This document shows positions 1 to 61,415 of a DNA stretch of 61,415 nucleotides, piece after piece (within the stretch, counting starts at the first letter, position 1; the number at the start of each line of letters is the position of its first letter). The DNA comes from an uncultured Porphyromonadaceae bacterium (GTDB lineage: Bacteria; Bacteroidota; Bacteroidia; Bacteroidales; Muribaculaceae), in assembly GCA_946410185.1 (NCBI GenBank), contig CAMJZI010000006.1, forward strand, positions 1-61,415. The letters are read 5' to 3'. A model generated the notes under the pieces. The model was not told the DNA's origin and ran no database searches. It saw nothing but the letters and a program-made list of their open reading frames with translations. Position numbers and translations under genes: made by a program.

Positions 1-482
1 CGCGAGAGTTGGTCGCTGGCAGCGGCCATCTTGGCGATGCTCTCGCTCAGCGACAGGGTGTCCTCCTCGCTCAAGTTCACACCCTGGGGCAGACCGACGG
101 CGCTCTTGGCCTCGGACACGCTCACATTGATGCTGCCGCCTTCGCTGCCTTCGCCGCCACCGGTTCCGCCGATGATGATGCCACCACCACTGCTGAAGTC
201 GGGACGGTCTTCAGGATCCTGGCTTGCCAGGACTGGGAAGACTTCTTCCCAGTGGTATTCCTTCTCGGGCTTGTCAAATGCCGTGAGGACGAACATGAGA
301 ACCTCGGTACCCATGCCGACACTGAGCAACAGGTTACCCAGCGGCATGTGCAGAATCTTGAACAAAGCGCCCAGGATTACGATAGCGGCACCGATACTGT
401 AGGCAAAGTTGAAAAAACGCTGTCCGCTGTCGCTCTTCAAGAAACGACCAGCTTTCTTTTTATATCTCTTGATTTTACCCAT
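1..482 (-). CDS. gldL: T9SS inner-membrane motor protein GldL (3' end beyond window)
   Basis: GldL (PorL) forms the inner-membrane part of the proton-driven motor of the type IX secretion system with GldM. The reverse strand from the ATG at 482 reads MGKIKRYKKKAGRFL, followed by two hydrophobic segments at about residues 25-45 and 50-67. A glycine/serine-rich stretch and a charged cytoplasmic region follow, which is the order expected for GldL. About 160 residues are visible before the window edge; the family is usually longer. It lies 64 bp downstream of gldK in the conserved porP-gldK-gldL order. Identification rests on the two-helix architecture plus context. Confidence 0.88.
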   Translation of the reverse strand, partial: MGKIKRYKKKAGRFLKSDSGQRFFNFAYSIGAAIVILGALFKILHMPLGNLLLSVGMGTEVLMFVLTAFDKPEKEYHWEEVFPVLASQDPEDRPDFSSGGGIIIGGTGGGEGSEGGSINVSVSEAKSAVGLPQGVNLSEEDTLSLSESIAKMAAASDQLS

Positions 483-546
483 TGTTACTTGAACTATGAA
501 AAAATGAGTGTGATGATTGTTTTTTTCTATATATTACAATGTAGGA

Positions 547-1989
547 TTAGTCCTTGCAGCAATTTTTGCGCTTGCCCTTGACAATGCCCACCTTGGAGCG
601 CACGCAGCGGAATCCGATGTAACTCCTCTGCTCGTTCTGGTACTCCCACATGCGCAGGTCGGAACGCAGATTGTGAACCACATCCTTCCACGAGCCGCCG
701 CGAACAATCTTGCGCGACATCTTATAGGGGTCGTCCTGGGCCACATAGTAGCGGTATTCAGGGTTGATGTCGTCGGTCATTCGGTCGATGCTCTCGGTAT
801 AGGCGGTAGAGGTCCATTCACTCACGTTACCTGCCATGTCATACAAGCCATAGTCGTTAGGCTCATAGGTCCCCACTGGCGAGGAGATGATGTAACCGTC
901 TTTCACATAGTTACCCTCGTCGGGCTTGAAGTTGGCATAGAAGCAGCCCTCGTCCACCGTCAGGGGCAGGTCGCCGTCCCACGGGTACTTGTTCTTGTTC
1001 TGGCCCGCACGGGCGGCAAACTCCCACTCGGCCTCGGTGGGCAGGCGGAACGGCTCCACATAGATGCCCTGGTTGCCCAGCGACTTCTTGAGGAACTCGG
1101 TGCGCCAGTGGCAAAAGGCGTTGGCCTGCTCCCAGCTCACGCCCACCACGGGGTAGTTGTTGTAATTGCCGTTGGCAAAGTACATGCGCACATAGGGCTC
1201 CTGGTAGGCGTTCTCAAAGTCGTTCACCCAGCACGTGGTGTCGGGGTAGATATTAACGATGTAAGTGTTCAGGAAGTCATAGTCGCTCTGCAAGGCGCGG
1301 GTGATGGTCTGGCGGATGATGCGGCCATCATCATCGATAAACGCGGTATCCTTGCTGATGGTGGGAGCCGTGTAGTCCACCTCATGGTCGGTGTTGTAGT
1401 CGCGGCGCTCGGCGTCGAAGCGGTGCCTGCGCTTGGCTGCCTCGGTCAGGTTATACACCTCGTAGCGATAGTTCATCTGTGAGGCGTCAAGTTCCTTCAC
1501 GCCAGTGATGGGGTTGATGCGGTAAACGCTCTCGATGGCACGCTCCTCGTCCTCGCTGGGGTTCTTCCAGGGGATGGACTTGCTCCAGTCGAGGTGCGGT
1601 TTCACGGGGTTACCGTCCTTGTCCTCCTCGATCTTGAACTCCTCGTTACCGCCATAGGCGGGATCGGCAAGACGCTCGCGGATAATCGAGTCACGCACCC
1701 AATAAACGAACTGCTTGTACTTGGAGTTGCTCACCTCCATCTCGTCCATCCAAAACGCGTCGACCGACACGCCATGGGCTGTGGAGTCGAGTCCCCAGAC
1801 CGAGTCCCGCTCATTGGGTCCCTCACGCATCGAGCCAACGTCAACAAGCACCATGCCATAGGGCGTGGTCTCGTTAAACACGGGGGCACCGATACCGGTA
1901 ACCTCGCCGCCGCCGGAACCACCCTTGCGGATAGAACTGCACGACACTGTCGCTAGAGCGACCAACAATATCAAAACTAGTTTCTTCAT
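547..1989 (-). CDS. gldK: T9SS ring lipoprotein GldK (PorK), formylglycine-enzyme fold
   Basis: GldK/PorK builds the periplasmic ring of the type IX secretion system together with GldN. The 480-residue protein begins with a lipoprotein signal (MKKLVLILLVALATVSCSS, lipobox cysteine near 17). The rest is an SUMF1/formylglycine-generating-enzyme-like domain, shown by VVGVSWEQANAFCHWR, RLPTEAEWEFAARAG, YDMAGNVSEW and IVRGGSW. GldK proteins keep this fold as a structural part rather than as a sulfatase activator; that is family knowledge. A 4-bp gap separates it from porP, so the two are co-transcribed. Confidence 0.93.
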   Translation of the reverse strand: MKKLVLILLVALATVSCSSIRKGGSGGGEVTGIGAPVFNETTPYGMVLVDVGSMREGPNERDSVWGLDSTAHGVSVDAFWMDEMEVSNSKYKQFVYWVRDSIIRERLADPAYGGNEEFKIEEDKDGNPVKPHLDWSKSIPWKNPSEDEERAIESVYRINPITGVKELDASQMNYRYEVYNLTEAAKRRHRFDAERRDYNTDHEVDYTAPTISKDTAFIDDDGRIIRQTITRALQSDYDFLNTYIVNIYPDTTCWVNDFENAYQEPYVRMYFANGNYNNYPVVGVSWEQANAFCHWRTEFLKKSLGNQGIYVEPFRLPTEAEWEFAARAGQNKNKYPWDGDLPLTVDEGCFYANFKPDEGNYVKDGYIISSPVGTYEPNDYGLYDMAGNVSEWTSTAYTESIDRMTDDINPEYRYYVAQDDPYKMSRKIVRGGSWKDVVHNLRSDLRMWEYQNEQRSYIGFRCVRSKVGIVKGKRKNCCKD

Positions 1990-1993
1990 ATTC

Positions 1994-2983
1994 TTACATT
2001 AAGCGTACGCTTTTTTGTTTGTTCTTGTTTTTCTCCTTCGGGTCCAACTTCACGTTATAGGTCACAAACACCTCGTGGCTGCCAAAGGTTGCCTTGCTGA
2101 TGGCCGATACGGGATAATCGTAGGCATAACCGATATAGGCATCCTTCAGGTTGATGCCGACAAAGGCCGTCACTGCGTCCTGATACCTGTAACCAACGCC
2201 AATGTTGAGCAGGCGGTTATATCGCAAACGAGCCGCAATCTGGGCAGTCCAGAAGTTCTGGGTATATGCAAACATACCCGAGGGTTGTACCTCAAATAAC
2301 GTATTATTAATCGGAATATTGCCGCCAGCCATAAAATAATAGCCAGGACTTGTCTTGAATTCGTAGACGTCAACGGCTTCACGGCTAGACTTCATTTCGA
2401 TATGGGGCGAGGTCACGTGAGTCACCGACAAACCGGCCCAGAACCTGGGATGCGAGTAGTAAACACCCACATTGGCATCAAACACCGTTCCCGACACATC
2501 CATGTTGGGAATGGCTGGGTCATTACTCTGGTGATAGTCATCATCCTCTGGAATCCTTCTCTCGGCACCACGGAAGGTCTGGGAGAAGATGCCCGGCTGA
2601 ATGCCGATGCTGGCATATCCCTTGCCTATCTTCTTGCGCCAGGCTATCTGCGCGCCAATGCGCGTGTTGGTAAACAGACCCATGCGTTCAAACTCGGCCT
2701 TGACACCCACGCCAAAGCGCTGCTCCAGCAACTTGTAGGGCATGTCAACGGTGAGATAAAAGGTCATGGGGGCATGCTTGATGTCGACCCATTGCATGCG
2801 GCTGCCCAGGATCATCCTGATAGCGCTCAATTCGCCCGCAACGGCTGGATTATAATAGCCCTGCCCCGCCCAGAAGTGTGACATGGCCGCGTCGGTCTGG
2901 GCCATTGCGCCCAGTGTGACACAGGCTGTCATCACCGCCACGGCAAGCAAGCGTCTTATTATGTTGAATAACTTAATCGTCAT
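1994..2983 (-). CDS. porP: PorP/SprF-family outer-membrane protein of T9SS
   Basis: PorP/SprF proteins are outer-membrane barrels that partner the T9SS ring and often serve particular cargo. This one has 329 residues, a Sec signal peptide ending near AMAQ (residue 29) and then the family opening SHFWAGQGYYNPAVAG. Alternating beta-strand sequence continues to the end. It lies 17 bp downstream of porT and 4 bp upstream of gldK, matching the porP-porK-porL order of Porphyromonas gingivalis. It is more likely the core PorP than a cargo-specific paralogue, because of this placement. Confidence 0.9.
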   Translation of the reverse strand: MTIKLFNIIRRLLAVAVMTACVTLGAMAQTDAAMSHFWAGQGYYNPAVAGELSAIRMILGSRMQWVDIKHAPMTFYLTVDMPYKLLEQRFGVGVKAEFERMGLFTNTRIGAQIAWRKKIGKGYASIGIQPGIFSQTFRGAERRIPEDDDYHQSNDPAIPNMDVSGTVFDANVGVYYSHPRFWAGLSVTHVTSPHIEMKSSREAVDVYEFKTSPGYYFMAGGNIPINNTLFEVQPSGMFAYTQNFWTAQIAARLRYNRLLNIGVGYRYQDAVTAFVGINLKDAYIGYAYDYPVSAISKATFGSHEVFVTYNVKLDPKEKNKNKQKSVRLM

Positions 2984-3000
2984 TACTGGTTTTCTATCCT

Positions 3001-3750
3001 TTATTCAAAGTAGAAGGTGACCACAACCATGTTGCTCTTGACTTTGTTCACGCTCTGGGTGAAGCGGTACACTTCGGGATTATCTTCCAGATCAGGACGG
3101 TTGCGCTCTAGCAGATTCTTCAGGCCGAAGCAAAATTTCACCTCTGGACACAATTTGAAAAACGGCATGTAAAAATCGCAACCCATGCCCACCGTGAGCA
3201 TGACATCGGCGTTCTTGAGCTTCAACTGGTCGCTGCGATCCTTGGCTAAGTCCTGAGCATACATGGCACCAGCCGTGAAGTAGGGTCGCATATTGTGATA
3301 ACGCTTGGCGCTCATCTTCAAGTCGATGGGCACCACGATATAGGTCGACTTGATATTCTGGCTCTGCTGGTAGTGGTCCTGCAACTCCAACTGGGGGGAT
3401 CCCTTGTGGTTCAAGTAGCGCACCACCTTGTTGCCAAAGTACAGGCCCGGCGATATCCTCAAGTTAAAGTGCTCGGCAATGCGGTAGTCGGCCATTACAT
3501 TCACACTGAAGCCTGGCGAGTGAGCGGTCACGTCGGCGTACCACTCCTCCCAGTCATCGGTGATAAAGCCGTTGTTGGTAATGGCAAGATTCTGAAAATT
3601 CATACCCACCGAGAAACCGAAGTGAACCTTCTTGGTATCGGCATAGGGACGGTTCAAAATCATGTCATTGTCCTGGGCATGCAGGCTTGCACACCCCAGC
3701 GACAACAGCATTATCCACAACACAATATGTCTAAGCTTAGTCAGGTCCAT
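3001..3750 (-). CDS. porT: PorT-like outer-membrane beta-barrel protein
   Basis: This 249-residue protein has a signal peptide (cleavage after SLHAQ, near residue 26). An eight-stranded-barrel style sequence follows: KVHFGFSVGMNFQNLAI, then FSVNVMADYRIAEHFNLR. It ends in VVTFYFE, with the terminal aromatic residue usual for outer-membrane barrels. Length and opening motif resemble PorT, which is needed for T9SS secretion. It is the first gene of the porT-porP-gldK-gldL run. Generic outer-membrane barrels of the same family look similar, so the name depends partly on context. Confidence 0.75.
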   Translation of the reverse strand: MDLTKLRHIVLWIMLLSLGCASLHAQDNDMILNRPYADTKKVHFGFSVGMNFQNLAITNNGFITDDWEEWYADVTAHSPGFSVNVMADYRIAEHFNLRISPGLYFGNKVVRYLNHKGSPQLELQDHYQQSQNIKSTYIVVPIDLKMSAKRYHNMRPYFTAGAMYAQDLAKDRSDQLKLKNADVMLTVGMGCDFYMPFFKLCPEVKFCFGLKNLLERNRPDLEDNPEVYRFTQSVNKVKSNMVVVTFYFE

Positions 3751-3857
3751 TTAACCTTAATAACGCAAATTTCCCATCGTTATTGCTCAAAAAGCAAAAA
3801 ACAGTGAGAAAACCCGGCACTCCACCGCCCGGACAACAGCGTCGAGGCATGGATGCG

Positions 3858-4949
3858 TCAGCGGCGCAGCATCCGCGACACGGGGCGCGTGAACAGGCGG
3901 TTCACCAACCATGCGAGCAGTATGTCGATGGGTAGTATGAACCAGGGAATCAGGCTATAAGGGCTGACGCTGAAAGGGCTTTTGTCCCACGGTGTGTCGA
4001 AGGGCGACGGATGGCCAAATCCCAGGTGTGCCAGTGCAGGGGCACACAGGTAGTTGAAAATGAGTGCAGCTACTCCTTGCAGGATGAAAATTTCGAAACT
4101 GACGTCTCCAAGCCACTGCAACGGCCTGGAAGCCAGAAACTTGCCAACAAAGCCCTCACGCCTGTCATAGATGACGCACGACAGCAGTATCACTGCCACC
4201 GGCAGCCACCACACGATGGCATCGCTCCAGGGGAGCAACCAGCCATAGGAGCGGTAACTCATTACCACCACCGAGAGCAGGGCTAGCGCTATCAGTTCGG
4301 CATCGGTGCCGCTGCCGCCCTTGCCGATGACGGGCAACTCCCTCACGCGGGCGACGGTGCCTGCAAGGACCATGCCGATGATGAAATCGATGATGCGCAC
4401 AGGGGGAAAAACGTAGAGCGCCGTGCGGTAGTAATCGTTTGAGCCAGTGATGGCCAGCACAACGATGTCGATAAGCGCCAGCGACGCGGCAATGACGAGT
4501 CGGCTCCGCAATCTCATGGACGAGAGCCAATTGGACAGCAACGGGTAGCACAGGTAGCAAAAGAGCAATGTGCTCAGGAACCACGAGAACCTGTTATAAG
4601 AAAAATAGACCGAATGGCTGAGCGACCAGCTGTGCAGCAGCAACGCATTGGCAACCAGCGCCAGCGGCTTGATCACCAGCAGGCCCAGCACAGCCATGGC
4701 CGCGATCCAAATGACCAGCGTGAGCCAGTGAAGCGGAAACAACTTGACGGCATGGTTCCAGGCAAAGTGCCGCCATGACTGCCCGTCGAGGCGCTCAAAC
4801 GGATGCTTCAACGCCAGCAGGAAACCGCTTGCCATAAAAAAGAAGGTAACACCCGCCCAAGTCATCTCTTCAAGGTCGGCCACACCCACATGAAACAGGA
4901 CTATCATCAGCGCGAAGACGGCGCGCCAGCCATTTATCGACTTAATCAT
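3858..4949 (-). CDS. Membrane acyltransferase, acyltransferase-3 family
   Basis: The protein has 363 residues and about ten transmembrane helices. It starts MIKSINGWRAVFALMIVLFH, with the conserved R and H of the acyltransferase-3 (OafA/YrhL) family near residues 9 and 20. FFFMASGFLL follows near residue 36. Family members O-acetylate or otherwise acylate surface sugars from the cytoplasmic membrane. It is a tandem paralogue of the gene at 4963-6018, 13 bp upstream on the same strand, and lies beside the polysaccharide cluster. The acceptor sugar cannot be told from sequence. Confidence 0.88.
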   Translation of the reverse strand: MIKSINGWRAVFALMIVLFHVGVADLEEMTWAGVTFFFMASGFLLALKHPFERLDGQSWRHFAWNHAVKLFPLHWLTLVIWIAAMAVLGLLVIKPLALVANALLLHSWSLSHSVYFSYNRFSWFLSTLLFCYLCYPLLSNWLSSMRLRSRLVIAASLALIDIVVLAITGSNDYYRTALYVFPPVRIIDFIIGMVLAGTVARVRELPVIGKGGSGTDAELIALALLSVVVMSYRSYGWLLPWSDAIVWWLPVAVILLSCVIYDRREGFVGKFLASRPLQWLGDVSFEIFILQGVAALIFNYLCAPALAHLGFGHPSPFDTPWDKSPFSVSPYSLIPWFILPIDILLAWLVNRLFTRPVSRMLRR

Positions 4950-4962
4950 TACAGGATCAACG

Positions 4963-6018
4963 TTAAAGCTTTTGTTTAATCATCGCAAACAAGGGCCGTG
5001 TAAAACAGCGGTTCACCACCCACGAGATGAGCATGAGCAACGGCAAAGCCATCCACGGGAGCCACGAGTACACGTTCCAGCCCGTGAAGTGCCCTATCGC
5101 GGGCGCCACAACATAGTTATAGAGTCTGAAGGCCACAAACTGCAGGACAAACATCTCGAAACTGATGCTTCCCAGCCATTGCAGCGGGCGGCACAGCATC
5201 ACCCGTCCCAGGGCGCCTTCACGCCCATTCAGCAGCGCCATCACCACAAGGATGGCTCCTTGAGGCAGCAACCAGATGATATCGTCCTCCCACGGCCTGA
5301 TCCAGGTCGTCGACACATTGACGCCAATCACCGCGGCCAGCAGCAACAACGCACCGGCCTCGAGCGCCGTGGCCTGGATAAAGCCCACCCCGGCCATACG
5401 GTCCTTGAACCGGCGATAGAGGTGGAAGAGCAACAAACCAACCGACACATCAAGCACATGGCTGGCAGGATTGACAAAGATCGCCTCGCGATGAGGTATG
5501 TCGAGCGGCAGGAGCATCACGGCCAGCGCCACAGCCAGCACTAACGACAACAAGGCCCTGTGCCACAGGCGCCACCGCCTCATCCAGCAAGCCATGAAGG
5601 GATATATCATGTAGCAAAACAGCAACGCGCTCATGTACCACGCCACCGAGTTGAGCCCGTAATGCACCTCGTGCACGGGCGACCAGGCCTGCAGCAACAG
5701 GGCACTGAGTGCCGTTGCGCCCCAGTCGATGGGTGAATGGCACAGGGTCAGGGCAATCACAATCAGCAATGCCAGCCCCAGCCAGTGAAGCGGATATAAC
5801 CGCAACGCGTGCCCGAGCACAAAGCGGCCGTAGTCCCGCGCCGTTATGCGTTCAAAGGGGTGTCGCATGGCCAGCAAAAAGGTGCTCGAGATGAAGAAAA
5901 ACGTCACGCCCGATACCGCCACGTTATATATCCACCCCACGCCGCAGTGGAACAGCACCACCGCCACAGCCACGAGTCCACGCCATGAATTGATTGTCTT
6001 TATCAAGCCAGATTTCAT
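4963..6018 (-). CDS. Membrane acyltransferase, acyltransferase-3 family (tandem paralogue)
   Basis: This 351-residue polytopic membrane protein is a clear paralogue of its downstream neighbour. It opens TINSWRGLVAVAVVLFHCGV, then FFFISSTFLLAMRHPFERI; compare FFFMASGFLLALKHPFERL in the partner. The arginine and histidine typical of acyltransferase-3 are present. Both C termini carry WLGDVSFE or WLGSISFE plus a closing VNRxFTRP motif. Likely role: O-acylation of an exported glycan. The two copies may act on different positions or sugars; this is inference. Confidence 0.88.
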   Translation of the reverse strand: MKSGLIKTINSWRGLVAVAVVLFHCGVGWIYNVAVSGVTFFFISSTFLLAMRHPFERITARDYGRFVLGHALRLYPLHWLGLALLIVIALTLCHSPIDWGATALSALLLQAWSPVHEVHYGLNSVAWYMSALLFCYMIYPFMACWMRRWRLWHRALLSLVLAVALAVMLLPLDIPHREAIFVNPASHVLDVSVGLLLFHLYRRFKDRMAGVGFIQATALEAGALLLLAAVIGVNVSTTWIRPWEDDIIWLLPQGAILVVMALLNGREGALGRVMLCRPLQWLGSISFEMFVLQFVAFRLYNYVVAPAIGHFTGWNVYSWLPWMALPLLMLISWVVNRCFTRPLFAMIKQKL

Positions 6019-6137
6019 TCATTATGGGCACATTGCGGGCACATGGGCCTCACAAGTCCCACTGGTTTTAAGTCTCTAATTACCATGCGAAATTACAAAC
6101 AATTGACGAAAGAACCTCTATAAAACCAAATATTTTG

Positions 6138-6145
6138 TAATTTTG
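6138..6145 (+). promoter_or_regulatory. -7 box (TAATTTTG) for polysaccharide flippase gene
   Basis: TAATTTTG matches the Bacteroidales -7 consensus TAnnTTTG fully. It ends 17 bases before the flippase ATG, giving a very short leader. No good -33 TTTG is present at the usual spacing of 19-21 bp. Confidence 0.55.
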
Positions 6146-6162
6146 CACCCGCAAAAACAGAA

Positions 6163-7596
6163 ATGACGACAGACGGGAACAAAAAACCAACCAGCCGCGC
6201 GTCCAAATTCATCAAGGACATCGGCGTGTATGCCATAGGTAATATCGGCTCCAAGATCATCACGTTCTTGATGGTGCCGTTATATACCCACTTCATCGCA
6301 CCCGACGACTTTGGGTACTATGACCTGTGCTTTACGGTGTGCATGCTGCTCATCCCGTTTGTCACCTTGCAGCTGCGCGATGGAGCCTTCAGGTTTCTGC
6401 TCGACTGTGACGACGACACCCAGCGCCAGCGCATCGTGACCTTCGTCTCGCGCACGATGCTCACGACGATTACCGTGTCGGTCCTGGTCGCCATCGCCAT
6501 GTCACTGGTGACCAGCGTGCAATACCTCGGCTATGTGCTGGGACTGCTCATCGCCATGTCGCTGCAAGAGGTGTATTCCCAGGTCTTCAGGGGATTGGGC
6601 AACAACCGCGCCTTTGTCACGGTGGGCATTTTGTCGGCCTTGGGCATCGGCGCGTTCAGTGTTCTTTTTGTCGTCAAGATGGGCATGGGCATCCGCGGCA
6701 TCTTCCTGGCCAACATCGTGGCGCGTGTGTTGGCGCTCGTGCTGGTCGAGGCCAAGGTGCGACTCATCACCCGGCACACCCGTTGGCACATCAACTCGCG
6801 CGAGCTCAGGCGCGACATCCTGCGTTACACCCTGCCCTTGCTGCCCGGATCGCTGTGCTGGTGGCTCACGGGCAGCAGCGACCGCCTGTTCATCACCCAC
6901 TACCTGGGGCTGGACATCAACGGCGTGTATGCCGTTGCCATCCGCTTCACCGGCATCATCAACACACTGGCCATCATCTTCTACCAGGCATGGCAAGAGA
7001 CCGCCATCCTGCAGTATAACAGCCCCGACCGCGACCGCTTTTTCTCCAAGATGTTCAACAGTTACATCTTTCTGCTGGCCATCATCTTTGTGGGATATGT
7101 GTTCCTGCTCAAGGTCAACTATGGCTGGCTGGTCGATGAGCAGTATGGCGAGAGCCTCAACTTCATCTACCCGCTCGCCCTGTCGTCGGTGATCTTTGCC
7201 CTGGCGGCATTCTTCGACATGGGTTACCAGTGCGCCAAGGACACCAAGCGCACCCTGCCCGCCATCGTGCTCGCCGCCGCAGTCAACGTGGCACTCAATT
7301 TCGCGCTCATCAAGCCGCTGGGCGTCTATGGCGTGATTGTCACCCTGCTGGTGACCAACCTGGTGCTGGTCTTCTACCGCTGGCACGACATGAAGCGCTA
7401 TTTCATACTCAGCATCTACAAGAAGACGGCCATCCCTGTTGCAGTCATGCTGCTGTGCGCCATTCCGTTCTATCACAGCCAGCCCATGATTGTCGACATC
7501 GCAGTTGCGGTGCTGGCCATCGCATTGCTCATGTTGCTGTGCCGCGACGAGTTACGAGGCCTGCTACCGTCCAAATTAGCCAAAAGGCAGGGCTGA
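6163..7596 (+). CDS. Polysaccharide flippase (Wzx-like, MOP superfamily)
   Basis: A 477-residue membrane protein with about 12-14 hydrophobic helices. It opens with a short charged tail and then GVYAIGNIGSKIITFLMVPL, the signature start of Wzx/RfbX oligosaccharide translocases. YTLPLLPGSLCWWLTGSSDR lies near residue 225. These proteins flip undecaprenyl-linked repeat units to the periplasmic face. It opens the plus-strand run of flippase, export lipoprotein, chain-length kinase and polymerase, so it probably serves the Wzy-dependent pathway encoded here. Confidence 0.92.
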   Translation: MTTDGNKKPTSRASKFIKDIGVYAIGNIGSKIITFLMVPLYTHFIAPDDFGYYDLCFTVCMLLIPFVTLQLRDGAFRFLLDCDDDTQRQRIVTFVSRTMLTTITVSVLVAIAMSLVTSVQYLGYVLGLLIAMSLQEVYSQVFRGLGNNRAFVTVGILSALGIGAFSVLFVVKMGMGIRGIFLANIVARVLALVLVEAKVRLITRHTRWHINSRELRRDILRYTLPLLPGSLCWWLTGSSDRLFITHYLGLDINGVYAVAIRFTGIINTLAIIFYQAWQETAILQYNSPDRDRFFSKMFNSYIFLLAIIFVGYVFLLKVNYGWLVDEQYGESLNFIYPLALSSVIFALAAFFDMGYQCAKDTKRTLPAIVLAAAVNVALNFALIKPLGVYGVIVTLLVTNLVLVFYRWHDMKRYFILSIYKKTAIPVAVMLLCAIPFYHSQPMIVDIAVAVLAIALLMLLCRDELRGLLPSKLAKRQG

Positions 7597-7657
7597 ATAA
7601 AATAATTGTCGCCTTTTATCGTTTCTATTAGAAAACATTATTTATTTTATAGTCATT

Positions 7658-8461
7658 ATGAAATCAAGATTAGCCCTCATGCTGGTTGTTTCTTTCCTAT
7701 TGTTCTCGTGCCAAACCACCAAGAACGACCTGGCATATTTCCATAATCTGGAAGACGCGCCCAGCGGCACGTTGCCCGATGCTCAAAGCCGTTATCCCAT
7801 TGTCATTCAACCCGATGACGAGTTGTTGATTTCAGTGACATCGGCTGTACCCGAGGCCACCGCGGCCTATAATCTGCCCATGGAAAACCCTGCCACACGC
7901 AGCGCCTTGCGCCTCACGACGCAACCGCGTACCCAGACCTACATCGTTGACGAGCAAGGCAACATCATGCTGCCCCTGCTGGGACGTTTCCACGCCAGCG
8001 GCAAGACGACAGCCCAGATTGCCAGCGAGATCACCGCGATGGTTGCCCAGGACGTGAAAGACCCCTATGTCAAAGTGGACATCGTTAATTTCTCGATCGA
8101 TGTCATGGGCGAGGTGAAGACTCCGCAACGCATCGTTGCCGAGCGCCAGCACTTCACCGTCCTCGACGCGCTGTCGCAGTGTGGCGACCTCACCGACTAC
8201 GGTAAGCGGGACCGCGTTTTCGTCATCCGCAGCGAGAACGGCCAGCGCACCTATCACCGCCTGGACCTGACCAGCAGCGAGGTGTTTAACTCGCCCTACT
8301 TCTACCTCAAGCAGAACGACGTGGTCTATGTGGAGCCCAACCAAATCCGCATCGACAATTCCAAGTATAACCAGAATAACGCTTTTAAGTTGTCGGTCAT
8401 TTCGACCATCGTGAGCAGTGTCTCGGTCATCGCATCGCTGATCATCGCGCTCACCCGATAA
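7658..8461 (+). CDS. Polysaccharide export outer-membrane lipoprotein (Wza-like)
   Basis: The 267-residue protein has a lipoprotein signal (MKSRLALMLVVSFLLFSCQ, lipobox cysteine near 18). A Poly_export domain follows (IQPDDELLISVTS near 48-60; DEQGNIMLPLLGRF near 100), then one SLBB-type domain (DVMGEVKTPQRIVAERQHF near 150). A C-terminal hydrophobic helix (near 245-265) may cross the outer membrane as in Wza. It would form the channel through which polymer leaves the periplasm and works with the chain-length kinase 19 bp downstream. Confidence 0.92.
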   Translation: MKSRLALMLVVSFLLFSCQTTKNDLAYFHNLEDAPSGTLPDAQSRYPIVIQPDDELLISVTSAVPEATAAYNLPMENPATRSALRLTTQPRTQTYIVDEQGNIMLPLLGRFHASGKTTAQIASEITAMVAQDVKDPYVKVDIVNFSIDVMGEVKTPQRIVAERQHFTVLDALSQCGDLTDYGKRDRVFVIRSENGQRTYHRLDLTSSEVFNSPYFYLKQNDVVYVEPNQIRIDNSKYNQNNAFKLSVISTIVSSVSVIASLIIALTR

Positions 8462-8480
8462 TGTTCTTACTAAAACTATC

Positions 8481-10808
8481 ATGGCTCAATTCAATACACC
8501 TCCCACCGCTCAACAAGAGGAGCAGATTGTGGACTTTGGCGCATTTGTTCGCAAGTACAAGCGATACTGGTGGCTATTCCTGTTGTCGCTCATAGCATGT
8601 ATATCACTCGCGTTTGCCTACCTGAAGGTGGCCAAGCGCATTTATAACATGAAAGCGGTCGTCCTTGTCGCCCAAGACGACAACGGTGCCGGTGCCGGTG
8701 CCAGCCTGCTCAAGAGCATGAAGCTCATGGGCCAGGGCAGCAAGGTAGATGACGAGATGATCGTTTTCTCGTCACAGGAGTTGTGCACCCAGGTGATCAA
8801 GCAACTGGGGCTTAACCGCACCTATATCGAAGACAGGGGATGGTTCAAGCCCGAGAAGGACCACTACAACACCTCGCCCGTCGAGGTGATTGTACCCGAA
8901 GAGATGTTCGACACACTCTCGGCTGTCAAGTTCAAAATCGATCTGGACAAGGCCGGAAAGGCCAACATCAAGGCCTCAAACGGCAAGGATGTGCTGGCCG
9001 ACGTCAAGAACGTGAGCCTGCCCACGGCTCTCAAGACCACCTACGGCACCTTTGCCATCAAGACCACCGACCGCTACAAGCAGGGCAAGCCTTGCCACAT
9101 CACCGCCAGCCTGATTGGCAACCAGATGCTGGGCGAGCGGCTCAACAAGCGCGTCAAGGTCAAGCTGGCTACCAAAAAGTCTAACGGCATCAACCTGAGT
9201 ATTGCCGACAACAACAAGTCGCGCGGCATCGACATCCTGAACAAGCTCATGGAGCTGTACAACGAGCGCGGCCAGCACGAGAAGGACGAACAGGCCATCA
9301 ACACCGCCAAGTTCATTGACGAACGACTGGCTCTCATCTACAAGGGACTGACCAGCAGCGAGGCTGATATCGAATCCTACAAGCGCGCCCACAAGATTGT
9401 GGATCCCGAGTTGCAGGTCAAGTCGGCCATCGCCAAGCAGGAAATCAGCGACCGGGCCATCATCAAGCTCGAGACCAACAAGCAGTTGCTGAGCATGGTC
9501 AGGGACTTTGTGAGCAATCCGGCCAACAAGCACAGCTATATCCCCTTTGAGGTGGACTCGAGCGCTGCAACAAGCGGCATCAAGGCCTACAACAACCTGT
9601 TGGCCCAGCGCCAGGAGCTGATGCATTCGGCCAAGGGCGACAACCTGGCCCTCAAGCAAATCGATGAACAACTCGAGACCATGCACCATAACGTGCTGCA
9701 GGGCATCAACAGTTCTATCAAGGGTGTTGACGTGCAACTGAACAAGGTGCGCGGCCAGGCCAATGCCACCGCCGGCGACCTGGGACAAGTGCCCACTCAG
9801 GAGCGCGAAGCCCGCGAACTGATGCGCCAGCAGGGCATCCAGAACACGCTGTACACCTTCCTGCTCGAGAAACGTGAAGAGAACGCGCTTGTGCTTGCCG
9901 CCACCACGCCCAAGGGCAAGATTGTGGACCACGCCTATGCCGAGACCACGCCCGTCAGCCCCAATAAAATGATTATCCTGGCCATGGCACTGCTCGCAGG
10001 CTTGATTCTGCCCATGCTCATCGTTTACCTCAAGGACCTGTTCACCACCAAGTTTGCCAACCAGGAAGAGCTCGAGGAGATTTCCCAGGTGCCCTTCATC
10101 GGCCATATCCACCACAACCGTCACAACACCCAACTGGTTGTCAAGGACGGCAAGACATCGTCGATCGTGGAGCTCTTCCGCTATGTGCGCAACAACCTGC
10201 AATTCCTGCTCAACAAGGAGGACGACAAGGTCATCCTGGTCACCAGCAGCGTCAGTGGCGAGGGCAAGTCGTTTATCAGCACCAACATCGCCTCGTCGTT
10301 CGCCCTGCTGGGCAAGCGTGTGGCACTGGTGGGCATGGACATCCGTTCGCCCAAACTGGCTACCATGCTCGACCTGAACGAGATGCCCGGCGTGACCAGT
10401 TACCTGTCGCGCAGCGACGTGACTATCGACCAGATTGCACAACCGTGCAAGGAGGTCAAGGGACTGGATGTGCTGGTGGGCGGAGCCATCCCGCCCAACC
10501 CGTCGGAGCTGCTGCTGGGCGACCGCGTCAAGGACCTGTTTAACGACTTGAGGGAGCGCTACGATGTCATCATCGTTGACTCGGCTCCCGTGGCCATGGT
10601 GAGCGACAGCTTTGCCCTGGACAAGTACACCAATGCCACCGTCTATGTCACCCGCGCCAACTACACACGCCGCAACCACATCAAGTTCATGAACCGCATC
10701 GCAGCCAACAAGCAGCTCAAGAACATGTGCGTGGTCCTGAACGACACCAAGCCGTCGGGCGACAACACCTACGGCTATGGTTACGGCGACAACAAGGACA
10801 AGGACTAA
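8481..10808 (+). CDS. Polysaccharide chain-length tyrosine kinase (Wzc-like)
   Basis: The 775-residue protein fuses a Wzz chain-length domain to a BY-kinase. A first transmembrane helix lies near residues 30-50, a long coiled-coil periplasmic region follows, and a second helix lies near 495-515. The cytoplasmic ATPase carries Walker A (SSVSGEGKSFIS), Walker A' (ALVGMDIRSPKL) and Walker B (DVIIVDSAPVAMVSD). The C terminus TYGYGYGDNKDKD has only three tyrosines, fewer than the tail of Escherichia coli Wzc. It sets polymer length through phosphorylation cycles. No cognate tyrosine phosphatase gene lies in this window. Confidence 0.94.
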   Translation: MAQFNTPPTAQQEEQIVDFGAFVRKYKRYWWLFLLSLIACISLAFAYLKVAKRIYNMKAVVLVAQDDNGAGAGASLLKSMKLMGQGSKVDDEMIVFSSQELCTQVIKQLGLNRTYIEDRGWFKPEKDHYNTSPVEVIVPEEMFDTLSAVKFKIDLDKAGKANIKASNGKDVLADVKNVSLPTALKTTYGTFAIKTTDRYKQGKPCHITASLIGNQMLGERLNKRVKVKLATKKSNGINLSIADNNKSRGIDILNKLMELYNERGQHEKDEQAINTAKFIDERLALIYKGLTSSEADIESYKRAHKIVDPELQVKSAIAKQEISDRAIIKLETNKQLLSMVRDFVSNPANKHSYIPFEVDSSAATSGIKAYNNLLAQRQELMHSAKGDNLALKQIDEQLETMHHNVLQGINSSIKGVDVQLNKVRGQANATAGDLGQVPTQEREARELMRQQGIQNTLYTFLLEKREENALVLAATTPKGKIVDHAYAETTPVSPNKMIILAMALLAGLILPMLIVYLKDLFTTKFANQEELEEISQVPFIGHIHHNRHNTQLVVKDGKTSSIVELFRYVRNNLQFLLNKEDDKVILVTSSVSGEGKSFISTNIASSFALLGKRVALVGMDIRSPKLATMLDLNEMPGVTSYLSRSDVTIDQIAQPCKEVKGLDVLVGGAIPPNPSELLLGDRVKDLFNDLRERYDVIIVDSAPVAMVSDSFALDKYTNATVYVTRANYTRRNHIKFMNRIAANKQLKNMCVVLNDTKPSGDNTYGYGYGDNKDKD

Positions 10809-10838
10809 AAACACTGCTCTGCAGGCACCTCTTTGTAG

Positions 10839-12317
10839 ATGGATAGAGCGCTCATATTTGTGACCCTGGGCTTCGTGCTGCTGTTTCTTGTTGCGCGCGA
10901 AGGCACACGCTTGACGCGGGTTCGCGTTCATGAGATCCTCATTGCCATCTACACGCTCTCGTGCTGCTTTGCACGCCTGTACATCCCCATCATCAAGGGC
11001 GACGCCGATGCCAGCGGCTCGTTTGGCAACAGCCTGGCGATATGGCCGTTCTATGCGATGTCACTCTTCCTTATCTGGATTGTAGCAAAGCGGAAATCGT
11101 GGCACATACGCCGTCCCAACCTGTGGCTGTTCCTCATTTTTGCCGCCTATGCGGGCTACACGCTCGCCAATCCCTATAACCTGGCCCGGCGCCAGACGCT
11201 GGTCGAGGTCTTCTACCTGCTGTCGTTTGCGGTATTCATCTACCTGTTTGCCAACAGTTTCTCGGTCAAGAGCGTGGTCAATGGCATCTACATGGGACTG
11301 GCGGCGACCGTCATCCTGCACTTTGTGCTGGCCATCTGCTATCCCGTGCTGGGCATGGAGAGCGTGGTCAAGATATTTGACACCGAGGCCGCAACACGCA
11401 GCGAGGAACGTGTGGGTGCCGTTGGCACCATGGGACACCCCAATGTGCTGGGAACTTATGTATCCTATTATTTCACCTTCTTTGCCGCCTGTTTTATCAC
11501 AGCCTATAAGCGACGCGAGAGCGCCGTCTTTGCCGTCATGGCATTCATCGTCATCATCCTGAGTGCCAGCCGCAGCGCGCTCATGGCATCGGTGGTAGCG
11601 CTGGTGGGCATTGTGGTGTTCTACGTTTACCGGCGTTACAAGCTACTCAGCTTGCAGAGCATCCTCAAGGGCATCATACCACTGGGTATTTTTATAGCCT
11701 TGTTATTGACTGGCCCGCTGAGTTTCCTGTTCAGCGATATCGAGGATCTGGACGAGATGACGACCTCACGCCTGATGCACTACTATTGCGGGTATGAAAT
11801 CTTCCAGGACCATCCGCTGGTGGGTGTGGGGCTCAATTCCCACCTGGTCTATCTGTTCGAGAACAGTTCGGCCGTCATCTTTGAACAAGTATTTGACATG
11901 ACCGACATCTGGCAGCCCGAGGAGTTCATGTTCTCCAACCCCATCCACAACATCTGGATCATCCTGATTGTGGAATTAGGACTCATCGGCTTCATCCCTA
12001 TACTGTGTTTCGTCATCTGGTATATAGCGACCTTCAAGCGACGAACGCGCCAGTCCAGGAACCGTTATTACAACATCCTGAACATCGCCGGCCTGGGTGT
12101 GGTGTTCTGCTGGCTCATTCAGGGCAACAGTGACTGGGCTCCGCTCACGCCCCAGGTCCTCAGCCTGTCGCTCATGTTCCTGGCCCTGTCGCTCAACCGT
12201 CACTATGCTGCCGAGGTGCATCCCGAGTTTGAGACAGTTGAGGCCTCAAGGCGCCGCCAGCGAGCCGAGATGGCCAAGGCCGAAGGCGAGAAGGCCATTG
12301 AAATCCAGCCAGCATGA
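10839..12317 (+). CDS. O-antigen ligase/polymerase family membrane protein (Wzy-like)
   Basis: The 492-residue protein has about 12 hydrophobic helices and a large periplasmic loop near residues 295-360. That loop holds HYYCGYEIFQDHPLVGVGLN, the usual Wzy_C motif region (HN...F..hPl.GvG). Family members polymerise or ligate undecaprenyl-linked glycans. Placement directly after the chain-length kinase, and a 4-bp ATGA overlap with the next glycosyltransferase, favour a polymerase role. The last 40 residues are charged and cytoplasmic. Confidence 0.88.
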   Translation: MDRALIFVTLGFVLLFLVAREGTRLTRVRVHEILIAIYTLSCCFARLYIPIIKGDADASGSFGNSLAIWPFYAMSLFLIWIVAKRKSWHIRRPNLWLFLIFAAYAGYTLANPYNLARRQTLVEVFYLLSFAVFIYLFANSFSVKSVVNGIYMGLAATVILHFVLAICYPVLGMESVVKIFDTEAATRSEERVGAVGTMGHPNVLGTYVSYYFTFFAACFITAYKRRESAVFAVMAFIVIILSASRSALMASVVALVGIVVFYVYRRYKLLSLQSILKGIIPLGIFIALLLTGPLSFLFSDIEDLDEMTTSRLMHYYCGYEIFQDHPLVGVGLNSHLVYLFENSSAVIFEQVFDMTDIWQPEEFMFSNPIHNIWIILIVELGLIGFIPILCFVIWYIATFKRRTRQSRNRYYNILNIAGLGVVFCWLIQGNSDWAPLTPQVLSLSLMFLALSLNRHYAAEVHPEFETVEASRRRQRAEMAKAEGEKAIEIQPA

Positions 12318-13453
12318 GAGACCCGTCACGACACATACTGTTTCTTGCCACCGAATATGCCGCAGGCATGCGACCCTATGCCAGCGCCATCATCCACGCC
12401 TTGTGGCAGGACGGTGACCAGGCGGTCATCGTGACCAAGCGCGATGATTACAAGCAGGATTTCGCCGACCTGCCGGCCGGCAGCGTCACTTGGATTGATT
12501 ATCCCACAACCCTGTTGGGAAAAGCGATGTTCAGGCTGCGCCCCACACGCTTGATCAAAGCCATTGAGCGGCTCATCGCCGAAACAGACATCAACCTCAT
12601 CTACTCCCTGACCGAAGAATTGGTGCTTGCAAGCAGCATCAACCGCCTGCAACGGCAATGCCCCGTCCTGTACACCGTACACGATGCCACACACCACGAT
12701 GTCAAGTTCAATTCCCTCATCGATCGAGCCAAAGATTTCGTGCTCATGGCAAGGCCACAACGCCTCATGCTGCAACGCACCCGCCACATCGTGACTAACA
12801 GCCACGACCAACTGGACCACATCCGCAGTCACTATCCTGACCACGGGGTATATTACGCACCCTTCCCCACCCTTGTCAACGATGCCATTGCTCAAGGCAG
12901 CGGACGCGTACACGAGTTGGAGGGCGTGGAGGACGGCTATATCCTGTTCTTTGGCAACCTGCACCTGTACAAGGGAGTGCATCTGCTCTACAACGCCTAC
13001 CTCTCTCACCCTGAACTCCAAGACCGCGCACTGGTCATTGCTGGAAGCAAGGACATCTACTTTGAGCGCCATGAGCAGCAAGCAGGTAATCATATCATCT
13101 TTATCAACCGTTTTATTGATGATTGCGAGGTCCATGACCTGTTCGCGCGTGCCGCTGTCGTCGTTTACCCCTACATCTCGGCCACCCAGAGCGGCGTGAC
13201 CAGTATCGCCAGCTACTTTGGCAAGCCGATGGTTTTGAGCGACCTGCCCTTCTTCAAGCACACCTGTGAAGGCTTCCAGGGCATCGAGTTCTTCCCCGCA
13301 GGCGACAGCCAAGCCCTCGCCGAGGCCATCACCCGCTCCCTGCAATCCCCCGCCGACACCACCGAACTCTACACACGCCAATATTCCCCCCAGGCCCTCA
13401 CAGCCTCCCTCTCCGCCATCATCAACCAGCTCACCTCACCCATGATAGAATAA
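12314..13453 (+). CDS. Glycosyltransferase family 4
   Basis: A 379-residue GT-B enzyme. The N-terminal half has Rossmann-like acceptor-domain sequence (HILFLATEYAAGMRPYASAI). The C-terminal half has the nucleotide-sugar domain (YILFFGNLHLYKGVHLL near 212; VVVYPYISATQSGVTSIASY near 283). The usual E(x7)E motif is altered: a Q-S-G stretch stands where GT4 enzymes often have E-G. It overlaps the polymerase stop by 4 bp and so is translationally coupled. It adds one sugar to the exported glycan; donor and acceptor are unknown. Confidence 0.88.
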   Translation: MRDPSRHILFLATEYAAGMRPYASAIIHALWQDGDQAVIVTKRDDYKQDFADLPAGSVTWIDYPTTLLGKAMFRLRPTRLIKAIERLIAETDINLIYSLTEELVLASSINRLQRQCPVLYTVHDATHHDVKFNSLIDRAKDFVLMARPQRLMLQRTRHIVTNSHDQLDHIRSHYPDHGVYYAPFPTLVNDAIAQGSGRVHELEGVEDGYILFFGNLHLYKGVHLLYNAYLSHPELQDRALVIAGSKDIYFERHEQQAGNHIIFINRFIDDCEVHDLFARAAVVVYPYISATQSGVTSIASYFGKPMVLSDLPFFKHTCEGFQGIEFFPAGDSQALAEAITRSLQSPADTTELYTRQYSPQALTASLSAIINQLTSPMIE

Positions 13454-13608
13454 TCGGCCTGTCGCGCGACTTAATTTGCAGCGAAGAAATGATGACACAG
13501 CCCCTGCTTATCCTGTCTTGCAACTGTGTTGCTCCAATCACTGCCCGCAGTGATGGTGTGTTCAGTTTTTTCACAGGCATATTCATTCGTGAATTGGGAA
13601 ATAAACAT

Positions 13609-13616
13609 TACCTTTG
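13609..13616 (+). promoter_or_regulatory. -7 box (TACCTTTG) for beta-helix gene
   Basis: Full match to TAnnTTTG, 35 bases before the ATG at 13652. A 7-bp hairpin (ATCACTG / CAGTGAT, about 13537-13554) sits between the preceding glycosyltransferase and this box and may end the upstream transcript, although it has no adjacent T run. Confidence 0.5.
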
Positions 13617-13651
13617 CCAATCAGTCTAAACGAAAAAACGATAGAACTACT

Positions 13652-15349
13652 ATGAAACAGTCATTGAGATACATTAGTCTTGTTGCCGTCCTTGTGATGA
13701 CAACGCTGGTTGCACAGGCACGGACCTTCCATATCGACGCCGATGCCGTGAGAGGAGACTTAACCATGCAGTTGCGCGCGATGATCACTCGGGCCACCAG
13801 CAGCGACACCGTGGTGCTCAACTTCGGCAAGGGCACCTATACCATCGACGGCACCATCCAGTTCAAATGCCACGTTGTCATCAAGGGAGCCGGACGCGAC
13901 AAGAGCACCATCATTCTTGACAAGGGCAATAACCGCGGAGGGCAAAAAGCCTTTACCGATGACACCTTCTTCAAGATCTACGGCACGCTCAGGAATCCCT
14001 TGACCTTCTCGATGAGCGACCTCACCATCAAGCTCAAGGAGCACAAGGGCATCTGGTGGACAGCGATGGAAATGTATGCCGTCAAGGTCCATCATGCCAA
14101 CCGCGTCGAGATTTCTAATGTGAACAGCTACATGCAGGATGCCAAGATCACCAACTTTGACCTGCACGTGTGCTCCAACGTCTATGTGACCGACTGTATC
14201 GTCTCCAACCTTAACAATTGCGACACAGGCGGTAACGTGTGGGTGCGAGGCACGATGGACAACATCAACATCAAGCGCAACAAGTTCTACAAATATGGCA
14301 AAGACGAAGTAGTGGCCATCTTTGACCGGCTGGTTGATAACACAAATGGGTACCTCAGAGGCAAAGCCGTGCGCACCAACATCTTTATTGAGGACAACGA
14401 GTTTTATTATGGCGGATATCAGGGAAAAGACAAGGACGTGTCGGCCTTCAACCAGATGCTTCTATCGCTCATTACCGACCACATGAAGAGCAACGATAAG
14501 TGCGACACGCGCAACATCCATGTCAATGGCAATAAATTCTATATCAATGACGTGTGCACCCGCTGCATGTACATCAGCTTTGATCCCGCCGACAGCCACG
14601 AGGGCATCTATATCGAGAACAACCAGATTGTCAACTCGGCACTGGATACCGACATGAGGTATTACCGGCAGGACATCGAGGTCAACGATCTGAGTTCCTG
14701 CGACGACATGATCCACATTACCGGCAACACGGTAAGGAACAAAAATGTTGTCCTCAACAACTCAGGCTCTAATGGTTACAGTTTCCTGCTCATGCAGGGC
14801 GGCAATGTGGAGATGAAGCGCAACAGGATTGTCAACGAGGCGACGGTCAATCCCCTGAACGGCAAGAGCACCGGCACCCAGCTCGTGTGGTGTGGTGCCT
14901 CGGGCGGTGCTGTCAACATGTATGACAACGTGTGCAAGGGTGTCAAGTTCATCGCTACCGTGGGCGCTGGCGACGGAGCCCAAACGTTCACGCTCAACGC
15001 CCGCAACAACCATTTTGAAGGCGACACCCGCATCTATTGCAACAAGATCAATCAACTGAACCTGGATTTCACCAGCAACACATTCATCAGCGAGGACATG
15101 AATTTCTTCCTACAGGAATTTGCTCCCCGCGGCACATTGGTGTTCAACAACAACGATGTCACCGTCAAGAAGGGCAACGGCCAGCTCATGACGCATTGGG
15201 ACAAGAAATTCTCAACCAGCAAGTTGCGCTTCGATCGGCTGGAGGTGAGCAACAATGTATTTAAGGGTGTTAAAAACGAGGAGGAATTGCTCCGCAACAT
15301 GACCAATGTGAAAAAGCGCACGGTGCGCAACAACATCGTCAAGCGTTAA
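13652..15349 (+). CDS. Secreted right-handed parallel beta-helix protein
   Basis: The 565-residue protein starts at the ATG at 13652, giving a clean signal peptide (VAVLVMTTLVAQA) just downstream of a -7 box. The mature chain is rich in beta-helix coils with asparagine ladders (VEISNVNSYM, IFIEDNEFYYGG, IYIENNQIVNS, FTSNTFISEDMN). The opening LNFGKGTYTIDGTIQFK resembles pectate-lyase-like folds. In a polysaccharide cluster such proteins often cleave, epimerise or bind the polymer. No catalytic set could be assigned, so activity is open. Its stop overlaps the convergent glycosyltransferase gene by 11 bp. Confidence 0.8.
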   Translation: MKQSLRYISLVAVLVMTTLVAQARTFHIDADAVRGDLTMQLRAMITRATSSDTVVLNFGKGTYTIDGTIQFKCHVVIKGAGRDKSTIILDKGNNRGGQKAFTDDTFFKIYGTLRNPLTFSMSDLTIKLKEHKGIWWTAMEMYAVKVHHANRVEISNVNSYMQDAKITNFDLHVCSNVYVTDCIVSNLNNCDTGGNVWVRGTMDNINIKRNKFYKYGKDEVVAIFDRLVDNTNGYLRGKAVRTNIFIEDNEFYYGGYQGKDKDVSAFNQMLLSLITDHMKSNDKCDTRNIHVNGNKFYINDVCTRCMYISFDPADSHEGIYIENNQIVNSALDTDMRYYRQDIEVNDLSSCDDMIHITGNTVRNKNVVLNNSGSNGYSFLLMQGGNVEMKRNRIVNEATVNPLNGKSTGTQLVWCGASGGAVNMYDNVCKGVKFIATVGAGDGAQTFTLNARNNHFEGDTRIYCNKINQLNLDFTSNTFISEDMNFFLQEFAPRGTLVFNNNDVTVKKGNGQLMTHWDKKFSTSKLRFDRLEVSNNVFKGVKNEEELLRNMTNVKKRTVRNNIVKR

Positions 15350-16406
15350 CGATCTCGTTGATGTAGTCACAGATTGCCTTGCTCATCTCGCGCTCATCGT
15401 AGCGCGAGGTAGCATAACTGCGGTTGGCCATGCCAATGGCATCGCGCTGTGCGTCGGTCATGTCCATCATCTCCTCGATGGCCTGCTTCATGCCATCCAC
15501 GTCATAGGGCTCCACACCTATCACTCCTGGAGCCTTGGAAATATAGTCCATGCTGCTGGTCGTGCGGGTGACAATGGCAGCCTTGCCCATCGCCATCGAC
15601 TGCAGGAAACTCATCTGGCCGTAAGAATACCAGAACTCGGGCAACGGGATGACGATAAAGTCGCTCTCGGCCATCAACTGCATCAGCTCGGGCAACGGAA
15701 TCACAGGGCGGAATGTAATCTCGTCGATATAATCATATTTCTCAGCCAGCTCCGGTTCGCCCACAACAATCAAGCGGTAACCGCGCTTGTCGCTGATCCG
15801 GGCAAATGCCTCACACAGGGTGACGTTGTCGCGCTTGGCCTTGCCAAAGGTGAGTAGCGTTCGGGTGCGCTCCACCGATGGCTGTGGTACGAAATACTTG
15901 CAGTCCACGCCATAGGGGATAAACTTCACCCTGGGGGCCAATTCGGGATAGTATTCACGGTAAAAATCGATCTGCCTGGAAGAATGCACAAGAATATATG
16001 GGCACTTGCGCAGTGCAAAGCGGATGAGCGGTGTCTCGTAGTGGTTGATGCGTGCCCCGTTCAAGCCGCCAATGTCAAACATCAAGTGAGGCGGTTTGTT
16101 CTTGACAAAAGAGCACAGCAATTCATAGACCAGACCGCTCTGGGCTCCATGAGAAACGACGATATCATAATCGTTGCGGCACTTGAACACCTTGATGGGC
16201 TGTTTGATGTAGAACTTGATTTTCTTTTCAAGGTCACGGAACCAACTCTTACGGCCACGGTCAATAATGTCCACCTGATAGCCTTTGGGGAAGTATTTAA
16301 AGAACCAATATCCCTGACCAGCCACCTGTTTATCAGGTGGCTGAATAAGCTCATCATCGACATCGAGATGATGAACCGTCCAGTTGGGCGTGAACAGGAT
16401 TTTCAT
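15339..16406 (-). CDS. Glycosyltransferase family 4
   Basis: The 355-residue GT-B enzyme begins MKILFTPNWTVHHLD. The start at 16406 is preferred because the reading-frame extension to 16427 runs through the -7 box. The donor-binding half includes RTLLTFGKAKRDNVTL, LIVVGEPELAEKYDYI and FIVIPLPEFWYSYGQMSFLQ, followed by SMAMGKAAIVTRTTS, the place of the GT4 E(x7)E motif. It is one of four GT4 enzymes in the cluster. The gene points against the main operon and has its own promoter. Confidence 0.87.
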   Translation of the reverse strand: MKILFTPNWTVHHLDVDDELIQPPDKQVAGQGYWFFKYFPKGYQVDIIDRGRKSWFRDLEKKIKFYIKQPIKVFKCRNDYDIVVSHGAQSGLVYELLCSFVKNKPPHLMFDIGGLNGARINHYETPLIRFALRKCPYILVHSSRQIDFYREYYPELAPRVKFIPYGVDCKYFVPQPSVERTRTLLTFGKAKRDNVTLCEAFARISDKRGYRLIVVGEPELAEKYDYIDEITFRPVIPLPELMQLMAESDFIVIPLPEFWYSYGQMSFLQSMAMGKAAIVTRTTSSMDYISKAPGVIGVEPYDVDGMKQAIEEMMDMTDAQRDAIGMANRSYATSRYDEREMSKAICDYINEIVNA

Positions 16407-16414
16407 TGCGGATG

Positions 16415-16422
16415 CAAAAGTA
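16415..16422 (-). promoter_or_regulatory. -7 box (TACTTTTG), leaderless configuration
   Basis: On the minus strand TACTTTTG is a full match to TAnnTTTG. Only 8 bases separate it from the ATG at 16406. With the usual start about 5-8 bases after the box, the transcript would begin at or next to the start codon. Confidence 0.5.
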
Positions 16423-16546
16423 ACCATTTTGCGTCAAAGAAACGGGAGATCGGCCCTTTTTTTTGCAAGAAACGGTGAATGATAGTGCAATATCCAGGAC
16501 TGGGGCTCGTTTAATAATTGCAGACAACTTTAATGACCCCATACTC

Positions 16547-18016
16547 ATGAGAATACAGACTATCATAAGTTTATGCTTCTTCCTCCTGACCAGTATTTCC
16601 ATTTATGGCCAGGCGGGGTTGCGCCCGCGTGGCGACGTGAACTGCGACTGGGAGGTGAACATCGCCGACGTGAACTCAATCATTGGCTCGATGCTGGCTG
16701 GTGCCGAGTATCACAGCTTTTACACCTATGCCCACGACGTGAATGGTGACAAGGAAATCAACATTGCCGACGCCAACCTGCTCGTCAAGGCCATTTTAGG
16801 CCAGGAACTGCCACCCATGCCGTCCTACTCGGGCACCCTGCCCGTCCTGTTCATCAACACCGATGGGCACCGCAACATCGTCAGCAAGGAGGAGTACCTG
16901 CATGCCGACTGGTGGCTCGACAACATGGGCATCGAGGGCTACGAGTCCATCGGCTCGCCCGAAGAGCCTTTAGGAATGCAGATCAAGGGGCGCGGCAACT
17001 ACACATGGACTCTCAACAAGAAACCTTTACGCATCAAGCTTGACACCAAGGAGAAACTGTTGGGTATGAATAAAGACCGGCACTTCTGCCTGCTGGCAAG
17101 CGACTTCTGGACCACATCATTGGGGTTTGAATTAAGCCGAGGCATCGGTTTGGCCTACACCCCGGCTGTCGAACCCGTCGAAGTGGTGCTCAACGGACAA
17201 TACATCGGCATGTATCTGCTCACCGAAAAGATTCGTGTTGACAAGCACCGTGTCAATATCAACAAGCAAGAAGACGGCGAGACCGATCCCAATCTCGTTA
17301 CGGGAGGATGGCTACTGGAAATTGACAACCATCCCGATGAAAACCAGTTTGGTATGTTCGAGGGCAACGGCAACTGGCTGGCTGTTAAATATCACAGCCC
17401 TGAAAATTTATCACCGGCACAGTTCGACTATATTTATAATTACATCAAGAATGCCAACCAAGCCATCTACACCAATAACAACTCAAGCGTTGAATGGAAG
17501 GATTACATCGACATGGACAGCCTTGCCTGCTTCTATATCGTGAATGAAGTGGCTGATGAAATCGAATCTTTCGCCAACAGCCTGTTCCTGCACAAGCAAC
17601 GTGGCAACAATTCTAAACTGATCTTCGGTCCCGTGTGGGACTTTGGCTGTTCATTTGGCCGCCAACAGACTCCATCGCCCTGTTTCATCTATCAAAACAC
17701 AGCCGAGAACTTCAAGCCGCATTGGCTGGAAAAGATTCTTCAATTCCCTGATTTCCAGCTTTGCGTGCGCTCGCACTGGGAACGTTTCTATGCCGATGGC
17801 CTTCAATCCATCGAGCAGTATATGGATCAATGGGTAGAACGCATTGCTCCAGCCCTGCAGTCCGAATTAGCGCGATGGCCAGAATTCAGGTACGATCACA
17901 ACATCGAGTACCTCCACAATCATCATTACAAACCCTCGCTGCACAACAAAATCGCATGGCTGCAATCCCAGTGGGGCATGCCCACTGGTATTGATGACAC
18001 AGATTGGAACGAGTAG
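16547..18016 (+). CDS. Secreted CotH-family kinase with two dockerin-like repeats
   Basis: The start at 16547 gives a signal peptide (LCFFLLTSISIYGQA) and 489 residues. Two calcium-loop repeats follow: DVNCDWEVNIADVN near residue 28 and DVNGDKEINIADAN near 64. The rest is a CotH domain: GRGNYTWTLNKKPLRIKL, NGQYIGMYLLTEKIRVDKHR, ADEIESFANSLFLHKQR and GPVWDFGCSFGR. CotH enzymes are atypical secreted kinases known from Bacillus spore coats; the target in Bacteroidales is unknown. It sits inside the polysaccharide cluster and converges on the glycosyltransferase at 18038. Confidence 0.88.
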   Translation: MRIQTIISLCFFLLTSISIYGQAGLRPRGDVNCDWEVNIADVNSIIGSMLAGAEYHSFYTYAHDVNGDKEINIADANLLVKAILGQELPPMPSYSGTLPVLFINTDGHRNIVSKEEYLHADWWLDNMGIEGYESIGSPEEPLGMQIKGRGNYTWTLNKKPLRIKLDTKEKLLGMNKDRHFCLLASDFWTTSLGFELSRGIGLAYTPAVEPVEVVLNGQYIGMYLLTEKIRVDKHRVNINKQEDGETDPNLVTGGWLLEIDNHPDENQFGMFEGNGNWLAVKYHSPENLSPAQFDYIYNYIKNANQAIYTNNNSSVEWKDYIDMDSLACFYIVNEVADEIESFANSLFLHKQRGNNSKLIFGPVWDFGCSFGRQQTPSPCFIYQNTAENFKPHWLEKILQFPDFQLCVRSHWERFYADGLQSIEQYMDQWVERIAPALQSELARWPEFRYDHNIEYLHNHHYKPSLHNKIAWLQSQWGMPTGIDDTDWNE

Positions 18017-18037
18017 TAACTAGATGCAGAAACTTGT

Positions 18038-19105
18038 TCAGCAGGGGAAAAGTTGCTGGCGCGTGGTAGCGGCTATCGTATTCCAGTCGTACTTTTCAAG
18101 GTCGTAGTGCCGAGGCCCGTCGGGTTTGTCGAGCAGGCGTGTGATGACAGCGCACAGCGAATCAACATTCTTAACCATGAAATAGTCCTGTTCGGGCAAT
18201 TCCACCTGGCGGGTGCCGGGGATGTCACTGCACACGATGGGCAGCCCGTAGGCCATCGCTTCGAGCAGCACCATCGGGAACCCCTCGTTGACCGACGGCA
18301 GCACAAAGGCGCGGGCGTGGCTATAGAGCTGGCGCAGGTTCTCACCTGTAGTGAATCCCGTAAAAATGACTTTTTTGCCCGTATCCAGCCGCTCCAGCAT
18401 GTCGCGGTAGGCGCTATCGTGGTCGCTGGCGCCGGCAATGACCACCTGACCGACCTGCGGCAGGCGATTGGCGGCCTCGACGAGGTATTCCAGCCCCTTC
18501 TCGGGTGTGAGACGCCCCACGGCTAGCAGGTACTCGCCCTGGCTGATACCATGCTTCTCAAGGAATGTGGTTGATTCGCTCCGGGTGACGGCATCAATGC
18601 CGTTGGGGATAAAGACGCTCTTGTCGAGTGCGCCACATTTTTCCATCTGGTACTTATTGACAAAGATGATGCGATTGCTGAAACCGAGCGACAGCTTTTC
18701 ACACTGGCGCAACAGCCAGCGGGCGGGTGCGTTCCACTTGCTGTGCTCGTAGTTGGGGCTGTGATAGGTGAGCACCACCTGCAGTCCCAACAGTCGCAGC
18801 AGCGGGGCGAACATGCCGGGCCCGATGTTGTGGATGTGGACCACGTCGGGACGGTGAAACGCGATGTGCACCACACTCAACAGCGTGTGCCACACTGCCT
18901 CAAACCCCTTGATGCGCGTCGAGGGCAGGTCGATGTACTCGATATTGGGAAACGATTGGGCCGACAGCTCGGTCAGGTAGGCGCGGCGGCGATACAGACG
19001 CACGCTCACGTCCTGCATGTGGGTATAAAGATGATAGCTGTGTGACTCTACACCACCCTGAATGCCAGGGAAACCGCGCGTGCCAATCACCGCTATCGTC
19101 TTCAT
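18038..19105 (-). CDS. Glycosyltransferase family 4 with DUF1972-like N terminus
   Basis: The start at 19105 gives MKTIAVIGTRGFPGIQGGVE, the glycine-rich opening of DUF1972/GT4 enzymes such as rhamnosyltransferases. The longer frame only adds sequence from a 9-bp repeat array. The 355-residue GT-B fold includes VVHIHNIGPGMFAPLLRLLG, LLAVGRLTPEKGLEYLVEAA and FVLPSVNEGFPMVLLEAMAY, which holds the E(x7)E donor motif. Likely adds a deoxysugar or hexose to the lipid-linked repeat unit; specificity is unknown. Confidence 0.9.
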   Translation of the reverse strand: MKTIAVIGTRGFPGIQGGVESHSYHLYTHMQDVSVRLYRRRAYLTELSAQSFPNIEYIDLPSTRIKGFEAVWHTLLSVVHIAFHRPDVVHIHNIGPGMFAPLLRLLGLQVVLTYHSPNYEHSKWNAPARWLLRQCEKLSLGFSNRIIFVNKYQMEKCGALDKSVFIPNGIDAVTRSESTTFLEKHGISQGEYLLAVGRLTPEKGLEYLVEAANRLPQVGQVVIAGASDHDSAYRDMLERLDTGKKVIFTGFTTGENLRQLYSHARAFVLPSVNEGFPMVLLEAMAYGLPIVCSDIPGTRQVELPEQDYFMVKNVDSLCAVITRLLDKPDGPRHYDLEKYDWNTIAATTRQQLFPC

Positions 19106-19120
19106 CTTTTTTCTTGAATC

Positions 19121-19156
19121 TCTAGTTGTTCTAGATGCTCTAGAATATCTAGAAGT
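19121..19156. repeat. Four 9-bp units with TCTAG core
   Basis: TCTAG occurs at 19121, 19130, 19139 and 19148, an exact 9-bp period, with variable bases between. The array fills most of the 68-bp gap between a glycosyltransferase and the radical SAM gene. Because TCTAGA is itself palindromic, strands can pair in several registers. Its period matches the arrays around 28806-29656. Confidence 0.8.
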
Positions 19157-19173
19157 ATAACTCCTAACTGATT

Positions 19174-20181
19174 TTAATCCCAGCACAGTTCCTGACCCCT
19201 GCTGATGCGCCACTTGTTCTTGAGTATCCACATGATGGGGACCCAGGGACGGCGCACCATGTCATGCCGCTCGGTGACGATAAAGGTGCAGTTGCGCTTG
19301 CAGTTGCGCACTTTCTCCATCGCCTCGCGGGCCTTGTCGCTGGCCAGAATGTTCTCCAGCGAGTCCTCCTTGATGTTACCCAGTTTCCACTCCTCGCAGC
19401 TACCGTTACAGGGCGTCACGTTGCCCCATGGGTCGATAAAGAAGAAGTCGCTCAGCGCTCCGCAGGGCGGACGGTACTCGTCGGTATCGCCACGCAGGCG
19501 ACGGTGGATCGAGCGGTTGAAGTAGGCTCGGCCATAGTCCTTCAAGCGGTCCTTGAGGTGACGACGCTTGCTGGTGAGCAGGGCTTTGACAAAGAGTTCA
19601 TGCTGGCGCAGGGCTTCCTCGCTCTCAATCTGGTTGTCCTCCTTGTGGAAATACCACGAGTTGTGGACGGCACTGTTGCCCAGCTCCACATCCAGCGCCA
19701 CGCAGAGCTCATAGAGGTGGAGCAGGTCCATGTAGTTGTCGGGCGAAATGACCACCGAGAAGCCAATGTTCTTGCACTTGGTCTTCTTCAGTTCCAGCAT
19801 CGTGCGCAGGGCATGATCAAAGCCGTCCTTAATACCGCGCTTGGCATCATTAACCTTGGGCAGGCCCTCGACGCTCACGCGGATGAGGATGTTGGGGTAC
19901 TTATTGGCGAGTTCTACAATTTTCTCGGTATTATATCCATTGGTACTCAACTCCAGCAGACGGGACTTGGGGTACAGGATTTCAAAAATCTTATCGATGT
20001 CGTGGCGCAATGTAGGCTCGCCGCCCGTGATGTTGATGCGCAACCCCGCGGGCAGATTCTCATAATAAGAGGCGTCTATTTCTTCACTGGGGTTGGTCTG
20101 GAACTTCCATATATTGCACATGTTGCACTGTGCGTTACATCTGAAAGTCGTGATCAGACTCCCCTGTATCACATTCTTCAT
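19174..20181 (-). CDS. Radical SAM protein with SPASM-like C terminus
   Basis: The start at 20181 gives MKNVIQGSLITTFRCNAQCN and 335 residues. The CxxxCxxC iron-sulfur motif is at residues 15, 19 and 22 (C-NAQ-C-NM-C). INITGGEPTLRHDI near residue 53 is the conserved GGEP strand. Further cysteines cluster in the C-terminal half (PPCGALSDF, VTPCNGSCEEW, CKRNCTF), as in SPASM auxiliary clusters. Such enzymes modify peptides or sugars by radical chemistry. Its place between two glycosyltransferases suggests a role in glycan or glycan-carrier modification, but nothing shows the substrate. Confidence 0.87.
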   Translation of the reverse strand: MKNVIQGSLITTFRCNAQCNMCNIWKFQTNPSEEIDASYYENLPAGLRINITGGEPTLRHDIDKIFEILYPKSRLLELSTNGYNTEKIVELANKYPNILIRVSVEGLPKVNDAKRGIKDGFDHALRTMLELKKTKCKNIGFSVVISPDNYMDLLHLYELCVALDVELGNSAVHNSWYFHKEDNQIESEEALRQHELFVKALLTSKRRHLKDRLKDYGRAYFNRSIHRRLRGDTDEYRPPCGALSDFFFIDPWGNVTPCNGSCEEWKLGNIKEDSLENILASDKAREAMEKVRNCKRNCTFIVTERHDMVRRPWVPIMWILKNKWRISRGQELCWD

Positions 20182-20238
20182 TGCTACCGTCAATAAGCTT
20201 TTACACTTATTTAACTTTTAGAGTCGTAAAATATTGTG

Positions 20239-20246
20239 CAAAGGTA
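20239..20246 (-). promoter_or_regulatory. -7 box (TACCTTTG) for radical SAM gene
   Basis: Minus-strand TACCTTTG fully matches TAnnTTTG, 57 bases before the ATG at 20181. A TTTG lies 23 bp upstream (20270-20273), slightly longer than the usual spacing. Confidence 0.5.
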
Positions 20247-20268
20247 ATAAAAAAACACAAACGGGATA

Positions 20269-21474
20269 TCAAAAACCGTAAATATCCCGCATCAGCGCTT
20301 GGAAATGGGGTTGGGCACCAAATCGGGCAAGTGCCTGACGGGCGATTTCTTGATGGTCCCACTCGCGCGCCATCGACATGGTGATAGCCGTCGTCATAGC
20401 CTCATTGTCAAAGGGTTGGAAGACCACACCGTTGTTCGTTTCGATGAGTTCGGGTATGCCCCCGATCTGAGAGCCGGCCACGGGAGTGCCCGCGCACAAC
20501 GACTCGACCACACTCAACGGGTTGTTCTCGTACCACTGCGAGGGTATCACGCTCAGCCTGGCACTCTTGAGCACGTTGACAACACCGGTCGCGTCGAGCA
20601 TGCCCAGAAACTCAATGTTGCCACAAGAGGCATACTTGTCGCGCAGCATGGCTTCGAGCGGTCCGCCGCCGGCCACCTTGAGGCGATAGGGCAAACGGGA
20701 TGCCACCTCGAGCAAGTCGGCTATGCCTTTCTCCTGGGACAGGCGCCCCACGTAGCAGTAATAATCCTCACGTGTAGTCGTGGCTTCAAGGGTGCGGTAT
20801 TCCTCAAACTTGACGGGATCCAGAAAATTGTTAAGCACCTTAATTTTATCGGGGTTGAAACCGCCCTGCTTCATCTTATCGGCCATGAACTCGCTGGGGC
20901 AGACAAAAAGGTCGGTATTCTTCTCCAGGTTGAGCCGATTCCATTTCACGGCCTCGATCCTCGCCACGGCGCTTGCCGCCAGCGAACCTTTCATGCATCG
21001 GTGTTTGAGGACACCCTGCCCGTTGCCCTTGAAGCACTGCTCGCAGGGCTTGCCGTCGAGCAGGCAGTCATAGCGCGGGCACAACAGCTTGTAGTCGTGC
21101 AGGGTCCACACCACGCGTGTGCCGCGCTGGTGTGCCAGCCGGCCCACGACAGGCGACAGGTAGCTGTGGATGTTGTGCAAGTGCACCACGTCGGGCTTGT
21201 ACTCGTCAAGCACGGCATTGAAGCACCTGACCACGTCATCCATGCCCAGGGTGCGGCGCAACGCATGCAGCTTGTTCCCCAAGCTGCCGCCAAAGTTCAC
21301 CTCGACAGGGAAAAGCCGCTGAAACCGCGCAGACAGGTTCTCGGGATACTGCATGGCAAACACCTCGGCCTCCACCCCGTTGTCACGCAGCAGCGCCTCG
21401 GTGTTGAGCACGACGATGCAGTCGCCACCCCGAGGATAGTAGAACTTATTGACCAGCAGAACTCTCTTTGCCAT
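20269..21474 (-). CDS. Glycosyltransferase family 4
   Basis: The 401-residue GT-B enzyme opens KRVLLVNKFYYPRGGDCIV, with the GGD acceptor loop of the family. It contains PDVVHLHNIHSYLSPVVGRL near residue 94 and a cysteine-rich stretch (LLCPRYDCLLDGKPCEQC, about 130-147) typical of one GT4 subgroup. The donor half has YCYVGRLSQEKGIADLLEVA and SVIPSQWYENNPLSVVESLC, where E-N-N-P-L-S-V-V-E gives the E(x7)E pair. Likely part of the surface glycan pathway. Confidence 0.9.
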   Translation of the reverse strand: MAKRVLLVNKFYYPRGGDCIVVLNTEALLRDNGVEAEVFAMQYPENLSARFQRLFPVEVNFGGSLGNKLHALRRTLGMDDVVRCFNAVLDEYKPDVVHLHNIHSYLSPVVGRLAHQRGTRVVWTLHDYKLLCPRYDCLLDGKPCEQCFKGNGQGVLKHRCMKGSLAASAVARIEAVKWNRLNLEKNTDLFVCPSEFMADKMKQGGFNPDKIKVLNNFLDPVKFEEYRTLEATTTREDYYCYVGRLSQEKGIADLLEVASRLPYRLKVAGGGPLEAMLRDKYASCGNIEFLGMLDATGVVNVLKSARLSVIPSQWYENNPLSVVESLCAGTPVAGSQIGGIPELIETNNGVVFQPFDNEAMTTAITMSMAREWDHQEIARQALARFGAQPHFQALMRDIYGF

Positions 21475-21519
21475 TAGCGCTCGCTTGCTGAACTCGTTTT
21501 CCCGGCTCGTTGAATCACG

Positions 21520-22623
21520 TTACACGTTGAAGCGGAAGACCACGATGTCGCCGTCCTGCATGACATACTCCTTGCCCTCGATGTGCAGTTTGCCGGCTTC
21601 TTTCACGGCAGCCTCGCTGCCGTAGTGGATGTAGTCGTCATACTTGATGATCTCGGCACGGATAAAGCCACGCTCAAAGTCGCTGTGAATGACACCCGCA
21701 CACTGCGGCGCCTTGCTGCCGCGACGGAAGGTCCATGCGCGCACCTCCTTGGGGCCGGCGGTCAGGAAGGTCTCCAGGTTCAGCAGGGCGTAGGCCGACT
21801 TGATGATGCGGTTCACACCGCTCTCCTCAAGCCCGATCTCGGCCAGGAACATCTGGCGCTCCTCGTAGTCCTCGAGCTCGGCGATCTCGCTCTCGGTCTG
21901 AGCTGCGACAACCAGGATTTGTGCATTCTCGTCCTTGACGGCCTCGCGCACAGCGTCAACATAGGCATTGCCGTTGACCGCGCTCTTGTCGTCCACGTTG
22001 CACACATAGAGGACCGGCTTGTTGGTCAGCAGGAACAACTCATGGGCGATTTTCTCCTCGTCCTTATTGAGCAGTTCCACGGTGCGGGCGCTACGGCCCT
22101 GCTCCAGGGCCTCCTTGTATCGCTTGAGCACCTCGTACTGCGCCTTGGCCTCACGGTCACCGCCGGTCTGGGCCTGCTTCTGCACACGGCTGATGCGGCT
22201 CTCGATGGTTTCAAGGTCACGCAACTGCAGCTCCAGGTCTATCACCTCCTTGTCGCGCACGGGGTCCACGGTGCCGTCGACATGGGTCACATTGTCGTCG
22301 TCAAAGCAGCGCAGCACGTGGATGATGGCATCGGTCTCACGGATGTTGCCCAGGAACTTGTTGCCCAAGCCCTCGCCTCGGCTGGCACCCTTGACCAGAC
22401 CCGCGATGTCGACAATCTCGACGGTGGTGGGCACGATGCGGGCGGGATTAACCAGCTTGGCGAGCTCGTTGAGGCGCTCGTCGGGCACGGTGATAACACC
22501 CACGTTAGGCTCGATGGTGCAGAAAGGGAAATTGGCCGACTGCGCCTTGGCATTCGACAGGCAGTTAAACAGGGTTGACTTGCCCACATTGGGCAATCCC
22601 ACGATTCCACATTGTAGTGACAT
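21520..22623 (-). CDS. ychF: Redox-regulated ATPase YchF (Obg family)
   Basis: A 367-residue OBG-family P-loop protein that prefers ATP to GTP and binds ribosomes in family members. G1 is GLPNVGKSTLFN (residues 8-19), then NFPFCTIEPNVGVITVPD (switch region) and VDIAGLVKGASRGEGLGNKF (G3). A coiled-coil insertion lies in the middle, and the TGS domain closes the protein (RGFIRAEIIKYDDYI, GKEYVMQDGDIVVFRFNV). Full family length. A housekeeping gene with its own promoter that separates the polysaccharide cluster from the maltodextrin operon. Confidence 0.97.
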   Translation of the reverse strand: MSLQCGIVGLPNVGKSTLFNCLSNAKAQSANFPFCTIEPNVGVITVPDERLNELAKLVNPARIVPTTVEIVDIAGLVKGASRGEGLGNKFLGNIRETDAIIHVLRCFDDDNVTHVDGTVDPVRDKEVIDLELQLRDLETIESRISRVQKQAQTGGDREAKAQYEVLKRYKEALEQGRSARTVELLNKDEEKIAHELFLLTNKPVLYVCNVDDKSAVNGNAYVDAVREAVKDENAQILVVAAQTESEIAELEDYEERQMFLAEIGLEESGVNRIIKSAYALLNLETFLTAGPKEVRAWTFRRGSKAPQCAGVIHSDFERGFIRAEIIKYDDYIHYGSEAAVKEAGKLHIEGKEYVMQDGDIVVFRFNV

Positions 22624-22659
22624 AGTCTATATATCTTGTTTTTATTTTATTCCAGCCTG

Positions 22660-22691
22660 CAAAGGTACACAATTCCCCGCACACCACCAAA
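22660..22691 (-). promoter_or_regulatory. Complete -33/-7 promoter of ychF
   Basis: Minus strand: TTTG at 22691-22688, a 20-bp spacer, then TACCTTTG at 22667-22660. Both boxes and the spacing match the Bacteroidales vegetative promoter. The LacI-type palindrome at 22701 lies just upstream, outside the boxes. Confidence 0.75.
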
Positions 22692-22700
22692 TGCAGCCCT

Positions 22701-22720
22701 CAATGCAATCGGTTGCATTG
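22701..22720. promoter_or_regulatory. LacI-family operator upstream of MFS-malQ-pulA
   Basis: CAATGCAATCGGTTGCATTG is a 20-bp palindrome with one mismatched pair and a central CG. Its core TGCAATCGGTTGCA fits the LacI-family consensus TGNAANCGNTTNCA at every fixed position. The centre is 62.5 bp upstream of the first base of the -7 box at 22773. The same spacing occurs at two other sites in the window. Confidence 0.8.
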
Positions 22721-22772
22721 TTTTTTTAAGCTTCACGCACATTATTTATAACAAAATTAATGTCTATTGTGT

Positions 22773-22780
22773 TATTTTTG
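22773..22780 (+). promoter_or_regulatory. -7 box (TATTTTTG) of MFS-malQ-pulA operon
   Basis: Full match to TAnnTTTG with no TTTG or TTG at the usual -33 spacing. A missing -33 element fits a promoter that needs an activator. The leader to the ATG at 22839 would be about 50 bases. Confidence 0.65.
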
Positions 22781-22838
22781 TAGGTGCTTAACTCTTAGAC
22801 AATAAAATTATAACATTATCATAAAAAATCTATTGATT

Positions 22839-24170
22839 ATGAAGACTAAACCTGATTTGAAATTCAACCAGCTGTGGAACATCAGCTTTGGATTCTTTGG
22901 AGTGCAAATTGCCTATGCATTGCAGAGCGCAAACATCAGCCGCATCTTTGCCACACTGGGTGCCGACCCCCACAACCTGAGCTACTTCTGGATCCTGCCA
23001 CCGTTGATGGGCATGGTCGTTCAACCTCTGGTGGGCTATTTTAGCGACAAGACGTGGCTGGGCCGTTGGGGCCGCCGCATCCCTTACCTGCTCATTGGCG
23101 CCACCGCAGCTGTCATCGTGATGTGTCTGCTGCCCAATGCGGGTTCGTTCGGCCTTACCGTAGCCGGCGCGATGGTATTCGGCCTGATTGCCCTTATGTT
23201 CCTTGATACCAGCATCAACATGGCCATGCAGCCCTTCAAGATGATGGTGGGTGACATGGTCAATGAGAAACAGAAGGCCAAGGCCTACTCCATCCAGTCG
23301 TTCCTGTGCAACGCGGGCTCACTGGTGGGCTATATCTTCCCGTTCCTGTTCACAGCCATCGGTATCGCCAATATCGCCCCCGAGGGTGTCGTTCCCGACA
23401 GCGTGAAGTGGTCGTTCTATGTGGGAGCGGCCATTCTCATCCTGTGTGTCATCTACACCATTAGCCATGTAAAGGAGTACACCCCCGACGAGATGGCTGA
23501 GTTTAACGCCTCTGCCAACGCCGAGGGTGGTAACAGCAAGCAAGCCTCGGCTGAGATGAGTCCGTCTCAAAAGAAGCATGCCATCCGCGTCTTCTTTGAG
23601 GTGGGTCTCGTGCAGTTCTTCTGCTGGGCCGCATTCATGTATATGTGGACCTACACCAACGGCACTATCGCCGACACCGTATGGAACACCACCGATGCCT
23701 CCAGCGAGGGTTATCAGCTGGCTGGCAACTGGGTGGGCATCCTGTTTGCCGTCCAGGCCATCGGCAGCGTGCTGTGGGCCGTCGTGCTGCCGCAGTTCAA
23801 AAACATCAAGGTGGCCTATGCCTTGAGTCTGGTCATCGGTGGTATCGGCTTTGCCATGGTGCCCTATATTCACAACCAGTACCTGCTGTTTGTGCCCTAC
23901 TTCCTCATCGGTTTCGCTTGGGCAGCTATGCTGGCCATGCCGTTCACAATGGTGACCAACGCCTTTGAGGGCAGTAGCCGCATGGGCACGGCGCTGGGCC
24001 TGTTCAACTGCACCATCTGCCTGCCTCAGATCATTGCCGCCGCCCTGGGTGGCGTGCTGCTGGCAGCCATGGGCAGTGTGCAGGGCAATATGCTTCTGTT
24101 AGCAGGCATCCTGCTCATCGTGGGAGCCGTCTGTGTATTCATCATCGAGGATAAAAAACACAAAAACTAA
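22839..24170 (+). CDS. MFS sugar transporter (SLC45/maltose-type)
   Basis: The 443-residue protein has twelve hydrophobic helices and starts at the ATG at 22839 (MKTKPDLKFNQLWNISFGFF). The loop after helix 2 reads VGYFSDKTWLGRWGRRIPYL, the MFS G-x-x-S-D-x-x-x-x-R-W-G-R-R motif seen in SLC45 sucrose and maltose carriers. As the first gene of an operon with malQ and pulA, it most likely carries maltose or maltodextrins across the inner membrane. A LacI-type operator precedes it. Confidence 0.88.
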   Translation: MKTKPDLKFNQLWNISFGFFGVQIAYALQSANISRIFATLGADPHNLSYFWILPPLMGMVVQPLVGYFSDKTWLGRWGRRIPYLLIGATAAVIVMCLLPNAGSFGLTVAGAMVFGLIALMFLDTSINMAMQPFKMMVGDMVNEKQKAKAYSIQSFLCNAGSLVGYIFPFLFTAIGIANIAPEGVVPDSVKWSFYVGAAILILCVIYTISHVKEYTPDEMAEFNASANAEGGNSKQASAEMSPSQKKHAIRVFFEVGLVQFFCWAAFMYMWTYTNGTIADTVWNTTDASSEGYQLAGNWVGILFAVQAIGSVLWAVVLPQFKNIKVAYALSLVIGGIGFAMVPYIHNQYLLFVPYFLIGFAWAAMLAMPFTMVTNAFEGSSRMGTALGLFNCTICLPQIIAAALGGVLLAAMGSVQGNMLLLAGILLIVGAVCVFIIEDKKHKN

Positions 24171-24186
24171 AAAACCATAATCAATC

Positions 24187-26868
24187 ATGAAAGTAAGATT
24201 CAATATAGAGTACGGCACCATCTATGGCGAGAATCTTGTGCTCAACATACTGGACAAGTCCGATGCTGCCAAGGTGACCAGCCATGCCATGAAATCGGCC
24301 AGCGACAAGGCTTGGAAGTGTGACCTGGATGTCCCAGCCAAGGCCGGGACCATTGATTACTATTACAGTGTGGAACGCGACGGCAAGCAACTGCGCCACG
24401 AGTGGATGGTCATTCCCCACCGCCTGGATTTGAACGCCGCCAAAGCCAACCGCTATATCACCTATGACCACTGGAACGACATGCCTGACGACAGTTACCT
24501 GTACAGCTCGGCCTTTACCGACTGTGTGGCACTGCGCACCCAACAGGCCGTTGCCAAGTGTAAATCGGCCACCATCGTGCAGCTCAAGGTGAGAGCGCCG
24601 CAGTTGCGCACCGGCGAGGTCATGGGCATCGTGGGCAACGAGCCCGTATTGGGCGACTGGAACGAGAAGAAGGCTCTGAAAATGACCGAACACAACCACA
24701 ACGAGTGGGTCATTTCGCTCGACGGCACCACGTTCAAGAAGGCCTTCATCGAGTTCAAATTCGTCATCATGGGCTCCAAGGACAAGGCGGCCATCTGGGA
24801 GACGGGTGACAACCGCACGGTCCTGCTGCCGGTTCTCAAGGAGGGCGAGCACATTGTCTATGAATTGCAACAGGCCTATTTCCCTCTCTATCCCGTCAAG
24901 CTGGCAGGCACCGTGGTGCCCATCTTCTCGCTGCGCAGCGAGGGCAGCTTCGGCGTGGGCGACTTTGGCGACCTCAAGCTCATGGTGGACTGGGTGGCCA
25001 GCACCGGTCAGCGTGCCCTGCAGGTGCTCCCCATCAACGACACCACCATTACCCACAGCTGGAGTGACAGCTACCCCTACAACAGCATCAGCATCTATGC
25101 CCTGCACCCGCAGTATATGGACCTGCGCCAGTTGCCCAAGCTTGCCGACAAGAAACGCGCCGCCGAGTTTGAGAAACTGCGCAAGGAGCTGAACGAGTTG
25201 TCCCAGATTGACTATGAGCGCGTGAACAATGCCAAGCGCGAATATATCAAGCTGCTTTTTGAACAGGAAGGGGCCGAGGTGCTCAAGAGCGACGAGTTCA
25301 AGACGTTCTTCACTGCCAATCAGGACTGGCTGGTGCCCTATGCTGCCTTCTGCCACTATCGCGACATGTATGGGACATCGACCTTTGCCAAGTGGCCCTC
25401 TCATCACACCTTCAGCGACGAGGAGCGAGCCTCGATGGCCAATCCTCGCACCAAGGCCTTCAAGGAGGTCGCCCAGTGGTATTACATCCAGTATTACCTG
25501 GACAAGCAGATGCACGCTGCCCACGAGTATGCCCAGAGCAAGCACGTCATCCTCAAGGGTGACATCCCCATCGGCATCAGCCGCGACAGCGTGGAGGCCT
25601 GGGTCGAGCCCAAGTACTTCAACCTGAACGGGCAAGCCGGTGCTCCGCCCGATGCTTTCTCGACCAATGGCCAGAACTGGGGCTTCCCGACCTATAATTG
25701 GGACGTGATGCTCTCCGACGGTTGCCAGTGGTGGGTGAAGCGTTTCCGCAAGATGGCGCAGTACTTCGATGCCTACCGTATCGACCACGTGCTGGGCTTC
25801 TTCCGCATCTGGGAAATTCCCATCAATGCCGTGCATGGCCTGCTGGGCCAGTTCTCGCCCTCGCTGGGCATGAGTGCCGACGAGATCCGCAGCTATGGCC
25901 TCAACTTCCAGGAGAAGCTGATGACCGAACCGTTCATTGCCGACTGGGTGCTGGAACGCGTCTTTGGACGTCTGGCCGACACGGTGCGCGAGAAATATGT
26001 CGAGCGCGTCCATGACGATATCTACCGCATGAGGCCCGAGTATGACACCCAGCGCAAGGTCGAGGCCGCCTTCAAGGGCAAGACCAGCGAGGAGGACATC
26101 TGGCTGCGCGACGGCCTGTATGCCCTCATCAGCGATGTGCTTTTTGTTCGCGACCGCAAGAATCCCGCTCTGTACCATCCGCGCATCTCGGTACAGTTCG
26201 ACTTCATCTACGAGGCACTCTACGACAACGACAAGGCGGCCTTCAACAAGCTCTATAATGAGTACTTCTACCACCGCAACAACGACTTCTGGTACCACGA
26301 GGCCATGAAAAAGTTGCCGCGGCTGGTTCAGGCCACACGCATGCTCGTTTGCGCCGAGGACCTGGGCATGGTGCCCGACTGCGTGCCCTGGGTGATGAAC
26401 GAGTTGCGCATCTTGAGTCTCGAAATCCAGTCGATGCCCAAGGACAACCACATCAAGTTTGGCAACCTGAATGCCAACCCCTACCGCAGCGTGGCCACCA
26501 TCTCGACCCACGACATGCCCACGATGAGGCAATGGTGGGACGAGGACTGGGACCGCACCCAGGAGTACTACAGCACGTCGCTATGGCATAGCGGTGCCGC
26601 GCCCCATCCGCTGCCTGGATGGCTCGCCGACGAAATGGTGCGCGCCCACTTGGCTTGTCCGTCGATGCTGTGCCTGCTCTCGCTGCAGGACTGGCTGGCC
26701 ATCGACGAGAAGATGCGCCTCGAGGATGCCGATGCCGAGCGCATCAACATCCCGGCCAATCCCCGCCACTACTGGCGCTACCGCATGCACATGACAATCG
26801 AGCAACTGATGAGGTCGAGTGAATTTAACGGCCACGTGAAGAAACTGATTGAACAAAACGGACGGTGA
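24187..26868 (+). CDS. malQ: 4-alpha-glucanotransferase, GH77 (DPE2-like)
   Basis: Transfers glucan segments from maltose or malto-oligosaccharides to acceptors, releasing glucose. At 893 residues it is much longer than E. coli MalQ. Two N-terminal starch-binding (CBM20-like) modules occupy about residues 1-110 and 130-235 (MGIVGNEPVLGDWNEKKALK). The GH77 domain starts near 245 (VVPIFSLRSEGSFGVGDFGD) and has an internal insertion. Catalytic motifs are AYRIDHVLGFFRIWEIP, LVCAEDLGMVPDC and STHDMPTMRQWWDED. This layout matches plant DPE2 and Bacteroides homologues. The stop overlaps the pulA start (TGATG). No signal peptide: cytoplasmic. Confidence 0.94.
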   Translation: MKVRFNIEYGTIYGENLVLNILDKSDAAKVTSHAMKSASDKAWKCDLDVPAKAGTIDYYYSVERDGKQLRHEWMVIPHRLDLNAAKANRYITYDHWNDMPDDSYLYSSAFTDCVALRTQQAVAKCKSATIVQLKVRAPQLRTGEVMGIVGNEPVLGDWNEKKALKMTEHNHNEWVISLDGTTFKKAFIEFKFVIMGSKDKAAIWETGDNRTVLLPVLKEGEHIVYELQQAYFPLYPVKLAGTVVPIFSLRSEGSFGVGDFGDLKLMVDWVASTGQRALQVLPINDTTITHSWSDSYPYNSISIYALHPQYMDLRQLPKLADKKRAAEFEKLRKELNELSQIDYERVNNAKREYIKLLFEQEGAEVLKSDEFKTFFTANQDWLVPYAAFCHYRDMYGTSTFAKWPSHHTFSDEERASMANPRTKAFKEVAQWYYIQYYLDKQMHAAHEYAQSKHVILKGDIPIGISRDSVEAWVEPKYFNLNGQAGAPPDAFSTNGQNWGFPTYNWDVMLSDGCQWWVKRFRKMAQYFDAYRIDHVLGFFRIWEIPINAVHGLLGQFSPSLGMSADEIRSYGLNFQEKLMTEPFIADWVLERVFGRLADTVREKYVERVHDDIYRMRPEYDTQRKVEAAFKGKTSEEDIWLRDGLYALISDVLFVRDRKNPALYHPRISVQFDFIYEALYDNDKAAFNKLYNEYFYHRNNDFWYHEAMKKLPRLVQATRMLVCAEDLGMVPDCVPWVMNELRILSLEIQSMPKDNHIKFGNLNANPYRSVATISTHDMPTMRQWWDEDWDRTQEYYSTSLWHSGAAPHPLPGWLADEMVRAHLACPSMLCLLSLQDWLAIDEKMRLEDADAERINIPANPRHYWRYRMHMTIEQLMRSSEFNGHVKKLIEQNGR

Positions 26869-28799
26869 TGAAACGATTCTGTTTTCTGCTCGCGATATTC
26901 ATGGCATTACTCGCATCACAATATGCCGAAGCCCACACCAGGGCATTGTATGGCCCGAATGGAACCTACTTCTGCATCGAGACCAACAGCGACGCCCAGC
27001 AGGTGAAGTTGCGCATCTATAAAGATGGTCAGGGTGGCAAACCCATCAAGACGATCAACATGAAACTGGATCCGAACGACTCGGGCCAGAATTGGTGGCA
27101 AGCCGAAGTCAAGGGTGACTTGAAGGGCAAGTTCTACACCTTTGACGTGAAGTATGGCGGCAAGTTCCGCGGCGAGAGCCCAGGTATCTGGGCAACCGCC
27201 GTGGGCGTGAACGGCAAGCGCGGTGCTGTCGTTGACATGGACGAGACCAATCCTCATGGCTGGGACAACGACAAGCGTCCCGACATTCCCGCCAAGGATC
27301 TCATCCTCTACGAGATGCACCACCGCGATTTCTCCATCGATGACTCGGGCGGCTTTACCCACAAGGGTAAATTCCTCGCCTTGACCGAGCCACGTGCCAT
27401 CAGACACCTGCAGGAGTTGGGTGTGAACGCGGTGCACATCCTGCCGTCGTTTGACTATGCCTCGGTCGATGAGACCCGCCTCGACGAGCCGCAGTACAAC
27501 TGGGGCTATGACCCCGTCAACTACAATGTGCCCGAGGGCGGCTATTCCACCGACCCCAACAAGCCCGAGGTGCGCATCCGCGAGTTCAAGCAGATGGTCC
27601 AGGCACTCCACAAGGCCGGTATCAAGGTCATCCTCGACGTGGTGTATAACCACACCTGGAACATCGACGGCAGCAACTTCCAGCTCACACGCCCCGACTA
27701 CTTCTACCGCAAGAATGCCGACGGCTCATACAGCAACGGCAGCGGATGCGGCAACGAGACGGCCAGCGAGCGCGAGGCCATGCGCGAGTTCATGGTCGAG
27801 AGCGTGAAGTACTGGGTCGACGAGTACCATATCGACGGTTTCCGCTTTGACCTGATGGGCGTGCACGATATCGAGACGATGAATGCCATCCGCGCCGCCG
27901 TGCCCAAGGACATCTTCATCTATGGCGAGGGCTGGAGCGCCGGCTCTTGCGCCTATCCCGGCGAGAAACTGGCCATGAAGGCCAACATCCAGCAGATGCC
28001 GGGCATCGCAGCCTTCAGCGATTGCATGCGCGACGCGCTTCGCGGCCCGTGGGACAGCGACAGCAAGGCCGCCTTCCTGGGCGGTGTCAAGGGCAACGAA
28101 GAGAGCATCAAGTTCGGCATCGTGGGTGCCATCCAGCATCCTGGAGTGGATTACAGCAAGGTGAACTACAGCAAGGCCCCCTATGCCACCGAGCCGACTC
28201 AAATGATCGCCTACGTCAGCTGCCACGACGACATGTGCCTGGTGGACCGCCTCAATGCCAGCGTCAAGGGTATCACCATCGACGAACTCATCCGCCTGGA
28301 CCTGCTGGCACAGACTGTGGTGATGACCTCGCAGGGCGTGCCGTTCATGCTCAGCGGCGAGGAGATGCTGCGCGACAAGAAGGGCGTCCACAACAGTTTT
28401 GAGAGTCCCGACAGCATCAACCACCTGGACTGGGACAACCTGGAGCGTTACCCACAAGTGATGGAGTACTACCGTGGGCTCATCGCCATGCGCAAAGCCC
28501 ATCCCGCCTTCCACATGGGCAGCGCCGACATGGTGCGCCGCAATCTCGACTTCCTGCCTGTTGAGAACTGCCTCGTGGCCTACCACATCAACGGCCGTAA
28601 CGTGCCTGGCGAACAGTGGGGCGACATCTACGTCGCCTTCAACGCCCACAAGCGCGCCCGCACCATCCAGGTTCCCGAGGGCACCTACACCGTCGTCTGC
28701 CGCAACATCAAGTGTGACCCATCCGGCCTCACCACCATCACCACCAAGGACGGCAAAGTCACCATCCCCGCCCAGAGCGCCCTCATCCTCCACAACTAG
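26868..28799 (+). CDS. pulA: Type I pullulanase, GH13_14
   Basis: Hydrolyses alpha-1,6 branches in pullulan and limit dextrins. The ATG at 26868 is used rather than the GTG one codon earlier; it overlaps the malQ stop. The 643-residue protein has a signal peptide (LLAIFMALLASQYAEA), a CBM48-like domain (about 25-130), then the GH13 barrel. YNWGYDPVNYNVPEGGYSTD is the type I pullulanase signature. Catalytic motifs are DGFRFDLMGVHD, FIYGEGWSAGS and YVSCHDDMCL. No lipobox, so probably periplasmic. Confidence 0.94.
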   Translation: MKRFCFLLAIFMALLASQYAEAHTRALYGPNGTYFCIETNSDAQQVKLRIYKDGQGGKPIKTINMKLDPNDSGQNWWQAEVKGDLKGKFYTFDVKYGGKFRGESPGIWATAVGVNGKRGAVVDMDETNPHGWDNDKRPDIPAKDLILYEMHHRDFSIDDSGGFTHKGKFLALTEPRAIRHLQELGVNAVHILPSFDYASVDETRLDEPQYNWGYDPVNYNVPEGGYSTDPNKPEVRIREFKQMVQALHKAGIKVILDVVYNHTWNIDGSNFQLTRPDYFYRKNADGSYSNGSGCGNETASEREAMREFMVESVKYWVDEYHIDGFRFDLMGVHDIETMNAIRAAVPKDIFIYGEGWSAGSCAYPGEKLAMKANIQQMPGIAAFSDCMRDALRGPWDSDSKAAFLGGVKGNEESIKFGIVGAIQHPGVDYSKVNYSKAPYATEPTQMIAYVSCHDDMCLVDRLNASVKGITIDELIRLDLLAQTVVMTSQGVPFMLSGEEMLRDKKGVHNSFESPDSINHLDWDNLERYPQVMEYYRGLIAMRKAHPAFHMGSADMVRRNLDFLPVENCLVAYHINGRNVPGEQWGDIYVAFNAHKRARTIQVPEGTYTVVCRNIKCDPSGLTTITTKDGKVTIPAQSALILHN

Positions 28800-28805
28800 C
28801 CCCTA

Positions 28806-28910
28806 ACGGATATTACGGAGAGAACGGAGATAACGGAGGTTACGGGCCATCCCATGACCTCCGTTTTATCCGTTTTATCCGTTCTCTCCGTTTTATCCGT
28901 TTTATCCGTT
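28806..28910. repeat. Inverted pair of 9-bp repeat arrays (ACGGA / TCCGTT)
   Basis: ACGGA or ACGGG starts at 28806, 28815, 28824, 28833 and 28842. TCCGTT starts at 28860, 28869, 28878, 28887, 28896 and 28905. Both have an exact 9-bp period and face each other, so they can fold as a long interrupted hairpin. Its core is a perfect 9-bp stem, AACGGAGGT (28832-28840) with ACCTCCGTT (28857-28865). The second array overlaps the stop codon and last codons of the four-helix-bundle gene. It may also end pulA transcription. Confidence 0.88.
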
Positions 28911-29597
28911 CTTCCCGTCTTGCTTGTCGAGCAGGGCCTTTAACCGAGCGATTTCCTGCTTCAGGGCAGTGATTTCCTGGGCTTGACGTTCAATAATTTC
29001 CTTTTGAGTGGCGCGTTGGTCCAAACGGGCTGCCGTCATGCGTTCACGGATGCCGCCCTCGGTCGTGAATTCACGGTCTTTCCTCTCGATGTATTTGTTC
29101 AATGCTGCATCCACCTGATGGCACAGACAGATGGCCATGTTAGCCATCTCATCGTCATTCATCTTGGGAAGCAGTTCCTTATAATCCTCAAATTTCCAAT
29201 GCTTGCGGCAGAACTCATGCATATTCTTAAAACGAGGATGCTTGCCATACCATTCGATATAGCCCTTACGCTTGATATAATCTTGATAATCCTCAAGCAG
29301 TTCCTTGTTGCTACCACGGGCAACCCCCAGAAGTTTCAATTCAGTTTCCGTCGAGGTCTCTCCATCACTGCTACCCTCAACTATGTTCTGTTTGGTGCTA
29401 CGGGCCGCCTGTACCATCTGGTCAACCGTTCGGTCGCCATATTGTTTTAAGAACCTCTGGCAGAACACTTGTGTCAACTGATACAAGACATCACTGCGCT
29501 GATAAAAGCGCAACTCCGAATACATTACCCTCTTGCGCAATGCGCTGGCCGTCCCGTCATCATAATGGTTGACTTGTGGTTTCATTCCACCCATCAT
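28902..29597 (-). CDS. Four-helix-bundle (S23/Avd-like) protein with suffix domain and coiled coil
   Basis: The 231-residue protein matches the four-helix-bundle family that includes 23S rRNA intervening-sequence proteins and the retroelement accessory protein Avd. Visible signs are LYQLTQVFCQRFLKQYGDR, then AARSTKQNIVEGSSDGETST near residue 62 and LGVARGSNKELLEDYQDYI near 90. A C-terminal coiled coil (about 190-226) ends the chain. No reverse transcriptase or rRNA is nearby. Starts at 29597, 29594 or 29585 are all possible. Flanking arrays of 9-bp period run into both ends. Function is unknown. Confidence 0.82.
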   Translation of the reverse strand: MMGGMKPQVNHYDDGTASALRKRVMYSELRFYQRSDVLYQLTQVFCQRFLKQYGDRTVDQMVQAARSTKQNIVEGSSDGETSTETELKLLGVARGSNKELLEDYQDYIKRKGYIEWYGKHPRFKNMHEFCRKHWKFEDYKELLPKMNDDEMANMAICLCHQVDAALNKYIERKDREFTTEGGIRERMTAARLDQRATQKEIIERQAQEITALKQEIARLKALLDKQDGKNG

Positions 29598-29613
29598 TAA
29601 TGAAAAAGCTTCC

Positions 29614-29656
29614 TCCGTTTCCTCCGTTACTTCCGGTCTCTCCGGTCGTCTCTCCG
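29614..29656. repeat. 9-bp repeat array (TCCG core) upstream of four-helix-bundle gene
   Basis: TCCG occurs at 29614, 29623, 29632 and 29641, an exact 9-bp period, and again at 29653. The array fills the space between the four-helix-bundle start and the ddl stop codon. In the direction of the gene the units read GGAGGA, so one copy could act as a ribosome-binding site. Confidence 0.8.
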
Positions 29657-29657
29657 G

Positions 29658-30662
29658 TCAAGAGAACTGGTTCTCTATGATGTCGGTGAGAACGTCGGTC
29701 AGGTTCAGGCCGGCGGCTCGCACTTGCTGGGGGATGAAGCTGGTGACCGTCATGCCAGGGGTGGTGTTGATTTCCAGCAGGTTGATGTGGTCACTGCCGT
29801 CAGGATTCTTGGTGATGATGTAGTCGATGCGGATGATGCCGTTGCAATGCAGGATGTCGTAGATGCGTGATGTCTCGGCCTGCAGGGCGGCAGTCAACTC
29901 GTCGCTGATGCGGGCAGGCGTGATTTCATCGACCTGGCCGTTATACTTGGCATCGTAATCGAAGAACTCGTTGTCGGTAACGACCTCGGTGACAGGGAAG
30001 ACAACCGAATTCTTCTTGGTCTTGTAGCAACCCACGGTCACCTCCGTACCATCAAGGAAACGCTCAATCATCACATTGTCGCACTGCTTGAATGCAAACT
30101 CCATGGCGTCATCCAGCTGACTGCAGTTCTTCACCTTGGTCACGCCAAAACTGGAACCGTCGGCGGCAGGTTTCACAAAGCAGGGCATTCCCAGATAGGC
30201 CTCGACCTTCTCGGCGGTCCATCCATGAGGCACGCCACGGCGCACGAGTATGCTGTCGGGCACCGAGCAACCAAAGGCCCGTAAGTAGTTGTTGAGGGCA
30301 AACTTGTGGAACGTCAATGCCTCGACCAGCACATTACAGGTCGAGTAAGGCATGTTGATGAGGTCAAAATAGCCCTGCAGCACACCATTCTCGCCAGGGG
30401 TGCCGTGGATGGTGATATATGCGTAGTCAAAGCGGATTTTCTTGCCGTCCTTCATGAACGAGAAGTCGTTCTTGTCGATTTGGGGCTGGGTGCCGTCTGA
30501 CAGGTTCACGTGCCAGTCCTGGCCGCGTAACACAACGATATAAACATTGTAACGATCGTGGTCAAAGGCCGAATCCAGGCCCTGGGCTGAACGCAGAGAC
30601 ACCTCGTGCTCTGATGAGTCGCCACCGCACACGATGGCTATGGTTCTTTTGATGAAGTTCAT
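29658..30662 (-). CDS. ddl: D-alanine--D-alanine ligase
   Basis: Joins two D-alanines for peptidoglycan precursors, using ATP. The start at 30662 gives MNFIKRTIAIVCGGDSSEHE and 334 residues; upstream codons would cover the promoter. The ATP-grasp fold shows GGDSSEHEVSLRS (residues 13-25), ITIHGTPGENGVLQGYFDL, PCFVKPAADGSSFGVTKV and the metal-binding end LLEINTTPGMT. It is divergent from murF, which uses its product, with an 88-bp shared promoter region. Confidence 0.97.
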   Translation of the reverse strand: MNFIKRTIAIVCGGDSSEHEVSLRSAQGLDSAFDHDRYNVYIVVLRGQDWHVNLSDGTQPQIDKNDFSFMKDGKKIRFDYAYITIHGTPGENGVLQGYFDLINMPYSTCNVLVEALTFHKFALNNYLRAFGCSVPDSILVRRGVPHGWTAEKVEAYLGMPCFVKPAADGSSFGVTKVKNCSQLDDAMEFAFKQCDNVMIERFLDGTEVTVGCYKTKKNSVVFPVTEVVTDNEFFDYDAKYNGQVDEITPARISDELTAALQAETSRIYDILHCNGIIRIDYIITKNPDGSDHINLLEINTTPGMTVTSFIPQQVRAAGLNLTDVLTDIIENQFS

Positions 30663-30690
30663 TTTTTGCACACACATTAAAAATCGGGTG

Positions 30691-30728
30691 CAAAATTACA
30701 TAAAAAATCTGCTTTTTGTGTATTTTTG
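30691..30728. promoter_or_regulatory. Divergent -7 boxes for ddl and murF
   Basis: Minus-strand TAATTTTG (30698-30691) serves ddl. Plus-strand TATTTTTG (30721-30728) serves murF. Both match TAnnTTTG fully and lie back to back, so the two genes of one pathway share a regulatory region. No clear -33 boxes were found at standard spacing. Confidence 0.6.
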
Positions 30729-30750
30729 CGGCAAATAAAACAATCAGAAC

Positions 30751-32067
30751 ATGAATAGCAAAGAACTTTACGCAATCTACCAGCAGCACCCTGTCATCAC
30801 CACCGACAGCCGCGACTGTCCCGAGGGCAGCATTTTCATCGCCTTGAAGGGCGAATCGTTTGACGGCAACCAGTTTGCCACCCAGGCGCTCGACAAGGGC
30901 TGCGCTGTCGCCATCGTCAGCGATGAGCAGGTCTATAGCAACTATCACGGGGACAAACAGATGATTCTCGTGCCCGACACTTTACAAGCCTACAAGGATA
31001 TGGCGCGCGAGCACCGCCGCCGCTTCGACATCCCCGTCATCGGTATCACTGGTACCAACGGCAAGACAACGACCAAGGAGCTTGTGCGTGCCGTGCTCGC
31101 CGAGCGCTACGACGAGATGGCCACCGAGGGCAACTTCAACAACGACGTGGGCGTGCCCAAGACGTTGTTCCGACTAAGTGTCATGCATGAGATTGCCGTC
31201 ATCGAGATGGGAGCCAGCCATCCTGGCGACATCAAGACGCTGGCCGAGACGGCCGAGCCCACATGCGGACTGATTACCAACGTGGGCAAGGCCCACCTGC
31301 AGGGCTTTGGTTCGCTGGAGGGGGTCATCCATACCAAGGGAGAACTCTATGACAACCTGGCGACGAGACCTGACAGCGTCATCTTTGTCAACGCCGACAA
31401 CGAGCATCTGATGAAGATTTTGCCTCAAGGCGTCAAGACCGAGCGCTACACCCAGGACCTGAGCAAGGCCGGTGCCAACGTCTATGGCCAGATCATCGCC
31501 TGTGACCCTTTCCTGCGTCTGCGTTGGCGCTGTGGTGAGGGTGGCGACTGGCACGAGGTGACGACACACCTCATCGGCAGCTACAACCTGGACAATGTGC
31601 TGGCCGCCGCCACCGTGGGACTGCACTTTGACATCACTGCCGAGCAGATTTGCCACGCCCTGGAGAATTATGTCCCCTCAAACAACCGCTCACAGCTCAC
31701 CCAGACCGCTCACAACCACCTCATCGTGGATGCCTACAACGCCAACCCCACCTCGATGGCTGCCGCCCTGGACAACTTCAGCCTCATGGAAGTTTCACCC
31801 AAGATGGCTATCCTGGGCGAAATGCGCGAACTGGGTTCCAGCAGCCGCGAGGAGCACCAGCGCATGGTCGACAAGCTGGCAACGTGCCCGTTTGACGAGG
31901 TGTGGCTCGTGGGCGACGAATTCAACGATATCGACTGCCCCTACCGCAAGTTCCACGACGTGGAGCAGGTCAAGGCCGCCATCGCCGAGTCCCGTCCCGA
32001 GGGCCGGTACATCCTCATCAAGGGCTCCAACGGCAACCGCCTGTTCCAACTCCCCGAACTGCTGTAA
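30751..32067 (+). CDS. murF: UDP-N-acetylmuramoyl-tripeptide--D-alanyl-D-alanine ligase
   Basis: Adds D-Ala-D-Ala to UDP-MurNAc-tripeptide in the cytoplasm. The 438-residue Mur ligase has an N-terminal uridine-binding domain (TTDSRDCPEGSIFIALKGES). The ATPase motif is VIGITGTNGKTTTKELVRAV (about 94-113), then EMGASHPGDIKTLAETAEPT and VDAYNANPTSMAAAL. The C-terminal domain ends HVEQVKAA-like sequence and ILIKGSNGNRLFQL. Divergent from ddl. Confidence 0.97.
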   Translation: MNSKELYAIYQQHPVITTDSRDCPEGSIFIALKGESFDGNQFATQALDKGCAVAIVSDEQVYSNYHGDKQMILVPDTLQAYKDMAREHRRRFDIPVIGITGTNGKTTTKELVRAVLAERYDEMATEGNFNNDVGVPKTLFRLSVMHEIAVIEMGASHPGDIKTLAETAEPTCGLITNVGKAHLQGFGSLEGVIHTKGELYDNLATRPDSVIFVNADNEHLMKILPQGVKTERYTQDLSKAGANVYGQIIACDPFLRLRWRCGEGGDWHEVTTHLIGSYNLDNVLAAATVGLHFDITAEQICHALENYVPSNNRSQLTQTAHNHLIVDAYNANPTSMAAALDNFSLMEVSPKMAILGEMRELGSSSREEHQRMVDKLATCPFDEVWLVGDEFNDIDCPYRKFHDVEQVKAAIAESRPEGRYILIKGSNGNRLFQLPELL

Positions 32068-32111
32068 TCAGGCTGCAGACACAATAAATACAACCAAACA
32101 CAATAACCAAA

Positions 32112-33974
32112 ATGAGAAAGTTATTATTGATTCTTGTAGCAACTATTGCGACCATTCCGGCCCATGCCGCCAAGGTCATCGTGGATCGCATCGAGCCCAC
32201 CAACTGGTATGTGGGCCTGAAGGACCCCAGTGTGCAGCTCATGGTCTATGGTCAGGGCATCCGTGATGCCGAGGTGGCCATCGACTATGCTGGCGTGGTC
32301 ATCGACAGCCTGGTGCGCCTGGACTCGCCCAACTACCTGCTCATCTACCTGAACACCCGAGGAGCGCAACCCGGCACGATGGACATCACCTTCAAGCAGG
32401 GTCGCAGCAAGAAGAAAGTGCCCTACCGGCTGCTCGCACGTGAGATGAGCGGAGAGAAGCGCATGGGCTTTACCAACGCCGATGTGCTCTACATGCTCAT
32501 GCCCGACCGCTTTGCTGACGGCAATCCCGCCAACAACCAGATTGCGGGCATGGAGACCTACAAGAATGACAGGTCGCAACCCAGCCTGCGCCACGGTGGC
32601 GACATCGAGGGCATACGCCAGCATCTGGACTACTTCACCCAACTGGGCGTGACTGCCCTGTGGTTCACTCCCGTGCTGGAGAACAATTCGCCCGACGGCC
32701 ACAACCACTCGACCTATCACGGCTATGCCACGACCAACTACTACAAGGTGGACCCGCGTTTTGGCACCAACGAGGAGTACCGCCGCCTTATCGACGAGGC
32801 CCACAGCCGTGGCCTCAAGGTGGTCATGGACATGATCTTCAACCACTGCGGCGATTACCATCCCTGGCTCAAGGATATGCCCAGCAACGACTGGTTCAAC
32901 CAGCCCGACTACAAGAACAACTACCTGCAAACGAGTTACAAACTCACCCCAGTAATGGATCCTTATGCCAGCGAGGTCGATCTCAAGGAGACCGTCGAGG
33001 GCTGGTTTGTCCGCTCGATGCCCGACCTGAACCATCACAACGTGCACGTGATGAACTACCTGATTCAGAACAGCATCTGGTGGATTGAGACCGTCGGCAT
33101 CGACGGCATCCGCATGGACACCTACCCCTATGCCTACGCCGATGCCATGGCACGATGGATGAAGCGTCTCGACACCGAGTACCCCAACTTCAACGTCGTG
33201 GGCGAGACCTGGGTCGAGAATCCGGCCTACACGGCCGCTTGGCAAAAGGACAACAAGATGGGCAAGCCCGAGAGTTACCTCAAGACCGTGATGGATTTCT
33301 CATTTTACGAGAAAATCGACAGTGCCAAGCACGAGGAGACCGACGGCTGGTGGCGCGGCTATAACCGCGTGTACAACAGCCTGTGCCTGGACTACCTCTA
33401 CCCCAACCCGTCGAGCGTGATGGCCTTCATCGAGAACCATGACACAGACCGCTTCCTGCGCAACGGCCAGGACGTTCCGGCCTTGAAACAAGCCCTGGCC
33501 CTGCTGCTCACCATCAAGCGTATCCCGCAACTGTACTACGGCACCGAGGTGCTGATGAACGGCACCAAACGCATCACCGATGGCAATGTGCGCAAGGACT
33601 TCCCCGGTGGTTTCCCTGGTGACAAGATGAACGCCTTCACTGCCGAGGGCCGCACAGCAGCCCAGAACGATATGTTCAACTGGCTGAGTGCCCTGCTACA
33701 CTGGCGCCAGGGCAACGATGTCATCATCAAGGGCGAGATGACGCAGTTCATCCCCTATGACGGCATCTATGTCATCGACCGCAGTTACAACGGCCGCCAT
33801 GCCGTGACCATCATCAACGGCACGACCCAGCAACGCCAGATGAGGCTCGACCGCTATCAAGAAGCCTTTGGCAACGCAACAGTGGCTCGTGACGTGCCCA
33901 CCGGCCAAACCGTCAATCTGGCCGGCGGCGGTCTCACCCTGCCCGCACGAGGCACCCTCGTTCTCGAGTTCTGA
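32112..33974 (+). CDS. susA: Periplasmic neopullulanase/cyclomaltodextrinase SusA, GH13
   Basis: Cuts imported malto-oligosaccharides in the periplasm, as SusA does in Bacteroides thetaiotaomicron. The 620-residue protein has a signal peptide ending AHAA (residue 20), an N-terminal Ig-like domain (about 22-115), then the GH13 barrel. Catalytic residues are D336 in GIRMDTYPYA, E365 in VVGETWVENP and D444 in AFIENHDTDRF. No LacI-type operator was seen in the 44 bp before it, so it may follow murF transcription or use an unseen promoter inside murF. A strong hairpin follows. Confidence 0.93.
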   Translation: MRKLLLILVATIATIPAHAAKVIVDRIEPTNWYVGLKDPSVQLMVYGQGIRDAEVAIDYAGVVIDSLVRLDSPNYLLIYLNTRGAQPGTMDITFKQGRSKKKVPYRLLAREMSGEKRMGFTNADVLYMLMPDRFADGNPANNQIAGMETYKNDRSQPSLRHGGDIEGIRQHLDYFTQLGVTALWFTPVLENNSPDGHNHSTYHGYATTNYYKVDPRFGTNEEYRRLIDEAHSRGLKVVMDMIFNHCGDYHPWLKDMPSNDWFNQPDYKNNYLQTSYKLTPVMDPYASEVDLKETVEGWFVRSMPDLNHHNVHVMNYLIQNSIWWIETVGIDGIRMDTYPYAYADAMARWMKRLDTEYPNFNVVGETWVENPAYTAAWQKDNKMGKPESYLKTVMDFSFYEKIDSAKHEETDGWWRGYNRVYNSLCLDYLYPNPSSVMAFIENHDTDRFLRNGQDVPALKQALALLLTIKRIPQLYYGTEVLMNGTKRITDGNVRKDFPGGFPGDKMNAFTAEGRTAAQNDMFNWLSALLHWRQGNDVIIKGEMTQFIPYDGIYVIDRSYNGRHAVTIINGTTQQRQMRLDRYQEAFGNATVARDVPTGQTVNLAGGGLTLPARGTLVLEF

Positions 33975-33996
33975 CCTGAGGAGTCCAACATCCAAC

Positions 33997-34051
33997 AAAT
34001 GTTCACCGTTTCCCGTTAGTGGTTGAACCACAACGGAATCGGTGAACATTT
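33997..34051 (+). terminator. Terminator-like long hairpin after susA
   Basis: AAATGTTCACCG (33997-34008) pairs perfectly with CGGTGAACATTT (34040-34051). A second stem lies inside (CCGTT.GTGG with CCAC.AACGG). The right arm ends in T-rich sequence. It lies 23 bases after the susA stop. Confidence 0.8.
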
Positions 34052-34119
34052 TATATCTACAGCACGATTTTTTTTGCATTTTTTAGGTTTTAGAGAGTAC
34101 TATTATGAAAAATAATTCA

Positions 34120-34127
34120 TAATTTTG
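34120..34127 (+). promoter_or_regulatory. -7 box (TAATTTTG) for methyltransferase gene
   Basis: Full match to TAnnTTTG, 33 bases before the ATG at 34161, after the susA terminator. No -33 element is clear. Confidence 0.5.
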
Positions 34128-34160
34128 TGACTAAATTGTATCATTGAAGTCTAATAACTG

Positions 34161-34790
34161 ATGAATTTTCTTCAACAATATTATCAAAACTTCAAGGAGC
34201 CAAAAGGCATCCTGGGCAGGTATGCTGTCTATCGCATGAACGGCAAGCGCCATGCCGCACTGGCCATGTGGGCTCTTGAAGGAGCACCCATTCCGTCAAA
34301 TGCCATGATAGCCGACATCGGTTGCGGTGGCGGTGCCAATATTGCCCGCCTGCTTAATCAGTACCCCGACAGCAGGGTCACTGGCGTGGACCAGGCTGCC
34401 ATCTCGGTGAACAAAGCCATTAGAGTAAACAAGAGAGCCATTAGAGCAGGACGCTGCAGAATTGTGGGTGGCAATGCCAAATTATTGCCTATCGTCAAGG
34501 AAACCATCGACGTGGTGACAGCGTTCGAGACCGTGTACTATTGGCAGTCATTTAGCGAATGTGTAGACGAGATCTTCAGGGTGCTCAAGCCTGGCGGTGC
34601 CTGCATCATTGCCAACGAAACCGACGGCATCGCCCCCGAGGGTGCCAAGTGGGCAAAACTCATCCATCACATGCACATCTACACGACCCAGGAACTTGAG
34701 CAGTACCTGGCCGCGGCCGGATTCACCAACATCACGTCACGACACGATCCAGACCGCCACTTCATCAGTGTGACGGCCCACAAACCTTAA
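34161..34790 (+). CDS. Class I SAM-dependent methyltransferase
   Basis: The 209-residue protein carries the SAM-binding motif I IADIGCGGGANIARLL (about 49-64) and an acidic residue after the next strand (VTGVDQAAISVNKA). FRVLKPGGACIIANETDG near residue 138 is the motif III region of the UbiE/type-11 family. The substrate could be a quinone, lipid or sugar; nothing in the sequence decides. It converges on the GT87-like gene and is probably monocistronic. Confidence 0.85.
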   Translation: MNFLQQYYQNFKEPKGILGRYAVYRMNGKRHAALAMWALEGAPIPSNAMIADIGCGGGANIARLLNQYPDSRVTGVDQAAISVNKAIRVNKRAIRAGRCRIVGGNAKLLPIVKETIDVVTAFETVYYWQSFSECVDEIFRVLKPGGACIIANETDGIAPEGAKWAKLIHHMHIYTTQELEQYLAAAGFTNITSRHDPDRHFISVTAHKP

Positions 34791-34808
34791 ACGATTCCAT
34801 CGTCAACC

Positions 34809-35981
34809 TCACAAAGCCTGAGAGATAGCGGCATTGTCTGGCGTCTGTTTGAGCGCCACCATCGACCATACCATCTTGAACCATACCAGGGCATATAGAT
34901 AGACGTCGATATACAATGTGTCGTTCAAGAATTTGTGGACTTGGGATGGCACGAACACATCAACCGGCACGATGCCAAAGAAAACCAGTAATGCCCAGAA
35001 GAGCACCTTATCAAACACGGTGTGCCGCTCTTGTAACCAGTACCAGAGCATATAACCGCTAAGGGCAATCAAGTAGGTATGGGTTTCGGACGAGTCACCA
35101 AACAAGATGATCCAGCCCATCAAAACGCCCAGCGTGGTGGCCCGGAAGACATGATTTCCCCACTGGTCACGCTTCATGAAGAAGACAACGACGACAAGGC
35201 CCACTGTAATCAACTGGATCACCCTGTAATAGTCGAGCAGGGAGCGCAACGGCAAGGCATAAAGCAACGACGCATAGTAAGTGATGCTCTGGTGTTGTGA
35301 CAACATGTTCCACCAGTTCATATAGCAGGGCACCAAGCCGTCAAAACCCACCTTCAACGCAGGAGACATCAGCAAAAATACTCCTGTAACACCCGCAATG
35401 CACAAGTTGCGCAACGTCTTTGGATAACAGAACAGGATCAGGAGTTCCACCACCCCATAGACCTTGGTCATCGATGAGATCATGATGAGCACCACGGCCC
35501 AGGCCCCGTGACCCCGCTCTAACAGGCTGTAGGCAAAAATAAAGATATAGGCCACTACAATATTGAACTGGAACGGGAAAACGCTCTGCTCCAGCACCAG
35601 CAGCAGCGACAGGAATATCTTTACCTTGTAGGCATCATACCACTTGGGCAAAGTGAATATCGACAGCGCAAAAAGCGTGTAATTACACAGATTCCAGACA
35701 AACGGGCCAAGCCAATGAGGCAGCATGGCAATGGGCCAATACAGCACCGAGAAAACCGGAGTGTACAAGAAATAGCGCCCGTGAGCATCCACAAATTCCT
35801 GGGTATAAGGATTGATACCGTTCCAAAAGTCCAATGTGGAATCGGTGTACACCAGGTAGTTGGCATACCGCAACCTGAGCGTCTCCATTGCCGTGGCGAC
35901 GATGGCAACGACCAGGCCCAGTAGAAAAGCCGAGAGTTCAGGATTTTGCCTGATGCTGCGGTTGACTTTGTCGTGAATCAT
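34809..35981 (-). CDS. GT87/DUF2029-like membrane glycosyltransferase
   Basis: The 390-residue protein has about ten transmembrane helices. After helix 1, TDSTLDFWNGINPYTQEFVD near residue 42 provides the periplasmic aspartate region typical of GT-C polyprenyl-phosphate mannosyltransferases (GT87). FLYTPVFSVLYWPIAMLPHW follows. Such enzymes take sugar from a polyprenyl phosphate on the outer face of the inner membrane. The next gene upstream encodes a GT2 enzyme of the type that makes polyprenyl-phosphate sugars, and the two reading frames overlap by 44 bp, which supports a working pair. Confidence 0.8.
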   Translation of the reverse strand: MIHDKVNRSIRQNPELSAFLLGLVVAIVATAMETLRLRYANYLVYTDSTLDFWNGINPYTQEFVDAHGRYFLYTPVFSVLYWPIAMLPHWLGPFVWNLCNYTLFALSIFTLPKWYDAYKVKIFLSLLLVLEQSVFPFQFNIVVAYIFIFAYSLLERGHGAWAVVLIMISSMTKVYGVVELLILFCYPKTLRNLCIAGVTGVFLLMSPALKVGFDGLVPCYMNWWNMLSQHQSITYYASLLYALPLRSLLDYYRVIQLITVGLVVVVFFMKRDQWGNHVFRATTLGVLMGWIILFGDSSETHTYLIALSGYMLWYWLQERHTVFDKVLFWALLVFFGIVPVDVFVPSQVHKFLNDTLYIDVYLYALVWFKMVWSMVALKQTPDNAAISQAL

Positions 35982-36909
35982 TCCGTTTTCCGTTATATGA
36001 ATTAATAAAATAGGCCGGGCGCCCCTTCACTTCGTTGAACACCCGCGCCAGATACTCCCCCAGGATTCCCATGCCGAGCAACTGAACACCGCCCAGAAAC
36101 AACATCGTCACCATGATGGTGGGAAAGCCCTGGACAGGCTCGCCATACAGGTTGGTCACAATAATAATGTAAATCAGGTAGATGAATGCGACCACCGATA
36201 CCAGCAGCCCCAATATGGACGCCAGCCGCAGCGGAGCAGTCGAGTAAGACATGATACCATTCAAGGCCAGGTTGAAAAGAGACATCGCGCTCCACTTGCT
36301 GGAGCCCTGCTGACGCTGCAGCTGGTCATAATAGATTCCTTTCTTGTGATAGCCTATCCAGGAATACATCCCCTTGGTGTTACGCTCAACTTCACGCATC
36401 TGCTTCAAGGCCTCGACACATGAGCGGTCGAGCAAGCGAAAGTCGCCCGTATTCTTCTGAATGGGGATACGGGTCAACGACTGCAACAACTTGTAGTACA
36501 GGCTTGAGGTCTTGCTCTTCAACCACGACTCATTACTGGAACGACGCTGAGCATAGATGTCATCGTAGCCCTCCTCCCAGTATCTCAACATCTCGGGAAT
36601 GACGCTGACAGGATGCTGCATGTCGGCATCCATGATGATGAGAGCATCGCCAGTGGCATAGTCAAATCCGGCCATCATGGCGATTTCCTTACCATAGTTG
36701 CGCGACAGATCCAGATAATTATAATGCGGATCACTCTCGTGCAACTTGATCATCTGCTGCAAGGTGTTGTCGGTGCTACCATCATTCACCAGCAGGAATT
36801 CCCATTCATAATCAGGATTCTCGTCCCGCACCCTGGTCATGCAACTGGCCAACTGTTCAAACGAGGATTCCTCGTTATAGGCCGGCAATAGTATCGTGAC
36901 TCTTTTCAT
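35938..36909 (-). CDS. GT2 polyprenyl-phosphate glycosyltransferase (GtrB/ArnC-like)
   Basis: The 323-residue protein begins KRVTILLPAYNEESSFEQLA and has FLLVNDGSTDNTLQQM near residue 38. The metal-binding motif is IIMDADMQHPVSVIPEML (about 90-107). Two C-terminal transmembrane helices lie near 230-300 (LGLLVSVVAFIYLIYIIIV). This is the DPM1/GtrB layout: loading a sugar onto undecaprenyl phosphate. It overlaps the deacetylase by 4 bp and the GT87-like gene by 44 bp, so the three form an operon. Confidence 0.9.
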   Translation of the reverse strand: MKRVTILLPAYNEESSFEQLASCMTRVRDENPDYEWEFLLVNDGSTDNTLQQMIKLHESDPHYNYLDLSRNYGKEIAMMAGFDYATGDALIIMDADMQHPVSVIPEMLRYWEEGYDDIYAQRRSSNESWLKSKTSSLYYKLLQSLTRIPIQKNTGDFRLLDRSCVEALKQMREVERNTKGMYSWIGYHKKGIYYDQLQRQQGSSKWSAMSLFNLALNGIMSYSTAPLRLASILGLLVSVVAFIYLIYIIIVTNLYGEPVQGFPTIMVTMLFLGGVQLLGMGILGEYLARVFNEVKGRPAYFINSYNGKRNDSRQSQPQHQAKS

Positions 36910-37679
36910 TGCATTTGTGTAAACTGGGTAAATGTGACAAATTGCTCATGCTCGTGCTTGAAGGTGTCGATTAGCGCCCTCAGACGCTTGACCATGCCAT
37001 CGCCTGAATGCCGACTGATGATATAAGGCACTTTCCACTCGGGATGCCCGGCCAGCGGATAGAACTCCCAGGGATGGAAATAGATGACGAACTGGCCGTC
37101 GTGCCGTACAGTCCACAAGCACAAGCGCCGATATAGCCACTGCGGATAATTGTGGCACGCCAGCCAGAAGACAGGCAGACGCAGCCATGGTGAGACCGAA
37201 GCCGGTATCTGAAGCAACTTGCCCGTCTTGAAGGGGCGACGCGGCACGTCCAGATGCATGTATCGACCTGGAATAAAGGCTGGATGCAGTGATGAGTTAT
37301 ACAGGTAGCCCGCCTGCTCTATCACCTCGTCACTGATAGGGAACATGCGGGGCTGGCGGTAGCCATTGACTTGGCAACCACACATCTGCTCAAGCATCTC
37401 CTTGGAACGCGCGACATCCGCCTCAGTCTGCTGCCAGTGGTCCACACTGTGGCTTGCCACCTCATGGCCCTCGGTAATGATGCGTTGCATCACCTGGGGA
37501 GCATTTTGGGCAAAGTTCACGGTACAAAAGAATGTGGCCTTGACCTCCTTTTCCTTGAGTATGTCAAGAATCCGGTTGGCGCCAATCACCGAGACCTCAA
37601 TTCCTTTTTCAAGCGAAATGTCGATACCATGTTCACGAGGCAGATCAAACTCCTCAGTGTCAAAACTCAATAAAACCAT
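36906..37679 (-). CDS. Polysaccharide deacetylase (NodB homology)
   Basis: The start at 37679 gives MVLLSFDTEEFDLPREHGID and 257 residues; the longer frame runs through the promoter. NodB motif 1 is SFDTEEFD (residues 5-12), where TFDDG is usual, and motif 2 is HEVASHSVDHW (about 76-86), which keeps the H-S-x-x-H zinc ligands. GYRQPRMF near 111 is motif 3. FVIYFHPWEFYPLAGHPEW near 205 is the later histidine motif. It deacetylates a surface or lipid-linked sugar. The stop overlaps the GT2 start (ATGA). Confidence 0.87.
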   Translation of the reverse strand: MVLLSFDTEEFDLPREHGIDISLEKGIEVSVIGANRILDILKEKEVKATFFCTVNFAQNAPQVMQRIITEGHEVASHSVDHWQQTEADVARSKEMLEQMCGCQVNGYRQPRMFPISDEVIEQAGYLYNSSLHPAFIPGRYMHLDVPRRPFKTGKLLQIPASVSPWLRLPVFWLACHNYPQWLYRRLCLWTVRHDGQFVIYFHPWEFYPLAGHPEWKVPYIISRHSGDGMVKRLRALIDTFKHEHEQFVTFTQFTQMQ

Positions 37680-37703
37680 GTCCAATAGTCTTGTTTGAAT
37701 ATG

Positions 37704-37711
37704 CAAAATTA
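37704..37711 (-). promoter_or_regulatory. -7 box (TAATTTTG) for deacetylase-GT2-GT87 operon
   Basis: Minus-strand full match to TAnnTTTG, 24 bases before the ATG at 37679. This placement supports the shorter start chosen for the deacetylase. Confidence 0.55.
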
Positions 37712-37800
37712 CTAAAAAAAGGCCTTTCTCCAGTTTTTCAGTAATAAATTTCACACCTGATGGCTGTGGCTGTGAAAACGACGTTTGCCATCCGGAAGAT

Positions 37801-37840
37801 AAAAAATCCGCCGGAGCTGCACGCACGACACTCCAGCGGA
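37801..37840 (-). terminator. Rho-independent terminator of amylase-GH53 operon
   Basis: On the minus strand TCCGCTGGAG (37840-37831) pairs with CTCCGGCGGA (37816-37807) with one T-G pair. Six T residues (37806-37801) follow immediately. It lies 28 bases after the GH53 stop. Confidence 0.88.
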
Positions 37841-37868
37841 CAATATAGTTTACGCTATTTCACAAAAA

Positions 37869-39215
37869 TCACTCTTCCAGGAAATTCTTGAGTTCATACA
37901 GCGCCGGGGTTGCCCTGCCGGTCTCATGGTTCCACAATCCTGCGTTGTACCATGCGTCATTGACGTGAAGAACGCTCCAGTAGTTGCCACCCAATCCATA
38001 CTCGTTTGCCTCGGGGAACCACCAGAAGAGTCCCTTGACACGCGGATAGGACTTCAGCTTGGCAATGAGGTCGGCCGTGAATTTGCGCTGTCCCTCGTTG
38101 GTCAGCGGCCAGATAGACGTGTAGTCATGGTCACCAACAGGATAGTGGTAGCTATAGCCGGTCTCAACAATCATGATTTTCTTATCCAGGAATGAATTGT
38201 TCAACTTGTTGAGCGCCGCCGCGAGCTGAGACAAATCGCCGTGGTAGTAGGGATAGTAACTCAGGCCGATGATGTCATAGTCAACGCCCTTGCTCCGCAT
38301 CTGGCTATAGAAGTTATACATGATATCAACCTTGGCGATGCGCTCGGTGTGCAGGATGACCTTGGCCATGGGGCATTCCTCGCGGCATGCGCGCACTGCG
38401 GCCTTGAGCAGCGTGGTAAAGCGTCCCCAGTTGTCTTCACTGCCCATGTAGCACTTCTTGAGTTCGGCATTGGGTGTGCCCACTGGACCCCACAGCATGC
38501 CATAACTGATCTCGTTGCCCGTCTGGATGTAATCGGGGGTGGCTCCGGCAGCCTTGAGTTCCCGCAGACAATCACGCGTGTATTCATACACACGCTGCGT
38601 CAAGGCCTCATCATCAAGGCCGGCCCACTCGGCTGGCGTGAACTGCTTGACCGGATCGGCCCAACTGTCGCTGTAATGGAAGTCGAGCATGAACTGCATG
38701 CCTGCAGCCTTGATGCGACGGCCCAGCACCTTGACCGTGTCAAGATTCTGGATCACGCCCTGACCCTTGTCGGCAGCCGAGGCATTTTCGGGATTGACAA
38801 ACAGGCGCACGCGGGCCGCGTTCCAGCCCTGCTGCTTGGTCCATGTGATGACATCATCAATCAACTTGCCGCTGGTGTCATAGTAATGGGCATTCTTGAT
38901 GCCGTAGCGCAGGGCCATCAGCTGGTGCGCCTCATACTTGGTCAGCATCGAGATGTCACCGCCCACCACGGGACCGTCATAGGGGGTCTGGGGATGCAGG
39001 ATGATGTCGATGACTGCATTCACATCGGCGATATTGATCTCGCCATTGCCGTCCACGTCACCGTCCTCGTCGCTCACACCTGTTAATATCCTGCCGATGA
39101 CGGCATTCACGTCGGCAATGTTCACCTCGCCGTCATGGTTCACATCGCCATTGACGGCAGCACTGGCGCCTAACGACACCAGTGCAAAAAACAGGAATGG
39201 TATAATTCGTCTCAT
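37869..39215 (-). CDS. Endo-beta-1,4-galactanase, GH53, with two dockerin-like repeats
   Basis: Cuts beta-1,4-galactan side chains of pectin (type I arabinogalactan). The 448-residue protein has a signal peptide ending near residue 20. Two calcium-loop repeats follow (DVNHDGEVNIADVN near 24, DVDGNGEINIADVN near 53). The GH53 barrel starts near 85 with GGDISMLTKYEAHQ. Acid/base E235 lies in QTGNEIS and nucleophile E351 in IVETGYS. Only 23 bp separate it from the amylase upstream, so it is read from the same LacI-controlled promoter. No galactan-specific transporter is nearby. Confidence 0.93.
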   Translation of the reverse strand: MRRIIPFLFFALVSLGASAAVNGDVNHDGEVNIADVNAVIGRILTGVSDEDGDVDGNGEINIADVNAVIDIILHPQTPYDGPVVGGDISMLTKYEAHQLMALRYGIKNAHYYDTSGKLIDDVITWTKQQGWNAARVRLFVNPENASAADKGQGVIQNLDTVKVLGRRIKAAGMQFMLDFHYSDSWADPVKQFTPAEWAGLDDEALTQRVYEYTRDCLRELKAAGATPDYIQTGNEISYGMLWGPVGTPNAELKKCYMGSEDNWGRFTTLLKAAVRACREECPMAKVILHTERIAKVDIMYNFYSQMRSKGVDYDIIGLSYYPYYHGDLSQLAAALNKLNNSFLDKKIMIVETGYSYHYPVGDHDYTSIWPLTNEGQRKFTADLIAKLKSYPRVKGLFWWFPEANEYGLGGNYWSVLHVNDAWYNAGLWNHETGRATPALYELKNFLEE

Positions 39216-39238
39216 CTCAGTTTGATCGAGGTATTATG

Positions 39239-41299
39239 TCATGCCTTGCCCAGGATGACACCAATAATGGCATTCACGTCGGCAATATTGATTTCCTGGT
39301 CACGGTTCACGTCGCCGTTGATTTCATACTGGCCTGACAGTATCATGCCGATAACCAGGTTGACATCGGCGATATTAGTCTCGCCATCGCCGTTAGCGTC
39401 GGTGCTCGGGAGATAAGGCAGGTAGTCGGCCGTCACGTCTTTCACCTGATACTTGTTGGTCTGGGTCGTCACCTCGAAGAAACTGGTTTTGTTCACCCCC
39501 ACCACGTCCTCGGTCTGGTGCTCTCCAGCAGTGGTGCCACCCTGGTTGAAGACGAAATTCATGTTGTAATTCTTGGACGTGATGTCATAGGTCTGATAGT
39601 AGAACTTGGTACCGCCAATGGTCACACAATCGGTAACCGTTTCGCCGGGCCAGCCGCCATTCATGGGATTGTCGCTGCTATCCCAGCTGTAGAAGTTCAC
39701 TCGCGGCCAGTTGTTGGGGGCAACTGTCGGATCCTTGAGATAAACCGTGATCTGATAGGGCTCGAAGCCATCATCGGCACCGATAACATAGTGGCGGGTA
39801 ATGACACCGCTCACGACTCCGTTGATCAGCAAGCCGGCATTGAGCGTGCAGTCGTGCGTCACTGTAATCGTGGCTCCGTTAGCAACTTGTGTCCCGTTGC
39901 TGGCGGTGGGCTCGGTGCCGTCAAGGGTATAGACCAGCTTGGCATCGTCGGTCTGGCTGACTGCGGTGAGGGTGATGTTCTGCTTGCCGGCATACTCGCC
40001 GCTGGGCTTGCTGGCCCAGGCGGTCTCGGTGGTCTTGCTCAATGCCAGGCGGTAGTTGGTGCCACTCAGTACCTCGACATAGCTTGACGGTATCTCGTAC
40101 ACGGTGTTGCCCATGGCGGCAAGTGCGGCGCCACGGGTGCCCAGGGTGCGGTGCACATAGTAGTTATTCACACTGCTGTTCTTGATCACCTGGTTGGTAC
40201 TCATGTTGTGAATTCCGGCCAACTGGCGGATGTAAATCATCTGCTTGATGGCCTCCTTGTAGCTCTGCCAATGCTTGAGGAAGACACAAGGCGTTCCCGG
40301 CATAATCATCATGAAGGCGTTGCCGGCCTCGACATTGAGGCGGATGGGATCTTGCTGGTCGTTGGCACGCACCTGGGTATCGTGATTCTCGATAAAGGTG
40401 ACCGAGTAGCGGCGGTAGGTGGCATCCTGGTTCAGGGTCTTGCCGTTGGACGACAGGTTGCTCCACTTGTTGTTGTTGACCGCATCGCGCACCACATAGC
40501 GGAAGGGGAAGTCAAACGCGGCGCTCTGCACCACGCCGTCCACCTTGGTGCCGTCAATCCAGTTCTTCACTGCCGTCACGTTACCGTCCCAGTACTCGCC
40601 CACCGAGTAGGTGGGTGCCGCATAGGCATTATACAAGCCCGTGAACGTAGCTGCATAGCCCTTGGTCATGTCGTAGCGGAAGCCCGCATAGCCCAGGTCC
40701 TCGAGCAGCATCTTCAGGTAGGCCTTGACGTTGGTCTGCACGTTCTCGCTCTTGTGGTCCAGATCGCGCATGCCGCCCCAGTCCTCGCCGGTGTCATAGT
40801 TGCTGCTCAGCTGGTAGCCATGCTCGTTGGCCCAGGTGAGGGCTGCTCCGCCGTCATCGTTGCGGCAGATGTCGGTGGACTTGAGCTGGTAGGTCACACC
40901 GTTGTAGGTCTCGGCGGGAAAATCGACCCAGTTCGAAGCATTCTTGCGGTGGTTAATGACCACATCGGCAATAGTACCGATACCCTTAGCCTTGAAGGTG
41001 TTGATCATCGACACCAGCTGGGCTTTGCTTCCAAACGAGCTATTGTAGTTGGTAAACCAGTACTTATCGTCATACCCCATCGACGTACCGCCGCAATTGG
41101 CACTCTGGGGAATCCACACAAGCTGGAAGAACTCGGCCAACTCATCGGCCTGCGCTTCAAGTACAGGCCACTTGGAATCGTTAAATGAGTCCCAGTAGAA
41201 GCCTTGCAGCATCACGCCGCCATAGTTTGCAGGCCATCCCTGAGCCAGCATCAGCAACGGGCATATCGCCAATAGCGTAGTAGTAAGAATCTTCTTCAT
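39239..41299 (-). CDS. Secreted alpha-amylase, GH13, with starch-binding and dockerin-like repeats
   Basis: Cuts starch outside the cell or at the surface; it takes the place of SusG in this locus. The 686-residue protein has a type I signal peptide ending LMLAQ (residue 20), with no lipobox. GH13 catalytic residues are D210 (GFRYDMTKG), E235 (VGEYWDGN) and D307 (FIENHDTQ). After the barrel come a chitobiase-C-like module (LVYTLDGTEPTASNG), a CBM26-like starch-binding module (FYSWDSSDNPMNGGWPG) and two repeats (DANGDGETNIADVN, DVNRDQEINIADVN). The dockerin-like pair is C-terminal here but N-terminal in GH53. Confidence 0.94.
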   Translation of the reverse strand: MKKILTTTLLAICPLLMLAQGWPANYGGVMLQGFYWDSFNDSKWPVLEAQADELAEFFQLVWIPQSANCGGTSMGYDDKYWFTNYNSSFGSKAQLVSMINTFKAKGIGTIADVVINHRKNASNWVDFPAETYNGVTYQLKSTDICRNDDGGAALTWANEHGYQLSSNYDTGEDWGGMRDLDHKSENVQTNVKAYLKMLLEDLGYAGFRYDMTKGYAATFTGLYNAYAAPTYSVGEYWDGNVTAVKNWIDGTKVDGVVQSAAFDFPFRYVVRDAVNNNKWSNLSSNGKTLNQDATYRRYSVTFIENHDTQVRANDQQDPIRLNVEAGNAFMMIMPGTPCVFLKHWQSYKEAIKQMIYIRQLAGIHNMSTNQVIKNSSVNNYYVHRTLGTRGAALAAMGNTVYEIPSSYVEVLSGTNYRLALSKTTETAWASKPSGEYAGKQNITLTAVSQTDDAKLVYTLDGTEPTASNGTQVANGATITVTHDCTLNAGLLINGVVSGVITRHYVIGADDGFEPYQITVYLKDPTVAPNNWPRVNFYSWDSSDNPMNGGWPGETVTDCVTIGGTKFYYQTYDITSKNYNMNFVFNQGGTTAGEHQTEDVVGVNKTSFFEVTTQTNKYQVKDVTADYLPYLPSTDANGDGETNIADVNLVIGMILSGQYEINGDVNRDQEINIADVNAIIGVILGKA

Positions 41300-41336
41300 A
41301 GTGATAGCGTTATAATTTTGGTTGTCATTGTTATCG

Positions 41337-41344
41337 CAAATTTA
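41337..41344 (-). promoter_or_regulatory. -7 box (TAAATTTG) of amylase-GH53 operon
   Basis: Minus-strand full match to TAnnTTTG. The leader to the ATG at 41299 would be about 30 bases. A TTTG lies 17 bp upstream, shorter than usual. The operator centre at 41407.5 is 63.5 bp from the first base of this box. Confidence 0.68.
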
Positions 41345-41400
41345 CTAAAAATCCTCAATACCAAACCCTTTTGATGCATTTTGTCATAAAAAATTCACAG

Positions 41401-41414
41401 TGCAATCGTTTGCG
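41401..41414. promoter_or_regulatory. LacI-family operator upstream of amylase-GH53
   Basis: TGCAATCGTTTGCG agrees with TGNAANCGNTTNCA at all fixed bases except the last. It is identical to the site at 50402-50415 and has the same distance to its -7 box as that site. Confidence 0.78.
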
Positions 41415-41424
41415 GGGTTAACAA

Positions 41425-41460
41425 TGCGGGGACGCGCCTTGATGGTGACGCGTCCCCGCA
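41425..41460 (-). terminator. Strong hairpin between starch-binding gene and amylase
   Basis: TGCGGGGACGCG (41425-41436) and CGCGTCCCCGCA (41449-41460) form a perfect 12-bp GC-rich stem with a 12-base loop. It lies 34 bases past the stop of the starch-binding gene. No T run follows on the minus strand, so it may act as a processing or stability hairpin rather than a classic terminator. Confidence 0.7.
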
Positions 41461-41494
41461 GGGGTTTGTTGTCTTGATGTGAATTAAGACAGGA

Positions 41495-42769
41495 TTACTT
41501 CATGACCTTGGTGGTCTTAACAGTGCCGTCGGTGTAACGGGTAACGACGATGGTCACGCCGTTGGCCTCGGTCACCTCCTGACCCATCACGTTGTAGTAG
41601 CGCTCGCCAGCGACAATCTTGCCTGCTACCAGCTCGTCAACACCACTGTCCTTGGCAATGATGACGGTCATGTCCTCGACATCGACAGTCACGATGTACT
41701 TGCCTGAAGGAATCTTGAAGCTGTTGTCGCCCTTCACGAGTTCCATGGGAACGTTCAGCATATCCTCGCTCACGAGGTAGCCACCTTCGACGGCGCCCAG
41801 ACGGCTGCCGGTGATGGCACCCCAGTCATCGCCCTCGGCGAGCTTGGAAGTGAATGAGAAGTAGCTGTACAGGGTCTCGTCGCCCTCTTCGGTGTTAGTA
41901 CCGGTAGCCTCGACCTTGGCGGTGTAGGTGATCTTGTCCTCGGTGTCCATGGGAACGCCAACGTTGGGAGCCCAACCATTGCCGTTCACCTCGCCCAGGA
42001 TGTACATGGCCTCGATGGGTTCGGGAGGAATGGGTTCGCCAACGAGCTCGGCCATGCAGCCAATCTCCTGTGTCAAGGTGTCGAAGGTGAAGTGCACATC
42101 ATAGTAACCAGCCTGCTCAATGTAATACTGGTAGTTGCTGGCAGGGCATGACAGACCCCAGTCGTGGTTGGAAACGACCTTGAACTCGAGGTTACCCTCT
42201 TCGAGCAGACAGTTGTACTTGTCAAGCACAAAGATGCCCTCTTCGTTCATGGTCATGTCATTATCGGTGTTGGTGGGATCCCAAGTGGTGCCGAACACAG
42301 CAGCCGAGTTACCAGCAACGGTGGCATAGGTCCAATCGGGGTCTACCTCGGCAGCACCCTCAACGATGAACTCCATGTTCTCGCTGTCGAACATGAAGGT
42401 GAATTCGCTGGGCTCACTGCCGCAAGCAAGCTGATAAGCGCCGTTGCCGTTACCCTGCTTCTGGGTAGCGATGTACTCGCCCAGAACAACCTTCTGGTCA
42501 GCACCGGTCGAGGGGCCGAAACGATACTCGCCGTTGAACAGATCCCATTCATCGACACCATCGGTGGGAGTGAGGTTGTCAGCAAATACAAACCAGATGG
42601 TTCCGCTGAGTTCAACGGTGAGAGAATAGGTGCCATCACCATTGTCTTCCATCTTTTGACCGGCATAGGTATGCCAGTTGCCGAAGGGGTCACTGCCAAC
42701 AATGTACATGTCGGCTTGCATGGTCAATGCCATGGCAACCATTGCAAAAAGTGTAAAGAATTTCTTCAT
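41495..42769 (-). CDS. Secreted multi-domain starch-binding protein with T9SS-like C terminus
   Basis: The 424-residue protein is the last gene of the susC run. It has a type I signal peptide (LFAMVAMALTMQA) and no lipobox, unlike SusE and SusF. At least two SusE/F-like beta-sandwich modules are visible: MYIVGSDPFGNWHTYAG near residue 21 and MYILGEVNGNGWAPNVGVP near 256. The C terminus (ERYYNVMGQEVTEANGVTIV, ending TVKTTKVMK) resembles type IX secretion sorting domains of Prevotella. This suggests export by T9SS instead of lipid anchoring. The first module is shared with the CotH protein at 55682. Confidence 0.82.
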   Translation of the reverse strand: MKKFFTLFAMVAMALTMQADMYIVGSDPFGNWHTYAGQKMEDNGDGTYSLTVELSGTIWFVFADNLTPTDGVDEWDLFNGEYRFGPSTGADQKVVLGEYIATQKQGNGNGAYQLACGSEPSEFTFMFDSENMEFIVEGAAEVDPDWTYATVAGNSAAVFGTTWDPTNTDNDMTMNEEGIFVLDKYNCLLEEGNLEFKVVSNHDWGLSCPASNYQYYIEQAGYYDVHFTFDTLTQEIGCMAELVGEPIPPEPIEAMYILGEVNGNGWAPNVGVPMDTEDKITYTAKVEATGTNTEEGDETLYSYFSFTSKLAEGDDWGAITGSRLGAVEGGYLVSEDMLNVPMELVKGDNSFKIPSGKYIVTVDVEDMTVIIAKDSGVDELVAGKIVAGERYYNVMGQEVTEANGVTIVVTRYTDGTVKTTKVMK

Positions 42770-42820
42770 AATAGAACTTAACAGATTATAAATTAATAAT
42801 GTGAATAAAAAATGTGATCA

Positions 42821-42927
42821 TAGTTTTAAGTTGTAAGTTTTAAGTTTTTAGTACGATTACTATTGCCTGAAAAATGATGAGACTATGGTATTCTTACTTA
42901 AAACCAAAAACTTAAAACTTACAACTC
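42821..42927. repeat. 7-bp periodic array forming a 21-bp inverted repeat
   Basis: The terminal G of each unit (TTTTAAG, TTGTAAG, TTTTAAG, TTTTTAG) lies at 42823, 42830, 42837, 42844 and 42851. On the other arm C lies at 42897, 42904, 42911, 42918 and 42925. Both have an exact 7-bp period. The arms 42829-42849 and 42906-42926 are perfect reverse complements with a 56-base loop. The element fills the gap between two starch-binding protein genes. Confidence 0.9.
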
Positions 42928-42938
42928 GATTTGAAAAG

Positions 42939-44030
42939 TTACTGCTCCATGAAGTAGTAGTAACCCAGGATGTCGTTGAACATCACGGTATAGGTGCCGG
43001 GGGTAGCCACCATGTTCTTGCCGTCTTGGGTACCCATGCCCAAGGGGAAGGCTTCGCTACCACCGCCCCAGTTTATAGCCCAGTCGCCATCGGCGGCAAA
43101 CTTGAGCTCTGAAGATTCGGTGATGGTGAAGTCCTTCACGATCCAGTCGTGGTTCTCAGCCTTGGTGCTTACTGCGGTCATTAAATTTCCGGCGGGATTC
43201 CAGCCTTGGTAAGCGCCAGGAATGCCAATCATAGTGTATACGCCAGGAGTGATATCCACCTTTTCCAGGGTCATCAAGTCCTTGTCAGTGTCGATGGTGA
43301 TTTCGTAGTAGCCTGCATCGGTTACCCTGATGTTCTGGCCCTCGCCATTGTTGCGGACGATAGCTCCACCAACCATACTGAACTGGTCGCTCTTGTCACC
43401 AGGCGTGTGGATAATCTTGAATGCCTTGCGGGCAGGGAAGTAGCCCACATACTTCAAAATAGTCACCGAACCAGGGGTGCCATACAACGGCACGAGCGAT
43501 ACGCCAACATCTTCCATGCCACGGTTGTTCCACGAGTTGTCACCGGCACCCACAATGTACCACAAGTCGGGGATAGTGAGCGGAGCCAGAATCACGTGAA
43601 TCATAAACTCACCGCTGGTCAACGTTGTTGCGGTGGTGCCATTGGTCATCACCCACTTGACCGTTGCAGGAATGTCATGCTGCTCCAGTGCGCGGCCGTA
43701 ATGGGCCACTACATACTCGTTAAGTGCCGCAGCATCCATGCAGCCGTCGTTGGTCAAGACATACTCAGTACCATCGAGAATGATATAAGTCTCGGCATAG
43801 TAGCTAGTGTCGTTGCAAGTGGGAATCGTCATGTTGCACACCTTGACGGTGCTGGTGCCTGCAGGCAGCTGGGCATAGTCGATCAGGTCAACCTCGGTTG
43901 GTGTGGCAGCAGTGCCGAATGTGACTTCGGTGCCCTGCGGGTTGCTCTGAGGTTCGGCCCAGTCCTTATAGTCTTCACTACAGCCTGCCAGCATCAAGGT
44001 CATTGCGGCAATATATAAAAACTTCTTCAT
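42939..44030 (-). CDS. SusF/SusE-like outer-membrane starch-binding lipoprotein
   Basis: The 363-residue lipoprotein (signal YIAAMTLMLAGCSEDYKD, lipobox cysteine near 17) has an N-terminal linker domain (VTFGTAATPTEVDLIDY) and about two SusE/F-type modules (LWYIVGAGDNSWNNRG near 157; VYTMIGIPGAYQGWNPAGN near 262). SusE/F proteins hold starch at the cell surface without cutting it. It lies between susE and the T9SS-tailed protein, each gap filled by a 7-bp periodic inverted repeat. Confidence 0.85.
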   Translation of the reverse strand: MKKFLYIAAMTLMLAGCSEDYKDWAEPQSNPQGTEVTFGTAATPTEVDLIDYAQLPAGTSTVKVCNMTIPTCNDTSYYAETYIILDGTEYVLTNDGCMDAAALNEYVVAHYGRALEQHDIPATVKWVMTNGTTATTLTSGEFMIHVILAPLTIPDLWYIVGAGDNSWNNRGMEDVGVSLVPLYGTPGSVTILKYVGYFPARKAFKIIHTPGDKSDQFSMVGGAIVRNNGEGQNIRVTDAGYYEITIDTDKDLMTLEKVDITPGVYTMIGIPGAYQGWNPAGNLMTAVSTKAENHDWIVKDFTITESSELKFAADGDWAINWGGGSEAFPLGMGTQDGKNMVATPGTYTVMFNDILGYYYFMEQ

Positions 44031-44040
44031 ATTCTTTTTT

Positions 44041-44107
44041 TAGTTTTTAGTTTTCAGTTGTCAGCCTTCAGTTGATTGTCAACCGAGGCTGACAACTGAA
44101 AAACTAG
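44041..44107. repeat. 7-bp periodic array forming a 19-bp inverted repeat
   Basis: AG ends units at 44043, 44050, 44057, 44064 and 44071, an exact 7-bp period (TTTTTAG, TTTTCAG, TTGTCAG, CCTTCAG). The arm TAGTTTTCAGTTGTCAGCC (44048-44066) is the reverse complement of 44087-44106 except for one extra A. It fills the gap between two sus genes. Confidence 0.87.
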
Positions 44108-44115
44108 TTTATTAA

Positions 44116-45318
44116 TTACTCAGTTGCTGGTATGATAAAGGTGTATGTACCCATAATATCATTGAAGAAAATATAGTACTTGTCAGCGGTGACCTTAATC
44201 TTGTCACCACCAACAGCACCCATACCATAGGGGAACTCACTGCCACCCCACCAGCTGGTTTCATCTGAGGGATCGGCAGCGAACTGGACTTCAGCATCTT
44301 CGCCAAATGTCATGCCAATGAACCAGTCATGGTTCTGAGAACCATCCATCGTGCTGACAGCGCTCATCGGGTTGAGTAATGGACTCCATGCGGTTTCCTG
44401 ATAGCTGCCAGGCATGTAGATCATCTCATAGAGTTCAGGCTCTTTCTCATACTTTTCAATCGTAATCTCACCATCTGAATTAATCAGGATGGTGTAGTAG
44501 CCTTCCTCCTTGATAATGATATTCTGGTCCTTTTCTTCTCTTTCGAGGAAATTTCCAGGATCCTTAATATTATCATAGTTGAGCTGTTCGTCCCAGCTAC
44601 CTGGGATATGAACGAATTTGAACTGACCGCCCTCGGGGAAATAGCCGACATACATCGAACCAGCCATGAATGTGCCATCGGTATCGTAAGCAGGATACAT
44701 CGGGATGAGTGATTCACCCACATTGGCCACGCCGTCGTTGTGCCAAGAGCCATCACCGATACAGTCACCGATAAGATACCAAACGTCATAGACCTCATCA
44801 GCATTGATATAGTATGGTCTCACCTTGATGGGCAGCACATTGGAGTAGATGGTCTGGGCTCCGGGAGTCGAAGCGCTCAGACGCAGATAAACGGTCATCT
44901 CGTCGGGAATCACACTATCCTCGGTCCACTTTTGAATCCTTACTAACGCCTTCGCCAATTGAACGGCCGAGAGATCACCGCTACAGCCGGCAAAGACGCC
45001 CTTGACTACATCATAGTTAGCCATCGTCAGGCCACTCTCATCAGCCTTTGCTTGAGCGACTGAAATCGTCCATTTGTCGGTGGGAGAGACCTCAAACTGG
45101 TATTCCACAGCAGCTGGCCAGCCGCCATAATCGGGCTGCGACCAGGTGAAGGGGATACTTGTGGAATGATTCAGGTCCACATTGTTGTTCACAGGGTTAT
45201 TGAGCGTGAAACCAGTGGGTTGTACCAGCGTGGGATTGGAATCACGGTCATCCTCGCACGCCGTGAACACAAGCATCATGCTCAACAACATCAGTGATGA
45301 TAAAAATATCTTTTTCAT
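44116..45318 (-). CDS. susE: SusE-like outer-membrane starch-binding lipoprotein
   Basis: The 400-residue lipoprotein (lipobox VFTACEDD, cysteine near 21) carries an N-terminal SusE domain (NVDLNHSTSIPFTWSQPDYG, about 48-67). Two carbohydrate-binding modules follow (VWYLIGDCIGDGSWHND near 180; MIYMPGSYQETAWSPLLNP near 300). It follows susD by 45 bp. Its role is holding starch at the cell surface; aromatic residues in the modules would stack on glucose rings. Confidence 0.88.
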   Translation of the reverse strand: MKKIFLSSLMLLSMMLVFTACEDDRDSNPTLVQPTGFTLNNPVNNNVDLNHSTSIPFTWSQPDYGGWPAAVEYQFEVSPTDKWTISVAQAKADESGLTMANYDVVKGVFAGCSGDLSAVQLAKALVRIQKWTEDSVIPDEMTVYLRLSASTPGAQTIYSNVLPIKVRPYYINADEVYDVWYLIGDCIGDGSWHNDGVANVGESLIPMYPAYDTDGTFMAGSMYVGYFPEGGQFKFVHIPGSWDEQLNYDNIKDPGNFLEREEKDQNIIIKEEGYYTILINSDGEITIEKYEKEPELYEMIYMPGSYQETAWSPLLNPMSAVSTMDGSQNHDWFIGMTFGEDAEVQFAADPSDETSWWGGSEFPYGMGAVGGDKIKVTADKYYIFFNDIMGTYTFIIPATE

Positions 45319-45362
45319 ATTTTGATTGTCTTAATTATATAATGTTAGACATTGGTGTAGCA

Positions 45363-47024
45363 TCAATAACCCGGATTCTGAGTCAGCCTCGGATTGGCAA
45401 TCAGGTCATCGTTGGGAATGGCAAAAATGTTACGATCAGCCGAGAAGGGGCGACCCTCATAGGCTCCACCCTTCCATTGCCACAGGTAATCATTGTTGCC
45501 ACCAAACTTGCCAAAGCGGATCAAATCCACACGGCGACGGCCCTCGAAGTAGAACTCGCGGCTCCACTCTGACAGAATCTGATCGAGCGTCACGCTGCGC
45601 AGCTCATTGGCATGGGCACGGCGGCGCAGGATGTTGATGTTCTCCCTGGCTTCGTCGGAGTTGCCCTGGCGGAAGAGTGCCTCGGCAAGGGTCAGATAAG
45701 CCTCGGCCTTGCGCATGTAGAACAGGTGGGAGTCGGCAAAAGTGATGCTGGAACTCTTGCTGCCGTCAGTCTTGAGGTTGGTGAACTTGGCGATTGCGTA
45801 TCCGTAGGTGAAGTCTGACTCATTCTCCACGTTCAGATGGCGACCGACGGTCTCGAACAGGGCGCGGTCATCGCCGGCAGCCTCGTATACCTCATAGGCG
45901 TGAGCCTCGGGGGCATCATCGTTGGGGAAGAACTGCCTGATGAGCTCGGGACGGGCACGGTTGCCACCCCACGTGCTGTTGTCATACAGGCCGTTAATCT
46001 CGTTGGGATCCCACATGCTGGGATGCATGTCGGCGTCATAGGTGGAGCAGATCAGGAAGTTGGTGCCGCCCCAAGAGGTGGTGCGTTCACAATCCTGAAT
46101 AACGGGGAACAGAGCCTCCTCCGAAGCGCCGTTGGTGCCATTGTCGCCCATGAACAGGGTCTGATAGGCCGTGTACTCGCGGTAGATGCCGTCAGTACCC
46201 TCACCGGCGTAGCCCTGAGTGTGCAACTTGTAGGGCGAGTCAATGACCTTGCGGGCATACTCGGCAGCCTTGTCCCATTTCGGGGTGCCGGTATAGACCT
46301 CCCAGTTCAAGTACAGGCGGGCCAGCAGCATCCATGCTGCAGCCTTATCCACACGACCGTAGCCCTCCTCGTGATACTTCTTGGGCTTGGGTTCACTCAG
46401 GATGTTACTATTGTCACCAGAGTCCTCACCCACGATGGCCAGCAGTTCATGCTCGATGAACTGGCACACCTCGGCACGGGGCATCTGATCGGGATCATCA
46501 CCCGAGATGACGGTAGAGAAGGGGATGTCGCCAAAGGCGTCGGTCAGCAAGTAGTACTGGAAGGCGCGCAGGAAGCGGATCTCGGCCGTCATCGTGGCAT
46601 CGTAGTCAGCAAACTTCTCCATATACTGGTTGCAGAAGGTGATACCGATACACAGACCGTAGTAATAACCACGCAGCATCGGGTGGCTGGCGTCGTAGGA
46701 GTTGTGACAATACTCGGGAATACCCGTATCACCCCAGCCGCAAATGGCCTCGTCGGTGGTCAACTCGTTGGAGTTCCACATCTGGCGGTACTTGTGCTGG
46801 AAACCGCCGTCCAGACCATCCACGTCAGGGTTTGCGTCGCCACCGTCGTTGCCTGAGGTAGCAAACACCGAGTAGCACTTGTTGAACAACTCCTCGGCAC
46901 CGACATCGCTCTGCAGCGACGGGTCGATAGGCTCCACGTCCAGGTCATTGATGCACGAGGTCAAGCCTCCGGCAATCAACATGGCAGCAACAGCACACTG
47001 TATATATTTAAAAAACTTGTTCAT
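45363..47024 (-). CDS. susD: SusD-like outer-membrane glycan-binding lipoprotein
   Basis: The lid of the SusCD pair, which captures starch fragments for SusC. The 553-residue lipoprotein (lipobox GGLTSCIND, cysteine near 24) shows SusD/RagB features: LYNKCYSVFA-type opening (ELFNKCYSVFATSG), FLRAFQYYLLTDAFGDIPFS near residue 150, and the closing domain FYMRKAEAYLTLAEALFRQG and EFYFEGRRRVDLIRFGKFG. The end FAIPNDDLIANPRLTQNPGY is typical of the family. It follows susC by 42 bp. Confidence 0.95.
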   Translation of the reverse strand: MNKFFKYIQCAVAAMLIAGGLTSCINDLDVEPIDPSLQSDVGAEELFNKCYSVFATSGNDGGDANPDVDGLDGGFQHKYRQMWNSNELTTDEAICGWGDTGIPEYCHNSYDASHPMLRGYYYGLCIGITFCNQYMEKFADYDATMTAEIRFLRAFQYYLLTDAFGDIPFSTVISGDDPDQMPRAEVCQFIEHELLAIVGEDSGDNSNILSEPKPKKYHEEGYGRVDKAAAWMLLARLYLNWEVYTGTPKWDKAAEYARKVIDSPYKLHTQGYAGEGTDGIYREYTAYQTLFMGDNGTNGASEEALFPVIQDCERTTSWGGTNFLICSTYDADMHPSMWDPNEINGLYDNSTWGGNRARPELIRQFFPNDDAPEAHAYEVYEAAGDDRALFETVGRHLNVENESDFTYGYAIAKFTNLKTDGSKSSSITFADSHLFYMRKAEAYLTLAEALFRQGNSDEARENINILRRRAHANELRSVTLDQILSEWSREFYFEGRRRVDLIRFGKFGGNNDYLWQWKGGAYEGRPFSADRNIFAIPNDDLIANPRLTQNPGY

Positions 47025-47066
47025 AGTGATTATTCTTGATAAATGAAATATAATGTGTCAACTCAA

Positions 47067-50000
47067 TCAGAAGTTCAGACTCAGACCGAGGATGAACGAA
47101 ATGGGACGGGGGAAGATATCGCCACCGATACCGCCAAAGATCTCGGGATCGATACCATCATACTTGGTGATGCAGAACACGTTGCTCACCGTGCCGTAGA
47201 TACGGCCGCCAATGCCATTGTAAGAGCCCCTCTTCAACAGGTTGTTGAAGCTGTAACCCAGCGTGATGTTGTCACACTTGAGGAACGAGGCGTTCTGTAC
47301 CCAGTAGTCGGTCATGATCGTGTTGTTGTCATAGGTCTGCCATCCCAGCTCTACCAACGACTTGGGACGGTTGTTCAGGTAGAAGCCCGAAACAGCCTCA
47401 AGTACCGATGCGGTGCTGGTGTTGTGGTAACCCTGCATCACATTGTTGAACATGTAGTTGCCGATGCTGGCACGCAGGCTGAAGCCGAAGTCCCAGTTCT
47501 TCCAGTCGATGCGCGAAGCCATACCCATGGTGATGGGAGCGTGCGGTGACTTGTAGAAGTACTTGTCGTCCTCGCTGATCGAGCCGTCGCCGTTGCGGTC
47601 AACGACCTGGCCCTCGATGGGCTTGCCGTCCACACCGTAAACCTGCTGGAACACATAGAAACTGTGAGAGGGATGTCCCACGGCATGAGCCTGGACGTTA
47701 CCGTTGATGCCGATGCCGCCGGTCATCACCTTGAACGAAGGATCCTTGTCGAGCAGCTCGGTAATCTTGTTGCTGTTGTACGTCAGGTTGTAGTCGATGG
47801 TCCACAACAGGTCATTGGTAGAGATGGCCTTCCAGTTCAACGAGAACTCGATACCCGTGTTGCGCAGCGAACCGATGTTCTTGTAGAAGGCGTTCTTGAA
47901 GCTGGTCAGTGCCGAGAAGGCGGTCCAGTTCAACAGGTCGGTAGTCTTGCGGTAATACCAGTCGATGCTACCGCTCAGGCGCTGATTCATGATACCCCAG
48001 TCCAGACCGATGTTGGTCGTTGTAGTGGTCTCCCACTTGAGCTCGGGGTTATACACGTTGGGCTTCACCTTGGTACCGTCGCCCAGCAGGTCGTAGTAGG
48101 AACCCACGCTGCCGTTGCTGATAACGTAGTTGTTGAAATAGTTGTAGTCGCCGATGCCTTCCTGCTGGCCGGTCTTACCCCAACCCAGACGCAGTTTCAT
48201 GTCGCTGAAGGGGCCGTCCTTCATGAAGGCCTCCTCGTTGACCTTCCAAGCCAGGGCTGCCGACGGGAACAGTGCCCAGTGCTTCTTGAAGCGCGACGAG
48301 CCGTCATAACGCATGGTGAAGGTCAACAGGTAGCGGTTATCATAGGTATAATTGGCACGGCCAAAGAACGACACGAGGAAATTCTCGGTGCGGTAACCCA
48401 GACCGTTATTCTGGCGATAGACACCTGAGCCATAGATCTTGCCGGCCTTGCTGTCGCCGATGTTGTAATTATAGCCAGGTATCCACTGGCCAGGAAGGCC
48501 CGAGAGGGCGCCTTCGTTCTTGGCATCGTCGGTGGTGAACACGAGCGACGAGTTGCTGGGGTAGGTGCCCCATGACTCGTTGTACTCCTTGCGCCAGTTG
48601 TGCTGCCACTCGTAACCGGCCATGATGTCGAAGTGGTGCTTGTCGTTGAAGTCCTTGTAGTACTGGGCATAGGTGCTCAGCTGCAGGTTCTCCTTGCTCT
48701 GGGTGTAATAGCTGTTGTTGCCGTAGTAGTTGGACGTGTTGCTGACATTGGCGCTGATGTTGTGGCCATTACCGCCAGTGAAGTCGCCACCCAGGGTCAG
48801 GTGGAGCCTCAGGTCCTCAAAGCCATGAATCTTGTAATCGATGTCGGCACTACCGATAAACGAGTGGGCCTTACCTGTGTTGTCATGGTTGTCGAGCATG
48901 GCCACAGGGTTGTAGGGGGCATTGCCGTTCTTGGTGTAGTCGCCCCAACCTGGATCGGTGGTATTCAACTGCAACCAATCAAAATAGCCGCCAACGCAGT
49001 CGTACATCGGGTCGCTCGAGCGAACAGGTTGCGTCGGGTCCATGCGCACGGCGTTGCCCACAGCACCGGTGTCGGCCCAGCGCGACTTAGTCCATGCCAG
49101 CTTACCGTTCAGGTTCATGGTCAAGTGGTCGTCAAAGAACGAGGGATTCAAGTTAAGGGCTACCGTGTAGCGCTTGAAGTCCGAGGTCTTGAGGATACCC
49201 TGCTGGTCGGTATAACCCAGCGAGATGCGGTAAGGCAGATAATCCATTACCGAGCCAGCCAGCGTCACGTTGTGGTCGTGGCTCAGGGCGGTGCGGTAAA
49301 TCTCGTTCTGCCAGTCGGTGTTGGCATTGCCAAGCAGTGACAGGGCGGTCTCCTCGCGGGTGTCACCGGCGAAGATCTTCTTCACAAAAGCACGGTACTC
49401 GTCGCCGTCCATCACGTCGATGGTCTTCTTCTTCATGCTCCAGGTCACACTACCGTTGTAGGCTACCTGGGGACGCTGGCCGCGACGACCCTTCTTGGTG
49501 GTGATGATGATGACGCCGTTACTGCCGCGGCTACCGTAGATAGCGGTTGCCGAAGCGTCCTTCAACACGTTGAAACTCTCGATGTCCTGGGGGTTCACCA
49601 GCGACAGGGGATTGGACAGACCGCTCACGCCGTTGTTATCCATGGCAATACCGTCGATAACGATGAGCGGGTTGTTGCTGGCGTTCAGTGACGAACCGCC
49701 GCGGATGCGGATGGTGGCGCCGCCACCGGGGCTACCGTCACCGCTGGTGACGCTCACACCGGCAATCTTACCGCCCAGCATGTCCTGAGCGCTCACAACG
49801 ACACCCTTGTTCTTGGCATCGGGCTTTAGGGCCGCTACCGAACCGGTCAAGTCGTTTTTCTTAACGACACCGTAACCGATGACCACCAGATTTTCAAGCA
49901 TCTGGGTGCTCTCGGCGAGGGTGACTACCACGTCGCTGGCTGCGGTCACCTCCTGGGTGTCGTAGCCAATCGACGAAATCTGGAGCTTGGCGCCCTGGGG

Positions 50001-50210
50001 CACGCCTTCGAGGGTGAAGAGACCGTCAAAGTCGGTCACCGTTCCCTGTTGCGTGCCAACGACACGAACACTCGCGCCGATGACAGGCTCGCCGGTAGCA
50101 TCCTTAACAAGGCCATTCACAGTAATCTGTGCATAGGCTCCAAGCGACAGGAATAATCCCATCACAAGGGTGAGAATCCTAAACGGAATTCTGATGTTTA
50201 CCTGCTTCAT
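47067..50210 (-). CDS. susC: SusC-like TonB-dependent transporter
   Basis: Imports malto-oligosaccharides through the outer membrane using TonB energy. The 1047-residue protein has a signal peptide ending GAYAQ (near 28) and a carboxypeptidase-like domain (VNGLVKDATGEPVIGASVRV). The TonB box and plug follow (LENLVVIGYGVVKKNDLTGS; IRIRGGSSLNASNNPLIVID; GSRGSNGVIIITTKKGRRGQ). The barrel ends FILGLSLNF with a terminal aromatic residue. It is the first gene of the susCDE run, with a leader of about 120 bases. Confidence 0.96.
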   Translation of the reverse strand: MKQVNIRIPFRILTLVMGLFLSLGAYAQITVNGLVKDATGEPVIGASVRVVGTQQGTVTDFDGLFTLEGVPQGAKLQISSIGYDTQEVTAASDVVVTLAESTQMLENLVVIGYGVVKKNDLTGSVAALKPDAKNKGVVVSAQDMLGGKIAGVSVTSGDGSPGGGATIRIRGGSSLNASNNPLIVIDGIAMDNNGVSGLSNPLSLVNPQDIESFNVLKDASATAIYGSRGSNGVIIITTKKGRRGQRPQVAYNGSVTWSMKKKTIDVMDGDEYRAFVKKIFAGDTREETALSLLGNANTDWQNEIYRTALSHDHNVTLAGSVMDYLPYRISLGYTDQQGILKTSDFKRYTVALNLNPSFFDDHLTMNLNGKLAWTKSRWADTGAVGNAVRMDPTQPVRSSDPMYDCVGGYFDWLQLNTTDPGWGDYTKNGNAPYNPVAMLDNHDNTGKAHSFIGSADIDYKIHGFEDLRLHLTLGGDFTGGNGHNISANVSNTSNYYGNNSYYTQSKENLQLSTYAQYYKDFNDKHHFDIMAGYEWQHNWRKEYNESWGTYPSNSSLVFTTDDAKNEGALSGLPGQWIPGYNYNIGDSKAGKIYGSGVYRQNNGLGYRTENFLVSFFGRANYTYDNRYLLTFTMRYDGSSRFKKHWALFPSAALAWKVNEEAFMKDGPFSDMKLRLGWGKTGQQEGIGDYNYFNNYVISNGSVGSYYDLLGDGTKVKPNVYNPELKWETTTTTNIGLDWGIMNQRLSGSIDWYYRKTTDLLNWTAFSALTSFKNAFYKNIGSLRNTGIEFSLNWKAISTNDLLWTIDYNLTYNSNKITELLDKDPSFKVMTGGIGINGNVQAHAVGHPSHSFYVFQQVYGVDGKPIEGQVVDRNGDGSISEDDKYFYKSPHAPITMGMASRIDWKNWDFGFSLRASIGNYMFNNVMQGYHNTSTASVLEAVSGFYLNNRPKSLVELGWQTYDNNTIMTDYWVQNASFLKCDNITLGYSFNNLLKRGSYNGIGGRIYGTVSNVFCITKYDGIDPEIFGGIGGDIFPRPISFILGLSLNF

Positions 50211-50297
50211 TTTTAAATTTTTAAAGTTAATATTATGTTGGTTATTAATTGTTTAATCCATTTTTTACGTGTCCTGAACAATCATGTTGTCTAATCG

Positions 50298-50316
50298 ACG
50301 GCCATCAACAGGCCGT
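50298..50316 (-). promoter_or_regulatory. Stem-loop in susC leader
   Basis: ACGGCC (50298-50303) and GGCCGT (50311-50316) flank a 7-base loop. The hairpin lies about 15-33 bases into the predicted susC transcript and could affect mRNA stability or translation. No riboswitch family was recognised. Confidence 0.5.
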
Positions 50317-50337
50317 TTTAGGGCAAGTTTAACATGG

Positions 50338-50345
50338 CAAAAATA
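50338..50345 (-). promoter_or_regulatory. -7 box (TATTTTTG) of sus operon
   Basis: Minus-strand full match to TAnnTTTG with no -33 element; the upstream stretch to the operator is nearly all A/T. The operator centre at 50408.5 lies 63.5 bp from the first base of the box. Confidence 0.68.
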
Positions 50346-50401
50346 GCGTTTTTAGTTTTAATTATCTTTATTTTATAATGTTAAATTTTTCATTAAACAA
50401 A

Positions 50402-50415
50402 TGCAATCGTTTGCG
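50402..50415. promoter_or_regulatory. LacI-family operator between susC and lacI
   Basis: TGCAATCGTTTGCG matches TGNAANCGNTTNCA except for the last base and is identical to the amylase site. For susC it is a distal site, near -77. For the lacI-type gene it contains TTTG at 50410-50413, the -33 box of that promoter. Confidence 0.8.
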
Positions 50416-50441
50416 CAATTCGTTTTTTCGTTATATCTTCG
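50410..50441 (+). promoter_or_regulatory. lacI-type gene promoter overlapping its operator
   Basis: TTTG (50410-50413), a 20-bp spacer, and TATCTTCG (50434-50441, one mismatch to TAnnTTTG). A bound regulator would cover the -33 box, which suggests negative autoregulation. Confidence 0.6.
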
Positions 50442-50508
50442 CACTTGGTTTCCAATTTCTATGACACAGCATCCGACCCTTGTCAGGGTCAAGAAAAACG
50501 TAATTAAC

Positions 50509-51540
50509 ATGGATGATAAGCAACACATGACAATGAAGGACATCGCCCGCGAACTGGGCGTGTCGGTAGCCACTGTGTCACGGGCGTTGAGCGATAGCCC
50601 CAGCATCTCGCGAGAGCGACGGCAGGCTATCCAGCAGTATGCCCGCGAGCACAATTATTTCCCTAACGTGATAGCCGAGCAGCTGCGCCACAGCCGCCGC
50701 AACCCGTCACGGGCCATCGGTGTGATTGTGCCCGAACTGGTGCATTACTATTTCTCGTCAATCCTCGACGGCATCGAGAGCGAAGCCTCGGCACGGGGAT
50801 ATCACATCATCGTGGCCAAGAGCAACGAGAGCTACGAGCGCGAGGTGCGCATCTGCGAGAGCATGCTCAAGAACAAGGTGTGCGGCATCATTGTCTCACA
50901 GGCCAAGGACACCGAGCGCTATGACCACTTCATGCACCTGGAAGCGGCGGGGGTGCCGCTGGTTTTCTATGACCGCATCTGCCCGGCATTGAACGCCAGC
51001 CGCGTCGTGGTCGACGACTACATGGGCACGATGAATGCCGTGTCACACCTCATCGAGACGGGGTGCCGGCGCATCGCCTTCTATGGCGCGCCCATGAGCA
51101 TGGTCATCGCCAAAAACCGCTTTAACGGCTACCGCGATGCCCTGTACAAGAAGGGATTGACCCTCGACGAGTCGCTCGTGAGGATCTGCGACAACCGCGC
51201 CGATGCCGAGCGCATCACGCCCACCATGATGCAGATTGAGAATCCGCCTGACGCATTCTTTGCCGTCAACGACGAGACGGCCATCGGCATCCTGTCGGTT
51301 GTCAAGCGTCTGGGATATTCAGTGCCCGACGAGGTGAGCATCTGCGGCTTTACCAACGGCTTTCGTGCCACGGTGTGCGACCCCATGCTCACGACGGTCG
51401 AGCAACGCGGCAGCCAAGTGGGAAAAGAGGCCGCCGACATCCTCATCGGCCTGGTCGAGGGAACACTGCCCCGTGACCGAGCCGAAAAACGCATCGTCAA
51501 AACCCGCCTGGTTGTCCGCGGCACCACCCGCCATCCCTAA
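50509..51540 (+). CDS. LacI-family regulator of the starch regulon
   Basis: The start at 50509 gives MDDKQHMTMKDIARELGVSV and 343 residues. The helix-turn-helix is TMKDIARELGVSVATVSRAL (about 8-27), followed by the hinge helix region (NVIAEQLRHSRRNPSRAIGV). The periplasmic-binding-protein-like sensor domain follows (VPELVHYYFSSILDGIESEA; FFAVNDETAIGILSVVKRLG). It is divergent from susC. B. thetaiotaomicron controls its sus locus with the unrelated SusR, so a LacI-type regulator is a different solution. The effector is probably maltose or a maltodextrin, by inference. Confidence 0.93.
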   Translation: MDDKQHMTMKDIARELGVSVATVSRALSDSPSISRERRQAIQQYAREHNYFPNVIAEQLRHSRRNPSRAIGVIVPELVHYYFSSILDGIESEASARGYHIIVAKSNESYEREVRICESMLKNKVCGIIVSQAKDTERYDHFMHLEAAGVPLVFYDRICPALNASRVVVDDYMGTMNAVSHLIETGCRRIAFYGAPMSMVIAKNRFNGYRDALYKKGLTLDESLVRICDNRADAERITPTMMQIENPPDAFFAVNDETAIGILSVVKRLGYSVPDEVSICGFTNGFRATVCDPMLTTVEQRGSQVGKEAADILIGLVEGTLPRDRAEKRIVKTRLVVRGTTRHP

Positions 51541-51669
51541 CCATCATATTTCTTTTAACGACAAGCGCAGAGAGTTCAGACGGCACAGGCAGACCCGATT
51601 TCAATTCATTGTTTTTCTTGTCGTGAACAAGCAGATAGTATCAACCCATCAAATTAATAATAAGAAAAA

Positions 51670-53145
51670 ATGACTAAATTATTTGCACTTCAAAAAAAGG
51701 CTTTAGTTGTTCTGTTGTTGATGTCAGGGCTATGCGCCATGGCACAAGTGGAAAGGCCCAGACTGATTGTGGGACTGGTTGTGGACCAGATGAGGTGGGA
51801 CTACCTCTATAACTACCAGTGGGGCGAAGGCGGCTTCAAGACCCTGCTCCACGACGGCTACCGCTTCAACAACACCATCATCGACTATGTGCCCACCGTC
51901 ACCGCCGCGGGCCATGCAAGCATCTACACCGGCACAACGCCCGCCTTTCACGGCATCGCCGGCAACAACTTCTTGCTGCACGGCAAGAATGTGACCAGCG
52001 TGCAGGATGACACCGAGCGCGGCGTGGGCGGCAACGAGAAGACCCGAGGCAAGTCGCCACGCAACCTCATCACCACCACCATTGCCGACCAGTTGCAACT
52101 GGCCACCAACTTCAAGAGCCGCACCGTGGGCATTGCCCTCAAGGACCGCGCCGCCATCCTGCCCGCCGGCCATCACCCGGTGGGCGCCTACTGGTATGAC
52201 GGCGACAGCAAGTCGATGGTGTCCAGCACCTACTACATGGACAAATTGCCCAAGTGGGTCGCCAACTTCAACAAGCAGCACCGCGACGAGCTGGCAAGCG
52301 ATGTGTACAACCTGCCCGTGGGCACCACGTTGACCTTTGCCATGGCCGAGCAGGCACTCATCAACGAGCAACTGGGCCAGGGCGACGCGACCGACATGCT
52401 CACCATCAGCGTCTCCAATACCGACATGTGCAGCCACTCCTTCGGCACTCACTCGCCCAAGGTGGACTCCATCTACATGCAACTCGATAGAGAAATCGCC
52501 CATTTCATCGAGGTTTTGGACCAGAGAATAGGCCGCGGCAACTACCTGCTGTTTCTCAGCGCCGACCATGGCGGCACCCACAGCTATCACCGCATGACTG
52601 CTCACGGGCTGCCCAGTGCCTGCTGGCACAACCCCGATGCCCTTGTCGCAGCCAACAAGGAGCTGGAAAATCAGTTCGGCGTCAAGAAGCTGATACAGGA
52701 CGAGATGGAATACACCTTCTGCCTCAATCACGCTGCTATCGACAGCGCAAGGCTCGACTACAACCTGGTGAAACGAGCCGCCTGCCTGGCACTGGAACAG
52801 CCCGAGGAAATCCAATGGGCCATTGATGTCGAGAACATCGACACCTACCCCATCCCCACCCTGCTCAAGGAGCGCATCAAGCTGGGCTACTTTCCACAGC
52901 GCAGCGGCGAGATTTACATCGTGCCACGCACTGGTGTCTATGCCGGCAAAATCGAGTGGGCAGGATCCAACCACGGCACCTGGAGCCAGAGCGACAGCCA
53001 CATCCCCCTCATCTTCATGGGCTGGCACGTCACGCCTGGCGAGACCTCACGCCTCACCCACATGACCGACATCGCCGCCACCGTGTGCGCCATGCTCCAC
53101 ATCCAGGCCCCCAACGGCTGTATCGGCACGCCCCTCATCGAGTAA
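51670..53145 (+). CDS. PafA-like alkaline phosphatase
   Basis: The 491-residue protein has a signal peptide ending LCAMAQ (near 26). RPRLIVGLVVDQMRWDYLYN carries the first metal aspartate, and PTVTAAGHASIYTG near residue 78 the nucleophilic threonine. LFLSADHGGTHSYHRM and NHGTWSQSDSHIPLIFMGW hold the remaining metal ligands. These match Bacteroidetes PafA, a periplasmic phosphatase active on many phosphate esters. It lies 129 bp after lacI on the same strand; sugar-phosphate use is possible but not shown. Confidence 0.9.
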   Translation: MTKLFALQKKALVVLLLMSGLCAMAQVERPRLIVGLVVDQMRWDYLYNYQWGEGGFKTLLHDGYRFNNTIIDYVPTVTAAGHASIYTGTTPAFHGIAGNNFLLHGKNVTSVQDDTERGVGGNEKTRGKSPRNLITTTIADQLQLATNFKSRTVGIALKDRAAILPAGHHPVGAYWYDGDSKSMVSSTYYMDKLPKWVANFNKQHRDELASDVYNLPVGTTLTFAMAEQALINEQLGQGDATDMLTISVSNTDMCSHSFGTHSPKVDSIYMQLDREIAHFIEVLDQRIGRGNYLLFLSADHGGTHSYHRMTAHGLPSACWHNPDALVAANKELENQFGVKKLIQDEMEYTFCLNHAAIDSARLDYNLVKRAACLALEQPEEIQWAIDVENIDTYPIPTLLKERIKLGYFPQRSGEIYIVPRTGVYAGKIEWAGSNHGTWSQSDSHIPLIFMGWHVTPGETSRLTHMTDIAATVCAMLHIQAPNGCIGTPLIE

Positions 53146-53167
53146 GAGCCTCAACCCGTCACTAATC

Positions 53168-53209
53168 CACACCGCCCGATATTGAAAAATCTTGAGCGGT
53201 GTGTTTTTC
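53168..53209 (+). terminator. Rho-independent terminator after PafA-like gene
   Basis: CACACCGC (53168-53175) pairs with GCGGTGTG (53196-53203), followed directly by a T-rich run. It lies 22 bases after the stop codon. Confidence 0.85.
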
Positions 53210-53225
53210 TTTATCGATAAAATTG

Positions 53226-53233
53226 TAACTTTG
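53226..53233 (+). promoter_or_regulatory. -7 box (TAACTTTG) for pepP
   Basis: Full match to TAnnTTTG, 42 bases before the ATG at 53276 and just after the preceding terminator. No clear -33 box. Confidence 0.55.
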
Positions 53234-53275
53234 CGGTGTTATTCTAGGAACCATAACATAAATACTATATAGCAA

Positions 53276-55057
53276 ATGAGTAGAGAGACTTTTCCACACC
53301 TTGAGGCGCTGCGCGAGGAGATGCGCCGCCTGAATGTTGATGCCGTTATCATCCCCGGCACCGATCCCCACCAGAGTGAATACATCTGCGACCACTGGAA
53401 ATTTCGCGACTGGGTGTGCGGCTTCACGGGCAGCAACGGCACCGCCGTGGTCACGCTTGACCAGGCCGCACTGTGGACCGATTCCCGATATTTCCTGCAA
53501 GCCGGCATCGAACTGGCTGACAGTGGTTTTGTGATGATGAAGGAAAATATGGGCAACGATCCCACCATCCACGAGTGGCTGCAACAGGTGCTGGACGAAG
53601 ACGCTGTCATCGCCATTGACGGGCGCCTGTATAGCGCTCAGGATGCCAACCAGTTGGAGCGATTCTGCGGCGAAAATGGTTTCATGCTCGCCACCGAGTT
53701 TTTTCCGGCCGACAGAATCTGGCCCGACCGCCCTGCACGCCCCAGTGAGCCAGCCTATGTCCACGACGTGCAATATGCCGGCGAAGAGGCTGTTGACAAG
53801 ATAGAACGTCTGATCAAGGTGCTCGAGGACAACGAGGCTACCGCCATGCTGGTGACTGCCCTCGACGACATTGCCTGGCTGCTCAACCTGCGTGGCAACG
53901 ACGTGGAGTTCACGCCGGTAGCCATCGCCTTTGCTTATATCTCACGCAACAACAGGGAACTGTTCATCGACGAGAACAAGGTGACCGACGAGGTGCGCCA
54001 GCACCTCAAGGCCTGCGGCGTGAGGGTGCGCAACTATGACGACATCGTCCACTTCCTGGAACGTGTGAACGAACACGAGGTGGTCCTCATCGACCCCAAC
54101 CGTGTGAGCGACACCCTGGCCAACGCGCTCCCCTGTCAGAAGGTTTACTTCCGCTCTCCCATCACCGACCTCAAGTGCATCAAGAACGAAGTGCAGATCA
54201 GTGGGTTCCGCCACGCCATGGAGCGCGATGGCGCAGCCCTGGTGCGACTGTTCAAGTGGATCGAGGAAATGGCTCCCGGCGGCACCATCAACGAGGTGGA
54301 CGTGTGGAACAAGGGCATGGAGCTGCGCGCTCAGCAGAGCCTGTACAAGGAGGACAGTTTTGCCATGATATGCGGCTACAAGGAGCATGGCGCCATCGTG
54401 CACTACGAGGCGACCGACGAGAGCGCCTCGACCCTGCATGGCGAGGGCATCCTGCTCGTTGACAGTGGCGCCCAGTACCTTGACGGCACTACCGACATTA
54501 CCCGCACCATCACCCTGGGCAACCCCTCGCCACAAGAGAAGCACGACTTCACGCTTGTGCTCAAGGGACACCTGGCTCTGCAACGCGCCAAGTTCCCCGT
54601 GGGCACCACGGGCTGCCAACTCGACGTGCTTGCCCGCATGCCACTGTGGCAGGAGGCAATGACCTATGGGCACGGCACCGGGCACGGCGTGGGCCACTTC
54701 CTGGGTTGCCACGAGGGGCCGCAAAGCATCCGCACCAACCTCGTTGACGTGAAACTTATGCCTGGCATGATTACCAGCAACGAGCCAGGACTGTACAAGG
54801 CAGGCGAATACGGCATCCGCACCGAGAACCTGCTGCTCGTCGTCGAGTCCGAGAAGACCGAGGATTTTGGTAATTTCCTCACGTTCGAGCCGTTGACGCT
54901 CTTCCCCTACGACCTGCAGCTCATCGACCGCTCGATGCTCACCGCTGAGGAAATAGCACAGATCAACGACTACCACCGCATGGTGCGCGAGCGCATCACC
55001 CCGCTCTTGAATGCCGACGAGGCTTCCTGGCTCGCCGCCAAAACCAAAGAACTCTAA
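53276..55057 (+). CDS. pepP: Xaa-Pro aminopeptidase (aminopeptidase P), M24B
   Basis: Removes N-terminal residues that precede proline. The 593-residue protein has the three-domain layout of long aminopeptidase P enzymes such as human XPNPEP1. Two creatinase-like N-terminal domains (VDAVIIPGTDPHQSEYIC near 20; TALDDIAWLLNLRGNDVEF near 192) precede the pita-bread domain. Dimetal ligands lie in LLVDSGAQYLDGTTDITRT, GTGHGVGHFLGCHEGPQ and MITSNEPGLYKAGEYGIRTE. No signal peptide: cytoplasmic. A 7-bp periodic array separates it from the next gene. Confidence 0.95.
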   Translation: MSRETFPHLEALREEMRRLNVDAVIIPGTDPHQSEYICDHWKFRDWVCGFTGSNGTAVVTLDQAALWTDSRYFLQAGIELADSGFVMMKENMGNDPTIHEWLQQVLDEDAVIAIDGRLYSAQDANQLERFCGENGFMLATEFFPADRIWPDRPARPSEPAYVHDVQYAGEEAVDKIERLIKVLEDNEATAMLVTALDDIAWLLNLRGNDVEFTPVAIAFAYISRNNRELFIDENKVTDEVRQHLKACGVRVRNYDDIVHFLERVNEHEVVLIDPNRVSDTLANALPCQKVYFRSPITDLKCIKNEVQISGFRHAMERDGAALVRLFKWIEEMAPGGTINEVDVWNKGMELRAQQSLYKEDSFAMICGYKEHGAIVHYEATDESASTLHGEGILLVDSGAQYLDGTTDITRTITLGNPSPQEKHDFTLVLKGHLALQRAKFPVGTTGCQLDVLARMPLWQEAMTYGHGTGHGVGHFLGCHEGPQSIRTNLVDVKLMPGMITSNEPGLYKAGEYGIRTENLLLVVESEKTEDFGNFLTFEPLTLFPYDLQLIDRSMLTAEEIAQINDYHRMVRERITPLLNADEASWLAAKTKEL

Positions 55058-55095
55058 AAGCCAAAAACTAAAAACTAAAAACTAAAAACTAAAAC
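55054..55095. repeat. Six 7-bp units (CTAAAAA)
   Basis: C lies at 55054, 55061, 55068, 55075, 55082 and 55089: CTAAAAG, CCAAAAA, CTAAAAA three times, CTAAAAC. It starts at the pepP stop codon and runs to the start of the next gene. It is single-armed, unlike the arrays at 42821 and 44041, but the unit is the complement of TTTTTAG found in those arrays. Confidence 0.88.
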
Positions 55096-55100
55096 ATATA

Positions 55101-55619
55101 ATGGCTATCATCAAGAAAGTGAGAGGCTTCGAGCCCAAGATTGGAGAGAATTGTTTTCTGGCCGACAACGCCGTTGTTGTGGGCGACGTGACCATGGGTC
55201 GCGACTGCAGCATCTGGTTCAATGCCGTGCTGCGCGGCGATGTCAACACCATCACCATCGGCAACCGTGTCAACATCCAGGACAACAGCGTGATACACAC
55301 CCTGTATGAGAAATCCGTGACCGAAATTGGCAACGATGTGTCCATCGGCCACAACGTGGTTGTGCACGGTGCCAAAATCGGCGACATGGCGCTCATCGGC
55401 ATGGGCAGTGTCATTCTGGACCATGCCGAAATCGGCGAGGGCGCTATCATTGCAGCCGGCAGCGTTGTGCTGGGTGGCACCAAGGTGGGTCCTCACGAGC
55501 TGTGGGCGGGTTCTCCAGCGAAATTCAAGAAGATGGTTGACCCCAAGCAGGCCAGCGAGATCAACGTGAAAATCGCCAAGAATTACCTCATGTACTCGAC
55601 CTGGTATGACAAGGAATAA
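55101..55619 (+). CDS. Gamma carbonic anhydrase family protein (left-handed beta-helix)
   Basis: The 172-residue trimeric hexapeptide-repeat protein contains repeated I-G-x-x-x/V-x-x-G turns: NAVLRGDVNTITIGNRVNIQ, SIGHNVVVHGAKIGDMALIG and IGEGAIIAAGSVVLGGTKVG. Candidate zinc histidines lie in NSVIHTL, IGHNVVVHG and the loop between. The C-terminal helix (INVKIAKNYLMYSTWY) matches the YrdA/PaaY group. Many members bind metal without proven carbonic anhydrase activity. It is probably translated with pepP across the repeat array. Confidence 0.9.
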   Translation: MAIIKKVRGFEPKIGENCFLADNAVVVGDVTMGRDCSIWFNAVLRGDVNTITIGNRVNIQDNSVIHTLYEKSVTEIGNDVSIGHNVVVHGAKIGDMALIGMGSVILDHAEIGEGAIIAAGSVVLGGTKVGPHELWAGSPAKFKKMVDPKQASEINVKIAKNYLMYSTWYDKE

Positions 55620-55681
55620 GTGAGTGCCTAAACGATTATCCCATTTTTAAGGGGACCAAGTTCCCATAACCAGAATTCAAG

Positions 55682-57613
55682 ATGAAAAAGTATTACCAAC
55701 TCACTATTATGGCTCTTGTGCTGGCGTTTTTGCCGGCACAAGCGGCCATCTATATGGTGGGCAGCGGCCCTTTTGGCAACTGGAACCCGGCCAACGGCCT
55801 GGAAATGGGCGAAACAGTCCCGGGCATCTACACCCTCACCGTCCACGTCAGCGGCACGGTATGGTTTGTCTTCGCCGACGGCCTTACCAGCGACTGGAAC
55901 GACTTCAACACTAACCATCGCTTCGGCCCCCTGGGCAACAACAGCCAAGTGGTCGATCTCAACGAGACCTATTCGACCCAAAAGGCCAACAATGACCATG
56001 CCTACAGATTCACGGGCGAAGACGAGGATTACACCTTCACTTTCAACCTCAACAACCTCACTTTCAACATCCAAGCCTATGCAGAGCCTGATGTGCCCGA
56101 CCCGTTCAGTCTGGAAGTGGGCGATGTGAATGGCGACAGTGAGATCAACATCGCCGATGTCAGCGCTGTCATCGACATCCTGTTAGGCGGTTTTGCCAAC
56201 TACGACTGCCGCAAGCGCGCCGACACCAACCATGACGGCGAAGTCAATATCGCCGATGTTTCCACCCTCATCGATTATCTGCTGGGAGGCAGCATACCCG
56301 AACCAGTCAAGCAGGGATACGACTATGTGTGGGACGATGAGGCCATTCCCGAACTGACCCTGAGCGTGAGCCTGGATGAGTGGAACAGGCTCCTGGCTCT
56401 CTACGATGCCAACAGTTTTACAACGCAATATGTCATGGGCACTCTCTCGTTTACCAAGGAGGGCGAGACCACGGTCATCGACAGCGTGGGACTGCGTCTC
56501 AAGGGCAACACGTCGCGACGCCGCCCCGAGGGCTGGTACGGCCAGATGCACCAACGCGACAACACCGACTGGCACCATGCTCACTTTGGCGTGAATCTGC
56601 GCAAATATGTCGATGATGACGCACACACCATTCAGGGTGTGCGCAAACTTCACCTCAAGTGGTTCAAGGACGATCCAGCCTATGTGCGAGAGATGTTCTG
56701 TTTCGAGCTTTTCCGCCGCGCGGGCATTTGGACCGCCATTCGAGACAATTACTGCCGCCTGTGGCTACACGTCGAGGGGGACAGCCATGAGGTCTATTAT
56801 GGTGTTTATGAGATGCTTGAGCCCATCGACAAGCGGTACCTTAAAGACCGCAAAGACCTTTTCGGGTCCAGCAACGGCTACTTGTGGAAATGCCGCAATG
56901 CTGCTGCAGGCCTGAACAACCCGAATGGCGACATCTGGTATGACGACGACAGTGACGACCGCCACGCCTATACCCTGGAGACGCAAACCGAGGAATTTGA
57001 CAGCGCCAAGGAGCAACTTGTTGATTTCATGAACAAACTCACCAACCTGAGCGACAACGAGTTCTACTCCTGGATCCAGGAGGTCACCGATGTGGACTTG
57101 TTGCTCAAGACCTATGCCGTGAATGTGGCCGTGGGCATGTGGGACGATTACTGGAACAACGCCAACAACTACTACATCTACTTCAATGCACGGGGCACAA
57201 CGGGCTACAAGTTCTTTTTCATCCCCTATGACTATGACAACACGCTGGGCACCAGTCTGCGGTGTGGCATGCAGGACGATGCAGGCCGTCAAAACCCGCT
57301 CAACTGGGGTAACGACAACAACAGGCTCATTGCACGCATCCTGAAGTTTAACGACTTCAAGGCCAAATACATAGCCTATCTCAAAGAATTAATTGATGAA
57401 AAGAACGCCCTGATGGACCGTACCTCGGCACAAGCCCGTATCCGCTCGTGGCAGAGCCGCATCGAGCCTTACGTTTATAACGAAACTGGCGAGGACACCA
57501 TAATCGAGGATAAACCCGCATCGTGGGGCAACCACAGCGAGTACAACCTGTTGAAATCCGATGCCAACAACTTTTTCACCGTCAAGGCCGCCGCAATCAA
57601 CGCCATCCCTTGA
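55682..57613 (+). CDS. Secreted CotH-family kinase with starch-binding-like and dockerin-like modules
   Basis: The 643-residue protein has a signal peptide ending PAQAA (near 22). Residues of about 23-135 (IYMVGSGPFGNWNPANG, VSGTVWFVFADGLTSDWNDF) are clearly homologous to the first module of the starch-binding protein at 41495. Two calcium-loop repeats follow (DVNGDSEINIADVS near 143, DTNHDGEVNIADVS near 181). The CotH domain starts near 215: VGLRLKGNTSRRRPEGWYG, VYYGVYEMLEPIDKRYLK and FFFIPYDYDNTLGTSLRCG with the D-Y-D-N-T-L-G motif. A second CotH protein lies at 16547. Confidence 0.88.
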   Translation: MKKYYQLTIMALVLAFLPAQAAIYMVGSGPFGNWNPANGLEMGETVPGIYTLTVHVSGTVWFVFADGLTSDWNDFNTNHRFGPLGNNSQVVDLNETYSTQKANNDHAYRFTGEDEDYTFTFNLNNLTFNIQAYAEPDVPDPFSLEVGDVNGDSEINIADVSAVIDILLGGFANYDCRKRADTNHDGEVNIADVSTLIDYLLGGSIPEPVKQGYDYVWDDEAIPELTLSVSLDEWNRLLALYDANSFTTQYVMGTLSFTKEGETTVIDSVGLRLKGNTSRRRPEGWYGQMHQRDNTDWHHAHFGVNLRKYVDDDAHTIQGVRKLHLKWFKDDPAYVREMFCFELFRRAGIWTAIRDNYCRLWLHVEGDSHEVYYGVYEMLEPIDKRYLKDRKDLFGSSNGYLWKCRNAAAGLNNPNGDIWYDDDSDDRHAYTLETQTEEFDSAKEQLVDFMNKLTNLSDNEFYSWIQEVTDVDLLLKTYAVNVAVGMWDDYWNNANNYYIYFNARGTTGYKFFFIPYDYDNTLGTSLRCGMQDDAGRQNPLNWGNDNNRLIARILKFNDFKAKYIAYLKELIDEKNALMDRTSAQARIRSWQSRIEPYVYNETGEDTIIEDKPASWGNHSEYNLLKSDANNFFTVKAAAINAIP

Positions 57614-57639
57614 CCCTGATCGACAACTGCAGTTAAAAA

Positions 57640-59436
57640 TCAGGCAAGGCCCAGATCAAAGTCTTTCAGGAACTGGGTAAAGGCGGGGTTGTGCTGCTTG
57701 ATCTGCTCGACGACTTCGCGGGGCGACAGTATCTTGGGCGTGTCGATGGGCTCCTCGCTCACCACGATATCCAGCGACAGGCGGTCGTTCTTGACGGCAT
57801 CACACAGGTATTTCATGAGTGCTTCTTTGTGCTCCTCGACATTTTTCTGCTCAGTGGGGCTGCCAACTGTCACCACATAGTGCTCGGCATGGTCACCTGG
57901 TTTGGGCAACGCATAGGACATCGTGGTGCACAAGGCCCTCTCCTGCGGATGCTCGTTAATGTAACCATGCCATGCAGCCGACAACTGTTCGGTGGTGAAT
58001 GGCTGGGTGCGTTGTGCCGTGGCCGCAGGGGCTGCCTGCTGCTGGGGCACTGCAGTATTGGTCACATTCACCATGATGCGGGGTGTAGTGCCCACGGCAT
58101 GCGGCATGGGCTGAGCCGATGACTGCGCATGAGCCACAGGGCGTGGGGCCGGAGCGGCTTGTGACGGATGGGAAGCCATGTCGGCAGGATGTGGCGGCCG
58201 TTCGGCCGGGTGAGGCGGCTGCTGGGCGCTATCGGTCACTGGCGGTTGTTGCGCTTGCCGGGCGGCCGGGCGTTGGGGCTGCTGCGATGGTTGGGTTGCA
58301 ATCCGCTGAATAGATGGCTGAACGGGCTGCTGGGCCTGGGGTGCAACCAATTGGCACAACTTGACGAGTGTCAGCTCCACCAGCAGCTGCTTGCTGCTGG
58401 CGTTGCGGTAATTCAGGTCGCACGTGTTGCACAGGTCCAGGGCACGGTAATAGAACGCCGGTGCCAGTTTTGCACTCTGCTCGCCGTAGCGCTGGGCCAC
58501 TTCGTCGTTCATCTCGAGCAGTTTGCGGGTTTGTGGTGTGCTGGCTACCATCAGGTCACGCAGGTGCTGTGCCAGGCCGTTAACAAAGAACTGCGAGTCA
58601 AAGCCCTTGTCGCGTATCTCCTTATAGATGAGCAATGCTTGCATGACATCGCCAGCGAGGAACGTCTCCACCAGCCTGAAGTAATAGTCATAGTCAAGCA
58701 CATTGAGGTTGTCGAGGGCGCTCTGGTAGGTGATGTGCCCCTCGGTCGAAGCGGCCACCTGGTCAAAGATGGACAAGGCGTCGCGCATGGCGCCGTCGGC
58801 CTTCTGGGCAATGACGTTGAGCGCGGCGGGTTCGGCCTCGATGCTCTCTTGCTCGCACACATACTGCAACTGCTGAACAATGTCGGGCACGGTAATGCGT
58901 GCAAAGTCATAGATCTGGCAGCGCGACAGGATGGTGGGGATAACCTTTTGCTTCTCGGTAGTGGCAAGAATGAAGATAGCATATTCGGGCGGCTCCTCCA
59001 GGGTCTTGAGAAAGGCGTTGAAGGCGGCTTGTGACAGCATGTGCACCTCATCGATGATGAAGACGCGGTAGCGTCCCGTTTGAGGCGGGATGCGCACCTG
59101 GTCGGTCAGGTCGCGGATGTTGTCAACGCTGTTGTTGGACGCGGCATCCAGCTCATTGATGTTGTAAGAGCGCTGCTCGTTAAACGCCTTGCACGACGCG
59201 CACTCGTTGCAGGCCTCGCCCTCGGGCGTGGGGTGCTCGCAATTGATGGTCTTGGCAAAAATGCGGGCACACGTCGTCTTGCCCACACCGCGCGGACCGC
59301 AGAAGAGGTAGGCATGGGCCAGCCTGCCGCTGGCAATCGCCGTCTTTAATGTGTGGGTCAATGACTGCTGGCCGACAACGCTGCGAAACGTGGACGGCCT
59401 GTACTTACGCGCCGAAACGATATACTTGTCACTCAT
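57640..59436 (-). CDS. dnaX: DNA polymerase III subunit gamma/tau
   Basis: Clamp-loader ATPase of the replicative polymerase. The 598-residue protein begins ARKYRPSTFRSVVGQQSLT and has Walker A GPRGVGKTTCARIFAKT (near 48). The zinc-binding cysteines lie in CEHPTPEGEACNECASC, Walker B in VFIIDEVHMLS, and sensor 1 in IFILATTEKQKV. A Q/P/A-rich linker (about 385-490) leads to the tau-specific C-terminal domain. No slippery heptamer for a frameshifted gamma form was recognised. Confidence 0.96.
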   Translation of the reverse strand: MSDKYIVSARKYRPSTFRSVVGQQSLTHTLKTAIASGRLAHAYLFCGPRGVGKTTCARIFAKTINCEHPTPEGEACNECASCKAFNEQRSYNINELDAASNNSVDNIRDLTDQVRIPPQTGRYRVFIIDEVHMLSQAAFNAFLKTLEEPPEYAIFILATTEKQKVIPTILSRCQIYDFARITVPDIVQQLQYVCEQESIEAEPAALNVIAQKADGAMRDALSIFDQVAASTEGHITYQSALDNLNVLDYDYYFRLVETFLAGDVMQALLIYKEIRDKGFDSQFFVNGLAQHLRDLMVASTPQTRKLLEMNDEVAQRYGEQSAKLAPAFYYRALDLCNTCDLNYRNASSKQLLVELTLVKLCQLVAPQAQQPVQPSIQRIATQPSQQPQRPAARQAQQPPVTDSAQQPPHPAERPPHPADMASHPSQAAPAPRPVAHAQSSAQPMPHAVGTTPRIMVNVTNTAVPQQQAAPAATAQRTQPFTTEQLSAAWHGYINEHPQERALCTTMSYALPKPGDHAEHYVVTVGSPTEQKNVEEHKEALMKYLCDAVKNDRLSLDIVVSEEPIDTPKILSPREVVEQIKQHNPAFTQFLKDFDLGLA

Positions 59437-59468
59437 CGGATTACAAAATGGTCTGTGTTATAGAAAGG

Positions 59469-59476
59469 CAAAGATA
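59469..59476 (-). promoter_or_regulatory. -7 box (TATCTTTG) for dnaX
   Basis: Minus-strand full match to TAnnTTTG, 32 bases before the dnaX ATG at 59436; no clear -33 element. Confidence 0.55.
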
Positions 59477-59530
59477 ATACTTTTCTCCCAACCTTGCCAC
59501 ACCCCGTTGCAATTATTTTTCAACAGGTAT

Positions 59531-60733
59531 TCAGAAACGGATACCCACCAGGGCGGTAAAGTCGAGCAGGGAACCGATGAAGTGGTGCCTCTCAGACTTG
59601 TAGCGATGGAAGTCGCCATAGTTCTGGAGCCCCACAAAGTACCGCTTGTGGTTATAAACGGCTCCCAAGCGGGCGCGCAGGTTGAGAGACCATGCACTGG
59701 CACGATCCTCGTGATTGGTCGCCAACAGGTGGCGGTAGCCCACATAGGGGGCAACTGTCAAGTTCAGCAGCCACTTGCGCCCCAGCACCCAGTTATAGCC
59801 GTAGCCCAGCAGCAGGCAGTAGTCGTTATAGAGGAACCGCGGCATCTCTTCTCCCGCTGGTATCAGTTCCTGCACAGCCTGTGGCAGTTCGTCAAGTTCG
59901 ATGCTCATGTCGCGATGCTGCAAGCAGATGCCTGCTATGAGTGAGCCGGCATTGCGCTTCTGGTACTTGGAGAAACAATAGGCGGCTGCCTGGGCATAGC
60001 GGCGGTTGTTGAAAAAATAGTACGCACTCAGCCCGTATGCCTTGCGGTGCAGGCCCCCAAACTCTTCAAACTTGTACCCCTGTTTCTCGCCATCCTCTTT
60101 CCACTTGAACCAGGCGGTCGTGGTACCACGGTTCTCCATGTAGTAGGCATCAGCGGCAAAGCGGGCACATGTGAAGGAGAAGTCCAGCTTCTTGGACACC
60201 TTCTCGTGATTGATCAAGTTGGTAACACCTATCGTAAAGCCCACGCTCACAGCCATAAAAGACAACTGCAAACCCATGTTGGCCGCCAGTTTGCTGCGCA
60301 TGTCAAAATTCACCACCCTCATTGGCTCACCGGTGTAATTGTCACTCCAGTTGTTGGACTTGAACATGAATTTCCAATTCTTGCCAGTGCTCACCACATA
60401 GGCCGTGTCATAACTATTGAACGCTTTGTCGCCCCATTTATACACCTTCCAGCAGAAGTCGATAAACGCCGGATAGTCAATCGACCCGCCATCCAGATCC
60501 ACCTTGCCGTGCTTCATGGCACGCCACCAGTAGCCGTTGTCGCGAATCGTGTCCCACGGCTCGTTCATCTTCTCATTGATGCGTGCCTGTGCCCGAGCCT
60601 TCATCAGCTGCAGCTTGCTCATGCGAACCGTCGTGTCGGTCTGTGCGACTGTATCCACAGCCACTTCCTGCCCCCACCCCACCAGCGACAGCAGCGAGAA
60701 CAACACGAGCGATATGTAACGAATACACCTCAT
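59531..60733 (-). CDS. DUF4421 family outer-membrane-type protein
   Basis: The start at 60733 gives MRCIRYISLVLFSLLSLVGW and 400 residues with a signal peptide ending VGWGQ. The longer frame has no signal and crosses the promoter. The chain alternates beta-strand patterns (FDMRSKLAANMGLQLSFMAV; LLLGYGYNWVLGRKWLLNLT) and ends DFTALVGIRF, suggesting an outer-membrane barrel. DUF4421 proteins have no known function. A leaderless-type promoter precedes it. Confidence 0.8.
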   Translation of the reverse strand: MRCIRYISLVLFSLLSLVGWGQEVAVDTVAQTDTTVRMSKLQLMKARAQARINEKMNEPWDTIRDNGYWWRAMKHGKVDLDGGSIDYPAFIDFCWKVYKWGDKAFNSYDTAYVVSTGKNWKFMFKSNNWSDNYTGEPMRVVNFDMRSKLAANMGLQLSFMAVSVGFTIGVTNLINHEKVSKKLDFSFTCARFAADAYYMENRGTTTAWFKWKEDGEKQGYKFEEFGGLHRKAYGLSAYYFFNNRRYAQAAAYCFSKYQKRNAGSLIAGICLQHRDMSIELDELPQAVQELIPAGEEMPRFLYNDYCLLLGYGYNWVLGRKWLLNLTVAPYVGYRHLLATNHEDRASAWSLNLRARLGAVYNHKRYFVGLQNYGDFHRYKSERHHFIGSLLDFTALVGIRF

Positions 60734-60741
60734 CACAACTG

Positions 60742-60749
60742 CAAAGATA
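60742..60749 (-). promoter_or_regulatory. -7 box (TATCTTTG), leaderless configuration
   Basis: Minus-strand full match to TAnnTTTG with only 8 bases to the ATG at 60733, the same gap as the glycosyltransferase at 16406. Confidence 0.5.
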
Positions 60750-60780
60750 ACTCTTTTATCTAAATACCACTCCACAAAAC

Positions 60781-60800
60781 CCCATAATTCCCCATAATTC
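60781..60800. repeat. Direct 10-bp tandem repeat (CCCATAATTC) twice
   Basis: Two exact copies at 60781-60790 and 60791-60800, followed by a third partial start (CAT). They lie in the 213-bp region between the divergent DUF4421 and SDR genes. Confidence 0.7.
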
Positions 60801-60862
60801 CATCGCACCATCAAAAAATAACCTCCCCATCGACGGCAAGAAAGAAAAAAAGAGGGGTCTTG

Positions 60863-60893
60863 TTGCACGATATCGATAAAAAGTGTATTTTTG
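60863..60893 (+). promoter_or_regulatory. -33/-7 promoter of SDR gene
   Basis: TTG (60863-60865), a 20-bp spacer and TATTTTTG (60886-60893). The -7 box and the spacing match the Bacteroidales consensus. The leader to the ATG at 60947 would be about 45 bases. Confidence 0.7.
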
Positions 60894-60946
60894 TGCCTTG
60901 ATTAATAAAACATAAACCTAGACATAATTTTATTAGAGATACTGCA

Positions 60947-61415
60947 ATGAAAAATATCCTGATCATCGGCTCTACGGGACAAATCGGTTCCGAGCTGACA
61001 ATGAAGTTGAGAGGCATCTACACTGGCAATGTGGTGGCCGGTTACATTCCTGGTGCCGAACCCAAGGGCGAACTCGCTGAGAGCGGCCCTTCGGAAATCG
61101 TTGACATCACCAACGCCGCACAGATTGGCGCCGTGGTCGACAAGTACAACATTGACACGATCTACAACCTGGCCGCCCTGCTCAGCGCCGTTGCCGAGAA
61201 CAAGCCACAGCTGGCCTGGCACATCGGCATCGACGGACTGATGAACGTGCTCGAGGTGTCGCGCGAGAAGCATTGCGCCGTTTTCACGCCCAGCAGCATC
61301 GGTTCCTTCGGCCCCAACGCGCCCAAGGACGGCACGCCCCAGGACACCATCCAGCAGCCCCGCACGATGTACGGCGTGACCAAGGTCACCGGCGAGTTGC
61401 TCAGCAACTACTATG
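60947..61415 (+). CDS. SDR-type L-threonine 3-dehydrogenase-like epimerase family protein (3' end beyond window)
   Basis: About 156 residues are visible. The Rossmann motif is ILIIGSTGQIGSELTMKL (about 4-21). NLAALLSAVAENKPQLAW near 76 and FTPSSIGSFGPNAP near 112 follow, with the catalytic Y-x-x-x-K in MYGVTKVTGELLSNYY. The QDTIQQPRTMYGVTK stretch resembles the epimerase-like threonine dehydrogenases of Bacteroidetes, which oxidise L-threonine to 2-amino-3-ketobutyrate. A UDP-sugar epimerase is a less likely alternative. Its own promoter precedes it. Confidence 0.82.
   Translation, partial: MKNILIIGSTGQIGSELTMKLRGIYTGNVVAGYIPGAEPKGELAESGPSEIVDITNAAQIGAVVDKYNIDTIYNLAALLSAVAENKPQLAWHIGIDGLMNVLEVSREKHCAVFTPSSIGSFGPNAPKDGTPQDTIQQPRTMYGVTKVTGELLSNYY

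Follow-up and report, generated by a model that had tools for sequence, protein, structure and literature searches.

Introduction

In RAYT systems, a single gene is paired with a type of dispersed short repeat that is specific to it and that also flanks it. REP repeats are described, in the excerpt used here, as single palindromes of 20-40 bp (PMC3733652). Described heptameric repeats include TAACTGA (PMC4679880) and GGGNATC, the latter in Xanthomonas and Nostoc (PMC4692102), and GGGAATC heptamers are enriched in X. campestris according to the same 2015 paper, which also stated that detailed literature on heptameric repeats was unavailable (PMC4692102). MacGregor proposed S1, Csp or Csr proteins as heptamer binders (PMC4679880); these statements follow excerpts of the two papers. 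The intervening sequence (IVS) of the 23S rRNA of Coxiella burnetii contains an S23 ORF, whose start codon is preceded by a tandem array of two or three GACAGAT heptamers plus one that is degenerate. In the excerpt used here the number of these heptamers varies between strains, the IVS is termed a selfish element and S23-type proteins are said to have no known function (PMC4990558).

Here we describe a 61,415-nucleotide stretch of DNA (the window) in which a gene for an S23-type four-helix bundle is enclosed by arrays of a 9-bp repeat. The original prediction for this locus was of a gene tied to the repeats around it, as a hypothetical element that would recognise or maintain them. No earlier report of such a gene-repeat pairing was found in the literature searched, which consisted of open-licence papers.

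Results

The window gene and its product

The four-helix-bundle gene is located at 28902..29597 on the minus strand, encodes 231 amino acids and lies between the pullulanase gene pulA, with which it is convergent, and ddl. The protein has the S23 fold and scored above the cut-offs of the NCBIfam families TIGR02436 (32.3 bits, cut-off 24) and TIGR04258, the four helix bundle suffix (62.2 bits, cut-off 40), the profile match of the suffix domain covering residues 149-196 (29010..29153, minus strand). The score against Pfam PF05635 was 31.1 bits, below the gathering cut-off of 33.8, and the protein was therefore filed as a TIGR02436/TIGR04258 member and not as a PF05635 member; this was its only Pfam match, and no Y1 (HuH) transposase domain was found. 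The AlphaFold2 model was confident (pLDDT 84.6) and contained four bundle helices, a long C-terminal helix and a short extra helix at residues 121-132 between bundle helices 3 and 4, the mean pLDDT being 90 for block 121-130 and 95 for block 131-140. Codons 121-134 (29196..29237, minus strand), which comprise this helix and residue 134, stand out by the model, by their correlation with the array core (see below) and by an alignment with three plain S23 proteins, from which the stretch is missing. The PADLOC-DB models returned 0 families for the window protein and one plain S23 protein (E 0.01), a phmmer search of the PDB returned a single match (E 0.055) and a plain S23 protein used as query gave no match in phage records.

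Arrays around the window gene

Arrays with a 9-bp period had been predicted on both sides of the gene, and every predicted unit start was found exactly in the sequence. ACGGA starts at 28806, 28815, 28824 and 28833 and ACGGG at 28842, TCCGTT starts at 28860, 28869, 28878, 28887, 28896 and 28905, and on the other side of the gene TCCG starts at 29614, 29623, 29632 and 29641, with a further TCCGG 12 bp on at 29653. Tandem Repeats Finder (TRF) picked up the same arrays. When the window was searched with TCCGTTNNN x3 (three TCCGTT units at 9-bp spacing, at most 2 mismatches), all 10 matches fell at 28805-29646, compared with a mean of 0.00 in 100 dinucleotide shuffles of the window.

Read in the sense of the gene, the downstream array (28860..28919, minus strand; sequence, TRF, shuffles) consists of a degenerate GACGGG followed by six AACGGANNN units. 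Of the seven, the degenerate unit and the one after it are inside the coding sequence, contain the stop codon and encode the end of the protein, DGKNG-stop, in agreement with the prediction that this array enters the stop codon. The facing array, with four ACGGA and one ACGGG at 9-bp spacing, is located at 28806..28846 on the plus strand (sequence, TRF, shuffles). The long hairpin expected from the two facing arrays (28805..28901, minus strand) was also obtained by RNA folding: the segment 28800-28915 reached -58.8 kcal/mol (z = -8.1), with 0/200 shuffles as good. The upstream array, between ddl and the gene (29610..29657, minus strand; sequence, TRF), has ACGGA units on the gene side and CCGGA units on the ddl side. 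As predicted, neither rRNA nor reverse transcriptase was near, with no Rfam match within 28700-29800 and with a Pfam scan of the 6 proteins encoded at 24-34 kb giving no reverse transcriptase. The proposal that a 9-bp unit exists because it keeps the codon frame during array growth fails, because many arrays are non-coding and the units of relatives measure 7, 8, 10 and 11 bp.

Period of the arrays in homologues

The flanks were scored in 83 genes, consisting of the best 80 homologous loci, the window gene and two paralogues from its own genome, and an array was defined as a 5-mer repeated at least twice at exactly 9-bp spacing in the flank. Period-9 arrays were found upstream of 47% and downstream of 59% of these genes compared with 2.0% of 1439 control segments, and 64/83 genes had such an array on at least one side; each of the other periods (6-8, 10-13) reached at most 2.4%. 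Several arrays among the other genes of this set enter the gene and are translated as tripeptides, e.g. GNSGNSG or SRNSRET.

Suffix-domain searches in 50 genomes gave 125 matches, and the 100 regions taken from them (the rest being already included or weak) extended the set to 183 genes, 142 of them distinct, with rumen MAGs making up the majority of loci. An array was present in 112/142 distinct genes, with period 9 in 92, period 8 in 9, period 10 in 6, period 7 in 3 and period 11 in 2. Homologues without periodic flanks had been named as grounds against the prediction and such genes do exist in part, given that the automatic procedure called no array in 30/142, some of which (e.g. L225 and L237) hold degenerate arrays by eye. 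The automatic procedure also called none for the paralogue on contig C84, whose decamer array was read by eye and then searched. Run lengths (units:count) were 3:37, 4:30, 5:32, 6:26 and 7:18, with fewer above; they show no multiple of five, and a pentamer ring reading five units was rejected on these grounds. Three suffix genes (L092, L100 and L105) with CCGGA arrays or array-coded tails were found in records titled Kiritimatiellae and Verrucomicrobia, where transfer between phyla, or else contamination of the MAGs, is the probable cause.

In the suffix set, a ribbon-like tail was present at the end of each of the nine genes with period 8. The 13 ribbon-tailed genes had period 8 in 9 cases, period 7 in 2 and no array in 2, and the one ribbon tail tested by Pfam matched the topoisomerase DNA-binding zinc ribbon PF01396 (35.3 bits, cut-off 32).

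Heptamer arrays at plain S23 genes

Plain four-helix genes (TIGR02436 without the suffix) from 20 of the same genomes were meant as a negative control. Their flanks had period-7 arrays in 55% of 56 flanks compared with 0.6% of 155 controls, and period 9 in 1.8%. Thirty plain loci were fetched and 29, then 28 (period scan) and 25 (duplex test) were used; a suffix gene, a partial hit and three loci truncated near a contig end account for those left out. In a phylum-wide sample of plain genes, period 7 was found in 30% of 60 flanks compared with 2.6% of 230 controls, and the loci reaching the threshold had period 7 in 13/30, period 8 in 5 and period 9 in 3; the 7-bp sets were drawn from the best-scoring TIGR02436 matches. 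S23 genes on plasmids, mostly cyanobacterial and several of them near relatives of one another, had 7-bp arrays at 10/16 plain loci fetched from 30 matching records (control 5.1% of 136). Three plain four-helix genes on cyanobacterial plasmids (L383, L387 and L393) were located inside CRISPR operons, at cas10-cmr3 and cas6-cas4 positions.

The upstream and downstream arrays of plain genes were complementary, the median duplex energy being -52.9 kcal/mol for a gene's own pair and -32.2 kcal/mol for non-cognate pairs (p = 3e-7, 25 Bacteroidota loci). In the suffix class the inverted orientation of paired arrays was weak, with 19 inverted and 29 direct of 120 (p = 0.0018). The length of the unit thus tends to follow protein architecture, with 7 bp for plain, 8 bp for zinc-ribbon and 9-10 bp for suffix proteins. 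This tie is not strict, because plain loci reach periods 8 and 9 and two ribbon-tailed genes have period 7.

Array core and protein clades

Each repeat unit joins a conserved core of 5-6 bp to a spacer that is for the most part variable, and the cores seen include TCCGGA, TCTAGA, CTATAG, ACTAGT, CCTAGG, ACGGA, CTGGA, ATGGG and CCTTAAGG. When internal units in register were counted, matching or not, core positions of the five largest classes were 91-100% conserved within arrays and the spacer was variable except for a partly conserved last base. The CCGGA class comprised 406 internal units, with the exact core in 345 and 76 different spacers.

A protein tree was built from 124 of the 142 distinct genes, leaving out rows that lacked the DRT..Q anchor or whose core was short, which included the ribbon-tailed clade. 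The core of the 99 typed genes required 24 changes among 23 motif states on this tree, compared with a mean of 56.5 and a minimum of 52 in 100 shuffles. A common core was shared by 1/48 paralogue pairs of the same genome; the genome of the window itself has three suffix genes, with ACGGA nonamers (window), CTATAG nonamers (C64) and ATGRGGT decamers (C84). These comparisons indicated that the core differs between clades and tracks the protein tree and not the genome.

Residues 127, 131 and 134 vary with the array core. Residues 127 (L versus H or R) and 134 (N versus others) split 13 CTAGA from 40 CCGGA genes 53/53, the next best column giving 48/53, and this correlation rests on only 2 independent contrasts on the tree. 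Column tests matched for distance (97/99 typed rows, the doubtful motif calls GAAAC and TGAAA being dropped) were mixed: 127 and 134 lead at 50-60% identity, not at 60-75%. CTATAG genes have Q127 in 7/8, K131 in 8/8 and N134 in 8/8. A Prevotella nigrescens plasmid gene from outside the earlier set has L127, K131 and N134 and units with a CTAG core, in line with this pattern. The extra helix is a possible reader of the core.

Arrays elsewhere in the genomes

Exact three-unit arrays were counted in 50 genomes, the gene's own array included, with reversed patterns as controls (0 to 3 per genome and strand). At least two CCGGA triplets were found in 26/26 genomes with a CCGGA-type gene compared with 1/24 without one. 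For ACGGA the corresponding numbers were 7/7 and 11/43, and for CTAGA they were 13/13 and, among genomes without a typed CTAGA gene, 22/37. G026 had 23 CCGGA triplets and no CCGGA-type gene was found in it. The CTAGA, ACGGA and G026 counts indicate that arrays can exist where no cognate gene was found. Sites away from the gene were present in all 7/7 ACGGA genomes, and in the window's genome solo arrays of the ACGGA type (at most 1 mismatch) were found on five contigs (C13, C19, C20, C28 and C33). By codon-scored placement, solo arrays occur in convergent, tandem and coding positions, one on C20 being located between convergent genes, and 21/55 arrays were at an "edge", some sites being counted repeatedly. 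Seven suffix genes (L090, L093, L094, L098, L156, L157 and L166) adjoin what look like type I restriction hsdS genes; the last three have no local array, yet their genomes hold 31-165 CTAGA triplets.

The window contains further solo arrays. A decamer array at 60769..60795 (minus strand; 3 mismatches to the pattern of the C84 paralogue, TRF 60780-60801 with period 10) has the unit core ATGGGG, which is the core of that paralogue in the same genome. Two facing heptamer arrays of AAGTTTT type at 42822..42926 (no strand assigned; TRF) resemble those beside the plain S23 genes L323 and L324 in relatives, and a CTAAAAA heptamer array lies between two tandem genes at 55040..55094 (plus strand; TRF). 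The arrays at 42822-42926 and 55040-55094 may be assigned to plain S23 genes. A third 7-bp region was seen at 44037-44059, the heptamer types across the window being AAGTTTT, TTTTTAG and CTAAAAA, and the same genome has a plain S23 gene on C56 with GTTTAGA-type heptamer flanks (L420).

Presence and absence at matching sites

Among 21 ddl loci from the window's own genome and the same genus, pulA followed ddl in 9. The whole gap between pulA and ddl held 7-11 ACGGA pairs at 9 bp in the 4 loci with the gene (own genome included, the other three probably being the same genomes as L037-L039) and none in 5/5 loci without it. ACGGA arrays without the gene at this site, which would have spoken against the prediction, were found in none of these five loci, two of which have another gene in the gap and one of which (G074) has two single units. 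The gene comes after ddl at two loci, those of the window and L034, and after pulA in L035-L040, which indicates that the block sits in either orientation. Heptamers of GATTAGT/GATTAGA type were seen at the pulA-ddl site after ddl in G056 and G059 (L354 and L356), with the four-helix gene absent there. Elsewhere, genes were found in unlike places, namely between cas10 and cmr3, between cas6 and cas4, between nrdB and nrdA and within apparent type I restriction operons.

Solo arrays also differed between relatives. The C19 array of the window's genome has a longer match in G007 and is absent in G001-G006; a second array is present in the window's genome and G007 and absent in G002, G004, G005 and G006, the G001 piece being without the junction. 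At one common site the window's genome has 2 ACGGA and 2 TCCGT units and G007 has 13 and 3. At the orthologue of the C19 site, G004 and G005 (L306 and L307) carry about 0.8 kb of inserted DNA, which by its sequence resembles a toxin-antitoxin pair of HigB/HigA kind.

Discussion

The original prediction is supported in part. Its core, a tie between the gene and the repeats around it, is backed by the association of gene and flanking arrays, by the co-variation of motif and protein over about 200 genes, including the tracking of the protein tree and the correlation with residues 127 and 134, by the cognate solo arrays, by the presence/absence pattern and by the tie between period and architecture, all of which were observed; the codon-frame reason for the 9-bp unit was not supported. 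We consider it probable, on the comparison of these sequences, that gene and arrays are one unit, a compact selfish element in which the protein would bind its own arrays. Direct binding, one protomer per unit and selfish spread are the steps that we infer. The protein would be an S23/Avd-type four-helix bundle, probably in an oligomeric state, that binds tandem copies of the short core along DNA or RNA. Growth of the unit with added protein parts would fit one protein copy per repeat unit, and the unit length would equal the protein footprint: 7 for the plain bundle, 8 with the zinc ribbon and 9 or 10 with the suffix and the extra helix, whose residues 121-134 would read the core. As to the nucleic acid bound, the zinc ribbon points to DNA, and analogy with the Avd and IVS relatives points to RNA. 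Arrays flank the gene, often on both sides, and enter its reading frame when in phase, and solo arrays elsewhere would be dispersed binding sites of the element. Gene and arrays come and go together and occupy unlike genomic places, some of them inside operons, and the block is therefore read as a probable selfish element of the rRNA IVS kind.

Recognition could also serve regulation. TRAP or CsrA-type proteins use repeated RNA sites, and a sequence-specific regulator that is not selfish could control its own transcript and a regulon through tandem sites in leaders and 3' regions. Arrays immediately ahead of the start and behind the stop in many such genes, and beside other genes elsewhere, fit such a role, as do the conserved core and spacing and the strong hairpin after the gene. 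We nevertheless regard it as rather unlikely: the solo sites differ between sister species, unlike those of a conserved regulon, and gene and arrays are missing from 5/9 pulA-ddl sites and occupy many different genomic positions.

Two further explanations need no recognition of the repeats by the protein. Slippage-prone repeats and the gene might both occupy intergenic sites that tolerate insertions and be inherited together; the repeats do expand, as seen at the site shared with G007, and descent alone can make motifs track a tree. This is improbable, however, because slippage alone would copy core and spacer alike, and inside the arrays the spacer varies around a preserved core. The period is moreover tied to protein architecture, control segments are without arrays, and paralogues within one genome hold different cores. 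Even less credible, in our view, is that the facing arrays are ordinary bidirectional terminators which merely form a 3' hairpin between convergent genes. The stable hairpin between pulA and the four-helix gene and the solo array between convergent genes on C20 agree with this, but arrays are also found on the upstream side of the gene, between tandem genes and within reading frames, and pulA-ddl neighbours without the gene are without arrays.

The gene-repeat partnership could extend well beyond the suffix class. We give about an even chance to a wider reading in which a whole class of short tandem repeats in bacteria has S23-type four-helix-bundle proteins as its missing partners. The heptamers of Bacteroidota and Cyanobacteria, and perhaps the Xanthomonas ones, would belong to this class; each protomer would bind one unit, architecture would set the unit length, residues 127, 131 and 134 would form a simple code for the core, and rRNA IVSs would be elements of this kind that have landed in rRNA. 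A protein family that recognises its own repeats might thus account for many of the short tandem repeats that bacteria carry, and the link makes both the function of the protein and the heptameric repeats approachable by simple binding experiments and by counts across genomes. Should the residue code hold, the family would offer naturally occurring, modular repeat-binding proteins, and the core and spacing that each one targets could be deduced from genome sequences.

Among the structural relatives, Avd of diversity-generating retroelements (PDB 4dwl, 8ube, 8ub7) differs by its setting, the six proteins around the window gene including no reverse transcriptase by Pfam. Xcc0516 of Xanthomonas campestris (PDB 2gsc) and BT_0352 (2rld) have chains of 117 and 112 residues, too short to hold the suffix; none of the three plain S23 sequences aligned has the extra helix, and 2gsc and 2rld are outside that alignment. 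The TAACTGA and GGGNATC heptamers resemble the arrays described here in being dispersed tandem arrays with a 7-bp unit that are more frequent than expected outside genes, Cyanobacteria and Bacteroidetes being among the groups concerned according to the excerpts used, but "S23" and "helix bundle" have 0 occurrences in the main texts of these papers (PMC4679880, PMC4692102). The rRNA IVSs share an S23-type four-helix protein gene and are bounded by complementary sequence, a trait that is clear at plain S23 genes and weak in the suffix class, and in the excerpt of the Coxiella paper used here the heptamers are not linked to the S23 protein (PMC4990558). The window element differs from them in having no rRNA, being located between pulA and ddl and not in a 23S rRNA gene, and in having the suffix domain, the extra helix, 9-bp units and solo arrays elsewhere. 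Compared with the REP/REPIN-RAYT systems (PMC3116915, excerpt), the window protein has no transposase domain and its repeats are tandem units of 7-10 bp, but the likeness is that a gene is paired with repeats of its own type, the cognate repeats of the suffix system being dispersed in the genome as they are there.
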